Positions 1 to 56,314 of a DNA stretch of 56,314 nt are shown piece by piece. The number at the start of each line of letters is the position of its first letter. Position 1 is the stretch's first letter. The DNA comes from Bacteroidota bacterium (GTDB lineage: Bacteria; Bacteroidota; Bacteroidia; Chitinophagales; Saprospiraceae): the NCBI GenBank assembly GCA_029781095.1, contig JAKOXM010000311.1, forward strand, positions 1 through 56,314, given 5' to 3'. Position numbers and translations under genes: made by a program. Below the pieces are notes generated by a model. The model searched no databases. It saw only the letters and a program-made list of their open reading frames with translations, and had not been told where the DNA came from.

Positions 1-285
1 GCGTGGTTGACGGCCATACTACCGGACATTTTTATTTCACGCAAAGACGCTAAGTTTTCGCAAAGACGCAAAGCATTGAAATTTCAGACTTTGCGCCTGT
101 GCGTTTTTTGCCTTTGCGCCTTTGCGTGGAAAATATTGTGTGGTTGACGGCCATACTACCGGACATTTTTATTTCACGCAAAGACGCTAAGTTTTCGCAA
201 AGACGCAAAGCATTGAAATTTCGGATTTTGCGTCTTTGCGTTTTTTGCCTTTGCGCCTTTGCGTGGAAAATGTTGTGTGAATAGT
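1..285. repeat. Two tandem copies of a ~137-bp unit containing a long imperfect inverted repeat (CACGCAAAGACGC...GCGCCTTTGCGTG)
   Basis: TGGTTGACGGCCATACTACCGGACATTTTTATTTCACGCAAAGACGC occurs at position 4 and again at 141; arms ACGCAAAGACGC.../...CTTTGCGTG are complementary inside each copy. Confidence 0.9.
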
Positions 286-288
286 GGC

Positions 289-561
289 TCATTTTAGCTC
301 CGGTACGGGTTTGCCGTCGATAATTTGACGAATCAGTTCATCGGAAGACTTGTCAAGCAAGTCAACAGGAGGTAAACGGTACAATTGAGCCAGTTGGGAA
401 AGCCTTGTTTCCGAAAGCCGCATCTGCCCGCGCTCTAATTTGCTGTACCCGTATTGGGAACAATTCAGGACATGCGCGACATAGCGTTGAGGAAACTGGT
501 GGTAGGCGCGCAGTTGGCGCAGGTTTTCGGGCAGGCGGTCGGAGAAATATTTTTTCATCAT
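289..561 (-). CDS. XRE-type helix-turn-helix transcriptional regulator (small)
   Basis: 90 aa; pattern NLRQLRAYHQFPQRYVAHVLNCSQYGYSKLERGQMRLSETRLSQLAQLY typical of HTH_3. Confidence 0.8.
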   Translation of the reverse strand: MMKKYFSDRLPENLRQLRAYHQFPQRYVAHVLNCSQYGYSKLERGQMRLSETRLSQLAQLYRLPPVDLLDKSSDELIRQIIDGKPVPELK

Positions 562-685
562 GAAGGTGTTAAAATGAAAAACAGGGTTCGGGAAGCGATT
601 ACAAATATATGTACCGGGTTTTAAAGTATGTTCGTTTAGTTTTAAATTAAAACCAAAATTTTATTCTTTATTTTTTCAGGAAACC

Positions 686-693
686 TACTTTTG
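686..693 (+). promoter_or_regulatory. Candidate Bacteroidota -7 element (TACTTTTG, fits TAnnTTTG)
   Basis: TACTTTTG ~50 bp upstream of the ATG at 743; no convincing -33 element. Confidence 0.35.
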
Positions 694-742
694 GGCTTTA
701 ATTAGTATATTCCGGTATAATTTATTTAATGTATATCCTGTT

Positions 743-1027
743 ATGAATAAAACAATCTTCTTCTGTACAGGATTCTTTTCAGCAGCCCTGTTGCTTGTTT
801 CCGTAAAACTTCCCGAAAATTATATCGCAAGGCAATCGGAAATAAAAGCGTACTCCCTGAGCCGTCACCCGGCGTTGCAACCGCTTCAGATCGAATGCTG
901 CAGACCCGGGGATGAGACCTCTACGAGCACTTCATATGGCGCGCGCTGCGTCACCGGCAATCAATATTGTGTTGCCAACGAATGCCCGACGGGAACGGCG
1001 GAATGCGGAGGTACTACCAAAGAGTAA
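743..1027 (+). CDS. Small secreted/membrane-anchored Cys-rich peptide 1
   Basis: 94 aa; hydrophobic N-terminus (TIFFCTGFFSAALLLVSV), C-terminal YGARC-x6-C-x4-C-x6-C. Confidence 0.7.
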   Translation: MNKTIFFCTGFFSAALLLVSVKLPENYIARQSEIKAYSLSRHPALQPLQIECCRPGDETSTSTSYGARCVTGNQYCVANECPTGTAECGGTTKE

Positions 1028-1088
1028 TTTTGGATAAAATAGGTTAGCGTAAAACACTGATTATCATATTAATAAATAATACCCATTT

Positions 1089-1358
1089 ATGAAAAAGCGA
1101 ATGATAAAACCCGCCGTTTTCCTGTTTTTTCTTTCCTTGTACACATCGCCCGGATTACTGTATAAAACGCCATCTTCCGGCAGCCCGTTAACAGCAACTT
1201 CAATTGCTTCCGGTTTCGTCACGGCAGGTTGGGCGCCGACACAATTATTCTGTACTTGCGACGACGGAACGCGCTATTCCTATGGTAATGACTGTAAAAC
1301 GGCTACCGGTTTGTGCGACAAGAACCCCTGCCCTCCTCCGCCACACGGCTGCCAATAA
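1089..1358 (+). CDS. Small secreted Cys-rich peptide 2, paralogous in Cys spacing to peptide 1
   Basis: 89 aa; signal-like N-terminus (KPAVFLFFLSLYTSPGLL), C-terminal YGNDC-x6-C-x4-C-x6-C. Confidence 0.7.
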   Translation: MKKRMIKPAVFLFFLSLYTSPGLLYKTPSSGSPLTATSIASGFVTAGWAPTQLFCTCDDGTRYSYGNDCKTATGLCDKNPCPPPPHGCQ

Positions 1359-1456
1359 TGCGTCATTCCGTCGATGAAAACCTCCGCGATACACGATCAT
1401 ACCTGCAATTTTGCTGCCTCTTACACGGATATACCGACTCAAACCGAATCTGCTTT

Positions 1457-2656
1457 ATGAAAACCATTCGCACATTATTATTCATCGCCGGTTTCGCTTT
1501 ACTCGCCGTCGGCTGCAAAAACGCCAATCCCCTTCTGGACGGTGACCCGCAGGAAATCCGGGTATTTTCGTCCTCCTCCGGCGCGCTCAAATCCTCGGAT
1601 ATCCTCACGCTCGAAGGGTTCACGGCATTGACTCCTTCAGAAAACGATCCATTGAGAAGTATCCGGAAAGCCGTTTTTCTCAATGACAAAATCATCGTGC
1701 TGGACAACCGGACGGATTTTAAAAACATATACGCCTTTGACGAAAAAACAGGGGTATTTCTCAACCGGATCGGGTATCAGTCAGAATCGGAAGGCGGATA
1801 CAACGAGGTATATGATATTGTGCCGGAGCCGGAGACAAACAATATCATTTGTCTCGTTGCCGGGAAAATGGCGTTTATGACGTATAACCTGTCGGGAAAT
1901 CCGGTTTCCATCCTGCCAAACGGAATGTACGGCCAGCATATGGCCGTTTTGCCCGACAGATCTTATATCGTGTACAACGAGTTCGGGGCAACCGACATTT
2001 CAGGGATGTTTCACCTGATATTTTACGATAAAAGTGGCAACCTGATCAAAAGAATGGACCCCTATCCCCCAACTTCCGACGGATGGGGCTATGAATACGC
2101 CGGATTCTTGGCATCCGGCAACAATAAAATATGGTTCAATCCGCCCTTTTCCGACACCATCTTTTCGGTGAGCAAAAACAATTTTTCCCCGGCCTATGTG
2201 CTTGATTTTAAAGGAAAGGAAGTGCCTGTGGAAGTACGCAAAAAAAAGTTGTCGGGCTGGGATACCGACAACAATTCATTTTTGTGCGAAGGATTTGCGA
2301 CGGCAGGCCAATACGCGGTTTTCCATATTTTTGACGAGCACAAAACCGTTCTCGGCATCTTCGACTCCGCATCAGGGAATTTTTATAATGCAAGGGATTT
2401 TAATGAAAACGACTGGCTCTATCCGCTCATCCAGGTCGGCGACATATTTCAAAAAAACAATAATTCCTTCGCTCTGGTACTGGAGCCCCGGCGCATCCGC
2501 TATATGATGCGAAACAATAAAATCAATATGGAAGACTTAAGCCGAAAGCACCCCGGACTGGCACGAACGCTGGCAGATAAAGACTCCGAAAACAAATACA
2601 TTTTGCTGTATTTATCAACCAAAAAAATAGGCGTATCGGAGAAGGATAGAATATGA
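1457..2656 (+). CDS. 6-bladed beta-propeller lipoprotein
   Basis: Internal ATG at 1457 gives MKTIRTLLFIAGFALLAVGCKN with lipobox LAVGC; repeated strands (AVFLNDKIIVLDNR...IYAFDEKTGVFLNRIG...) as in TolB-like/DUF5128 propellers; the ORF-track start 1313 overlaps the preceding peptide gene. Confidence 0.75.
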   Translation: MKTIRTLLFIAGFALLAVGCKNANPLLDGDPQEIRVFSSSSGALKSSDILTLEGFTALTPSENDPLRSIRKAVFLNDKIIVLDNRTDFKNIYAFDEKTGVFLNRIGYQSESEGGYNEVYDIVPEPETNNIICLVAGKMAFMTYNLSGNPVSILPNGMYGQHMAVLPDRSYIVYNEFGATDISGMFHLIFYDKSGNLIKRMDPYPPTSDGWGYEYAGFLASGNNKIWFNPPFSDTIFSVSKNNFSPAYVLDFKGKEVPVEVRKKKLSGWDTDNNSFLCEGFATAGQYAVFHIFDEHKTVLGIFDSASGNFYNARDFNENDWLYPLIQVGDIFQKNNNSFALVLEPRRIRYMMRNNKINMEDLSRKHPGLARTLADKDSENKYILLYLSTKKIGVSEKDRI

Positions 2657-2778
2657 ATCAGGCTTGAAGAATCAGGAATAATCATCCATCCAGGTGAACC
2701 CGGTTTCATCAAAATCAGATTTGATGGAACGCATCGTTCCCGGGCTGGAGCCATAAACCGGCGCCTTGCTCACCCGCC

Positions 2779-5082
2779 TCACTCTTCGCGGCTCACATTC
2801 GACACCCAGTCGAAACTTTTCAGGGAGCGCATGGCCAGGTTCAGCTGGTCAGTGTTGGCAACAATAAGACCGATCCGGCCTTCGAAATAGCCGTTTTCGC
2901 CGGAAATCGAGAACGAGCGGATATTGATCCCGAGGCTTGATATTTTGTCGGTGAGCTGGTGAATGACCCCCGGACCGCTGTCGATACCGGTGACGATGAT
3001 ATTTGTAAGAAAGTCGGCCTTTACCGTATTTCCCCAGCCTGCTTTCAGGATGCGGTGATCGTAGTTGGCCAGCAGATGCGTAGCATTGGGGCAGGTTGCG
3101 CGGTGTATTTTCACGCCGCCCTGGGCAAGGATGAAGCCGAAGATGGCGTCGCCCTGCACCGGGTTGCAACACGTGGCAAAGGAATACTGGTAATAACTGC
3201 CCGGCTCGCCGTTGATGATGACTTCGGGTTTGTTGCCCGGTTTGATACGGGGGGCACTATCCGGAACGACAGGTTCCGTTTCCTGTTTGATATTTTTATC
3301 TTCAATCTCCACCAGCCGCACGCCATCGGAGCGGAACCGTTTGAGTTCCGACAGGTCTACCTGCTCCATAAAAATGGCGCTGAGGAATTCGAGCCGGTTG
3401 GGGTAGCCGTACCACCTGGCCAGCAAATCAGCATTTTCCTCAACGGAAACCTTGAAGTTATTGAGTTTCCGTTCGAGTATTTCGCGGCCGTATTCCGCGT
3501 GGCTGCGTTTTTCTTCGCGCAGGGCCGAGCGAATGCGGTTTTTTGCCTTGCCGGTGACGACAAACTGAAGCCAGTCCTCCTTGGGTTTTTGCGTTTTTTT
3601 GGTCAGCACCTCTACCTGATCGCCGCTTTTCAGCACATAATCGAGGCGTTCCAGGCGATTGTTGATCTTGACCGACTGGCAATTACAGCCTATATCGGAG
3701 TGAATGCTGAACGCGAAATCGAGCGCCGTGGAGCCTTCCGGCAGTATCTTCATCTCCCCTTTCGGCGTGAATACATGCACTTCTTCCGCAAACAGGTTGC
3801 TCTGGAAATCGGCGAGAAATTCAACGGCGCTGCCCGTGTCGTTGTTTTCCAGCGTCTCGCGCACCTGGTTAAGCCAGTTTTCGAATACGTCCTTTTTGAG
3901 TTTGCTGAGGCCTTTAACGCCTTTGTATTTCCAGTGCGCCGCAAATCCGCGCTCGGCGATGTCGTCCATGCGTTCGGAGCGTATCTGCACTTCCACAAAA
4001 CGGCCCTCCGGACCGATCACGGTGGTATGAAGCGATTCGTAGCCATTCGCCTTGGGGCTCGTGATCCAGTCTTTGAGTCGCTCGGGGATGGGTTTGTAAT
4101 AGTCCGTAATGAACGTATAAACCTGCCAGCAGGCGAGGCGCTCTTCTACAGGCGGCACATCGACGATAATCCGGATAGCAAACAGGTCGTAAATATCCTC
4201 GAATGATACGTGCTTGTGCTTGATCTTGTTCCGGATCGAGTAAATACTCTTGGGCCGGCCGGTAATCCGGGCCGGGATGCCCATTTCTTTCAGGGCTTCC
4301 CTGATGGGGTCCGTAAATTCACGGATATAAAGTTCCCGCGCGCGTTTGGTTTGCGCGAGTTTGTCGGCGATATCGTGGTATTCTTCGGCATGCGTGATTT
4401 TCAGGCACAGGTCCTGAAACTCGCTTTTTATTTTATAAAGCCCCAGCCGGTGTGCAAGAGGCGCGTAGATGGTGGTTGTTTCGGCAGCGATTTTTAACTG
4501 CTTGTGGGGGGGCATCCCCTTGATTGTCCGCAGGTTGTGCAAGCGGTCGGCCATTTTAATCAGAACCACCCGCACGTCGGATACCATGGCGCGCAAAACC
4601 TTGCTCAGGTTTTCGGCTTGCGGACTTTCAGAGTCGTGCAGGCTGTCGAGTTTTGTGAGGCCGTCGACGATGAGCGAGACACGTGCACCAAAGCGGTCGT
4701 GCAGGTCCTTGAGCGACACTTCGGTGTCTTCAACCACATCGTGGAGCAAGGCGCAGACGACGGCAGTCGGTCCGAGGCCGATTTCTTCCACGCAGATACG
4801 CGCCACCTCGATCGGGTGCAGGATATAGGGTTCGCCCGTTTTGCGGCGCTGTTTCTGGTGCGCTGCCGCCGCGAGCTCGAATGCGGCGCGGATGTTTACC
4901 CTGTCCGTCTTGTTCAGAGGGGTTTTAATGGATTTCAGCAGGTTTCGGTAAGCCCTCCTGATAAGCAGTTGGTCTTCACGTTCGCTGGGCATAGCTGCGG
5001 CATCCGCTTCGGGCACGTGATTGCCCGGCGTGTCTGCGTTGATCGATTCCGCAGGAATATTGACATTATCATGCTGCTCCAT
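2779..5082 (-). CDS. spoT: Bifunctional (p)ppGpp synthetase/hydrolase (RelA/SpoT family)
   Basis: 767 aa; HD hydrolase motif (ALLHDVVEDTE), synthetase region (ITGRPKSIYSIRNK), TGS (VFTPKGEMKILPEGSTALDFAFSIHSDIG), C-terminal ACT. Confidence 0.95.
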   Translation of the reverse strand: MEQHDNVNIPAESINADTPGNHVPEADAAAMPSEREDQLLIRRAYRNLLKSIKTPLNKTDRVNIRAAFELAAAAHQKQRRKTGEPYILHPIEVARICVEEIGLGPTAVVCALLHDVVEDTEVSLKDLHDRFGARVSLIVDGLTKLDSLHDSESPQAENLSKVLRAMVSDVRVVLIKMADRLHNLRTIKGMPPHKQLKIAAETTTIYAPLAHRLGLYKIKSEFQDLCLKITHAEEYHDIADKLAQTKRARELYIREFTDPIREALKEMGIPARITGRPKSIYSIRNKIKHKHVSFEDIYDLFAIRIIVDVPPVEERLACWQVYTFITDYYKPIPERLKDWITSPKANGYESLHTTVIGPEGRFVEVQIRSERMDDIAERGFAAHWKYKGVKGLSKLKKDVFENWLNQVRETLENNDTGSAVEFLADFQSNLFAEEVHVFTPKGEMKILPEGSTALDFAFSIHSDIGCNCQSVKINNRLERLDYVLKSGDQVEVLTKKTQKPKEDWLQFVVTGKAKNRIRSALREEKRSHAEYGREILERKLNNFKVSVEENADLLARWYGYPNRLEFLSAIFMEQVDLSELKRFRSDGVRLVEIEDKNIKQETEPVVPDSAPRIKPGNKPEVIINGEPGSYYQYSFATCCNPVQGDAIFGFILAQGGVKIHRATCPNATHLLANYDHRILKAGWGNTVKADFLTNIIVTGIDSGPGVIHQLTDKISSLGINIRSFSISGENGYFEGRIGLIVANTDQLNLAMRSLKSFDWVSNVSREE

Positions 5083-5407
5083 GTGACCTTCCTGTTTATC
5101 GCTGTGTTCGGATGTCTTACAAATTTATGGCAAACTTTCGGGCGGCCAAATTTGTTTGCGGCTTGTTAACTGTTTTTTATGCGAGGCTTGTTATTTGTTT
5201 TCCGTCAAAACAATGTACTTTTGCGCTCCTTTTTAAAAAGGTTGCATGTTCGGGTAAAGGCATTTTTTTGTTACTGAAAATTTTAAACTTACAAAAAATT
5301 TGCCAACTGTTCTTAAAACGTAAAAATACCTGCCTGGCGAATTTGGCAGAAGTATTCCGCTCCGGGCGGAACGACTTGAGAGCGCCGGAATATTGAAGTT
5401 TTTGAAT

Positions 5408-5489
5408 GCGGGCGTGGCGAAATTGGTAGACGTACCAGACTTAGGATCTGGCGCCGTGAGGCATGGGGGTTCGAGTCCCTCCGCCCGCA
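5408..5489 (+). tRNA. tRNA-Leu (anticodon UAG)
   Basis: Acceptor GCGGGCG/CGCCCGC, anticodon stem CCAGA/TCTGG with loop CTTAGGA, T-arm GGGGGTTCGAGTCCCTC, A discriminator. Confidence 0.95.
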
Positions 5490-5631
5490 CACAAGTACAA
5501 GGGGTTGAACGGGTTTACAGAATTTGCCTGGGTGGACCCGTGAAGCCGGCCACACGATTTGACTAACGCTTTCAGCCCTTTTCAACCCCTTAATATTCAA
5601 CCAGATATCCAATTTCTAATATTCGACATTT

Positions 5632-7062
5632 ATGGTTGTCCGCAAAGACATCGACAACACCTCAGCCGTTCTCACCGTCACCGTTACCCGCGAGGAGATC
5701 AAACCGAAAATCGACGCCGAACTTAAAAAATTCCGTTCCCGTGCTGCCATCCGTGGCTTTCGCCAGGGCCAGGCGCCGATGGATTTCGTTAAAAAACTCT
5801 ACGGCAATTCAATTTTCAGCGAAACGCTGAACGAACTGCTCTCCAACCGCCTCTACGATTACCTGCGCGAAAGCAAACTGGACGTGCTCGGCCAGCCGCT
5901 GCCTACGGAAGATCAGCGGAGTTTTTCTTTCAAGGTCAACGACCTGGAGCCCGAATACGCCGTCAATTATGAAGTCGGTTTTGTGGCGCCATTCGACATA
6001 AAGGGCCTCGACAAGAAAGAAAAGTACGAACGACTCACCGTTTCCAACCTCGACGAACTCGCCGAAGAAGACCTCAACTACGCCCGCAAGCGTATGGGTG
6101 CAAGGTCCAGTTCCGAAACGGATATCCAGGAAAATGACATTCTTCGTATCGCTTCGAAGGAACTGGACGGCTCGGCCGACGCCGCTGTGAAAGAAGGCGG
6201 CTGGGCGACCACGATTACAATCCTGCTGAAGGATACGGTGGACGAGCAGTTGAAAGCGCAGTTGCTGACCATGAAGAAAGGCGATACGCTGCGTTTTAAT
6301 GCCCGTCAACTGGAAAACCAGGAAAAAGAAGACATGTACCGCAAGTATATCCTGAACCTGGAAGCGAACGACGACCGCGAAGTAGGCGACTGGTTCGAAG
6401 GCACGATCGAAGAAGTGAGCCGGGTGCAGGACGCCGAACTGAACGAGGAGTTTTTCAACGGCTATTTTGGCGAAGGCCGTGTGAGCAACCGTGAAGAAGC
6501 AATGGGCGAACTCAAAAAGGGCATCCTCGGATTTTACGACGTGCGCTCCAATGCGCTGCTGATGCGCTCTTTTCAGGAACGCCTGCTGGAACAAAACCCC
6601 ATTGAACTGCCCGAAAAATTCCTGAAACGCTGGCTCAAGACCACCAGCGAAACCAAACTTGACGACGAACAGATCGACCGCGAATACCCCGCTTTTGCCG
6701 ACAACCTCCGCTGGTCGCTCCTGCGCGACAAAATCAAGGCCATGTTCGCGCTCGAAGTAAGCGACGAAGACCTCCGGCAGGCATATTCGGTGCGTGTGCG
6801 CAACTATTTCCAGGCCGATTTGCCCGACAATGTAATTGAAAGCAGCGTGGAGCGGCTCATGCAAAATGAAAAAGACGTGGCCGATACCCGCCGTGACCTC
6901 GAAACGGACAAAATATTTGAAGCCGTACGGGAACAGGTGACCATAAAAGACAAGGCCGTGCCCTCGGACGAGTTCCACAAAATCATTGACGAGATCACGA
7001 AAAAGTCGCAGGCCGAACAAAACCGGGCGGATGCGCTGCAGGCGGTAGCGGAAGATAAATAA
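5632..7062 (+). CDS. tig: Trigger factor
   Basis: 476 aa; N-terminal ribosome-binding motif FRGFRxGxAP (IRGFRQGQAPMDFVKKLYG); upstream of clpP-clpX. Confidence 0.93.
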   Translation: MVVRKDIDNTSAVLTVTVTREEIKPKIDAELKKFRSRAAIRGFRQGQAPMDFVKKLYGNSIFSETLNELLSNRLYDYLRESKLDVLGQPLPTEDQRSFSFKVNDLEPEYAVNYEVGFVAPFDIKGLDKKEKYERLTVSNLDELAEEDLNYARKRMGARSSSETDIQENDILRIASKELDGSADAAVKEGGWATTITILLKDTVDEQLKAQLLTMKKGDTLRFNARQLENQEKEDMYRKYILNLEANDDREVGDWFEGTIEEVSRVQDAELNEEFFNGYFGEGRVSNREEAMGELKKGILGFYDVRSNALLMRSFQERLLEQNPIELPEKFLKRWLKTTSETKLDDEQIDREYPAFADNLRWSLLRDKIKAMFALEVSDEDLRQAYSVRVRNYFQADLPDNVIESSVERLMQNEKDVADTRRDLETDKIFEAVREQVTIKDKAVPSDEFHKIIDEITKKSQAEQNRADALQAVAEDK

Positions 7063-7213
7063 ACGATAGAAATCCGATATTTTCGTTCATCGTATATCAT
7101 CCTGCATTCATCGTGGAAAACAGGCGGATTCGTAGAGCAATTCAGTTCCATTTTTTCACACCGCAACCTGCTGTCTGAAAAGTTGTTTCATTTGCCTCAA
7201 AAAGAATAAGATC

Positions 7214-7912
7214 ATGTTCGACAAAAATGAATTTCAAAAGTATGCCACCAAGCACCTCGGGATGAGTGGCATGCACCTCGAAAAGTATATGGACGCCACG
7301 GCGCCGGGTATCCGCGCCTTCACGCCATACGTCATCGAAGAACGCCAGATGAACGCTGCGGCGCTCGACGTGTTCAGCCGACTGATGATGGACCGCATCA
7401 TCTTTATGGGCGTGCCGGTCACGGAATACGTGTCCAACGTCATTCAGGCGCAGTTGCTGTTCCTTGAAAGCACCGATCCCAAGCGCGACGTGCAAATGTT
7501 CATCAACAGCCCCGGCGGCTCCGTTATCGACGGACTCGGCATTTACGACACCATGCAGTACGTATCGCCCGACGTGGCCACGATTTGCACGGGTCTCGCC
7601 GCCTCCATGGGCGCTGTGCTGCTCGCAGCCGGCACCAAAGGCAAACGCAGCGCGCTGTTCCACAGTCACGTGATGATCCACCAGCCCATGGGCGGCGCCC
7701 AGGGCCAGGTTTCGGACATCGAGATTTCGTACAAACTGATCAAAAAAATGCAAAAGTCACTGTACGATATCCTGGCGCATCACACGGGTCAGTCCTATGA
7801 AAAGATCGAGGAAGACTGCGACCGCGACAACTGGATGAGCTCCGCCGAAGCGAAAGAATACGGCCTGGTGGACGAAGTACTCGACCGCAACAATCCGAAA
7901 GGGAAAAGTTAA
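7214..7912 (+). CDS. clpP: ATP-dependent Clp protease proteolytic subunit
   Basis: 232 aa; FINSPGGSVIDGLGIYDTMQY, catalytic GLAASMGAVLLAAG and HSHVMIHQPMGGAQGQ. Confidence 0.97.
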   Translation: MFDKNEFQKYATKHLGMSGMHLEKYMDATAPGIRAFTPYVIEERQMNAAALDVFSRLMMDRIIFMGVPVTEYVSNVIQAQLLFLESTDPKRDVQMFINSPGGSVIDGLGIYDTMQYVSPDVATICTGLAASMGAVLLAAGTKGKRSALFHSHVMIHQPMGGAQGQVSDIEISYKLIKKMQKSLYDILAHHTGQSYEKIEEDCDRDNWMSSAEAKEYGLVDEVLDRNNPKGKS

Positions 7913-7935
7913 CAGCCTTTTTCGATAAAGTATAT

Positions 7936-7976
7936 GCCCGGAGCAGCGCAGTGTGCGTTTCTCCGGGCCTTTTTTA
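7936..7976 (+). terminator. Rho-independent-like terminator downstream of clpP
   Basis: GCCCGGAG...CTCCGGGC followed by CTTTTTT. Confidence 0.75.
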
Positions 7977-8062
7977 CCGTACCTTTGCGTATATTTCCCG
8001 CAGATTGCGCAGATCACGCAGAAAATATGCCTGAGACAATAAATCCAGTATCCTGAAAACCT

Positions 8063-8246
8063 GCAATAATCAACCTCGGGCGGCAATCGGCGAAATCCGC
8101 GAAATCTGCGGGAGATACACAAACCCGAAAGCCAGCAATAATCAACCTCGGACCGCAATCGGCGAAATCCGCGAAATCTGCGGGAAATATACAAACCCGA
8201 AAACCCGCAATAATCAACCTCGGACCGCAATCGGCGAAATCCGCGC
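8063..8246. repeat. 72-bp tandem repeat, ~2.5 copies, between clpP and clpX
   Basis: GCAATAATCAACCTCGG(G/A)CCGCAATCGGCGAAATCCGCGAAATCTGCGGG starts at 8063, 8135 and 8207. Confidence 0.9.
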
Positions 8247-8309
8247 ATGTGCGGCAAACAATTAAAAATCATCCAAACCAACGCGGTTCAGTCATTCCGC
8301 GATATTGTT

Positions 8310-9602
8310 ATGATAAAACGTGGCAAACCCACCCAAAACCGCTGCTCCTTTTGCGGACGCGGCGAAGAAGAAGTGATGATTCTGGTGTCCGGCATGGACG
8401 GGCAGATATGTGAAGTCTGCGTTGAAAAAGCGCAGGAGATCATCGATCAGGAACTTCGAAAAGCAGGTGTCCCGTCCGAAAAAGGCGAACAGGGTTCGGG
8501 CAAAAGCAGCCGCTACAGCGGCCCCATACACCTCATTCCTCCGCGCGATATCAAAACATTTCTGGATCAATACGTTATCGGCCAAGACGACGCTAAAAAA
8601 GTGCTGGCCGTGGCAGTGTATAATCACTACAAGCGCCTCCAGCAATTTGGCAAAACATCCGGCTCGGACGACGTGGAGATCGAAAAATCCAACGTGCTGT
8701 TCGTCGGACAAACGGGTACGGGCAAAACGCTGCTGGCCAAGACCATCGCCAAACTGCTCAACGTGCCGTTCACGATCGTCGACGCCACCGTATTCACGGA
8801 AGCAGGCTACGTCGGCGAAGACGTGGAGAGCATCCTCTCGCGTCTGCTGCAGGTCTGCGATTACGACGTGGAAGCGGCCGAACGCGGCATCGTGTACATT
8901 GACGAAATCGACAAGATCGCACGTAAACAGGACAACCCTTCCATCACCCGCGATGTATCGGGAGAAGGTGTGCAACAAGGCATGCTGAAAATGCTGGAAG
9001 GCGCCGAGGTGCTCGTTCCTCCCCAGGGCGGGCGCAAACACCCCGAGCAAAAACTGGTGAAAATCAACACCTTAAACATCCTGTTCATCTGTGGCGGCGC
9101 TTTTGACGGCATCGACAAGATCATCGCCCGCCGGGTAAATACCCAGGTGATCGGCTACGGCAAAAACCAGGAAGAGCGGATTGACAAGGACAATCTGCTC
9201 AATTATGTCGGCCATCAGGATGTAAAAAACTACGGCCTCATACCCGAACTCGTGGGGCGCATGCCCGTAGTTGTCCACCTTGACCCCCTCGATATTGAAA
9301 CCCTCCGCAGCATATTGACTCAGCCGCGCAATGCGTTGCTTCGCCAGTATGAAAAACTCTTTGCCCTCGAAGGCATTCAACTGAAAATGGAAGATTCCGC
9401 CATCGATTTTATCGCGGAAAAAGCCATGGAGTACAAGCTCGGCGCCCGCGGACTGCGTTCGCTTTGCGAGGCCATTCTGACCGATGCCATGTTTGAATTG
9501 CCCACTGCCGGCAAAAGCGCCGGGAAGCAGCTGGTCATCGACCGCGCATACGCGGAGGCGAAACTGGAAGGTTCCCGCCTCGGGCGTCTGAAAGCGGCGT
9601 AG
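8310..9602 (+). CDS. clpX: ATP-dependent Clp protease ATP-binding subunit ClpX
   Basis: Zn-binding CSFCGR...CEVC, Walker [14 protein letters not shown], Walker [10 protein letters not shown]; start chosen at [15 protein letters not shown]. Confidence 0.97.
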
Positions 9603-9630
9603 TGTTGTGTCGGGTCCAACGGAATAAATG

Positions 9631-9792
9631 TAAGTACCCGGACATATCTGATTTATAAAATAAACGCAGGGATTTTGAGACAAGACAAGGCATTTTTTGA
9701 GGGCATAGCAGCGCTACGGCTGAAAAAAATAACGAAGTATTGGCGCAAAAAACCAAAGCGGATTTTATCAATCAGATATGTCCGGGTACTTA
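9631..9792. mobile_element. MITE-like element with ~31-bp terminal inverted repeats
   Basis: TAAGTACCCGGACATATCTGATTTATAAAAT (9631-9661) versus reverse complement of 9762-9792 with a single mismatch; no ORF inside; TA at both ends. Confidence 0.6.
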
Positions 9793-9820
9793 GTTTTGCC
9801 GATCCCCGATTTACATCTGC

Positions 9821-11920
9821 ATGAAAAATCGGTCCACATTTTTTGTCCTTTTTACAACGGCATTTTTACTGCCTGCCATTTTACATGCCCAGGCTACCCT
9901 GGCCGATTCCCTTGCCCGTGCACTTTCCACAGCTGCTCAGGACACGCATCGCGTTATACTTTTAACCAATTATGCGTGGGAAATCAACGAGTTACACACT
10001 GACGAGGCCGCAGCCCGTCTGCAGGAAGCGATCGCGCTGGCGCAAAAACTGAATTTTCCCAGAGGCGAGGCAATCGCCTGGAACGGCATGGGCGTCGTGG
10101 AAGAGATAAGGGGGGATATGGTAAAAGCCGAGCAGTATTATAGAAAAGCGCTCCGGCTGCGTCGCGCCCTGGGTGATCCGAAAGACATCAGTTCCTCGCT
10201 AAACAACCTCGGCGTGCTGTTCGAAATGCAGGGGCGTTTCGATTCCTCACTGGCTTTTCAGCGTGAAAACCTTGCCATCCAGCGCGAACTGGGTGACACC
10301 GTCCGCATTGCGCGCGCACTGTTTAACATAGCCGGCGCTTACCAGGAGATGGGCCTGTATCCGGAGGCGCAAAGAGATTTGCTGGAGGCCCGCCTGATAC
10401 TGGAATCCCAAAAAGATCAGGATGGCATTGCCAAGGTCTACACCATGCTGGGCCATATTCAATACGAGCTCGACCGCTACCCGCAGGCGCTGGTCTGGTA
10501 TAATCGCGCACTCCAGATGCGCGAAAAACTGGATGATCCTGCGCGTCTTGCCGAGGCCCTCGGCGATTATGCCAACGCCCTGGATGAACTGGATTCGTCC
10601 AGGGTTGCCATTAGATACTACATGCGGGCGCTCGAAATCTGGAAACGCCTCGACGACCTGCCCGGCCAGGGCAATGTGTACACAAACCTCGCGGATGCAC
10701 AGAAGCACCTTGGAAATTATGCCATTGCCCTTGAATACCTCCGGCGGGCAGAGGAAATATTCCGCCCGCTCGGCGACATTCAGATGCTGATGGAGGTGTA
10801 CAATACCACGGGCGACACCTATGGCCGGGCCGGCAAATTTGACAAAGCCCTCGACTATACACGAAAGTATTATACCATCGCCCTGGAAAGCGGCGATGAA
10901 AAATATATTCAAAGTGCCTATAAAGACTTCGCCGAAGTGTACGCCGGCATGGGTGATTACGCCACGGCGTACGACTGGCGGGTGAAATACGACAATTACC
11001 GTTTTTCCAAGATCAACGAAAAGATCAGTTCGGAATACGCCCGTAAGGAAGGATTGTTCGAAGACCAGAAGAAACAGGAACAAATAGAAAACCAGAAACG
11101 GGAACTTCGTGTACGCGGAGCCGAACTGGCATCGGCACGCACGCGCCAGTTCGCCCTGCTCGGAGGAGCGGCGGCGCTCCTGCTGCTGGCAGCGCTGCTG
11201 TTCAACCGAAACCGCATTCGCGCTCGCGCCAACCGGGAACTGGCAGCCAAAAATGAAGCCATTCAGCAGGAACGCGAGCGGGCGGACGGGCTGCTCAAAA
11301 ACATCCTGCCGGAAAAAACGGCTGAGGAACTCAAGGCGCACAACTTTGTACAACCGGTTCGTTATGATTCCGTTACGGTGATGTTTACCGATTTTAAAGG
11401 GTTTACGAAAATTGCGGAACAAGTATCGCCGGAAACCCTGATCGCCGAACTCGACAAATGTTTCCGGCTTTTCGACACCATCGTTGAAAAATACGGCCTG
11501 GAAAAAATAAAAACCATCGGCGACGCCTATATGTGCGCCGGCGGGCTACCCACACCAAACAAAACCCACCCCGTTGACACCGTCAAGGCGGCACTCGAAA
11601 TGCAAAACGAATTGCGGGCATTGATGCAGCAACAATCTGCCGAAGGCAAACCTGTGTTTGAAATGCGGATCGGCATCCATACGGGCCCGGTGGTGGCGGG
11701 CGTCGTAGGTAGTCACAAATTCGCCTACGACATCTGGGGCGATACGGTGAATACCGCCGCCCGGCTGGAGCAGGGGGGCGAAACCGGCAGGGTCAATATT
11801 TCAGAAACGACTTACCAGGAGGTGCGTCATGTGTTTCACTGCACGTTCCGGGGCAACCTCTCCGCCAAAAACAAAGGGGAAATTGCGATGTATTTTGTGG
11901 ACAGCGGTAATCCGCAGTAG
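9821..11920 (+). CDS. TPR-repeat protein with transmembrane segment and C-terminal class III adenylate/guanylate cyclase domain
   Basis: 699 aa; multiple TPRs (AEQYYRKALRLRRALGDPKDISSSLNNLG...), TM FALLGGAAALLLLAALLF, cyclase DSVTVMFTDFKGFTKIAEQ...KTIGDAYMCAGGLP...RIGIHTGPVVAGVVG. Confidence 0.93.
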   Translation: MKNRSTFFVLFTTAFLLPAILHAQATLADSLARALSTAAQDTHRVILLTNYAWEINELHTDEAAARLQEAIALAQKLNFPRGEAIAWNGMGVVEEIRGDMVKAEQYYRKALRLRRALGDPKDISSSLNNLGVLFEMQGRFDSSLAFQRENLAIQRELGDTVRIARALFNIAGAYQEMGLYPEAQRDLLEARLILESQKDQDGIAKVYTMLGHIQYELDRYPQALVWYNRALQMREKLDDPARLAEALGDYANALDELDSSRVAIRYYMRALEIWKRLDDLPGQGNVYTNLADAQKHLGNYAIALEYLRRAEEIFRPLGDIQMLMEVYNTTGDTYGRAGKFDKALDYTRKYYTIALESGDEKYIQSAYKDFAEVYAGMGDYATAYDWRVKYDNYRFSKINEKISSEYARKEGLFEDQKKQEQIENQKRELRVRGAELASARTRQFALLGGAAALLLLAALLFNRNRIRARANRELAAKNEAIQQERERADGLLKNILPEKTAEELKAHNFVQPVRYDSVTVMFTDFKGFTKIAEQVSPETLIAELDKCFRLFDTIVEKYGLEKIKTIGDAYMCAGGLPTPNKTHPVDTVKAALEMQNELRALMQQQSAEGKPVFEMRIGIHTGPVVAGVVGSHKFAYDIWGDTVNTAARLEQGGETGRVNISETTYQEVRHVFHCTFRGNLSAKNKGEIAMYFVDSGNPQ

Positions 11921-11942
11921 CAAAGCCCTACCCTGAGCCTTT

Positions 11943-13292
11943 CTATGATTTCTTCAGTTCATCCAGCCTCCCGGAGGCCTTGAGGAGTTTGAGTACCGCG
12001 AGTTTGTAGGCAAAAACCTGTTGCCAGTAATTCGTTTCCGCTTCGGAAAGTGCTGTCTGGGAATTGAGCAGGTCCGTAAGCGACATGACCCCTTCCTTGT
12101 ATTGCAATACAAGTTTATCAGTGATCTCCCGTGCCAGCGAAACGTTGTCCGTTTGCGTCTGAAGGGCATCAAGGGCGTTATGTAATTGCTCGCGTGCCTG
12201 GATGAATTCGAGCATTTTGGCTTCATCGACCTGGCGCATGTCTTCTTCCAGTTTCTGCGCATCCAGTTTCAGCAGGCGTACTTTCCGGATCCGGCGAAAC
12301 CCGTCGAATATCGGAATATCAACCTTAAGGCCGAATGCCACAGCGCCATACCAGCGACCTTCGGGGTCAAAAATACGCGCGTCGTCGCGCTGGGTCTGAA
12401 ACAGCCCTGTAGCATACGCACTAAGGCTGGGAAGCCCCTGTGCCCAGAGGCTGCGAGTCTGAATACGGTTGAGCTCGATATTGTGAAGCAGCAACAGGTG
12501 CTCTGTGGTATTCTTGGGCTCGAGAACGAGCGATTGCCAGCGCAGGGAATCGGCAGCCGGGTTGGTCATTTCTTCCAAAGGCTCAAGCCGCTCGTCGTTG
12601 GGTACGCCGCACAGGTACTGAAGCGCCTGGCGGAGCGAGGCGATCGCGGTCAGCAGGTTCTGCCGCTGGGTCTGGAGGTTGGTGCGTGCCACGCGAATGC
12701 GTTTGACGTCGGTCGGAATGGCATAGCCATTTGCCAGTTGCAGTTCCGCTATTCGTTGCAATGCGTCCAGTTTTTCCAGATTGGCATCCATCGCCCGCAG
12801 AAGCTGTTCTGTTTGAAGGGTCTGGTAAAATACAGTAGACGTGCTGTACAACACGCTTTCCTCGGTCTGATTGATCAGCAGGTCTGAGATCGCCCGGCCT
12901 GCATTGATAGCCGGTATGCCTCGAAAAAGGGATTCATTGTATATCTGTTGCTCGACAGTTACCCCGCCCATCAGTTGCCAGGGCCGGCCGAACTGCGCCG
13001 GGATATAAGTGCCGTCGGCCTGACCGAACAACTCGCCGGGCAGCAGTTGTGTAGGCAGCACGGGCGAATATTCAAACCCAACTTTTGCACTGATCTGTGG
13101 ATATGCAGCGCTGCGGCTTTCGCGCAAGCGCAGTTCAAACCCCTGCCGGTCGAGGCGTGCTTTTTTTAACTGGGCGCTGTTGGTCATTGCCATATCAAGG
13201 CACTCAACCAGCGTAACACGGCGAGCAGGCGATTGGGCATCGGCCATTCCGATAAAAAGTGCCCATATAAGGATAGAAACCGAACTTTTCAT
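11943..13292 (-). CDS. TolC-family outer membrane efflux protein
   Basis: Signal peptide MKSSVSILIWALFIGMADAQ; long helical repeats and C-terminal LxDLLNSQTALSEAETNYWQQVFAYKLAVLKLLKASG; start at 13292 preferred over 13316. Confidence 0.88.
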   Translation of the reverse strand: MKSSVSILIWALFIGMADAQSPARRVTLVECLDMAMTNSAQLKKARLDRQGFELRLRESRSAAYPQISAKVGFEYSPVLPTQLLPGELFGQADGTYIPAQFGRPWQLMGGVTVEQQIYNESLFRGIPAINAGRAISDLLINQTEESVLYSTSTVFYQTLQTEQLLRAMDANLEKLDALQRIAELQLANGYAIPTDVKRIRVARTNLQTQRQNLLTAIASLRQALQYLCGVPNDERLEPLEEMTNPAADSLRWQSLVLEPKNTTEHLLLLHNIELNRIQTRSLWAQGLPSLSAYATGLFQTQRDDARIFDPEGRWYGAVAFGLKVDIPIFDGFRRIRKVRLLKLDAQKLEEDMRQVDEAKMLEFIQAREQLHNALDALQTQTDNVSLAREITDKLVLQYKEGVMSLTDLLNSQTALSEAETNYWQQVFAYKLAVLKLLKASGRLDELKKS

Positions 13293-13377
13293 GAAGACAA
13301 AGGTACGTCGCAGCATCTGGCTGTATATGACAAAACCACCTGAGTTTTGTCACTGCCATACAATTTGCCTTGCCAAA

Positions 13378-13785
13378 TCACTCCCAAACGCGGGATTTTC
13401 GGTAGGCGACGCCCCGAAAAAAAGCCACCGCAGAGCCATCCTGCCTGACAACCTTTATCGCGTAGTTTGAAACGGCATTCCCGAGGTTTTCTTCCGTTGC
13501 GGTTGCTGTCAGTATGTCATTTTCAAAAACCGGCGCCACGTGTTCGATACTGCAGTGGATCGAAACGGCATGCCGGCCATGCGAATTACAGGCAAATGCA
13601 AAGGCGCTGTCGGCAAGCGAAAAAGTAATGCCGCCGTGCGCCACGCCGAATCCGTTGAGCATTTCCGCCCTTACCCGCATGGTGAGCGCGCAGGTGCCTG
13701 CACCCACAGACACGAGCTCCATCCCCATCCATCGACTGTACGGGTCGTTATCGAACATGCGGTGAAAAACTTCGAGCGGCGTCAT
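13378..13785 (-). CDS. PaaI-family hotdog-fold thioesterase
   Basis: 135 aa; MLNGFGVAHGGITFSLADSAFAFACNSHG. Confidence 0.88.
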   Translation of the reverse strand: MTPLEVFHRMFDNDPYSRWMGMELVSVGAGTCALTMRVRAEMLNGFGVAHGGITFSLADSAFAFACNSHGRHAVSIHCSIEHVAPVFENDILTATATEENLGNAVSNYAIKVVRQDGSAVAFFRGVAYRKSRVWE

Positions 13786-13829
13786 AGGTTGACTTTATCG
13801 GTTAAGCCCGGCGCTTATAAATTCGGCAA

Positions 13830-14987
13830 TCAGTAAAAAGAACGGCCTTCCCGCACCATTTTACGCAGCAGCGGACTGCAGCGATAACGGTCTTCGAGGT
13901 ATTCGACATAGAGCGAATCGAGCTTTTCCACTACTTTTTGTATGCCGATCTCATCTGCCCAGGCGAGCAGCCCTTTCGGATAATTGACGCCCTGCGTCAT
14001 GGCCAGATCGATATCATCCCGGTTGGCAATACGCAGATAAAGCGCTTCGGCCGCTTCATTGATCAGCATGGCAAGGATCCGGTTGGCAATTTCGCGCCCG
14101 AGGGCTTCATTGCGGGTAGGTTCCGGCAGACTGGCTCCTTCGCGGTAATCATAAAACCCGCGGCCCGATTTTCTGCCAAAATAGTGCGCATCAACGAGGC
14201 GTTTTTGGGTAAACGAGGGTTTGTACCGGGGATCGAAAAAGAAATTGGTAAACACAACCTCCGTCACCGCATAGTTGATGTCGTTTCCGATAAAATCCAT
14301 CAGCTCGAAAGGCCCCATTCGAAAGCCGCAGAGCTCGCGCATGGCCCAGTCGATCGTGACCTCGTCGGCGATGCCTTCTTCATAAATCCGGAGCGCTTCT
14401 CCGTAGTAGGGCCGCGCAACGCGGTTGACTATAAATCCAGGGGTGTCCCTGGCGATAACGGTCGTTTTGCCCCAGTTGTCGATCAGGTTTTTCCCGCGCT
14501 CCACGATTTCAGGGTGTGTCTGCAAACCGGGAATGATCTCCACCAGTCGCATCAGCGGCGCCGGGTTGAAAAAATGAACGCCGAGAATCCGTTCGGGGTG
14601 TTTCAATTGCGCTCCCATGGCCGAAATAGACAGCGAAGACGTATTGCTGGCAAGGATTGTCTGTTCGCCCACGATCGCTTCCATACTTTTAAAAGCGATC
14701 TGCTTTTGTTCGATCTCTTCCACGATCGCTTCAATAATGATCGAGCAGGCGCGAAATTCGCTCATGTGGTCCGTAAAACGAATTCTGCTAAAAAGCGAAT
14801 AGGCGTCGGCATCGGTGATCTTACCTTTTTCAACGCCGGTTTTCAGGGAGGCCTGTATGAATTTGCCCGCTTTTGAAAGTGCCATGGTGAGGTTGTCACA
14901 CACCACTACCTCATGCCCTGCTGCTGCGGCTACCTGGGCGATTCCACTGCCCATTGCACCCGCGCCGAGTATTCCTATTGTGTCCAT
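13830..14987 (-). CDS. 3-hydroxyacyl-CoA dehydrogenase
   Basis: 385 aa; GILGAGAMGSGIAQVAAAAGHEVVVCD Rossmann motif, ILGVHFFNPAPLMRLVEII, DTPGFIVNRV. Confidence 0.94.
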   Translation of the reverse strand: MDTIGILGAGAMGSGIAQVAAAAGHEVVVCDNLTMALSKAGKFIQASLKTGVEKGKITDADAYSLFSRIRFTDHMSEFRACSIIIEAIVEEIEQKQIAFKSMEAIVGEQTILASNTSSLSISAMGAQLKHPERILGVHFFNPAPLMRLVEIIPGLQTHPEIVERGKNLIDNWGKTTVIARDTPGFIVNRVARPYYGEALRIYEEGIADEVTIDWAMRELCGFRMGPFELMDFIGNDINYAVTEVVFTNFFFDPRYKPSFTQKRLVDAHYFGRKSGRGFYDYREGASLPEPTRNEALGREIANRILAMLINEAAEALYLRIANRDDIDLAMTQGVNYPKGLLAWADEIGIQKVVEKLDSLYVEYLEDRYRCSPLLRKMVREGRSFY

Positions 14988-15111
14988 AAATCAGGTTTGA
15001 AGTTTTTCAGGGTTTCAGTTTCAGGGTTTGAATTAATGCATCGCAATTAAGCGGCAAACTTACATGAAAACATATTCGCTTAAAAACTTAAAACGAAAAT
15101 GAATCTCAATC

Positions 15112-15149
15112 CCTGTAACCTGTAACCCGAAACCCGGAAACCCGAAACC
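15112..15149. repeat. Short degenerate simple repeat (CCTGTAACCTGTAACCCGAAACCCGGAAACCCGAAACC)
   Basis: Direct reading immediately upstream of ruvC. Confidence 0.7.
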
Positions 15150-15164
15150 TTGTACATTTGCCAA

Positions 15165-15728
15165 ATGGAAGAGCAAAAGACACGTATTTTGGGTATTGAT
15201 CCGGGCACAAACGTGCTGGGATTCGCTATAATCGACGCGGACAAAAAAGCAATAAAGGTTGTGGAAATAGGCGTTGTAACCTTTGGGCACATCGGATCGG
15301 AGCAGACCCTGAAACTCCGCTACATATTCGAACAGGTACAGGACCTGATCAAACTGCATGCACCTACCGAAATGGCCATTGAACAGCCGTTTTTCGGAAA
15401 AAACGCGCAGTCGATGCTCAAACTGGGCCGCGCACAGGGTGTTGCCATTGCAGCAGGCATGGTGAATAACCTCTCGACGACCGAATATATGCCCAAAAAG
15501 ATTAAAAAAGCAGTGACCGGCAATGGCAATGCCTCCAAGGAACAAGTTGCGGGCATGCTCGAAAACATCCTGAAAACAACTTTCAGCGAGCAATACTTTG
15601 ACGCAACCGATGCCCTCGCCGCTGCCGTCTGCCACTGGTACCAATTTAAAGGGCCGGGACTGAAGCCGGCAAAATCCTTTTCCGGCTGGAAAGCATTTTT
15701 GAAAGAAAATCCGGGAAGAGGGAAATGA
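15165..15728 (+). CDS. ruvC: Crossover junction endodeoxyribonuclease RuvC
   Basis: RILGIDPGTNVLGFAIID, AIEQPFFGKNAQSMLKLGRAQGV, DATDALAAAVCH; start MEEQKTRIL. Confidence 0.95.
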   Translation: MEEQKTRILGIDPGTNVLGFAIIDADKKAIKVVEIGVVTFGHIGSEQTLKLRYIFEQVQDLIKLHAPTEMAIEQPFFGKNAQSMLKLGRAQGVAIAAGMVNNLSTTEYMPKKIKKAVTGNGNASKEQVAGMLENILKTTFSEQYFDATDALAAAVCHWYQFKGPGLKPAKSFSGWKAFLKENPGRGK

Positions 15729-15909
15729 GCATGTTACTCGTTCAAAATGAATGAACCGGTAAGGGCCGAAACCGCTCCCAAATGTGATTTTTTTGCTAAC
15801 AAACCTGAATTTTGGGATAATCACCCTCAACCCTGTAACTTTCGCCCGAAAATCAGTCAAAACAGCTTAACAACATTTCTTTCACCTTACTAAAACTTAC
15901 AAACCAACT

Positions 15910-16290
15910 ATGGCAGTAAAAGACAAATACGCAAGCGTATTGAGCCTTGGGGAACAACTAAACGTTCAAAACGGTCGCGTAGAAGAGCAAAACGGCATTC
16001 TGCGTGTATGGGGCACCGTACAATTCGGTCATGAAAAAGACCAGCTCTGGGATGCCATCAAGGCAGTGGGCGGTGTGAGCCCAACCGATATCGTAGCCGA
16101 CATTCAGGTTGCCAATCCGGATGTCTACGCCATGCATACCGTAACGAAAGGCGAGAGCCTGAGCAAAATCGCCAAGCATTACTATGACGATATGATGAAA
16201 TACAAGCAGATATTCGAAGCCAATCGCGATCAACTGAAAAATCCGGATCTCATCGAGGTAGGCCAGGTACTGCGTATCCCGAATCCGTAA
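15910..16290 (+). CDS. BON/LysM-domain protein (YgaU/Kbp-like)
   Basis: 126 aa; C-terminal LysM MHTVTKGESLSKIAKHYYDDMMKYKQIFEANRDQLKNPDLIEVGQVLRIP. Confidence 0.88.
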   Translation: MAVKDKYASVLSLGEQLNVQNGRVEEQNGILRVWGTVQFGHEKDQLWDAIKAVGGVSPTDIVADIQVANPDVYAMHTVTKGESLSKIAKHYYDDMMKYKQIFEANRDQLKNPDLIEVGQVLRIPNP

Positions 16291-16319
16291 TCTGTATATT
16301 CTACAGACCCGATATATAG

Positions 16320-16357
16320 CGAGCGCTATCCCGTTTTCAGGATAGCGCTCGTTTTTT
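16320..16357 (+). terminator. Rho-independent-like terminator
   Basis: CGAGCGCTATCC...GGATAGCGCTCG followed by TTTTTT. Confidence 0.85.
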
Positions 16358-16408
16358 AAAGCGAGTCCGGGAACCGGGAAAAAACTGCCGGCCGTCTCCG
16401 TCGCCTGT

Positions 16409-17080
16409 TCAGGGGTTGATCAGGTGATCGGAGATATCGGGCCTGTTTCGCGCCTCAAACAGATCCTTTTCAAAAGATGCCGTTCTTAAAACGACGTATA
16501 TCGTGAGCAAAATGGCGGGTATGACCACGAATTCCGCCTGGAGCGCCAGCCTGCTCATCCGGATCATGTTTTCCCGGATATCTTCTGTCTGGAACAACCA
16601 ACCCAGAATATTGACACCGTAATACGAGGCTAACAAACCCGCCCACCAGACCCAAAGGATACCGGGACTGACCGGAGCGATTTTTTCCGGGATATTTCGC
16701 TGCGTTTGCATCCAGATTTCCCGGAAGATAAAAAAGGGCAGGTATAAATTGATGAAAGGAACAAACCAGGCCCCGGCGGCCCAGCCTTCCGTCCGGCTCA
16801 ACCGCACACCGTCCAGAAGATGAAGGTTGAAATAAGCCCGCCGGAACCACCTGATAAAGAAGAAGACCGTAGCGACCGTGCATACCCAATTGGCAAGGAA
16901 CGCAATACTGAGCAGCAGCGCGGCCCCGTAAGTCTCCCCGGCAGTAGCATGCGGATTCCGCATTACCTGAAGCATATACAGGTTGCCATAAATGAGGAAG
17001 CAATTGGACAACAGCAACACCGCGAAGACGCCGGCCGTTGTGCGGGCGCGCGCCTGGTTGGGTCGAAGCATGGTTTCCAT
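16409..17080 (-). CDS. DUF4328-like membrane protein
   Basis: 223 aa; several TM segments; FFIRWFRRAYFNLHLL...RTEGWAAGAWFVPFINLYLPFFIFREIW. Confidence 0.75.
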   Translation of the reverse strand: METMLRPNQARARTTAGVFAVLLLSNCFLIYGNLYMLQVMRNPHATAGETYGAALLLSIAFLANWVCTVATVFFFIRWFRRAYFNLHLLDGVRLSRTEGWAAGAWFVPFINLYLPFFIFREIWMQTQRNIPEKIAPVSPGILWVWWAGLLASYYGVNILGWLFQTEDIRENMIRMSRLALQAEFVVIPAILLTIYVVLRTASFEKDLFEARNRPDISDHLINP

Positions 17081-17105
17081 ACAAATCGGGTTTGGAAAGG
17101 GAACA

Positions 17106-17756
17106 CTATGGCGCCAGCCGTACTATCTTCCATTCATCACCCGCCCGGGTATAGCAAATCCGGTCGTGCAGGCGACTCTCACGCCCCTGCCAGAATTCAA
17201 CCAGCCCGGGTTTCAGCCTGAATCCTCCCCAAAACGATGGCAACGGCAACACTGCCTCGGAGGCATATTCATTTTGCAATTCGCTTACCCGGCTTTCCAG
17301 CACATTCCTGCCGTCGATCGCACGACTTTGCGGGCTTGCCCAGGCGCCGATCTGGCTTTCTTTCGGGCGGCTTTGAAAATAAATGCGCGATTCCTCCGGA
17401 TCCAGCTTTTCCACCGTGCCCTCGATCCGGATCTGGCGCTCCAGTTCCAGCCAGGTGAACAACAGCGCGGCATGCGGATTCAGGGTCAATTCCTGTCCCT
17501 TTCGGCTTTCATAATTTGTATAGAACACAAAACCCTCGTGGTTAAAACCTTTCAGTAAAACGGTGCGGGCGCTGGGACGTCCGTCGGGAGTGGCCGTGGC
17601 AAGCGTCATGGCATTGGGCTCGGGAAGCGCGCTGTTCATGGCCTCCCCGAACCAAACTGCAAATTGGGAGACAGGGTCGGGCAATACATCATTTTCGGAG
17701 AGAGATTCGAGGGCGTAACTTCTGCGCAAAGAAGCAATGTCAGGCAATGTGATCAT
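17106..17756 (-). CDS. pdxH: Pyridoxamine 5'-phosphate oxidase
   Basis: MTLATATPDGRPSARTVLLKGFNHEGFVFYTNYESRKGQEL, RIEGTVEKLDPEESRIYFQSRPKESQIGAWASPQS; start MITLPDIASLRRSY. Confidence 0.94.
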   Translation of the reverse strand: MITLPDIASLRRSYALESLSENDVLPDPVSQFAVWFGEAMNSALPEPNAMTLATATPDGRPSARTVLLKGFNHEGFVFYTNYESRKGQELTLNPHAALLFTWLELERQIRIEGTVEKLDPEESRIYFQSRPKESQIGAWASPQSRAIDGRNVLESRVSELQNEYASEAVLPLPSFWGGFRLKPGLVEFWQGRESRLHDRICYTRAGDEWKIVRLAP

Positions 17757-18193
17757 ACAATACGGATTGAAATTCGGGCCCAAAGATATTATGCGACGCG
17801 CCCCGGGATATACCCGCCCCCGGTTTTAATTAGACGAACAGAACTATTCAATCGGTAACCGCACGTAATTCCGCCCTTAATGCGTGGTTGAAAAAAATGT
17901 AAAAAAATCATCTTTATAGTTTTAAATTATTGGCAATCAATTATTTATAATCAAAATTCGGTTAAATTATTTAATTCGCATTCCGTCATTCAAAGTTGCC
18001 GTTCGGTTACACAGCAAGCGTGTTCGTCTATTTCCGGGAAATACGAATAGGGGGATTTTTAAGTATGCACCATGGGAAGTCGCTCTTTTTCAGATCATCT
18101 CATTCGCTCCAGAAAGCAATTGCGGCTACAGAACCCACATACTGTGTTTCTTTTAATACCAACATTCAATTCATTCACAAATCTCTGTTTCGT

Positions 18194-21100
18194 ATGAAGA
18201 AAATTCTCTTAACGGCGGGCTTGCTACTCATGTCAGTAGGGCTTGCCATCGCGCAGCGCGTGGTCTCCGGTACAGTTACCGGCGATGACGGCGAATCGCT
18301 CATCGGCGCTTCCGTCAGGGTGCAGGGCACCGGCACTGGCGCCGTAACGGACGTAGGCGGTCGGTACACAGTAAACGTCCCGGCCGGCTCAACCGTTCTT
18401 ACTTTTTCCTACACCGGGTACACCACCCAGGAAATTACGCTTGGCGCATCCAACGTGGTAGACGTTGTGCTCGTTTCCGGGCAAGTTCTTTCCGAAGCCG
18501 TTGTGACCGCATTGGGCATTACCCGGGAAGAAAAATCGCTTGGATACGGGGTTACCAGCGTAAAAGGCGATGAAGTAACCCGCTCTGGCGAGGTAAACGT
18601 CATCGAAGGTCTGGCTGCCAAATCCTCCGGCGTTCAGGTGATCGGTTCGGGCGGCACACCGGGCGCATCCGCCAAAATATTGATCCGCGGCAACTCCACC
18701 TTCACGGGTGAAAACCAGCCGCTGATTGTCGTGGACGGCGTCCCTTATGACAACCAGACTTTGGGCTCCGTTGCGTCTGACTATCCGTTCAACGCCAACC
18801 TGAACGGCGTCAACAACAGTAACCGCGCACTCGACATCAACCCCGCCGACGTGGAAAGTGTCAATATCCTGAAAGGCCCGGCCGCAGCGGCGCTGTACGG
18901 AACGCGCGCAGCCAATGGCGTTTTGCTTATTACCACCAAAAAAGGCTCCAAAGGTCTTTCGGTAAACGTCAGCTCCAGCGTTGCATTCGACGAAGTCAAC
19001 AAATTGCCGGAGTTGCAAAAGACTTACGGACAAGGTACAGGCGGGGGCTCGCTCACCAGCGCGGGCGGAACCTACGTGCCGGAAACGCCGCTTAGCTGGG
19101 GGCCACGCATCGGCACGGCAGGCATACCCGAAGTTGCACAGGCTTATGACAACCTCGATACCTATTTCGACCGGGGCGTCACCTGGAACAACAACGTTGC
19201 TTTCTCCATGGGGAATGACAATACCTTCATGCGTCTTTCTTACGGCAATTCCAACCAGACGGGTATCGTTCCAAATACCAAACTGAATCGCAATTCTTTC
19301 CGCCTGAGCTCCGAATCGCAATTTGGCAAGCTCAAATTGTCCGGCGCAGCGTCTTACACCAACACAAAAGACACCAAGGCGCAAAACGGCAGCAACCTCT
19401 CGGGCGTAATGCTCGGGCTGACGCGTATGCCTCCGAGCTTCAACATCGTCGGCGGGCCGGGAGCAAATGGCTACGACACGCGCGACGGCCAGTCGTGGAC
19501 GTATTTTTCAGCCTATGACAACCCCCTGTGGTCGGCGTACAACAACCCGCTGACGGGTGATGTGGACCGTATTACAGGAAACATCGGCGGCACCCTGGCG
19601 CTCATGCCATGGCTCGACCTGACGGCACGCATAGGCGCTGATGCCTATTCGGACAATCGCAAACAAATATTCGCGGTCGGCGCACAGGACCCGCCTTCTC
19701 CCGTAGGTGAAGTATGGGAAAACGCCAAACATCACCTGGAGGTCAATACCGATATGTTTGCCGTTTTCAAACCCCAAATGGAAGGCAGATTCGGCGTAAA
19801 CTTTACTATCGGAACCAACCTGAATTCCCGCAAAGACGACGATGCCTTTTCGCGCGGACGCAACCTCGCCGTACCGGGTTTCTACAACCTGAGCAACGCT
19901 TCCGATTTGTACAACAGCCAGACTACTTATGTGAAGCGGATCGCCGGTATTTTTGGCGACCTGGGTCTTTCATACGCCAATCAATTGTACCTCAACTTCA
20001 CGGGGCGTAACGACTGGGCCTCCACCTTCGGCGCCGATGCCCGCAAAAAAGGCTTTTTCTATCCCTCCGCCAACCTGTCATGGGTGTTCACTGAAATGCT
20101 TCCATCCGACCGGATATTGTCATTCGGAAAGGTCCGGGCGAGCTATGCGCGGGCTGGTATCGAACCGGCACCCTATCGCACCGTCACTTACTACGTAGCG
20201 CCCTTCATTACCGACGGCTTTACCGATGGATTCGGCTTCCCGTACGGAGGCCAGAACGGTTTCAGTCTGAGCAGCCGTCTGGGCAATGCAAACCTGGAGC
20301 CGGAATTGAATACGACCTATGAGGGTGGTATCAACCTGAAGTTTCTGCGCAACAAAATCGATCTCGACGTAACCTATTACTTCAAGAAGAGCACCAACCT
20401 GCTCGTGTTGCGGCCGCTGGCGGGCAGCACAGGCTTCCAGGATGTGTACACCAACATCGGTGCCATGGAGAACAAAGGCTGGGAAATCGAACTCGCCTTG
20501 CACCCGATCGCCACAAAACGGTTCAAATGGGATATTGAAGGCAATTTCACTGCCAACAGGAACAAGGTAACCAAACTGGCAGAAGGCGTCGACGAGATCA
20601 ACATCGAAACGGCTTTCTCGTCCATCGGTTCCTATGCTATCGTTGGTCAGCCCTACGGCGCGCTGTACGCCACCCGCTGGGCACGCACGCCCGACGGCCA
20701 GCTGCTGATCAAGGCGAACGGCCTGCCTATGGTTGATCCTTTGCGCGGCAACGTGGGCAATCCATATCCCGATTGGACGGCGGGCATCCGCAATGTTTTC
20801 GAAGTCTACGGCGTAACCATCAGCGCCTTGCTGGATATCCGGCAGGGAGGCGCACTCTGGAACGGCACCTATGCCCGGCTAAACCGGTTTGGAACGACCC
20901 AGGCATCCGCTGACCGCGACCACACGTTTGTGATCAAAGGCGTGAAAATCACGGGAACAGACGACAACGGCCATCCGATTTCGGACGGGACGCCAAACGA
21001 TGTCCAAATTTCGGCAAATTCATATTTCTCCAACTACGTAGGGGACTCCGGCGCCGCTGCCGTCGAACAAACCGTGCAGGAAGGATCATGGGTGCGTTTG

Positions 21101-21319
21101 CGCGAACTGACCTTGGGGTACAATATTCCAATGCGCAATAAATACGTGCGCGGCGTAAATGTATTTGTTACCGGCCGGAACCTCTGGTTAAGCACCGACT
21201 ATACGGGTGTTGATCCGGAAACTTCTCTGACAGGTGCGGGATCGAACGTGGGCGGCTTTGATTACTTCAACATGCCGAGTACCAAATCGTACATCCTCGG
21301 GGTCAACCTTAGCTTCTAA
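18194..21319 (+). CDS. SusC/RagA-family TonB-linked outer membrane protein (pair 1)
   Basis: Signal MKKILLTAGLLLMSVGLAIAQ; carboxypeptidase-D-like N-domain; plug VNILKGPAAAALYGTRAANGVLLITTKKG; C-terminal SYILGVNLSF. Confidence 0.95.
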   Translation: MKKILLTAGLLLMSVGLAIAQRVVSGTVTGDDGESLIGASVRVQGTGTGAVTDVGGRYTVNVPAGSTVLTFSYTGYTTQEITLGASNVVDVVLVSGQVLSEAVVTALGITREEKSLGYGVTSVKGDEVTRSGEVNVIEGLAAKSSGVQVIGSGGTPGASAKILIRGNSTFTGENQPLIVVDGVPYDNQTLGSVASDYPFNANLNGVNNSNRALDINPADVESVNILKGPAAAALYGTRAANGVLLITTKKGSKGLSVNVSSSVAFDEVNKLPELQKTYGQGTGGGSLTSAGGTYVPETPLSWGPRIGTAGIPEVAQAYDNLDTYFDRGVTWNNNVAFSMGNDNTFMRLSYGNSNQTGIVPNTKLNRNSFRLSSESQFGKLKLSGAASYTNTKDTKAQNGSNLSGVMLGLTRMPPSFNIVGGPGANGYDTRDGQSWTYFSAYDNPLWSAYNNPLTGDVDRITGNIGGTLALMPWLDLTARIGADAYSDNRKQIFAVGAQDPPSPVGEVWENAKHHLEVNTDMFAVFKPQMEGRFGVNFTIGTNLNSRKDDDAFSRGRNLAVPGFYNLSNASDLYNSQTTYVKRIAGIFGDLGLSYANQLYLNFTGRNDWASTFGADARKKGFFYPSANLSWVFTEMLPSDRILSFGKVRASYARAGIEPAPYRTVTYYVAPFITDGFTDGFGFPYGGQNGFSLSSRLGNANLEPELNTTYEGGINLKFLRNKIDLDVTYYFKKSTNLLVLRPLAGSTGFQDVYTNIGAMENKGWEIELALHPIATKRFKWDIEGNFTANRNKVTKLAEGVDEINIETAFSSIGSYAIVGQPYGALYATRWARTPDGQLLIKANGLPMVDPLRGNVGNPYPDWTAGIRNVFEVYGVTISALLDIRQGGALWNGTYARLNRFGTTQASADRDHTFVIKGVKITGTDDNGHPISDGTPNDVQISANSYFSNYVGDSGAAAVEQTVQEGSWVRLRELTLGYNIPMRNKYVRGVNVFVTGRNLWLSTDYTGVDPETSLTGAGSNVGGFDYFNMPSTKSYILGVNLSF

Positions 21320-21339
21320 CTTTCAAATTCAAACGAGAT

Positions 21340-22746
21340 ATGAAAAATATATTCAGTGCAGGCCTGTTAACCATCTTGCTTTTGTTGGGTAGCTCGTCCT
21401 GCAGCAACTTTGTGGACGGCTATGAAATATCGCCCAACTCGCCAACGGAAACCAACCCGGCTCTACTGACCACTGTCATCGAAGTAGCAACCTTTGCCCA
21501 CTATACCGGTCAGCTGGCCCGTATGAGCACCGTACTCACGCAACAATGTGCGGGCACGCAGGCGCAACTGGAGGACATTGCCAATTATTCGCTTCGGGAA
21601 GGCGACAATATCAACGAATGGCAATCGATTTATTCGGCCATTACGGATTGCAACATTCTCATCGATCTGGCCGGCGAATCGAACCCGCACTACCGGGGCA
21701 TCGGAAAGGTGATGAAGGCAATGAACCTGGGCATTACGACCGACCTCTGGGGCGATATACCCAATCGGGAGGCTGGCAAGGGCCTGGAAGGAGAGACGCA
21801 TTACAGCCCTGCATACGACCCGCAGCAACTGGTGTACCAGGATATGCAAACGCTTCTTTCCGAGGCGATTACGGACCTTTCCAAATCCGCCGATGACAAC
21901 ATCGTGCTGCCTGCTACCGACGATCTGATTTTCAACGGCGATGTAAGCAGATGGATCATAACCGCTCATGTTTTACAGGCGCGTTATGAAAACCACCTGA
22001 GCAAACGCGATCCCGCGGGTTCGGCCACGCGTGCCCTGGCGGCGCTCGACGCGGCCTATGCAGCAGGGCTGGCGGGCCCCGACGGCGATTGCAATGCGAT
22101 TTTCCCGGGCGACGGCAACTCGCTGAACCAGTGGTTTGCATTCCAAAACGACCGCGCCGACTATATCAAAATGTCCGAAGGCTTTGTGAACCTGCTCAAG
22201 TCGATCGATGACCCTCGTTTGTCGTTCTATGCAACGGAAGACGTCAACGGTGAATATTCCGGCACGCCGCTCGGCTCGACAAGCACTACGACCTCCGATG
22301 TAGGCACATATTTCGCATCGCCGGCTGCGCCTTCGCCCCTGGTCACTTATGTTGAGGCCAAATTCATTGAAGCGGAAGCAGCATGGCGTACCAACGACAA
22401 GGCCCGCGCCGCCGCCGCACTCAACGAAGCCATCAAAACCCATATTCTTGAGGTCACCGGGGCGGCAGCACCCGACACCTATATTACAAGCCAGGCCAGT
22501 GAAACAGGTGCGACGGTAACTTTGGAAAAGATCATGACACACAAATACGTGGCGCTTTTCACGCAGTTTGAGTCGTATAATGACTGGCGTCGCACGAACA
22601 TTCCGCAACTGACACCCAACCCGGTCGGCCTCGTTGCCGGTATCCCGCGCCGTTTGCCCACCCCCCAGGAAGAGCGTCTGTACAATACCAATGCGCCCAA
22701 CCCCTCTATTACCGACATTCTGAAGCCGGTCTGGTGGGATGAATAA
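21340..22746 (+). CDS. SusD/RagB-family outer membrane lipoprotein (pair 1)
   Basis: Lipobox GSSSCS; C-terminal ...PTPQEERLYNTNAPNPSITDILKPVWWDE typical of SusD-like proteins. Confidence 0.92.
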   Translation: MKNIFSAGLLTILLLLGSSSCSNFVDGYEISPNSPTETNPALLTTVIEVATFAHYTGQLARMSTVLTQQCAGTQAQLEDIANYSLREGDNINEWQSIYSAITDCNILIDLAGESNPHYRGIGKVMKAMNLGITTDLWGDIPNREAGKGLEGETHYSPAYDPQQLVYQDMQTLLSEAITDLSKSADDNIVLPATDDLIFNGDVSRWIITAHVLQARYENHLSKRDPAGSATRALAALDAAYAAGLAGPDGDCNAIFPGDGNSLNQWFAFQNDRADYIKMSEGFVNLLKSIDDPRLSFYATEDVNGEYSGTPLGSTSTTTSDVGTYFASPAAPSPLVTYVEAKFIEAEAAWRTNDKARAAAALNEAIKTHILEVTGAAAPDTYITSQASETGATVTLEKIMTHKYVALFTQFESYNDWRRTNIPQLTPNPVGLVAGIPRRLPTPQEERLYNTNAPNPSITDILKPVWWDE

Positions 22747-22777
22747 GTGTTAAAATCATCTGATTCACTGTTAATAA

Positions 22778-22813
22778 GGGCTGCTCATGGCAAACATGGG
22801 CGGCCCTTTTTAT
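22778..22813 (+). terminator. Rho-independent-like terminator after susD pair 1
   Basis: GGGCTGCTCATG-GCAAA-CATGGGCGGCCC followed by TTTTTA. Confidence 0.8.
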
Positions 22814-23089
22814 ATGCAAAAAAGCGCTTTTTTGCTACAAAAAACCGCATTTTGCCGTACTTCCAAATGAATTGTCCTGCTTCCGCCTGATTCAGGCAAT
22901 TATTACTCTTGCAAAGAGTTGGCAAACCACACATTTGCTGATAAATTTGCAATACATTTGTCGGTTCGGTGCCATCTGTGCAGGTCGATGTAAAATCGGA
23001 ATAGAGCACCGTCATAATCCTGTTGCCCCTTTAAATCTTCTTTTATTCGCGAACTGTTATCTGATTTTTTAACCAAATTAAATTTAAGT

Positions 23090-26000
23090 ATGAAGCAATT
23101 ACTTACCACCATTGGGTTGGTATTGGCTGTTGCAGGCATGGCCTTTGCACAGCGAGCTGTCAGCGGTACAGTTACCGGCGACGACGGCGAAACCCTCATC
23201 GGCGCCACCGTGCGTGTCAAAGACACCCGTGTGGGCACATTTACGGATGTGAACGGCCGCTACACCATCAACGTCCCTGCGGAGGGCAAAACGCTGGTAA
23301 TTTCCTATACCGGCTATACCACGCAGGAGGTTGCTTTGGGCGCCTCCAACGTTGTAGACGTTGTATTACCTGCAGGCGTACGCCTGGGTGAAGCCGTTGT
23401 TACGGCCCTCGGTGTATCCCGCGAATCCAAATCCCTGGGTTACCAGGTTCAGCAGGTTAATGCTGAAGACCTGAACAGGGCCTCCGCCATTGACCCGTTA
23501 AGAGCCCTCCAGGGGAAAACTGCCGGTGTCAACATCATCAGCTCTTCGGGCGCTGCCGGGGCAGGTTCCTACGTACAAATTCGTGGCGCCAACTCCCTCT
23601 CGCTTGGCAACCAGCCTCTTTGGGTGGTCGACGGCGTTATCCTGGACAATACGGAAATTTCGACCGGCGCGGACCGTTCCAGCAATGACCGTCTTTCCGG
23701 TGTAGCCAACTCGAACCGCGCAATGGACCTGAACCCGGAAGATATCGAGACGATCTCGGTATTGAAAGGTTCCGCAGCAACCGCACTCTACGGCATCAAC
23801 GCTGCTAACGGCGTTGTACTTGTTACTACGAAAAGGGGCCGATCAGACAAAAACCGCAAGGGTCTGTCCGTAGAATACGCCACTTCCTACTCGATCGATG
23901 AGGTAAACAAATACGTTCCGCTGCAACAAAAATACTCCAAGGGATCCGGCGGCGTTTATGCCAGCGGCGAGACCAGCGGCAGCGGCAGTTGGGGCGCCCT
24001 GATCGATACACTGCGCTTTGACGATGTACCGTATTTCTACGATTCGCGCGGCCACATCGTTGGTCAAAGCAATCCGGCTGCCAAGTCGAAAGTAACACCC
24101 ATCGATCCTCAGAAGCAATTTTTCCAGCGCGGCAGCACTTCACAAAACTCGCTGGCTTTTGGCGGCGGCAATGACGTGACGAATTTCCGTATTTCGCTCG
24201 GCCATACCAGATCGGAAGGCATCATTCCTAAAAACATCTGGAGACGAACCACCGTAAAAGCATCCGCTTCAACCAAATTCCTGGAGAAATTCACCGCTTC
24301 GACAACGATCAACTATTCCAAATCGGGTGGCGATCGTATCCAGCAGGGGTCCAACACTTCAGGCGTCATGCTCGGCCTGTTGCGTACACCGCCGAGTTTC
24401 GACAACTCGAACGGCTCCTCTTCGCCGGCCGACGACCCGAAAGCCTATATTCTGGAAAGCGGCAAACAGCGCAACTATCGCGGCGGCGGCGGTTATGACA
24501 ATCCGTTCTGGACGGTTAACAAGAACCCGTTCACCGACGATGTCAACCGCGTATTCGGCGTATTCCAGCTCGATTATCAACTGCTGAGCTGGCTGACCGT
24601 CACGGCTAAAACCGGTACTGATTTCTGGGCCGACAAGCGTGTTTCTGCATTTGATATCAACTCGCGCACAACGCCTGCAGGCCGTATTCTGTATGATAAC
24701 TATTTCTACCAGCACTTCGACACCTACGGCTTGCTTACCGGCAATCCGCACATCAGCGACAACTTTTCGCTTGATTTCGTGGTTGGTGTGAACCAGTACA
24801 AGCAAAGTCTGAAAAATGACTATACCCGCGGCGACGGCTTCAATCTGCCCGATTTCTACAATATCGCCAATGCCGCCTCGATCGTATCACAGTCTACGGA
24901 CGATGAACTGAAGCGTTTTGCCATTCTCGGCAGTGCCAACATCGGCTGGAAAAACCAGCTTTACCTCGGCGTTACCGCCCGTAATGAATGGTCGTCTACC
25001 TTGCCGAAAGACAATAACCACTACTTCTTCCCATCGGTCAGCCTTTCCTGGGTTTTCTCGGAAGCGCTTAATATGAACACCACAGGTGCATTTTCCTATG
25101 GTAAACTCCGCGGCAGCTGGGCCAAACTTGGAAAGGATGCCCCCACCTACGCCACACGTGCATACTATTCCGGCGCGAAATCGAACGACGGCTGGACCGA
25201 CGGTCTTCTTATCCCCGGCGCATTTACGCTTGATAACGTATTGGGTAACAGTCAGTTGAAACCTGAATTTACCAATACCTATGAAGGTGGCGTTGAGCTT
25301 AAGTTTTTCCACAGCCGCGTAGGCATCGACGCATCCTACTATTATCGCAAGGCAACAGACCTTATCGTACCTGCCCAGATTGCCGGTTCGACGGGCTTTA
25401 CCAATGCATTCCTGAACACGGGAGCCATCAGCACGAAGGGTATCGACCTCCAGCTCGAATTGGGGATCATACGTTCGAAGAGCTTCAACTGGGACATGAG
25501 CGTCAACTTCAACCGCAACCGTTCGGTAGTTGACACACTTGCTCCCGGTCTGAACCAGTTGTTCGTAAAAGGATTTGAAGGCACGGCCATCTACCACGTA
25601 GCAGGCAAGGAATTCGGCCAGATATATGGCGGCACATTCCAGCGCAACGCTGCAGGCCAGCTGGTAATCGATGACGACCCGAGCAGCGATACTTACGGGT
25701 ATCCGGTATATTCTAACAAGCTCGAAGTGATCGGAAATCCGAATCCGGATTATATCCTGAACATCAACAACGTACTGACTTACAAAAACATCGGCATTTC
25801 CTTCCTGTGGGATATCAAGGCAGGCGGCCAGATGTGGAACGGAACAGAAGGCGCGCTGGTGTTTTTCGGCACCGCCAAATCAACCGAAAACCGCGGCGAA
25901 AAAACCGTATTCAAGGGTGTGAAAGCATCTGACGGAACGGCTAACAATATTGAAGTAGCGCTTGATCAAAACTGGTATCAGGGTAACGGCGGCGGCTTCG

Positions 26001-26272
26001 GCGATGTAGCGGAAACATTTATCCAGAAAACGAACTGGGTACGTCTCCGCGAAGCATCCATCTTCTATCGTCTGCCGAAATCCGTTCTCGACAGAACACC
26101 GCTGGGCGACCTGACCGTTACATTGAGCGGCCGTAACCTGCTGCTCTTTACGCCTTACGATGGCATCGACCCCGAGACCAGTCTTATCGGCGCTGCCGAA
26201 GGCCAGGGCCTCGACTATTTCAACATGCCGGGTACGCGCACTTACTCGATCGGCCTGCGCGCTACGTTCTAA
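23090..26272 (+). CDS. SusC/RagA-family TonB-linked outer membrane protein (pair 2)
   Basis: 1060 aa; AVSGTVTGDDGETLIGATVRVKDTRVGTFTDVNGRYTINVPA; plug ISVLKGSAATALYGINAANGVVLVTTKRG. Confidence 0.95.
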   Translation: MKQLLTTIGLVLAVAGMAFAQRAVSGTVTGDDGETLIGATVRVKDTRVGTFTDVNGRYTINVPAEGKTLVISYTGYTTQEVALGASNVVDVVLPAGVRLGEAVVTALGVSRESKSLGYQVQQVNAEDLNRASAIDPLRALQGKTAGVNIISSSGAAGAGSYVQIRGANSLSLGNQPLWVVDGVILDNTEISTGADRSSNDRLSGVANSNRAMDLNPEDIETISVLKGSAATALYGINAANGVVLVTTKRGRSDKNRKGLSVEYATSYSIDEVNKYVPLQQKYSKGSGGVYASGETSGSGSWGALIDTLRFDDVPYFYDSRGHIVGQSNPAAKSKVTPIDPQKQFFQRGSTSQNSLAFGGGNDVTNFRISLGHTRSEGIIPKNIWRRTTVKASASTKFLEKFTASTTINYSKSGGDRIQQGSNTSGVMLGLLRTPPSFDNSNGSSSPADDPKAYILESGKQRNYRGGGGYDNPFWTVNKNPFTDDVNRVFGVFQLDYQLLSWLTVTAKTGTDFWADKRVSAFDINSRTTPAGRILYDNYFYQHFDTYGLLTGNPHISDNFSLDFVVGVNQYKQSLKNDYTRGDGFNLPDFYNIANAASIVSQSTDDELKRFAILGSANIGWKNQLYLGVTARNEWSSTLPKDNNHYFFPSVSLSWVFSEALNMNTTGAFSYGKLRGSWAKLGKDAPTYATRAYYSGAKSNDGWTDGLLIPGAFTLDNVLGNSQLKPEFTNTYEGGVELKFFHSRVGIDASYYYRKATDLIVPAQIAGSTGFTNAFLNTGAISTKGIDLQLELGIIRSKSFNWDMSVNFNRNRSVVDTLAPGLNQLFVKGFEGTAIYHVAGKEFGQIYGGTFQRNAAGQLVIDDDPSSDTYGYPVYSNKLEVIGNPNPDYILNINNVLTYKNIGISFLWDIKAGGQMWNGTEGALVFFGTAKSTENRGEKTVFKGVKASDGTANNIEVALDQNWYQGNGGGFGDVAETFIQKTNWVRLREASIFYRLPKSVLDRTPLGDLTVTLSGRNLLLFTPYDGIDPETSLIGAAEGQGLDYFNMPGTRTYSIGLRATF

Positions 26273-26305
26273 TTGTTCCTCACTTTAACAATCAATTTTC
26301 TGAAT

Positions 26306-27613
26306 ATGAAATTCATAAATATTGTAAAATATAGTCTGGCAACAGTTGCGCTGACCCTCTGGTCTTCCTGCGACTTCAAGGACCTCAATGACGACCCGTC
26401 CAAACCAAAGGATGTGCCTGTCAATACGCTATTGCCTTCCATCGAAGGTGAAATTGCTTACAGCCACGGCGGCGAATTTTCCCGCTACACCAGTATGTTC
26501 ACGCAACACGCGCAAGGATTCAACCGCCAGTGGGTGGTCCTGAATGCATACGGACTCAGCCCCGACGACGTGGACAACGTGTGGCGTTTCAGCGTTTACA
26601 GCGCGTTGATGGACCTGAAACAACTGACAACAAAGGCAGATGCCGACGGTTACAACAACTATTCCGGTATAGGACGTGTGCTTACGGCCTATTACCTGAT
26701 GCTTTCCACCGACCATTTCGGCGACATGCCATACAGCGAAGCATTCCAGGGTACCGACAACCTGCAACCCAAATTCGATTCACAGGAAGATATTTACAAG
26801 GTGATCGACCGTTTGCTTTCCGAAGCCATCCAGTACCTCGGACAGGCGGCAGGCCCGGTTAGCGCCGGCGGAAGTGTCGACCTGATCTATGGCGGTGATA
26901 TCGCCAAATGGAAAGCCTTTGCAAGCGCAGTACAGGCACGTATGTACCTGCACCTGGGCAAACGCGATGGCAGCAATTATCAAAAAGCGCTGAGCTCGAT
27001 CAATGCCAGCGGATGGACGAGCGGCGGAGTGGATGCACGTTATCCTTTCGGAGCCAGCGGCGCAGCACCCTGGTACCAGTTCAACGAGCAGCGCGGCGAT
27101 ATCGAAATAGGCGCCAAAATGGTGGAGTTGATGACGACGTTGAATGACCCACGCGACGCAGTTTTCAACCATATTTTTGACACCGACCACCCCTGGTTTG
27201 TAAGCAACCAGGACTGGGCGCTGATGTCGGCTGCCGAAGCATACTTTATCAAAGCAGAATGCCTCCAGCGCACCAGTGGTAGCGCCCAGGATATTCACGA
27301 TGCGTATGTGGGCGGTATTACAGCTGCCTTCGGCGAACTTGGACTCGACCCGGCCACTTACCTGGCGCAGGCCTCCGTAGATCCCGGCGTCGGTAATGTG
27401 ACACTCGACCATATCATGACGCAGAAATACCTGGCACTTTTCTGCAACCCGGAATCGTTCTCCGACTGGCGCCGCACGGGCATTCCGGCCCTCACGCCAA
27501 ATACCGGAAGCAGTATTCCGAGGCGTTATCCGTATCCGCAGACGGAAGAAGTGTTCAATTCGAACACACCGGTTGTGAATATTTTCACGGACAAAGTCTG
27601 GTGGGATAACTAA
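26306..27613 (+). CDS. SusD/RagB-family outer membrane lipoprotein (pair 2)
   Basis: Start MKFINIVKYSLATVALTLWSSCDFKDLNDDPSKP; C-terminal NIFTDKVWWDN. Confidence 0.92.
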   Translation: MKFINIVKYSLATVALTLWSSCDFKDLNDDPSKPKDVPVNTLLPSIEGEIAYSHGGEFSRYTSMFTQHAQGFNRQWVVLNAYGLSPDDVDNVWRFSVYSALMDLKQLTTKADADGYNNYSGIGRVLTAYYLMLSTDHFGDMPYSEAFQGTDNLQPKFDSQEDIYKVIDRLLSEAIQYLGQAAGPVSAGGSVDLIYGGDIAKWKAFASAVQARMYLHLGKRDGSNYQKALSSINASGWTSGGVDARYPFGASGAAPWYQFNEQRGDIEIGAKMVELMTTLNDPRDAVFNHIFDTDHPWFVSNQDWALMSAAEAYFIKAECLQRTSGSAQDIHDAYVGGITAAFGELGLDPATYLAQASVDPGVGNVTLDHIMTQKYLALFCNPESFSDWRRTGIPALTPNTGSSIPRRYPYPQTEEVFNSNTPVVNIFTDKVWWDN

Positions 27614-27644
27614 TTGATATTAAGCACTTAACATCAACAGTAGA

Positions 27645-27680
27645 CGAGCCATCGCGGTCACGCGGTGGCTCGTTTTTTAT
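27645..27680 (+). terminator. Rho-independent-like terminator after susD pair 2
   Basis: CGAGCCATCGCG-GTCA-CGCGGTGGCTCG followed by TTTTTTATTTTG. Confidence 0.85.
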
Positions 27681-27876
27681 TTTGTCTATCCCAAAACTTT
27701 AGCCTGCAAGGTGAGTTTACAGGAAACGACTCGAAAAATTAACATTATCTTTGCAATTCCGGCCCTGAAATCAGGCGCCAAAAATGACCGGCAGCGCGGT
27801 TTTGTGATCTTCTCCGCAAGATTTCATTTCGCTTGTAATCCGTTTTCAAAATTTTTTAACCAAATCAACTTTTAGC

Positions 27877-30800
27877 ATGAAGCGATTACTTACAACCATT
27901 TGGTTGACTTTCGCTGTTATGAGCATAGCTCTTGCACAGCGAGCCGTTAGCGGTACAGTTTCCGGCGACGACGGCGAAGTCCTCATTGGCGCCACCGTGC
28001 GCGTCAAAGACACCCGTGTAGGCACATTTACGGACGTAAATGGCCGTTACACCATCAATGTTCCTGCCGATGGCAAGACACTCGTAATTAACTACACCGG
28101 ATATGCCACGCAGGAGGTAGACCTGGGTGCTTCCAATGTAGTTGATGTCGTACTGAAAGCGGGCATCCAGCTGGATGAAACAGTTGTTACCGCTCTTAAC
28201 ATCAACCGCTCGGAAAAATCATTGGGTTACGCCGTTGAGAAAATCAACGGTTCAGACCTCACCAACGTCCGTGATGCCAACATTGTCAACCAGTTAGCAG
28301 GTCGCGCAGCAGGTGTGTCCGTGGTGGGCAGTTCGGGTAACCTCGGCGGTTCGAGCCGTATTCTTATCCGCGGTATCCGTTCGATCAACGGCGAAAACCA
28401 GCCGCTGTTCGTCGTGGACGGCGTACCGATGGATAACTCAAACTTCTCTACCAACAACCAGCGCCGCGGTGGCGGCGGTTATGACTACGGCAACACCATC
28501 CAGGATATTAACCCGGATGATGTTGAAAGCATTTCCGTACTGAAAGGCCAGGCGGCTGCCGCACTCTACGGCTCGCGCGGCATGAACGGCGTTATCATGA
28601 TAACGACCAAAAAAGGTACCCAGAAAGCCCATAAAGGCATCGGTGTTACCGTTACGAGCAACTTCACGTCGGATGATATCCTCGTGCTGCCCGACTACCA
28701 AAACCGTTATGGCGGTGGCGTCGATCTTCGCCCGCGCGGATACGCCGATGGCTCGGGATACTACAAGATTCCCGTCACTACCTTTAACTCCGCAGGCGCC
28801 GTAACAGGTAATTATCAGTCCTTCGACCTTGTTCCGTTCTATGGCGTGGACGAAAGTTTCGGTACAAAATTCGACATTTCCACCGACGAGCATTTCCAGC
28901 ACCTGGCAAATTTGAAATTCGCCAGCGGCCAAAACCGCTATTCTTTCGGCAACGGTTTCGGAACAAACCAGCAGGGCCTGTACTTCCGCGACTGGAACTC
29001 CTACGATTCCTGGGATACACAACACTTCGGCAAGTCACGTGCCTGGACGGCATCGCCCAACAACCCGAGGGATTTTTATGAAAGAGGTTCTACCTGGAGC
29101 AACGGTATCGCACTGGACGGCGGCAACGAGCGGGCAACTTTCCGCCTTGCTTACAACCGCCTCGACCAAAGCGGTATTTTCCCGAACAGCACGCTCAAGC
29201 GCAATACGGTAAGTTTCAACGGCGACGCGAAACTCTCCGAGAAACTGCAAGCATTCGTAGGCGTCAACTACGTCGGCAACAGCGCCGTAGGTCGCTCGTC
29301 TACCGGTTATGACGGTAATGGCCTGAACGTTGCGCAAATGTTCAACCAGTGGTGGCACCGCGAACTCGTCATCGACGACCTGCGTGATTACAAAAATCCG
29401 GACGGCTCGCAGCGCACCTGGAACCGTATCAGCGCCAACAACCCCAACCCGCAATACTGGGACAACCCGTACTGGACGCGTTACGAAAACTTCGAGAACG
29501 ACAGCCGCAACCGCGTGTTCGGCAACATGGGCATCAGCTGGAAACTAAACGACTGGCTGAGCCTGACGGGTCGCGTGTTGAAAGACTTCTACAACGAGCA
29601 ACGCGAAGAGCGCATCGCTGTCGGCAGTATTTCCACGTCTTATTATTCGGAAGACGTGTACCGTTTCGACGAAACCAATACCGACGTCATCCTGCGCGGC
29701 GACAAATATTTGTTCAACGACAAACTCAACGTTACTGCATTTGTCGGAGGCAACAAGCGCTGGACGAACCTCAACCGCAGTTTCGGCGCTACACGCGGCG
29801 GCCTCAACGTACCGGGTCTGTATCGCGTACAGAACTCTCTCGAGCGCCCGGATGTACAGAATCAACTGACGGAAAGAGAAGTGGAAAGCGTTTTTGGCGG
29901 CCTTACACTTGGCTGGAAATCAATGCTTTATCTTGATTTGACTGGCCGTAATGACTGGTCATCGACCCTTCCGGAGGTAAATAATTCGTATTTCTATCCC
30001 TCCGCTTCACTCAGTTTCGTATTCTCCGAACTGCTCAAGAACAACATTCTGAACTACGGTAAACTCCGCCTCGGCTGGGCCAAAGTGGGCGGTGACGCAA
30101 ACCCGTACCTGATCGGAACGGTTTACAGTTCTCTCGACAACTTTGGCAGCAACCCGTCCTTCACGGTCCCGGGTACGCTGAACAACCTCAACCTGAAACC
30201 GGAAGAGACCAATTCGCAGGAAGTAGGTCTTGATCTTCGTTTCTTCGATAGCCGCATCAATATTGACGCTACCTACTATACCGGCAAAACGCTGAACCAG
30301 ATCATTCCGCTGGGCACGACGCCGACTACGGGCTACACCAGCCAGATCATCAACGCAGGGGAAATCAAAAACTCCGGCTTCGAGATTTCGCTTAATGTCG
30401 TTCCGGTTCGTACGAAGAATTTCAACTGGGATGTCACATTAAACCTCGGTAAAAATACCAACGAGATCGTCGACCTGAACGCCGACGACCCCACCCTGAC
30501 GAATATTCCGATCATCAACGCTCCGTTTGCAGTATCGCTCAACGCCTATGAAGGCAAGCCTTTCGGCACCATCCTCGGCTACGATTTCCTGTACGACGCA
30601 AACGGCAACAAACTGGTAGACGCCGACGGTTTCTACCTGCGCACGCCGACGGTCGTTCCGCTGGGTAGCGTATTGCCCGATCTGACAGGCGGTGTGATGA
30701 CCAGCTTCAACTACAAAGGCATCTCTTTGGGTGCATTCGTCGATTTCAGAAAAGGTGGCAAAATCTTCTCGCTCACCAATACCTGGGGTAAATACTCTGG

Positions 30801-31278
30801 CCTTCTGGCTGTAACCGCTGAAGGCGACATCCGCGAAAACGGCGTCGTTGCAGAAGGCGTACTTGCTTCTTTCGACGCCGAAGGCAACCCGATCGTAGCC
30901 AATGAAGGCGACCCGAACGTGAAAGGCGACGAAATCTACCAGTCTACTGGCCAGGCTAACACCGTAGCCGTAGGCGCGCAGGATCACTTCTTCGCCAACG
31001 GCGGATACGTTATCGGTGCAGCCGACGTGTACGACGGTTCTTTCGTAAAACTTCGCGAAATGAGCCTCGGATACACCCTTCCGAAAAAATGGTTCGGCAA
31101 CTCCGGCGTACAGGACATCAAAGTCAGCGTCGTAGGTCGCAACCTCGCTATCCTCCACAAAAACATCCCGAACGTTGATCCGGACTCCGCTATTTCCAGC
31201 GGTAACATCCAGGGTCTCGAAGGCGGCGCCCTGCCGAGCACACGCTCGATCGGCGTAAACGTAAGCCTGAAGTTCTGA
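27877..31278 (+). CDS. SusC/RagA-family TonB-linked outer membrane protein (pair 3)
   Basis: 1133 aa; N-domain nearly identical to pair 2; plug ISVLKGQAAAALYGSRGMNGVIMITTKKG. Confidence 0.95.
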   Translation: MKRLLTTIWLTFAVMSIALAQRAVSGTVSGDDGEVLIGATVRVKDTRVGTFTDVNGRYTINVPADGKTLVINYTGYATQEVDLGASNVVDVVLKAGIQLDETVVTALNINRSEKSLGYAVEKINGSDLTNVRDANIVNQLAGRAAGVSVVGSSGNLGGSSRILIRGIRSINGENQPLFVVDGVPMDNSNFSTNNQRRGGGGYDYGNTIQDINPDDVESISVLKGQAAAALYGSRGMNGVIMITTKKGTQKAHKGIGVTVTSNFTSDDILVLPDYQNRYGGGVDLRPRGYADGSGYYKIPVTTFNSAGAVTGNYQSFDLVPFYGVDESFGTKFDISTDEHFQHLANLKFASGQNRYSFGNGFGTNQQGLYFRDWNSYDSWDTQHFGKSRAWTASPNNPRDFYERGSTWSNGIALDGGNERATFRLAYNRLDQSGIFPNSTLKRNTVSFNGDAKLSEKLQAFVGVNYVGNSAVGRSSTGYDGNGLNVAQMFNQWWHRELVIDDLRDYKNPDGSQRTWNRISANNPNPQYWDNPYWTRYENFENDSRNRVFGNMGISWKLNDWLSLTGRVLKDFYNEQREERIAVGSISTSYYSEDVYRFDETNTDVILRGDKYLFNDKLNVTAFVGGNKRWTNLNRSFGATRGGLNVPGLYRVQNSLERPDVQNQLTEREVESVFGGLTLGWKSMLYLDLTGRNDWSSTLPEVNNSYFYPSASLSFVFSELLKNNILNYGKLRLGWAKVGGDANPYLIGTVYSSLDNFGSNPSFTVPGTLNNLNLKPEETNSQEVGLDLRFFDSRINIDATYYTGKTLNQIIPLGTTPTTGYTSQIINAGEIKNSGFEISLNVVPVRTKNFNWDVTLNLGKNTNEIVDLNADDPTLTNIPIINAPFAVSLNAYEGKPFGTILGYDFLYDANGNKLVDADGFYLRTPTVVPLGSVLPDLTGGVMTSFNYKGISLGAFVDFRKGGKIFSLTNTWGKYSGLLAVTAEGDIRENGVVAEGVLASFDAEGNPIVANEGDPNVKGDEIYQSTGQANTVAVGAQDHFFANGGYVIGAADVYDGSFVKLREMSLGYTLPKKWFGNSGVQDIKVSVVGRNLAILHKNIPNVDPDSAISSGNIQGLEGGALPSTRSIGVNVSLKF

Positions 31279-31321
31279 TTTTTAAAATTCTGATTTTCAG
31301 AAAATTAAAACACAATTGATT

Positions 31322-32839
31322 ATGAAAAATATTAAATATCTACTCGCCGTCATGGGACTTTTGATTTCCGTCTCCTGCGGCAAAAACTTCGGGGACATCA
31401 ACGTTGACCCGAACAACCCCAGCGCGGTGCCCGTCGAATTTCTGGTCACCAGCGCTGAAAAAGCCATGGCGGACGACATCTGGGACGAATGGCTCAATGC
31501 ACGTTTTGGCCTGCTCGTAGCCGAATACTGGGCGCAGAACAACTACACGGATGAGAGCCGCTGGAATTTCCGTACCGGTATCATCAACTCCTACTGGGGT
31601 TCCTACTATTCCCGTTCGCTGCGCGATCTGGATGAGATCATCAAACTGAATAACGCAAGCACAGCGGCCGGTACGCCGAAAGCGAAAAACCAGAACGCGA
31701 TCGCTACTATCCTCAAGGCCTACATCTATCATCATATGACGGATATCTGGGGCCCCATTCCTTACAGCGAAGCACTGCTGGGCAGCGAAAACCGCACACC
31801 GAAATACGACAGCCAAAAGGATGTCTACATCGGTATCGACCGCGACCTGCAAAACGCTATTGCCGACATCGATGAAGGTGATGACAGCTACGGAAGTGCC
31901 GACATCATTTACGGTGGCGACATGAGCCTTTGGAAAAAACTGGCCAACTCCCTCCGCCTCCGCATTGGCATGCGCATGTCTGATGTAGAGCCGGCCCTGG
32001 CCAAAGGTATTGTGGAATCGGCTGCTGCCGGCGCCTTTACGAGCATTGACGACAACGCTCGTTTTACCTACCTGAATGGTCAGCCGAACAACAACCCGCT
32101 GAATCAGGATCGCGTAGAACGCGGCGACGCCGACTTTTGCATCAGCAATATCCTGATCGACAAAACGCTGACGCCGTTGAACGACCCGCGTGTTGGCGCA
32201 TTCGTCGACGAAAAAGTGAATGGCGGAGGCTTTCAGGGACGTCCTTTCGGCCAGACTGCATCGACCGCTGCCGGTGAGGCGCCGGAAGATTACAGCCAGC
32301 CGAGCGGCGCACAGGCAGTAGCCGGTAACGTAAGTTTCCGCCCCTATGACGTTCTGGCTCCCACAGCTCCGATGATCCTGATGAACTATTCAGAAGTGTG
32401 CTTCATCTTCGCCGAGGCAAAGGAACGCGGCTGGAATGTACCCGGCACTGCTGCTGACTGGTACAACGCTGGCATCACGGCATCCATGAACGAATGGGGT
32501 ATCGACGATGCCACGGCCATTGGCAATTACCTGGCGCAAACCGAGGTGGACTACGCCACCGCCGCCGGCGACTGGAAGCAAAAAATCGGTGTTCAGAAGT
32601 GGATCGCCCTCTATATGGAAGGCGTACAAGGCTGGTGCGAATGGCGCCGCCTCGACTTCAACAAACTGGAAGCACCGGTTGAAGGCGCTCTTTTCGACAC
32701 GGGCAACAGCCCTGCCCCCCTGCGTCTGACCTATCCGACCAACGAGCAAACGCAAAACGCCACGGGTTATGCAACAGGCGTATCCCTGCTGGGCGGCCCG
32801 GACAAGCTTTCCACCCGCGTCTGGTGGGATGTGCAGTAA
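31322..32839 (+). CDS. SusD/RagB-family outer membrane lipoprotein (pair 3)
   Basis: MKNIKYLLAVMGLLISVSCGKNFGDINVDPNNPSAVPVEFL; C-terminal LSTRVWWDVQ. Confidence 0.92.
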   Translation: MKNIKYLLAVMGLLISVSCGKNFGDINVDPNNPSAVPVEFLVTSAEKAMADDIWDEWLNARFGLLVAEYWAQNNYTDESRWNFRTGIINSYWGSYYSRSLRDLDEIIKLNNASTAAGTPKAKNQNAIATILKAYIYHHMTDIWGPIPYSEALLGSENRTPKYDSQKDVYIGIDRDLQNAIADIDEGDDSYGSADIIYGGDMSLWKKLANSLRLRIGMRMSDVEPALAKGIVESAAAGAFTSIDDNARFTYLNGQPNNNPLNQDRVERGDADFCISNILIDKTLTPLNDPRVGAFVDEKVNGGGFQGRPFGQTASTAAGEAPEDYSQPSGAQAVAGNVSFRPYDVLAPTAPMILMNYSEVCFIFAEAKERGWNVPGTAADWYNAGITASMNEWGIDDATAIGNYLAQTEVDYATAAGDWKQKIGVQKWIALYMEGVQGWCEWRRLDFNKLEAPVEGALFDTGNSPAPLRLTYPTNEQTQNATGYATGVSLLGGPDKLSTRVWWDVQ

Positions 32840-32865
32840 TCCGGCAATAATTAGCAAAATTCAAA

Positions 32866-32899
32866 GCGGCTGCCTCCTTTCCGGGAGGCAGCCGTTTGC
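32866..32899 (+). terminator. Hairpin / weak terminator after susD pair 3
   Basis: CGGCTGCCTCC...GGAGGCAGCCG followed by TTTGCT. Confidence 0.55.
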
Positions 32900-33185
32900 T
32901 ATATACCCGCCTCGTCTGTCTTTTTGTCGCAATCTTTTTGTCCATACATGCCAAAACAACCATATTTTGTCTGTGGCAAACTATTTGACCCTTTGCCGTT
33001 GACGTTTAGCACAGCATTTTTGCTGTCAGTTTGACATAAATATCATTTTTTGTGAATTATTCCCCGGGAATCCGAATGTTTGCAGAGAAAATTGTCACTG
33101 TTTTATACTTTTCTCGGTCTTATAATCATTCACATACCGCCCCGGAAACACTGCCTGGCGGCAGACAACTCGCAACCTCCTGAAT

Positions 33186-35663
33186 ATGAGCATGTTTGAA
33201 AATTGGTTGATGCCACAACAGTCGGACGATGAACCTGACTTTGTACCGCTTTTTTCTTTGGAAGACGACGACGAGGCCAAGCAGGGAGAGGTGTTCCCGG
33301 ACACCCTGCCCGTTTTGCCTTTGAAGAATACTGTATTATACCCCGGAATTGTCACCCCGATCACCGTTGGCCGCGATAAAAGCATCCGTGCCGTACAGCG
33401 TGCTTATGAAGACAACCGCTATATCGGCGTACTTTCCCAGAAAGACATCAAGATTGAAAGCCCCTCTACACGCGACCTCTACCGCGTCGGCACCATAGCG
33501 CGTATCCTCAAACTGCTGAAAATGCCGGATGGCTCCACCACTGCCATTTTGCAAGGAAGGAAGCGCTTTCACCTCGATGAAATGCTGAGTGAAGACCCCT
33601 ACATGATCGGCCAGATCAGCACCATCGAATACGAACAGCCTAAAAACAAACTGGAATTCCGCGCCCTCTTAAGCAGCGTACGGGATGCAGCCAAACAGAT
33701 CATTGAACTGTCGCCGCAGATTCCTTCGGAGGCAGTAGTGATGCTGAAAAATATCAATAATGACAATTTTCTGCTGAATTTCATCGCTTCCAACCTCGGC
33801 ATCAAGGTCAATGAAAAGCAGGATATCCTCGAAATCAATAACCTCAAGGATAAAGCCAGCACCATCCTGCACCACATGGATGCCGAGCTGCAACTACTGG
33901 AACTCAAGGATCAGATCGAGGCAAAAGTCCGTACGGATATTGAAAAACAGCAACGCGACTATTTTCTCAGCCAGCAACTAAAAACCATCCAGGAAGAGCT
34001 GGGACAAAATCCGCAGGAAGAAGAGATTAACGACCTGATACGCAAGGCGACCAAGAAAAAATGGCCCAAAAACGTGCAGGAGACCTTTGCCCGCGAGATC
34101 AATAAACTCCGCCGCGTCAATCCGCAGGTAGCCGAATACGCAATCGGGCTCAATTACCTGGAAACACTGCTCGACCTGCCCTGGCTCGACTTTACGAAGG
34201 ATAATTTTGACCTCAGACGGGTGAAGGAAGTTCTGGACAAAGACCACTACGGCCTGAAAAAAGTAAAAGAGCGCATTCTTGAGCACCTGGCTGTATTGAA
34301 ATTGAAAGGCGATATGAAAGCGCCTATTCTGTGCCTCGTAGGGCCTCCCGGCGTCGGCAAGACCTCTCTTGGCAACAGCATTGCCCGCGCGCTCAAGCGC
34401 AAATACGTGCGGATGAGCCTCGGCGGCCTGCACGACGAGGCCGAAATTCGCGGCCACCGCAAAACCTATATCGGCGCCATGCCCGGCCGCATCGTGCAGT
34501 CCCTGAAAAAAGCAAAAGCAGGCAATCCTGTTTTTATCCTCGACGAGATCGACAAAGTAGGCAAGGATTTCCGCGGCGACCCTTCATCGGCATTACTGGA
34601 AGTGCTTGATCCCGAGCAGAATACGACATTCTACGACAATTATCTCGAACTCGAGTATGACCTCTCGAAAGTGCTCTTCATTGCCACCGCCAACTCCCTG
34701 TCCACCATACAGCCTGCCCTGCTCGACCGTATGGAGATCATCGAGATCGCCGGGTATTCGCTGGAAGAAAAGGTCCAGATCGCGAAACGCCACCTTATAC
34801 CCGAACAGCGCAAGGAACACGGCCTGAAACCTACCCAGGTAAAAATCAGCGACAGAACACTGGTGAAAATCGTACAGAGTTATACTGCTGAAAGCGGCGT
34901 GCGCAACCTCAACCGCGAGATCGGTTCCGTCATGCGCTATGTTGCCAAGCGGGTCGCCATGGAAGAGTCTTATGAAGTTGCCGTCAAGCCCGAACACCTG
35001 CACGGCATACTCGGTCCTACCAAATTCGACGCAGAAGTGTACCAGGAACAACAAGCACCTGGTGTTGCCATCGGCCTGGCCTGGACAGCCGTGGGCGGCG
35101 AAATCCTGTTCATCGAGGTTAGCCTCAATAAAGGCAACGGTCGCCTGCAACTCACCGGCAACCTCGGCGATGTCATGAAAGAAAGCGCCAGTACGGCACT
35201 CAGCTATATCAAAGCGCATGCAGAACGCCTGGGCATCGACCCCGAGGCTTTTGAAAAAAACGACGTCCACGTCCACATACCCGAAGGCGCCATTCCGAAA
35301 GACGGCCCCTCGGCCGGCGTCACCATGCTGACGGCTATTACGTCTGCTTTTACGCGCAAACCCCTGAAGCCCTACCTTGCCATGACGGGCGAGATTACCC
35401 TGCGCGGCAAAGTCCTGCCCGTGGGCGGCATCAAGGAAAAAATACTCGCAGCCAAACGCGCCGGAATCCGCGAGGTCATTCTGTGTAAAGACAACCAAAA
35501 ACACGTGGAAGAAATCGAGCATGAGTACATAAAGGGCCTGAATTTTCACTACGTGGCGAAAATGGAAGAGGTGCTCGAACTCGCCATCGGGTTGAAAAGC
35601 GCAGGAAAGCCGGGTGGAAACGGCATGGTGAAAACGAAGAAAAAGAAAGCGGGCGCGTTATAG
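33186..35663 (+). CDS. lon: ATP-dependent protease Lon
   Basis: 825 aa; Walker [19 protein letters not shown], catalytic [15 protein letters not shown]-terminal [16 protein letters not shown]. Confidence 0.97.
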
Positions 35664-35948
35664 AAACACGTATCGGCCAATGCGGCGCCATTATTATTTG
35701 AGGTACACTGGTCTGTTTCGGTTTTCTCAATATTACCGACACTGCGGGATTTTGTACAAAGTTTTTCCTGCACGTCTCGTAATGGGCGTGCGGGAAAAAC
35801 CTTCCGCGTTCAATCGCTGAATGCGGACCTGCCTCTCAAAAACAACTCATCATATAAGTCTGCAAACTGCTGTCAGGTCTGTATTTTGTGCAGGCTCCGG
35901 TCGCCTGACAATTACCGGCACAAGAACCCTCATCCGGTCCCAATATGA

Positions 35949-36054
35949 ATCATCCTGAATTTTAACCCAAAATTTTAATCGTGGATCAGGATGATAAAAC
36001 ACAGATTATCAAACCGTTTTAACGGTTTAGGCAGATTAAAACGGTTAAAACCGT
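35949..36054. repeat. Cluster of inverted repeats / hairpins upstream of GH32 gene
   Basis: ATCATCCTGA (35949-35958)/TCAGGATGAT (35986-35995); AAACCGTT-TT-AACGGTTT (36011-36028); AACGGTT-AA-AACCGTT (~36041-36054). Confidence 0.75.
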
Positions 36055-36180
36055 TGCCTAATGGCTTGTTTTTTCATTCCCGCGATTTCAATCGTGTGTT
36101 GAAAAGAGATTTTCCTGTGTGATTTAAAAATTCGGGATGACCCATGTAAAATAACTTTTTTGAAGAAAACGCTATTCCCA

Positions 36181-37755
36181 ATGCTAAAAAGATTGGCCCT
36201 TCTTTATTTCATCGGCGTATTTTTTGCCTGCAAGACCACCCGGAATCAGGCAAAGATGTCTCCCGAACCATATCGTCCGAATTTCCACTTCACGCCGCCG
36301 AGCATGTGGATGAACGACCCCAACGGCATGGTCTTTTTCGAAGGGGAATACCACCTGTTTTACCAGTATTATCCGGGCAGCACCGTATGGGGTCCCATGC
36401 ACTGGGGACACGCCGTGAGCAGGGATCTCGTGCACTGGGAACATCTGCCTATTGCCTTGTACCCCGACTCCCTGGGGCTCATTTTTTCCGGCAGCGCAGT
36501 GGTTGACTGGAACAATACAAGCGGGTTCGGGCAAAACGGGAAGCCGCCGCTGGTCGCCATATTCACCCAGCACCTGATGGAAGGCGAAAAAGCCGGGCGG
36601 CACGATTTCCAGTACCAGAGCATCGCCTATAGTAACGACCGGGGTCGCACATGGACCAAATACCGGGGTAATCCTGTGATACCGAATACTGAACACATAC
36701 ACGATTTTCGCGATCCGAAAGTGATCTGGAATGAGGAATCGCAAAAATGGCTCATGGTTTTTGCCGCAAAAGACCAGGTGAAATTCTGGTCGTCGCCCGA
36801 CCTGAAGCACTGGACGCATCTGAGCGATTTTGGTAAAGAATGGGGCGCTCATGGCGGCGTTTGGGAATGCCCCGATTTTTTCCCGATGACCGTGGCCGGC
36901 ACGAACCAGAAAAAGTGGGTATTGCTCCAGAGTCTCAACCCCGGATCGCCCAACGGCGGCTCGGGCACACAATATTTTATCGGCGATTTTGACGGCAAGA
37001 CCTTTTCGCTTGACCCCGCCTGCAAAGAATCCGTATCGGACGGGAAAGCGTTGTGGCTGGATTGGGGAAGAGACAATTATGCCGGCGTCACCTGGTCGGA
37101 TATTCCGAAACCGGACGGCAGACGGCTGTTTCTGGGCTGGATGTCCAATTGGGACTACGCCATGCTCGTGCCGACAAAAAACTGGCGCAGTGCGATGACG
37201 ATCCCGCGTGAATTGACCCTTGAAAAAACATCTGCCGGTCTGCGTGTTTTTTCCCAACCCGCCAGGGAACTTAAAAGAATGCGAAAAGGCTCGTATAATA
37301 TTGAAAGGCAAGAGGTTAACGAAAATCTGGATATCTCGCAAAAAAGCGGTTTTTCACCTGCTAACATGGAAGTCGAACTGGAAATCGAGATACCGGAAGG
37401 CGCAAAGACAACATTCGGACTGGTGCTTGCCAACACGAAAGGCGAGACGTACCGCGTGGGGTTTGATGCCGTTAAAAACGAATTTTTCAGCGACCGGACA
37501 CATGCCGGACAACGCGATTTTTCGAAAAACTTTGCCGAAAAAATACACACTGCCACGCGTCCCGGCTCACAGCAAACCATCAAATTGCATCTGTTTTTTG
37601 ACGTGGCCTCCTGCGAACTTTTTGCCGACGACGGGGCGGTGTCGATGACCGATATATTTTTCCCGTCGGAAAACTTTGAGCGTATCGGCATATTCGCCGA
37701 AAATGGCTCGGCCAGAGTGGTTTCCGGCAAGGTATACCAGTTGCAGGGGCGATGA
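36181..37755 (+). CDS. GH32-family glycoside hydrolase lipoprotein (levanase/inulinase-like)
   Basis: WMNDPNGMVFFEGEYHLFYQYYPG nucleophile motif, FRDPKVIW, WECPDFFP; lipobox IGVFFAC; ATG at 36181 chosen (TTG alternative at 36160). Confidence 0.93.
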   Translation: MLKRLALLYFIGVFFACKTTRNQAKMSPEPYRPNFHFTPPSMWMNDPNGMVFFEGEYHLFYQYYPGSTVWGPMHWGHAVSRDLVHWEHLPIALYPDSLGLIFSGSAVVDWNNTSGFGQNGKPPLVAIFTQHLMEGEKAGRHDFQYQSIAYSNDRGRTWTKYRGNPVIPNTEHIHDFRDPKVIWNEESQKWLMVFAAKDQVKFWSSPDLKHWTHLSDFGKEWGAHGGVWECPDFFPMTVAGTNQKKWVLLQSLNPGSPNGGSGTQYFIGDFDGKTFSLDPACKESVSDGKALWLDWGRDNYAGVTWSDIPKPDGRRLFLGWMSNWDYAMLVPTKNWRSAMTIPRELTLEKTSAGLRVFSQPARELKRMRKGSYNIERQEVNENLDISQKSGFSPANMEVELEIEIPEGAKTTFGLVLANTKGETYRVGFDAVKNEFFSDRTHAGQRDFSKNFAEKIHTATRPGSQQTIKLHLFFDVASCELFADDGAVSMTDIFFPSENFERIGIFAENGSARVVSGKVYQLQGR

Positions 37756-37930
37756 ACAGCTGATATAAAAAACGCCAGGCAGCAAAAGACAAAAATTGTC
37801 AATTGCCTTTTTTCCGGACAAGAGGGTTCAGGCGCAAAGGCAAACACGACTATCTTTGAATGGATAGCCGGTTCGGTCCGCTAAAAACGGGCTTCCCGAT
37901 CCATTCACTTCCGTTCAAAGCACACGCCCT

Positions 37931-38803
37931 ATGAAAAACGCAAGCCTCCTGCTGTTTTTAGCCCTTTCTGCCCGCCTGTTCGGTCAGATCGCCTATACGC
38001 CGTTCGAATTCGACGGGAGCATCTGGCGGGAATACTATTACGATGGCTCCGGCGGAGGCGTATTTTCAAAAGATTATCAATACACCGTCGACGGGGATAC
38101 GACCATCGATGGTATCCAATATTTCAAACTGAATGTGCTGGGGTTTGGCCTCTACTATACAGGGCCGATGAGCCCCAAGTACTATTTTTCAAATTATGTG
38201 GGCGCCATCAGGGAAACGGCAGGCAAGGAGATCAGAATTGTGCTGAGCGGCAAAACGGAGGAAACCTTTCTGTATCGCTTCGACATCAATCCGGGAGATA
38301 CCATCCAGATTTACAACCAATTGGACAATATTGTAACGGTTGAACATATCGACACGGTTGAAATTTGCGGAAAAGAGAGAAACCGTTATTTACTGCACTT
38401 CAGCAACGGAGTTTTAACCCCCGTTTATCTGATCGAAGGGGTAGGCACTACCCACGGACTGATACCTGAGTATGAATTTTTTGAGAGCGGGACCCGTCTC
38501 GATTGTTATTCAAATACCCATTGCGAGCCCTGTGAGATCATTGTAGGCCAACATGAACCCGCCGTGCCGAAAAATCCGGTGAGAGTTTTTCCGAACCCGG
38601 CCACGGATCTCCTTACAATAGAAAGTCCCGGAAAAAACTGGCTGGCAATGGATATTTATGACTCCCGGGGCGTGTTAAAAGAAACGGCCCGGGAGACGAC
38701 CGGGACGAAAACGCTGGATATTTCGAATTGGGAAAGCGGGGTCTACTTTGTCAGGATTTGGTTTGAAAATGCGATTCAGGCAGAAAAGATCATCCGGAAA
38801 TAA
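37931..38803 (+). CDS. Secreted protein with C-terminal type IX secretion (type A) sorting domain
   Basis: 290 aa; signal peptide; VFPNPATDLLTIESPGKNWLAMDIYDSRGVLKETAR...LDISNWESGVYFVRIWFENAIQAEKIIRK. Confidence 0.85.
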   Translation: MKNASLLLFLALSARLFGQIAYTPFEFDGSIWREYYYDGSGGGVFSKDYQYTVDGDTTIDGIQYFKLNVLGFGLYYTGPMSPKYYFSNYVGAIRETAGKEIRIVLSGKTEETFLYRFDINPGDTIQIYNQLDNIVTVEHIDTVEICGKERNRYLLHFSNGVLTPVYLIEGVGTTHGLIPEYEFFESGTRLDCYSNTHCEPCEIIVGQHEPAVPKNPVRVFPNPATDLLTIESPGKNWLAMDIYDSRGVLKETARETTGTKTLDISNWESGVYFVRIWFENAIQAEKIIRK

Positions 38804-38894
38804 ACCGGTCCGGCATCAGGCAACCCGGGAAGATGGTTGAGCGCCTTTCCGGAAGACCGGCAACAAAACCGGCAAAAACAAGACCTGATTCCCG

Positions 38895-39380
38895 ATGAAG
38901 ACGCCGACATCCATCCCGGTTTTTCCGGTTATAGCCATTTCGTTTCTGCTCCTGATGACCGTCTGCTCATGCGGATACAGGATTGCGTTTGCTTCACCCT
39001 TGCAAAAAGAGCGGTCGGTGATCAAGGGCGGAGTCAATTTTTACAAGACCGGTTTTTCGGGTCGCCTTGACAGCGCCCGAACGGCGGGGCGGCCGGTTTT
39101 TATGGATTTTCACACCGAGTGGTGCGGCCCTTGCCGGGTGATGGACCGCGATGTTTTTCAGGACGGGCAGCTCGCATCCTGTTTTAACGAGACCTTCCTC
39201 AACCTGAAAATTGACGCTGAAAAAGGGGAAGGCGTGGTCCTCGCCAGGCAATTCGGCATCGACGCCTATCCAACCATGATATTCCTCGATGCAACCGGCG
39301 CAGAGCAAAAACGGATCGTGGGCCTCGTTACCGCTTCCAAATTGCGAAAAACCGCAATGAAGTTGAACAAGCCACATTAA
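38895..39380 (+). CDS. Exported thioredoxin-family protein
   Basis: 161 aa; FMDFHTEWCGPCRVMDRDVFQD, DAYPTMIFLDATG. Confidence 0.88.
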   Translation: MKTPTSIPVFPVIAISFLLLMTVCSCGYRIAFASPLQKERSVIKGGVNFYKTGFSGRLDSARTAGRPVFMDFHTEWCGPCRVMDRDVFQDGQLASCFNETFLNLKIDAEKGEGVVLARQFGIDAYPTMIFLDATGAEQKRIVGLVTASKLRKTAMKLNKPH

Positions 39381-39408
39381 ATTTTGACATCCTTCCTACC
39401 TTCGCCCC

Positions 39409-40005
39409 ATGTATGCATACCTGAAAGGTGAGATTACCTACCGAAGTCCGGCCTTTATCACACTGGAAGTCAATGGCATAGGCTTTCACGTGAATATCCC
39501 GCTGAGCACTTATACCGCAATAGAAGGGAAAGAACGCACCACGATCTACACACACCTGATCGTCAAGGAAGACTCCCACACGCTTTACGGGTTCGCCACG
39601 CAGACAGAACGCGCGATGTTTGTCCTGCTCATCGGCGTCACAGGTGTGGGGGCTACCACTGCCCAGCTGATCCTGTCCTCCATGACCGTCGATGAGGTCC
39701 GCGCGGCCGTGATCGGCGAGCAGGCGCACGTGCTGCAACGGGTAAAGGGTATCGGCGCCAAAACCGCCAAACAGATCATACTCGACCTGAAAAACAAGCT
39801 CGCGAAAGAAGCGCCCGACGCCGGCGCCATTCTGCTTCCTTCCATCGACAACACCGTTCGGGAAGAAGCGCTTTCTGCTCTTATCTCACTGGGATTCAAC
39901 CGGATAGCAGTTCAGAAAGCGCTCAATTCCGCGATGAAAGACAATCCGGCCCTCACAAGGGTGGAAGATCTGATCAAAATGGCGCTCAAAGCACTGGCAG
40001 TCTGA
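39409..40005 (+). CDS. ruvA: Holliday junction branch migration protein RuvA
   Basis: 198 aa; MYAYLKGEITYRSPAFITLEVNGIGFHVNIPLST, HhH VKGIGAKTAKQIILDLKNKL. Confidence 0.94.
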   Translation: MYAYLKGEITYRSPAFITLEVNGIGFHVNIPLSTYTAIEGKERTTIYTHLIVKEDSHTLYGFATQTERAMFVLLIGVTGVGATTAQLILSSMTVDEVRAAVIGEQAHVLQRVKGIGAKTAKQIILDLKNKLAKEAPDAGAILLPSIDNTVREEALSALISLGFNRIAVQKALNSAMKDNPALTRVEDLIKMALKALAV

Positions 40006-40139
40006 CATTGCTGCGATTGACCGGATTGTATCCATTGGCGTAATAGAAGCCCATTCAGGCAACCCTTTTTCACCCGAAGGCGTCAACATGCAGTTTCGAT
40101 AATCAACCAACGAACAAATCCATACCTGCTTTTTTGAAA

Positions 40140-43100
40140 ATGACGAAGAAGAACACCCTTCTTGCGCTAACCGGCCTGTTTTCACTCGCTTCGCTGTATG
40201 CTTTTACCAATTCCGGAAGCGTGCGCGATAACGTTTTGACGATATTTTTTCCCGATAAAAAGCCGGCGATAGCCATCGAACATCCGCAAGCTGCCGGCAA
40301 TGAAATCCCGGCATTGCCAGTTGCCGCGCCTGCCTCCCTGCTCGCTCCGCCGGATACGACTCCGCCGTTGAAAGATCGTTACGAAGATTTTATCAATGGC
40401 AAATCCAATCAGATCGACCTGCAGGACCCGAAGGTGATCGACAAGGAGGTGGAATACGACCCCACAACAAATATGTATATCATCACCGAAAAGATCGGCG
40501 ATGAATTTTACCGTGCTCCCACGTACATGACTTTCGAGGAGTATGTGGCCTGGCGCGACCGCAAACAACAGCAGGAATACTTCGACCGTCTGCAGGGAGT
40601 TACCTTGTCGGGCGACAGGAATGCCAGCGGCATAGAGGACCCCATTGCCAAATTCAACGTAAAAACGTCCCTCATCGACCGCCTTTTTGGCGGCACCACC
40701 GTGGATATCCGGCCACAGGGCAATATCAACCTCACATTCGGTTTCCGGTACCAGAAAATACAAAACCCGATCCTGACACTTCGCCAGCAGCGCACCGGCA
40801 ACTTTGATTTCGATATGGATATCAATATGAGCGCGGCGGGCAAAATCGGTGAAAAACTCAACCTCAATTTCAACTACAATACCCAGGCGACTTTCGACTT
40901 CGATAACCAGATGAAGTTGCACTATGACACGAAAGGTTTTTCGGAGGACGAGATCATCCAGAACATCGAGGCGGGCAACGTGTCCATGCCTTTGCGCTCC
41001 AACCTGATCAAAGGCGCCCAAAACCTTTTCGGCGTCAAAACGGAAATGAAATTCGGCCACCTGCGCACTACTTTTCTGGCAGCGCAACAGCGTTCGAAGC
41101 AGCAGAGCCTTACCGTACAGGGCGGCTCCCAGGTGCAAACCTTCGAACGGCCGATCGACGAATACGACGAAAACCGCCACTTTTTCCTGAGCCAGTGGAA
41201 CCGGAACGAATTCGAACCCTCGCTGAAATGCCTGCCGGTGCCGCTGTCGCAATTTACCGTCACCCGGATGGAAGTCTGGATCACCAACGACCGTCTTGCA
41301 ACGGAAAACGTACGCGACGTAGTGGCCATGATGGACCTCGGCGAACCGAAACCTTACCTGAACGGTCCGACCGTGGATGACCCCAACCAGCCCGACTATA
41401 CGCTTCCTTTTCCGCCCGCAGTGGACAACAAGGGTAACGGACTGCCCGACAATATCAACAACAAGCTGTATCCGGATATCCTTTCCGAACTGACTGCCGA
41501 TTCGGCATTCCGTTTTTCCGACCGCGTGGTAAGCAAACTCACCAACCAGTACGGGCTAAAGCAAATCCGCGACTTCGAAAAGGTGCGGGCGCGTCTGTTG
41601 TCGTCTTCTGAATACACCTACAACGAGCAACTCGGCTTTATCAGCATCAACCTCAACGTCCAGCCCGACCAGGTGGTGGGTGTGGCGGTGGAATACACGT
41701 ACAACGGCTTGCCGCACAAGATCGGCGAGTTCACCAGCGACGTGCCCAACGGCGACTCTTTGAACCAGAACGTGCTGTTTCTCAAGATGTTGAAGAGCAC
41801 GACGGCCAATATCAGGTACCCTATTTGGGACCTGATGATGAAAAACATCTATGCCGTCGGTTCCGCCAACGTGGATCCGACGGAATTTCGCTTCGACGTG
41901 TTTTACGAAGACCCGGGCAAGGGCCAGAAACGTTTTCTCAACGGCGCCGACATTCCGGACGTCCTTCGGGCCAAACCGCTGCTCCAGGTGTTCAACCTCG
42001 ACAACCTCAACCTGCAGGGCGACCCCGGGGCTGATGGTATTTTCGACTTTGTGCCGGGGCTTACCATCAACCTGCGGACGGGACGCATCATGTTCCCCGT
42101 GCTGGAGCCATTCGGCTCTTTCCTCGACAAGAAAATGGAGGATGCGGGGATGGATAGTGTCAGTCGATCGAAATATATATATCCGCAATTATACGACTCC
42201 ACCCTGTTCCGAGCGCGGGAGTTCCAGCAACTCAACCGCTTCACCCTCAAGGGTTCCTATAAATCGAGTACCTCCTCCGAAATTTCGCTCGGCACCTTCA
42301 ACCTGCCCCAGGGCTCCGTGCGCGTAAGTGCGGGCGGGCGACAGTTGATAGAAGGGCAGGATTACCAGGTGGATTACAACATCGGCAAGGTGAAGATACT
42401 CAACGACGCTATCCTGCAATCGGGGCAGAATGTAAACGTGAGTTTCGAGGACAATACTCTTTTTGGATTTCAGAGCCGAACCATGCTCGGCGCGCGATTC
42501 GATTATGAAGTGAGCAAGGACATGAACATCGGCGCGACGTTTATGAACCTGTTTGAACGACCGCTGACGCAAAAGATCAACTTCGGCGACGACCCGATCA
42601 ACAACAAGGTGTACGGCCTGGATTTCAATATTTCCAAAGACGCTCCATGGCTTACCAAACTGGTCGACAAACTGCCGCTTATTTCCACGAAAGAGCCTTC
42701 CAGCATTACTGCGCAGGCTGAAATTGCCGCGCTGCGCCCCGGCCACAACCGCGCCATCAACCAGGGTACGGATTCCGGCGGCACGGCTTATATCGACGAT
42801 TTCGAAGGCAGCACCGCCAACCTGCCCCTGGCCAATCCGTCCAACTCGTGGGTCATTGCTTCCACGCCCCAGGGCGATCACGGCAACGAAGTCCTGTTCC
42901 CGGAATCCAGCCCCTCGCTGGACAGCGCCAACCTGCTCGCCCGCAACGCCAACCGCGCGGGCATGAGCTGGTATATCGCCGACCCCAGCGCCCGCGACGG
43001 GATTGACGCAGCCAACCCTTATACACGCCTGATCCAGTTTCAGGATATTTTCCCCAACCGCCAGCTGACGCCGCTCGAACAGTCCAACCTGCGTTCGTTC

Positions 43101-46100
43101 GACGTAACGATTTTCCCCCGCGAACGCGGCCCTTACAACTTTGAATTGCCCGGCGGTTATGGAGGCGGTCTGCTGACAAAAGGTCTTACCACCGACGGCA
43201 AGCTGAACCTGCCGGAAACACGCTGGGCGGGTATCATGCGCGGGCTCAATACCAACGACTTTGAAGCCGCCAATATCGAGTTTGTGGAATTCTGGGTGCT
43301 TAACCCGTATATGGACAAAGCGGACGATCCCGGTAATGTGTCCAAAGCGGGTACGATGTACATCGATCTAGGCACACTTTCGGAGGATATCATGCGCGAT
43401 TCCCGGCAGTTTTTTGAAAATGCCATACCAACGGGACAAGGTACCGGTACGACCGCATCTACGCCATGGGGTCGCGTCCCGGTATTGCCGCCCGTCGTGA
43501 ATGCATTCGACAACGACCCCGCCAAGCGGGTGTTGCAGGATGTGGGTCTCGACGGCCTCGACGATGCGGGTGAAACGCAGTTTTTCAAGGACTGGGTAAA
43601 CAGTATTCAAAACTCTACCCTCTCCAACAATGCCAAACAAGAGCTGCTTGCCGACCCCTCGAACGACAACTTCGTCTACTTCCGCGATCCGTCGTACGAT
43701 GCCACCCAGCCCGGTCTGCTGAAGCGCTACCGGCGCTTCAACAACCAGCAGGGCAACTCGCCGGTGAACAACACCTCCAACCTCAACCCTTCCGCAACGA
43801 ACCTGCCCGACGCCGAAGACCTCAACCGCGACAACTCGCTGAACGAAAGCGAGGCCTACTTCCGTTATCCGATCAACATGCCCAAAACCGTCGAAGACGG
43901 CCAGGAAGTGCTCGATCTCGAAAGTCCGCTCATCAAGGACCTTGTGACCGACACGGTCGTTTTCCGCAAAGACGGGGTTGGTCCGAAATACATTTGGTAT
44001 CGCTTCAAGGTTCCCCTCGATCTCAAAGACCGCGTAATCGTAAACGGAATCCAGGATTTCCGCTCGATACGATTTATGCGCATGTTCTGGAAAGGTTTCA
44101 CCGAACAGACGACCTTCCGCTTTGCCACCCTCGAACTGGGCCGCAACCAGTGGCGTCGTTTTACGCAGAACACCCTGTCCTGCAAGGCCTATGATTCTCC
44201 CTGGAATGCCGTCGCTTTCGATGTGAACGCAGTAAGTATCGAAGAAAATGCCGCGCGCACGCCGTTCAATTACACCATACCCTACGGCATTTCACGCGAA
44301 CAGTCCGTTGGCGCATTCCCCGATGTACTGCAAAATGAGCAGTCGCTTTCCATGAGTATCTGCGATTTGCAATACTGCGATGCCCGCGCCATTTTCAAAA
44401 GCCTGAATATGGACCTGAGGCAATTCAAACGCCTGAAAATGTTCGTGCATGCCGAAGGCAAAGACTACGACGGCAGCGGTTTGCTTGATTCTACCGATTT
44501 AACGGTGTTCATACGCCTCGGCTCCGATTATGTGCGCAACTATTACGAATACGAGCTGCCGCTCATGCCTTCCAAAGTTGACAACCTCAACGGGAATCCC
44601 GACAGCCGTACCTACAAGGAAGAGGTATGGAGACCGGAAAACAATTTCGATTTCCCGCTTGAATTGCTGACGGATGTAAAAAAACAACGAAACGCACAGG
44701 CGAACTGGCCGCTCGACATGCCGTTCGAAATAACGGACCCCAACAACCCCCGCGCGAGGGTAAAAGTGGTGGGCAACCCCAATCTGGGGTATGTAAAAGG
44801 CGCCATGGTCGGGGTGCGAAACGTGGATGACTCCAATAACCAATCGAACAAACACTGCGCGGAGGTGTGGATCAACGAATTGAGACTCAACGGCTTCAAC
44901 GAGCAGGCAGGCTACGCCGGACAGGCGCGTGTCGATCTGAAACTAGCCGATTTAGGCAACGTCTCGGTGGCCGGCACGTACAGTAGTATCGGCTGGGGCG
45001 GCATCGAACAGAAACTCATTCAGCGCCAGCGTGAAGAGGTGATTCAATACGACCTGTCTACAAACCTCGAACTCGGCAAGTTGTTGCCGGAAAAAACGGG
45101 TATCAAAGTGCCTTTCTACGCGCAATATTCCAATACGACGCGCAATCCCGAATACGACCCCTACGATCTCGACATCAAATTGAAAGACAAGATCCGCGAG
45201 GAAACCGACCCGGTGAAACGCGACGAGATCAAGAAAATGGCGCAGGATGTATCGATCGTACGCGGCTTCAACTTTACCAATGTGCGGAAGGAGCGCAAGG
45301 GCAATAGCAAACCCTGGCCCTGGAGTATCGAGAATTTCAGCCTGACCTATGCGTTCAACCAGTTAAAAAAACGCAACCCGTTCATTATCAATGATCAGCA
45401 AAACCAGTATAAAGGTGCGCTCGACTATCAATACGCAACCGGCCTGAAGCCCATCGAGCCGTTCAAAAACCTGATCAAAAATGACAAGTACCTCAAATTC
45501 ATCAAGGAATTCAATTTCAACCCCATTCCCAATACCTACGGGTTCAATACCAACATGGAGCGCCTCGTAGGCGTTACCACCTGGCGTTTTGTGGATTCCG
45601 ACGACCCTTCGCGCGATACCTACTACAACCGCCGCTTCACATGGGATCGAAATTATGACCTGGGCTGGGATATTTCACGGTCGCTGCGCTTCAACTACGA
45701 TGCCACGGCGCGCAGCATCATTGACGAACCCTATCAATACAAACCCGATGGCACGGCTTATTCCAAACAGGAACGCCGCGACTCCATCTGGTCGAATATC
45801 AAAAACCTCGGTCGCCCGAAGAACTATATGCACAACGCCAGCCTCAACTGGACGGTGCCGCTCAAATTGATCCCGTATATGGATTGGATAACTGTAAAAG
45901 CCACATATACAGCGGGTTATAACTGGACGGCGCAATCGCTCAAGTTGCAATACCTCGATGCCGGCGCTTTTGCAGATAACGTAAATGCCCGAAGCCTTGG
46001 CAACGTCATCCAGAACAACAACGTGCGGCAGATCAACGGCGACCTGGATTTCACCAAACTGTACGACAAGAGCAAATACCTGTCGAAAATCAACAAACCG

Positions 46101-47840
46101 GCCAAACCGGGCGGCAAGGGTAAGAACCGCAAGAAAGACGATAACAGCGGAGACAACGGTGATAACACCGCGCCGGGCGACGACAAAAACCCGCCAGGCG
46201 GCGGCCCCGGCGGAAGAGATGGAAAAAATGCCGACAGACCCGGCAAAGATCAGCCGGCCGGCCGTAATGCTGCCGGAGGTAACGACAAAGCCGGAAATGC
46301 AGCCGGCGGCGCCGATGACAAGACCGGTAAAGACAAAGCCGGCAAGGATAAAAAGGACAAACAAAAGAATAAGGACCGTGAGCCCTCGCTCGCAGAAAGG
46401 ATCGCTTTGCGTCCGCTCATGCTCATCCGCAGGGCACGGGTCACCTACAGCGAGAATTACAGTACCGTGGTGCCCGGTTTCACCCCCGAGCCTAAACTCA
46501 TGGGCCTGAGCGAAGGATTTACAGCGCCGGGCTGGGCATTCGTGGCAGGCGTACAGCCCGCCAGCAGCTGGCTCGACGAAGCCGCCGCCAAAGGCTGGAT
46601 CACCTATCGCCAGGAACTGAACCAGCAGGTGATGCGCAACTACACCCAAAATTTCGATGCCGGTATTACGATCGAACCTTTCCGCGACTTCCGTGTGGAG
46701 GTGACGGCCAACCGCCAGTATACGCGCAACAGCACCGAACTGTTCAAAGACCAGAATCCTTTGCTCGACCCGGCCGAAACACAGTTTGAGCACCGCGCCC
46801 AGCGCGATATCGGTAGCTTCAGCGTGTCTTATTTGTCGATTAAAACATTATTCAACAGCGATATCAACGGCATTTTTGCCCGATACCAGAGCTACCGTCC
46901 TATTATCTCGGATCGCCTCGGCATCGATATCGGCGATACCAGTCCGCACGACAAGGACCCGGGCTACACCAAGGGATTCGGTCGTATCCAGCAACAGGTG
47001 CTGATCCCGGCCTTCGTCGCCGCCTACACCCAGTCGGACCCCAACAACGTAAACCTTGACCTCTTCAAAACGAGGCCGGCGCCCAACTGGAAACTCAACT
47101 ACAACGGTCTTTCCAAGGTCGGCAACCTGGGTAAAGTATTCTCCAGCATACAAATATCGCACGGGTACAAAAGCACACTGACCGTGAATTCGTACAACAC
47201 CGATATTTTTTATGATCAACAGAATCCGACGGTTATCGATCAGTTGAACGCTAACTATATTGCCCGTTTCGAAATACCGCAAGTGGTGATCAACGAGCAA
47301 CTCGCGCCGCTGTTCGGCATGGATGTGAAGTTGAAAAACGATATGACCTTCAAGTTCGATTTCAAGAAAAGCCGCACGCTGGCCATGTCGTTCATCGACT
47401 ACCAACTCGCAGAAACCCGTTCTTCGGGCTACTCCGCCGGTTTCGGTTACCGCTTGAAAAACGTCAATATCGGCTTCCTGACGGGCAAAAAGTCCAAAAA
47501 GTCGAAAAGCAGGTCGAAGAAAAACCCCGCGCCAGGCGCCAAACCGCCCACCCCGGGCAGCAGCGGCACCGGTCAGCAGGCCAACGACATGAATTTCAAA
47601 TTTGACTTTGAAGTCCGCGACGACATTACCGTTAACCACCGCCTCGATCAACTGGAAGAAGCCGTGCCCACGCGCGGTGCGCGCACGATCAGCATCAACC
47701 CGTCGGTAGAATACGCATTGAACAAACGCCTGTCGCTGCGCCTGTTCACCGACTACCGGAAAACGGTGCCCAAAACTTCGCAGTCGTTCCCGATCACAAC
47801 GATCAACGCAGGGATCACGGTGCAGTTTAAGTTGAATTAA
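40140..47840 (+). CDS. sprA: T9SS outer membrane translocon / gliding motility protein SprA (Sov)
   Basis: ~2566 aa; very large OM protein with SprA-type N-terminus (PTYMTFEEYVAWRDRKQQQEYFD), TAYIDDFEGS, and C-terminal TINAGITVQFKLN; ATG at 40140 preferred over TTG at 40134. Confidence 0.92.
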   Translation: MTKKNTLLALTGLFSLASLYAFTNSGSVRDNVLTIFFPDKKPAIAIEHPQAAGNEIPALPVAAPASLLAPPDTTPPLKDRYEDFINGKSNQIDLQDPKVIDKEVEYDPTTNMYIITEKIGDEFYRAPTYMTFEEYVAWRDRKQQQEYFDRLQGVTLSGDRNASGIEDPIAKFNVKTSLIDRLFGGTTVDIRPQGNINLTFGFRYQKIQNPILTLRQQRTGNFDFDMDINMSAAGKIGEKLNLNFNYNTQATFDFDNQMKLHYDTKGFSEDEIIQNIEAGNVSMPLRSNLIKGAQNLFGVKTEMKFGHLRTTFLAAQQRSKQQSLTVQGGSQVQTFERPIDEYDENRHFFLSQWNRNEFEPSLKCLPVPLSQFTVTRMEVWITNDRLATENVRDVVAMMDLGEPKPYLNGPTVDDPNQPDYTLPFPPAVDNKGNGLPDNINNKLYPDILSELTADSAFRFSDRVVSKLTNQYGLKQIRDFEKVRARLLSSSEYTYNEQLGFISINLNVQPDQVVGVAVEYTYNGLPHKIGEFTSDVPNGDSLNQNVLFLKMLKSTTANIRYPIWDLMMKNIYAVGSANVDPTEFRFDVFYEDPGKGQKRFLNGADIPDVLRAKPLLQVFNLDNLNLQGDPGADGIFDFVPGLTINLRTGRIMFPVLEPFGSFLDKKMEDAGMDSVSRSKYIYPQLYDSTLFRAREFQQLNRFTLKGSYKSSTSSEISLGTFNLPQGSVRVSAGGRQLIEGQDYQVDYNIGKVKILNDAILQSGQNVNVSFEDNTLFGFQSRTMLGARFDYEVSKDMNIGATFMNLFERPLTQKINFGDDPINNKVYGLDFNISKDAPWLTKLVDKLPLISTKEPSSITAQAEIAALRPGHNRAINQGTDSGGTAYIDDFEGSTANLPLANPSNSWVIASTPQGDHGNEVLFPESSPSLDSANLLARNANRAGMSWYIADPSARDGIDAANPYTRLIQFQDIFPNRQLTPLEQSNLRSFDVTIFPRERGPYNFELPGGYGGGLLTKGLTTDGKLNLPETRWAGIMRGLNTNDFEAANIEFVEFWVLNPYMDKADDPGNVSKAGTMYIDLGTLSEDIMRDSRQFFENAIPTGQGTGTTASTPWGRVPVLPPVVNAFDNDPAKRVLQDVGLDGLDDAGETQFFKDWVNSIQNSTLSNNAKQELLADPSNDNFVYFRDPSYDATQPGLLKRYRRFNNQQGNSPVNNTSNLNPSATNLPDAEDLNRDNSLNESEAYFRYPINMPKTVEDGQEVLDLESPLIKDLVTDTVVFRKDGVGPKYIWYRFKVPLDLKDRVIVNGIQDFRSIRFMRMFWKGFTEQTTFRFATLELGRNQWRRFTQNTLSCKAYDSPWNAVAFDVNAVSIEENAARTPFNYTIPYGISREQSVGAFPDVLQNEQSLSMSICDLQYCDARAIFKSLNMDLRQFKRLKMFVHAEGKDYDGSGLLDSTDLTVFIRLGSDYVRNYYEYELPLMPSKVDNLNGNPDSRTYKEEVWRPENNFDFPLELLTDVKKQRNAQANWPLDMPFEITDPNNPRARVKVVGNPNLGYVKGAMVGVRNVDDSNNQSNKHCAEVWINELRLNGFNEQAGYAGQARVDLKLADLGNVSVAGTYSSIGWGGIEQKLIQRQREEVIQYDLSTNLELGKLLPEKTGIKVPFYAQYSNTTRNPEYDPYDLDIKLKDKIREETDPVKRDEIKKMAQDVSIVRGFNFTNVRKERKGNSKPWPWSIENFSLTYAFNQLKKRNPFIINDQQNQYKGALDYQYATGLKPIEPFKNLIKNDKYLKFIKEFNFNPIPNTYGFNTNMERLVGVTTWRFVDSDDPSRDTYYNRRFTWDRNYDLGWDISRSLRFNYDATARSIIDEPYQYKPDGTAYSKQERRDSIWSNIKNLGRPKNYMHNASLNWTVPLKLIPYMDWITVKATYTAGYNWTAQSLKLQYLDAGAFADNVNARSLGNVIQNNNVRQINGDLDFTKLYDKSKYLSKINKPAKPGGKGKNRKKDDNSGDNGDNTAPGDDKNPPGGGPGGRDGKNADRPGKDQPAGRNAAGGNDKAGNAAGGADDKTGKDKAGKDKKDKQKNKDREPSLAERIALRPLMLIRRARVTYSENYSTVVPGFTPEPKLMGLSEGFTAPGWAFVAGVQPASSWLDEAAAKGWITYRQELNQQVMRNYTQNFDAGITIEPFRDFRVEVTANRQYTRNSTELFKDQNPLLDPAETQFEHRAQRDIGSFSVSYLSIKTLFNSDINGIFARYQSYRPIISDRLGIDIGDTSPHDKDPGYTKGFGRIQQQVLIPAFVAAYTQSDPNNVNLDLFKTRPAPNWKLNYNGLSKVGNLGKVFSSIQISHGYKSTLTVNSYNTDIFYDQQNPTVIDQLNANYIARFEIPQVVINEQLAPLFGMDVKLKNDMTFKFDFKKSRTLAMSFIDYQLAETRSSGYSAGFGYRLKNVNIGFLTGKKSKKSKSRSKKNPAPGAKPPTPGSSGTGQQANDMNFKFDFEVRDDITVNHRLDQLEEAVPTRGARTISINPSVEYALNKRLSLRLFTDYRKTVPKTSQSFPITTINAGITVQFKLN

Positions 47841-48125
47841 CGGTAGCACGGCGTTTACGCCGTCGGGACAAAGGCCATTTATGGCCATAAAAAGCGTTTA
47901 CGCTATCGAAAACACATGAGTTATCATCGGTTTTTCCCGCAGATTTGCGCAGAAAAAACACGCAGGTATGCGCGACGAGCACTAAATCTGCGGAAATCTG
48001 CGCAATTTTTCTGCGCAAATCTGCGGGAAACCCCTTTGAAGAATCATGTCCAGCAGGAGCTCGTGCGCGACGAAGGTTCGGCCATAAATGGCCTTCGTCC
48101 CGACGGCATGAATGCCGTGCTACCG
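47841..48125. repeat. Nested inverted-repeat element between sprA and uvrC
   Basis: Outer ~46-bp IR CGGTAGCACGGCGTTTACGCCGTCGGGACAAAGGCCATTTATGGCC / right copy 48080-48125; perfect 25-bp inner IR TTTCCCGCAGATTTGCGCAGAAAAA (47933-47957) / 48006-48030. Confidence 0.9.
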
Positions 48126-48162
48126 ATTGCCAACTGCCAACTTCTCCTTATTTTTGTCCCCG

Positions 48163-50028
48163 ATGACCAACGAACAGTTCAAAGACTTTTCACCGACGAT
48201 TCCCACAGACCCGGGTATTTACAAGTTCATAGATACCACGGGAGTGATTCTCTATGTCGGGAAAGCCAAAAACCTGCGCAACCGGCTTTCGTCTTATTTC
48301 GGTGAAAAAAAATACCAGTTGGCCAAGACGAAGGTACTTGTGCGGCATGCTCACCATATTGAATTCACGATTGTTGAGACGGAACATGATGCATTGTTGC
48401 TGGAAAACTCGCTCATCAAGAAGCACCAGCCGCGTTACAATGTCATGCTCAAGGACGAGAAATCGCCACTTGTCTATATCTGCATAAAAAACGAGCGTTT
48501 CCCGCGCGTTTTCCTCACGCGCAAACCCCTACGCGACGGCTCCGCTTACTTTGGTCCCTATCTTCAAAAATTCCGGGTGGAGCAGGTGGCCGAACTTATT
48601 CGAAAATTGTTTCAACTCCGCACCTGCGCGCTTTTTCTTTCTCAGGAAAACATTGATAAACAGAAGTTTAAGCCCTGCCTGGAATACCACATCAAGAATT
48701 GCGCAGCGCCCTGCGTAGGCTTTGAAACGGAGGAGGCCTACAACCGGAAGATCGAACAGATCAAAAATATCCTCAAGGGCAATTTTTCAGCGGTAAAAAG
48801 CCACCTGAAAGAGGAAATGCAGCGATTTGCGGAAAACATGCAGTTCGAGCAGGCGCAACTGATGAAAGAAAAACTCACGCTGTTTGAGGATTACCAGGGC
48901 AAAAGCACCGTGGTAAACCCCTCTATCAAAGACGTGGACGTATTTGCCATTGCCGACGACGAAAAAGAGGCTTTTGTCAACTACCTCAAGGTGGTAAACG
49001 GGGCAATCATTCATACATACACGCTCACGCTGACGAAGAACCTTGACGAAGACCGTGAAACGCTGCTCACCTACGCCATCCAGACGCTGCGTGAGAAATT
49101 CAGCAGCATTACCCGGGAGATCATCGTGCCGTTTGAAGTGGTATTGCCCGACAAAGAACTGGTTATAACCGTTCCCAAGATCGGCGACAAGAAAAAATTG
49201 CTCGAACTGTCGGAGAAAAACGTGCAGTACCACCTGCTCCAGAAAAAGAAACAGGCCGCCAGCCAGACGGGCAAACAAACGCATGCAGAACGCATCTTGC
49301 GCACCCTCCAGGCCGATCTGCACATGGAAGAAGCGCCGCTCTGGATCGAGTGCTTCGACAACTCCAACCTGCAGGGCACCAACCCGGTGTCGAGTTGCGT
49401 GGTGTTCCGCAATGCCAAACCGGCCAAACGCGACTACCGCCACTACAACGTAAAGTCGGTGGAAGGCCCCAACGACTTCGCCTCCATGGAGGAAGTAGTC
49501 TTCCGGCGCTACAAAAGGCTGCTGTCGGAAGGGCAGGGATTGCCCCAGCTGGTGATCATCGACGGCGGGAAGGGCCAGCTCGGCGCAGCCATGAAAAGTC
49601 TGCGGGCACTTGATCTGGAAGGCAAAATGACCGTGATCGGCATTGCCAAGCGGCTCGAGGAGATATTTTTCCCCGACGACCCGGTACCTGCGCTTATTAA
49701 TAAAAAATCGGAGTCGCTCAAACTCATCCAGCAGGCGCGCAACGAGGCGCACCGCTTCGGTATTACCTTCCACCGCAACCAGCGAAGCAAGAATTTTATC
49801 AAAACCGAGCTCACTGAAATACCCGGCATCGGAGCAAAAACGGCGGAAAAACTCCTGCAGCATTTCGGCTCCACGGCGCGGTTGAGGGCAGCAGAAGCGA
49901 CTGAAATAGAAAAAATTGTGGGAAAGGCCTCAGCAGGTAAAGTGGCGGCCTATTTTTCAGGAGTGTCCGATGAACACGCGTCCGATGGATCGCAAAATGC
50001 AATGGATCACCCGACAGAAAATCTTTAA
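48163..50028 (+). CDS. uvrC: Excinuclease ABC subunit C
   Basis: GIY-YIG domain PGIYKFIDTTGVILYVGKAKNLRNRLSSYF; ECFDNSNLQGTNPVSSCVVF; C-terminal HhH EIPGIGAKTAEKLLQHFG; start at MTNEQFKDFSP. Confidence 0.96.
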   Translation: MTNEQFKDFSPTIPTDPGIYKFIDTTGVILYVGKAKNLRNRLSSYFGEKKYQLAKTKVLVRHAHHIEFTIVETEHDALLLENSLIKKHQPRYNVMLKDEKSPLVYICIKNERFPRVFLTRKPLRDGSAYFGPYLQKFRVEQVAELIRKLFQLRTCALFLSQENIDKQKFKPCLEYHIKNCAAPCVGFETEEAYNRKIEQIKNILKGNFSAVKSHLKEEMQRFAENMQFEQAQLMKEKLTLFEDYQGKSTVVNPSIKDVDVFAIADDEKEAFVNYLKVVNGAIIHTYTLTLTKNLDEDRETLLTYAIQTLREKFSSITREIIVPFEVVLPDKELVITVPKIGDKKKLLELSEKNVQYHLLQKKKQAASQTGKQTHAERILRTLQADLHMEEAPLWIECFDNSNLQGTNPVSSCVVFRNAKPAKRDYRHYNVKSVEGPNDFASMEEVVFRRYKRLLSEGQGLPQLVIIDGGKGQLGAAMKSLRALDLEGKMTVIGIAKRLEEIFFPDDPVPALINKKSESLKLIQQARNEAHRFGITFHRNQRSKNFIKTELTEIPGIGAKTAEKLLQHFGSTARLRAAEATEIEKIVGKASAGKVAAYFSGVSDEHASDGSQNAMDHPTENL

Positions 50029-50037
50029 GTGCTTTCT

Positions 50038-50928
50038 TCACCCCACCTGAAACGTTCGCATACTGATCCCCCCGAACGTTACCTCTTCATAAACCTGGCT
50101 GATATCCTCTTTTTCGCCGGCCAGGCCCAGGCTGTACAGCATCGGCACGTAGTGATCCACCGTTGGTACCGATAGTTTGCCCGCTTCGCCGGCTTTCTCG
50201 TAGGTCACAAGGCTTTGAAAGTCGCGGCCTGCAATTTTTTCATTGACCCAGGTATCGAATTCGGTCGCCCATTCGTAAGGCCGTGTGTCGCCGGTCTGCA
50301 GGCGCGCCATACTCATGCGCAGGTTGTGTACGATATTGCCGCTGCCGATGATGAGCACGCCTTTTTCGCGCAACGACTGGAGTTGTTTCGCCAGATCGAA
50401 ATGGTATGACATGGGCTGGTAGTAGTCGATGCTCAACTGGAACACCGGTATGTCGGCTTCGGGAAACAGGTGCATCAGGATCGTCCAGGCGCCGTGGTCG
50501 AGACCCCAATCGTCGGATTCATGGATCAGCGCGCTGAGTTTGGCCGTTTCTTTGGCCAGTTCGGGTGAACCGGGCGCCGGGTATTGTGCGTCGAACAATT
50601 CCTTCGGAAAGCCGCCGAAATCATGAATTGTCTCCGGTTTCGGGGCAACGTTCACATACGTACCGCGCGTAAGCCAGTGCGCCGATACGACGAGAATCGC
50701 CGCCGGCTTTTTGCCTTCCTTTTTAAATTGCCCGCCCAGTTTCTTCAGACTTTGGGTAAAAGCATTGTCTTCCAGCGCGTTCATCGGGCTTCCGTGCCCG
50801 ACGAACAACACGGGCATTTTATCGGTACGGGGGAGCGATTCGATTGCTTTCGGGAATTCCTGAATTTTCATGTTGCAAGCGGCTAAAGGCAATAGTGCCA
50901 GCGATTTGAGAAATGTTTTTCTATCCAT
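50038..50928 (-). CDS. DODA-type extradiol aromatic ring-opening dioxygenase family protein (YgiD-like) with lipoprotein-like N-terminus
   Basis: 296 aa; VLFVGHGSPMNALEDNAFTQSLKKLG, ILVVSAHWLTRGTYV, GVLIIGSGNIVHNLRMS; N-terminus MDRKTFLKSLALLPLAAC. Confidence 0.9.
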   Translation of the reverse strand: MDRKTFLKSLALLPLAACNMKIQEFPKAIESLPRTDKMPVLFVGHGSPMNALEDNAFTQSLKKLGGQFKKEGKKPAAILVVSAHWLTRGTYVNVAPKPETIHDFGGFPKELFDAQYPAPGSPELAKETAKLSALIHESDDWGLDHGAWTILMHLFPEADIPVFQLSIDYYQPMSYHFDLAKQLQSLREKGVLIIGSGNIVHNLRMSMARLQTGDTRPYEWATEFDTWVNEKIAGRDFQSLVTYEKAGEAGKLSVPTVDHYVPMLYSLGLAGEKEDISQVYEEVTFGGISMRTFQVG

Positions 50929-51145
50929 GACAAGCGGGTAGTGATGAACGATAAACGATGAGTGATGAGTGTAAATCTCAATGAACTGGAATCACGTCCT
51001 CATTCAATATCTGATCCTACCGGTTTACGAACATCGAAATCGATGTTGCAAATTTAGACATTAAAACACTTAGATCAAATAAAAGTTACTTCGCTGCCGC
51101 GTGAATATAGGTCTCGGGGCGAAAAAGTGTTAAAGTTTATTAGTC

Positions 51146-51161
51146 TACGACAGTTGTCGTA
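51146..51161. promoter_or_regulatory. Candidate BlaI/MecI-type operator 1 (TACGACAGTTGTCGTA)
   Basis: Near-perfect 16-bp palindrome upstream of blaI. Confidence 0.8.
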
Positions 51162-51176
51162 AAAAATAGTTGCAAT

Positions 51177-51192
51177 TACGACAATTGTCGTA
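51177..51192. promoter_or_regulatory. Candidate BlaI/MecI-type operator 2 (TACGACAATTGTCGTA)
   Basis: Perfect 16-bp palindrome, 31 bp centre-to-centre from operator 1. Confidence 0.82.
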
Positions 51193-51238
51193 CACCTTTG
51201 CCGTTGTAATGAATATTCAGCAATTACAAACTTCTGAT

Positions 51239-51622
51239 ATGTCGCAGAAATCCGTTTACCAGCCAACCGAAGCCGAACTCGAGATTCTTAAAATTATTTG
51301 GGAGCTCGAACCCGCCTCCGTACGCGCCATCCACGAACGCATTGCGGAAGGGAAAAACGTCGGTTACACCACTGTGCTCAAACAAGTACAGCGACTGATT
51401 GAAAAAGGCGTACTGGATAAGGAGGTGGTGGGCGGGACGCATCTGTACCGGGCCGTCGTGCACGAAACCGATATCAAGCAGCAATTGGTGGACAAGGTGT
51501 TACACAACGCTTTCGGCGGCTCGGCACTCGACATGATGATGCACGCACTCGGCAACCACAAGGCTTCCCCGGAAGAACTGCTGGAACTCAAAAACTGGCT
51601 GGATGCCCAATTGAAAAAGTAA
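51239..51622 (+). CDS. blaI: BlaI/MecI/CopY-family transcriptional repressor
   Basis: PTEAELEILKIIWELEPASVRAIHERIAEGKNVGYTTVLKQVQRLIEKGVLDKEVVGGTHLYRAVV; start MSQKSVYQP (alternative ATG 51209). Confidence 0.93.
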   Translation: MSQKSVYQPTEAELEILKIIWELEPASVRAIHERIAEGKNVGYTTVLKQVQRLIEKGVLDKEVVGGTHLYRAVVHETDIKQQLVDKVLHNAFGGSALDMMMHALGNHKASPEELLELKNWLDAQLKK

Positions 51623-51659
51623 CTGACTCCCCCTTTTTACGCTTTTACCCTGTTTTCTT

Positions 51660-53483
51660 ATGAACCACCTGCTTCCAGTTACACAGGCTCTCGGATGGAC
51701 AATCGTTCATTCAATCTGGCAAATTGCTGCAATCTGGGTCGTTTTCAGACTGTTGTCGTGGCGCCTGCAACGACAAAACAACGCGGTATACCTGCTGGCT
51801 CTCGGCGCGATGCTTGTTGCCGTCTTTTGGTCTGCCGCAACCTTCTATGCAGCATATGAAAGGTTTTCGCTCGTTGAAACGGCTTCTTCAGTATCATTCT
51901 CCCCTCCGGAGACGGTAATACTGACAGGCTCGCAGGATTTCGCAACACCGGAATACATTTCGCAAAGTTTCCCCGCGATTGCCGCCGGATGGTTTGATAG
52001 CCATGCTGCGGAAATTGGCTGGGCCTGGGGTATCTGTGCCATCCTGCTTTACCTGCGTCTTCTCGGCGGTTACTGGCTGGCGCACCGGTTGAGGCACAAG
52101 GGCGTGACGGTAGCAGCCGATTCTTTCATATCGCTTTGTCAACATTGGTCCAGGCAATTGAATATCAGGCAATATGTTAACCTGATGGAATCATCTCGGG
52201 TGACAGAACCCCTCACAATCGGTTTCTGGAAACCTGTCGTCCTCTTTCCGGCAGGGTTACTCACTCAACTTACACCTGAGCAGGCAGAGGTACTGTTGCT
52301 GCACGAACTGGCGCACATCCGTCGCCACGACTACCTCGTCAACCTTTTTCAGTTGCTGCTGGAGGTCTGTTTTTTTTACCATCCATTGTTTTGGCTCCTT
52401 TCGCGGGAAGCGCGCGTCCGGCGGGAGTATTGCTGCGACGATATCGTGGTAAGGCATACATCCGACGCTTTGTTGTACGCCCAAACCCTTACAAACCTAC
52501 AGATTTCTATTGTTCAACTTCAAAATCAATTCACCATGCAAGCCACCGGAAAAAGTAATTTCACCGAAAGAATACTGCGTATAGCAGGAATTACCCCAAA
52601 AAACTCGCTTCGATCCAACTGGTTCCCCGTTTTATTGCTTCCATTGCTGATCGGCTTTACCACGTGGTGGCCGCTAAATGCCCAAAACGGATCAGCCAGT
52701 ACAAATGCGAAAATTAATTCCGAAATCGTATCGGGTGAGTCATCCGGCAAAGGCATTAAAAGAGATACAGTCCCTCCGCACCGCACTACGTCGCCTCAGA
52801 ACAACCACACAGCACCAGTGCCTCCGGGCCCCGGCGGTTCGTCTGAAACTGCGTCCCCGGTCGGCGCCGGGAAGGTGAAAAACGAACCGCAGAATGTCGC
52901 CATCCAGGCCGTCAAGATGAACGTCTTCTACATCGGCGTGGACAATCCACTTCGCGTAGCCGCTTCCGGCGTGCCCGATAACGAACTGTCTGTACAACTC
53001 ATCGGCTCAGGTGAAATAATGGGAAGCGATGGCTCTTACGTCGTTCAGGTCAAGCAACCGGGAGAAGTAACAATAAAAGTCTTTCGCTGGCAAAACGGGC
53101 AGGAAACCTTGCTCAGCGAGCAAAAATATCGGGTAAAACGGATTCCTGACCCCACCCCAATGGTGTCAGGCAATAAGAGCCAAAGCGTCAGCCTGAAGAC
53201 CCTGCTCGATGCCAGGGGCGTGGAAGCCATGCTGGAGAATTTTGACTTCGATGCTTACTGCGAGGTGATGGGCTATGAGCTGACGATCGTGCCCTTAAAA
53301 GGAGACGCTACTACTTTTAACGTCACCGGCAGCGAGTTTCCGGCAAATGCCCGGGAATTGTTCAAAAAACTCGAAGCAACTGGCGGTGCTGTCTTTATGG
53401 ACGAAATAAAGGTAAAATGCCCCGGCGACGCGGCAGCGCGCCACGTAGGCGGCCTCGCATTCAAGATCAAAAACAGTGAGTAG
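51660..53483 (+). CDS. BlaR1-like M56 metallopeptidase with C-terminal GldM/PorM-like domain
   Basis: TM segments, HELAHIRRHDYLVNLFQLLLEVCFFYHPLFWLLSREARVRREYCCDD (M56); C-terminus KMNVFYIGVDNPLRVAASGVPDNELSVQLIGSGEI...YRVKRIPDPTPMVSG...AMLENFDFDAYCEVMGYELTI resembles the GldM C-terminal region. Confidence 0.88.
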   Translation: MNHLLPVTQALGWTIVHSIWQIAAIWVVFRLLSWRLQRQNNAVYLLALGAMLVAVFWSAATFYAAYERFSLVETASSVSFSPPETVILTGSQDFATPEYISQSFPAIAAGWFDSHAAEIGWAWGICAILLYLRLLGGYWLAHRLRHKGVTVAADSFISLCQHWSRQLNIRQYVNLMESSRVTEPLTIGFWKPVVLFPAGLLTQLTPEQAEVLLLHELAHIRRHDYLVNLFQLLLEVCFFYHPLFWLLSREARVRREYCCDDIVVRHTSDALLYAQTLTNLQISIVQLQNQFTMQATGKSNFTERILRIAGITPKNSLRSNWFPVLLLPLLIGFTTWWPLNAQNGSASTNAKINSEIVSGESSGKGIKRDTVPPHRTTSPQNNHTAPVPPGPGGSSETASPVGAGKVKNEPQNVAIQAVKMNVFYIGVDNPLRVAASGVPDNELSVQLIGSGEIMGSDGSYVVQVKQPGEVTIKVFRWQNGQETLLSEQKYRVKRIPDPTPMVSGNKSQSVSLKTLLDARGVEAMLENFDFDAYCEVMGYELTIVPLKGDATTFNVTGSEFPANARELFKKLEATGGAVFMDEIKVKCPGDAAARHVGGLAFKIKNSE

Positions 53484-53491
53484 GCTGCGTG

Positions 53492-54241
53492 CTACTTCTC
53501 CCCGGAGATCGTGCCCAGATCGTATGACAACATGAGGCTCAGGCTAAACCGGGAAAATTTCAGGTTGCCGGCGTCCGGAAACACCGAATTGATATTCATG
53601 GAAACAAAAAAAGGTTGCATGGCCACGCTTCCGGAAAGCCCCAGTTCGGGCAGAAAAAAAGGCGACTCTTTTTCAATCTTCTGGATAGCAAACAAATCGA
53701 TACCATTGATATCATATGACGATTCGCCGGCGGGGTATTCAAGCCGGGAAAGGCGCAGGGCCATGCCGCCCCGGTAGTTTTTCCCGATGAATGCAATTGT
53801 AGGCTGAAGGAACCAGCGCCTGATTGTAAATCGTGAAAACTTCTCATTGCCATAGTTGTTGATCAGCCGCCCCTGACCGACACCGGCGAAAAGGCTTATC
53901 GAACCCCCATCAAAAATTTGATAGGTCCCCAGGCTGGCATCGGAGAAATTAAATTTTGTCCCGAGTTCGTCTCTTTTAATCGAATTCGAACCGGAGGCAT
54001 AAAAACTAACCATCAGGGCGGCGTGCCTGACGGGACTGTATACGCCCATTGCTTCAAAAGCCTTGTTCTTTGGCCCCCAGCTGTACCCTGCCCCGATTTG
54101 CCCGTCTTTTTTATTTTGAAGGACGGGAATATATACCGTATTGGGAGCATAGTAATAATAACTATCGGAAGACTGGCCGAAGGCCGGAGCGCAGAGAAAC
54201 AATGCGCCGGCGATGAGCAACGACGACGGACTGAGTTGCAT
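53492..54241 (-). CDS. Predicted outer membrane beta-barrel protein, unknown function
   Basis: 249 aa; signal peptide MQLSPSSLLIAGALFLCAPAFGQ; alternating amphipathic strands. Confidence 0.6.
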   Translation of the reverse strand: MQLSPSSLLIAGALFLCAPAFGQSSDSYYYYAPNTVYIPVLQNKKDGQIGAGYSWGPKNKAFEAMGVYSPVRHAALMVSFYASGSNSIKRDELGTKFNFSDASLGTYQIFDGGSISLFAGVGQGRLINNYGNEKFSRFTIRRWFLQPTIAFIGKNYRGGMALRLSRLEYPAGESSYDINGIDLFAIQKIEKESPFFLPELGLSGSVAMQPFFVSMNINSVFPDAGNLKFSRFSLSLMLSYDLGTISGEK

Positions 54242-54304
54242 GGAAATTGCCGTTTCTAATCTGAAAAGAAGAGGGTTCCTGATCTGGAAAGGGAAATTTT
54301 GTTA

Positions 54305-54367
54305 CCCGCAGATCGCACAGATTCCACAGAAATTCCGGGAGGAAATGAAATCTGAGTGATCTGCGGG
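54305..54367. repeat. CCCGCAGATC...GATCTGCGGG inverted repeat (dispersed family)
   Basis: 10-bp perfect arms 54305-54314/54358-54367; related to sequences at 7998 and 47933. Confidence 0.75.
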
Positions 54368-54413
54368 CAATTTGACTAAACGGGAGCGGCATCGCTCCGG
54401 TTTTATTAATCTG

Positions 54414-55628
54414 CTACTGCTTGAACGGATTGGAGAATCGCACATCGGCGAGCACCTTATCGTCAGTCAGGGTCTTGAGAAATGCGACCAGGGCCTGCTT
54501 GTCGTCGTTGCTGAGATTGAGCCGTTTGGGCGATCCGTCGAGATCGCGCAGGAGGGGGTTCAAATTCACGTGCGGCTGAATCCCCGAATTGTAATGCTCG
54601 ACCACTTCTTCCAGCGTATTGAATCGCCCGTCGTGCATGTAGGGCGCGCTTTTGGCAATATTTCGAAGGCTCGGGACTTTAAATGTACCCTGATCTTCCG
54701 ACCTTCCGGTGAAAGCGCCGACGCCTTTATCTACGGGATCGGCGTCAAGTCCGTTGCTGGTATGATCCAGCACAATCGGGAAACCGTTGGGGCCGGTTGC
54801 AGTCGGCAAATTGACCTGATCGAAGCCGTGGCAGCTGCCACAATGGAGCATGTAAAGCGATTTGCCTTTATTTTCCTGAACGCTAAAATCGCTAAAGGGT
54901 AAATTGACCACATCAAACAAACCTTTGTCCTGATTGGCCTTCGCTGCAAGATCGAAGCGGCTGTTGAGCGAGCCGATCGAATTGACAAACTCGGCAATGG
55001 CCTGGGTCACCCTGTCTTCCGATACGTTCGTATCGTCGAAGGCCTTTTTGAAAAGCGGCGCATAATAGGGTTGCGCCTCGACAGCGGCAACAATCTCCGC
55101 CATCGACATATCCATTTCTTTCGGATTGGTCATGGAGCCGCGGCTTTGAGCCGGTGCCGTCTCGGCACGATTGTCCCAGAAAAAACGCTTGCCGGTCGGG
55201 CCGTTCAGGTCCGTACCATACTGTGATGCAAAACTCGTAACCGACATCAATGCAATAGAATTCCGGTCGCCGGAGCGGTCAAAAACGCCTTTACTTACCG
55301 CTGCATTGTCGCCGAAAGCATATTCCTGTTTGTGGCAACTGCCGCAGGAGATCGTACCGTCTTTTGACAGGTTTTTGTCGTAAAACAAGACACGCCCGAG
55401 CGTAGCCAGATCCGGATCGGGTGGTGTCGTCTGAATATTGCCGAATGCCGACGGAGACTTCAGTGAAAAATCATGGGGAATCTCCGGCAGATTCAGGTAT
55501 TGCGAAAGCAAGGCATAATCTTCTGCCGAGTAGTAATAATAGTCAAATTTCGCATCTTTTTTACAAGCGGCGAAGAACAGAACGAGACCCAGAAGCAGAG
55601 AAAAGAGGAAGTTTTTTTTCATGGCCAA
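54414..55628 (-). CDS. Di-haem cytochrome c peroxidase (CcpA/MauG family), lipoprotein
   Basis: 404 aa; two CxxCH motifs (CGSCHKQEYAFGD, CGSCHGFDQ), LGRVLFYDKNLSKDGTISC; lipobox LFFAAC. Confidence 0.93.
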   Translation of the reverse strand: MAMKKNFLFSLLLGLVLFFAACKKDAKFDYYYYSAEDYALLSQYLNLPEIPHDFSLKSPSAFGNIQTTPPDPDLATLGRVLFYDKNLSKDGTISCGSCHKQEYAFGDNAAVSKGVFDRSGDRNSIALMSVTSFASQYGTDLNGPTGKRFFWDNRAETAPAQSRGSMTNPKEMDMSMAEIVAAVEAQPYYAPLFKKAFDDTNVSEDRVTQAIAEFVNSIGSLNSRFDLAAKANQDKGLFDVVNLPFSDFSVQENKGKSLYMLHCGSCHGFDQVNLPTATGPNGFPIVLDHTSNGLDADPVDKGVGAFTGRSEDQGTFKVPSLRNIAKSAPYMHDGRFNTLEEVVEHYNSGIQPHVNLNPLLRDLDGSPKRLNLSNDDKQALVAFLKTLTDDKVLADVRFSNPFKQ

Positions 55629-55772
55629 ATGTGTTTTTTATTATTTAGGTTCCGAAAGTTAGGCTTTTCCGGTATGTCACAATTCTGTCATCTCCACTTT
55701 ACGAAAGATTTAACATCCGTAAGACGTTTATATCCATCCATACGTTGGCTCTGCATCCGGATTTTCCCGTTT

Positions 55773-56314
55773 TTATTCTATTACCTTAAAAGTTGTGCGG
55801 CGGTTAGCCTGGTGTTCGGCCTCCGTGCAGCGGGAACACAGACAGCTGACGGCGGGTTGTGTTTCACCGTAACCGATGGCTGACAAACGCGCGGCTTCGA
55901 TACCTTTCAGGATCAGGTAATTAACAGCGCTCTGGGCGCGTTTTTGCGACAGATCTTCATTATAACTATCATTGCCGCGGCAATCGGTATGGCTGCCAAG
56001 TTGAATTCGAACAGCGGGATTTTGCCGTAATACATCCGCCAGGCGATTGAGCGTCGGTTCCGCGTCGGGCCGTATATCCCACTTGTCATAATCATAATAA
56101 ATGTTCTCCAGTACGATCTCGCGGTCGCGGTAGATTTTGTCCAGTACAATTTCAATCTCGAAAACCTGTACGGGGTTGGCAGGGTCTCTGGCAATACCTT
56201 TTGTAGAAAACTTCGCCTTGTTGGACAGATACCCTTTCAGGTTTGCCGTAAAGAAATAATCCGTGTTTTCGGCCAGTTCCATCCGGAAAAAGCCGTCGTC
56301 CTGGACGGTAAAAG
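55773..56314 (-). CDS. OmpA-family protein, C-terminal part (5' end lies outside window)
   Basis: OmpA-like domain VRIQLGSHTDCRGNDSYNEDLSQKRAQSAVNYLILKGIEAARLSAIGYGE; frame remains open to the window edge. Confidence 0.88.
   Translation of the reverse strand, partial: FTVQDDGFFRMELAENTDYFFTANLKGYLSNKAKFSTKGIARDPANPVQVFEIEIVLDKIYRDREIVLENIYYDYDKWDIRPDAEPTLNRLADVLRQNPAVRIQLGSHTDCRGNDSYNEDLSQKRAQSAVNYLILKGIEAARLSAIGYGETQPAVSCLCSRCTEAEHQANRRTTFKVIE

Follow-up and report, generated by a model that had tools for sequence, protein, structure and literature searches.

The closest described systems to the locus analysed here are the BlaR1/MecR1 sensors with their BlaI/MecI repressors, and GldM/PorM, the shaft of the type IX secretion system (T9SS) and gliding motor. 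We take BlaR1 and MecR1 to be peptidases of MEROPS family M56, with S. aureus BlaR1 represented by PDB 8exp/8exs, and GldM/PorM to be covered by the Pfam families PF12081, PF21601, PF21602 and PF12080 and the PDB entries 6ey4, 6ey5 and 7cmg. To our knowledge, the sensing of type IX secretion or gliding motor state in Bacteroidota is poorly known, and the described route is PorXY-SigP with PorA. In P. gingivalis, PorXY-SigP and PorA regulate T9SS (PMC4800418, PMC7712824). S. aureus BlaR1 has the motifs HEXXH and EXXXD plus Asp210, and S. aureus BlaI is cleaved at Asn101-Phe102 (PMC9834060). PorM-D4 alone is enough to bind PorN of P. gingivalis, and in GldM/PorM the D3 domain serves for dimerisation through domain swapping (PMC5790014). 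Moreover, PorM S460C cross-links to PorN A241C, and S460 lies at the D4-PorN interface (PMC12421860).

We analysed a 56,314-nt stretch of DNA from a Saprospiraceae genome (GCA_029781095.1), referred to as the window, and found an intact open reading frame of 607 aa (51660-53483, plus strand) encoding an M56 metallopeptidase-GldM D3/D4 fusion protein. Residues 15-306 (51702-52577) form an M56/BlaR1-type membrane protease domain, identified by alignment and by Pfam Peptidase_M56 (PF05569, E=2.4e-32, 112.7 bits against a gathering cut-off of 31), which bears out the BlaR1-like N-terminal half of the original prediction. The last transmembrane helix region, a modelled helix at residues 321-354 (52620-52721; AlphaFold secondary structure), contains the hydrophobic stretch FPVLLLPLLIGFTTWWPL, and is followed by a Pro/Ser/Thr-rich disordered linker at residues 343-410 (52686-52889) with pLDDT below 50 in the AlphaFold model. 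This linker of roughly 70 residues is predicted to be flexible and could be long enough to span the periplasm. Beyond it lie a GldM_3rd (D3) domain at residues 413-493 (52896-53138; PF21602, E=2.4e-19, 69.8 bits against a cut-off of 25.2) and a GldM_4th (D4) domain matched at residues 496-596 (PF12080, E=4.5e-14, 53.5 bits against 24.6), which alignments extend through a GldM-type C-terminal tail (residues 496-604, 53145-53471) and in which C534/C587 and CPGD..R are conserved. All these features are on the plus strand. The NCBIfam model GldM_gliding (TIGR03517) matched residues 410-590 with E=4e-27; its 95 bits fall below the full-length cut-off of 180, and the match covers profile positions 322-511 only. 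Pfam gave no match to the D1/D2 families PF12081 or PF21601.

Sequence searches against the PDB matched residues 407-590 to GldM (6ey4, E=1e-14) and residues 173-308 to BlaR1 (8exs, E=8e-6). With an AlphaFold2 model of the full-length protein (mean pLDDT 76.6), the best Foldseek matches in the PDB were GldM/PorM and then BlaR1, and when only residues 398-607 were modelled (mean pLDDT 84.9), GldM/PorM gave the only strong matches (E 4e-12 to 1e-9). The C-terminal region of about 190 aa had been predicted to be GldM/PorM-like, and Pfam, NCBIfam, PDB and AlphaFold/Foldseek comparisons all agreed; the profile scan and the structure comparison proposed as tests of that prediction both returned GldM/PorM. 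No penicillin-binding (class D beta-lactamase-like) sensor was found in the protein by Pfam, NCBIfam, PDB sequence or fold, and the predicted replacement of the penicillin sensor in residues 410-607 therefore holds. The protein is an M56/BlaR1-type zinc protease in which the sensor is replaced by the D3+D4 tip of GldM/PorM. It is not a BlaR1/MecR1 beta-lactam sensor, because the defining sensor domain was absent when tested, nor is it GldM, since it lacks D1, D2 and the motor helix.

The protease half has intact catalytic motifs. The HELAH motif predicted at about 52302-52316 was located at residues 215-219, at exactly those positions, and in an alignment of 15 fusions H215, E216, H219, D224, E256 and D260 were invariant, giving the motifs H215ELAH219 (HEXXH) and E256YCCD260 (EXXXD). 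The spacing from H219 to E256 is 37 residues, the same as in BlaR1 (205 to 242), and D224 is the counterpart of S. aureus BlaR1 Asp210. The adjacent BlaI of the original prediction was confirmed: upstream on the same strand lies a blaI-like winged-helix repressor gene (51239-51622, plus strand, with an alternative in-frame ATG at 51209; Penicillinase_R, PF03965, E=7e-27), whose product aligns along its full length with MecI (1sd6) and BlaI (1sd4). The Asn-Phe scissile bond of S. aureus BlaI is not conserved in it; the aligned residues are His-Ala, so cutting of this repressor, if any, would occur elsewhere or with another specificity. With active site, operon and operator all conserved, it is plausible that the fusion protease inactivates the adjacent BlaI-like protein.

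Every orthologous operon examined has, ahead of blaI, a pair of operators of the form TACGACA-NN-TGTCGTA. In the window, copy 1, TACGACAGTTGTCGTA (51146-51161), is a perfect palindrome except at its centre, and copy 2, TACGACAATTGTCGTA (51177-51192), lies 31 bp downstream; the positions of both are conserved upstream of the repressor gene. The distance between the two copies is 30-31 bp in the window's genus, against 52 bp in the other genus. From established knowledge of Bacteroidota promoters, we read positions 51170-51200 (plus strand) as a probable Bacteroidota-type promoter, with TTG at 51170-51172 and a -7-like element CACCTTTG at 51193-51200, the first base of which deviates from the Bacteroidota -7 consensus TAnnTTTG. 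Orthologues keep a TTTG...TTTG arrangement with [T/C/G]AnnTTTG as the second element, and L011 and L015 have the exact TAnnTTTG. Operator copy 2 occupies the spacer of this probable promoter, which is the position expected of a repressor site.

Exact operator copies were confined to the fusion operon in all nine genomes searched whole, the window's genome included. A wider BlaI regulon found no support, since sites with up to two mismatches were rarer than a reversed-pattern control in every genome tested; G009, for instance, had 2 such sites against 32 in the control, both being the operator copies themselves. The sole evident promoter under this operator thus appears to be that of the fusion operon, with no separate regulon evident. 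With the operator at no other promoter, the protease itself or its tip would probably be the effective output. The same genomes also contain a paralogous blaI-M56 pair that lacks GldM; this pair appears to have another palindrome, TACGAAAATTTTCGTA, likewise in two copies 31 bp apart (for example G032:C316:16737 and 16768). The TACGACA..TGTCGTA operator was also present at two of the nearest M56 loci without GldM (L041 and L042), so this operator type probably predates the GldM tail.

We surveyed the distribution of the fusion and found it at full length in 16 genomes of two Saprospiraceae genera: 13 of the window's genus including this one, one more of the same genus and two of the other genus. 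The 15 other copies are 27-58% identical over the full length, and the carriers include a complete chromosome (G574), putatively Haliscomenobacter hydrossis DSM 1100. Of 396 genomes drawn evenly from the phylum, 94 had a GldM_4th match, nearly always in an ordinary GldM of 505-570 aa, and this genome was the sole one among them in which an M56 fusion was seen. A blaI-like gene lies directly upstream on the same strand of every fusion, with one extra ORF in between at L009. Canonical GldM was found in most fusion genomes; canonical gldM was not seen in draft G020 (96% complete), which also misses canonical gldN, or in draft G034 (79% complete), in which gldN is present, each a possible bin gap. 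Next to the fusion in G726, we observed a short D4-only GldM-like ORF directly 3' of it (L178:4324-4731; custom profile E=4e-15).

We then examined how far the tip resembles GldM. GldM of the same genome (L003, with gldN after it) shares 43% identity with the fusion tail, right to the extreme end (GDVAARNIGGLAFKIR versus GDAAARHVGGLAFKIK). At 31 of the 38 GldM-conserved positions, including the C-terminal CPGD..R...FKI tail, the fusions keep the majority residue. From PDB alignment and construct numbering, we infer that PorM S460 maps to the loop at about residues 544-550 of the fusion; within this loop D549 is invariant in 23 of 23 GldM proteins and kept in 88% of fusions. The F-K-A-Q motif of one loop, in which GldM of the order has K in 23/23 and Q in 22/23, is lost from every fusion of both lineages, so binding by the fusion tip may differ from that of GldM.

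In a D3-D4 tree, the fusions of the window's genus formed one clade (100/100), and the two Haliscomenobacter-type fusions grouped with the GldM of their own genus (100/98). Constraining all fusions to one clade cost 36 log-likelihood units (p-AU 0.023), which disfavours a single shared origin of all GldM tails. We read this as two probable acquisitions of the GldM part, each from the GldM of the host; since the M56 tree is compatible with a single M56 ancestor, there may have been two fusions, or one lineage may have had its tail replaced later. A second M56 subtype (858 aa) with a GldM-D4-like C-terminus was found in G008 (L143:3493-6456), where a blaI-like gene lies upstream, and in G024 (L144:2-1192), where the copy is cut by the contig end. 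Its GldM-D4 homology was detected by a custom profile and BLAST (E=4e-15), with no Pfam match to GldM_4th.

The tip also occurs apart from the protease. Many D3-D4 proteins of about 220-250 aa stand alone in the window's genus, some in tandem, with apparent signal peptides, lipoprotein signals or membrane anchors. Detached GldM-tip genes are divergent to GldN-like genes in G005 and G021 (PF19841, E=4e-13 and 5e-7), and the same pairing was seen by coordinates in G800 and in G014, which has two GldN-like genes on a stretch that may be an inverted assembly duplicate (L138:1744-4988, L141:3338-5116, L172 and L173). This pairing suggests that a detached GldM tip still works with a GldN-type partner, and such pairs may possibly be alternative ring or track components. 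A few detached tips also occur in Flavobacteriia (L146-L148). Tandem stand-alone tips with apparent N-terminal membrane anchors (L133:3711-8469, L134:3047-4602 and L135:3-1342) adjoin a conserved gene of about 530 aa without a Pfam match, in which a short stretch is similar to the central part of the second M56-GldM subtype (BLAST E=6e-8).

Other tails are found on related proteases. M56 proteases ending in a T9SS sorting domain (PF18962/TIGR04183) occur in Saprospiraceae and other Bacteroidota (L043:2674-4947, L044:3337-5367, L045:7890-10484, L051:7953-10607 and L066:7097-9460), with Plug or CarboxypepD_reg modules preceding the tail. Their M56 half is related to that of the fusion, they have no GldM domain, and several have an adjacent blaI-like gene. 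Relatives with such different tails indicate that tail swapping is common in the family. The sorting-domain forms are inner-membrane proteins that end in a T9SS cargo signal.

Like BlaR1/MecR1-BlaI/MecI, the fusion operon combines an M56 gluzincin protease embedded in the membrane (HEXXH and EXXXD), whose extracytoplasmic sensor follows the last helix at the C-terminus, with a neighbouring repressor gene of the BlaI family and palindromic operators at the promoter. It differs in the GldM D3+D4 that replaces the penicillin-binding sensor, in its operator sequence, in having no resistance gene under the operator and in the loss of the S. aureus Asn-Phe site. With GldM/PorM it shares D3 and D4 including the C-terminal tail, but it lacks the GldL-binding transmembrane helix, D1 and D2, is joined to a protease and has lost the F-K-A-Q loop. 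With PorXY-SigP/PorA it would have in common an envelope-level, type IX-linked regulation through an inner-membrane sensor, whereas PorXY-SigP uses a histidine kinase and an ECF sigma factor, without a BlaI protease pair or a GldM-derived domain.

From an architecture and an operator established by sequence, we infer docking, signal and output as follows. The locus would be a two-gene self-repressing sensor operon, with a blaI-like repressor followed by an M56 inner-membrane protease. The tip would reach the GldK/N track or ring through the linker and dock on GldN, or alternatively dimerise with GldM itself. The last helix would then pass on to the cytoplasmic protease whether the type IX/gliding motor is present or moving; the protease would cut BlaI and derepress its own operon, and the output could be the protease cutting another protein or the tip filling GldM docking sites. 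Gliding cannot serve as the signal in general, given that H. hydrossis is reported to be non-motile (PMC3156403). Our leading reading, which we hold at slightly less than even confidence, is that an inner-membrane protease docked to, or competing for, GldK/N reports type IX motor state through repressor cleavage. We propose still more tentatively a form of proteolytic surveillance, in which the M56 protease engages GldK/N as GldM does, docking or motion leads to repressor cleavage, and the tip is a reusable Saprospiraceae 'plug' that also occurs detached with GldN-like partners.

Several other explanations were weighed against motor sensing. The tip might be a mere periplasmic Ig-type scaffold or dimerisation module whose ligand is a peptide, a glycan or another envelope protein, without type IX contact. 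The domain-swapped dimerisation by D3, the loss of F-K-A-Q from all fusions and the varied periplasmic modules of other M56 sensors, for example Plug-like and CarboxypepD_reg, fit this idea, but so many GldM-conserved positions persist, down to the C-terminal tail, that we consider it unlikely, if still worth serious attention. A T9SS-linked ligand is made more likely because the domain is the GldN-contacting tip and its detached copies pair with GldN-like genes, and because it has probably been captured more than once from the GldM of its host, and related M56 sensors end in T9SS sorting domains. A brake on the motor is a less probable explanation: induced tips would fill GldN sites or mix with GldM dimers and so lower motor activity, with the protease and BlaI setting the amount. 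More of the protein is the only evident transcriptional output, since its own promoter alone has the operator, and anchored or secreted tips do occur detached in the same genus; the strictly conserved protease motifs, however, would be superfluous for a pure competitor.

The pairing of an M56 protease with a blaI gene is what one would expect of an ordinary sensor of beta-lactams or cell-wall damage of the BlaR1/MecR1 type. We regard such a function as very improbable here, as residues 410-607 match GldM/PorM only, by sequence and fold, the NCBIfam BlaR1 equivalog model matched the protease half alone, at 95.7 bits where 400 are required, and no beta-lactamase gene was recognised among the neighbours examined; the absent penicillin-binding domain led us to reject beta-lactam sensor identity. 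A chimeric contig, frameshift or other artefact has a negligible probability. The draft genome does comprise 830 contigs with 6.6% contamination, but the same full-length architecture recurs in 15 other genomes including the complete chromosome, and these independent copies rule out an assembly chimera.

In the open-access literature, we found no paper on the M56-GldM combination, which domain databases may list automatically as an architecture, and nothing relevant in which M56 or BlaR1 appears together with GldM or type IX secretion. The fusion, its repressor gene and its private DNA switch suggest a previously undescribed way of monitoring the motor. If the tip docks as it does in GldM, the operon would provide a second, protease-based route for sensing motor state, and its single private operator could be used to drive a motor-state reporter. 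BlaR1-type proteases would then be modular sensors that can exchange their input domain for part of the machine they watch, and the GldM tip appears to circulate as a separate module with GldN-like partners. The putative carrier H. hydrossis DSM 1100 is cultivated, so the idea is open to experiment.

Finally, we inspected the surroundings of the operon. The T9SS outer-membrane translocon gene Sov/SprA lies in the window at 40134-47840 (TIGR04189, 2364 bits), about 3.8 kb upstream of the fusion; membership of a T9SS operon on the basis of this proximity was ruled out, because the neighbourhood is not kept in G009. In that comparison no conserved T9SS neighbour was found at the fusion locus, and only blaI and the fusion were constant. 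The gene at 53492-54241 (minus strand) encodes a probable outer-membrane protein with no Pfam or NCBIfam match; the same gene neighbours the operon in G009, and visual inspection placed it there in several further genomes too. The window also contains two tandem repeats, one of 137 bp x 2 at 3-279 and one of 72 bp x 2.7 at 8055-8245.
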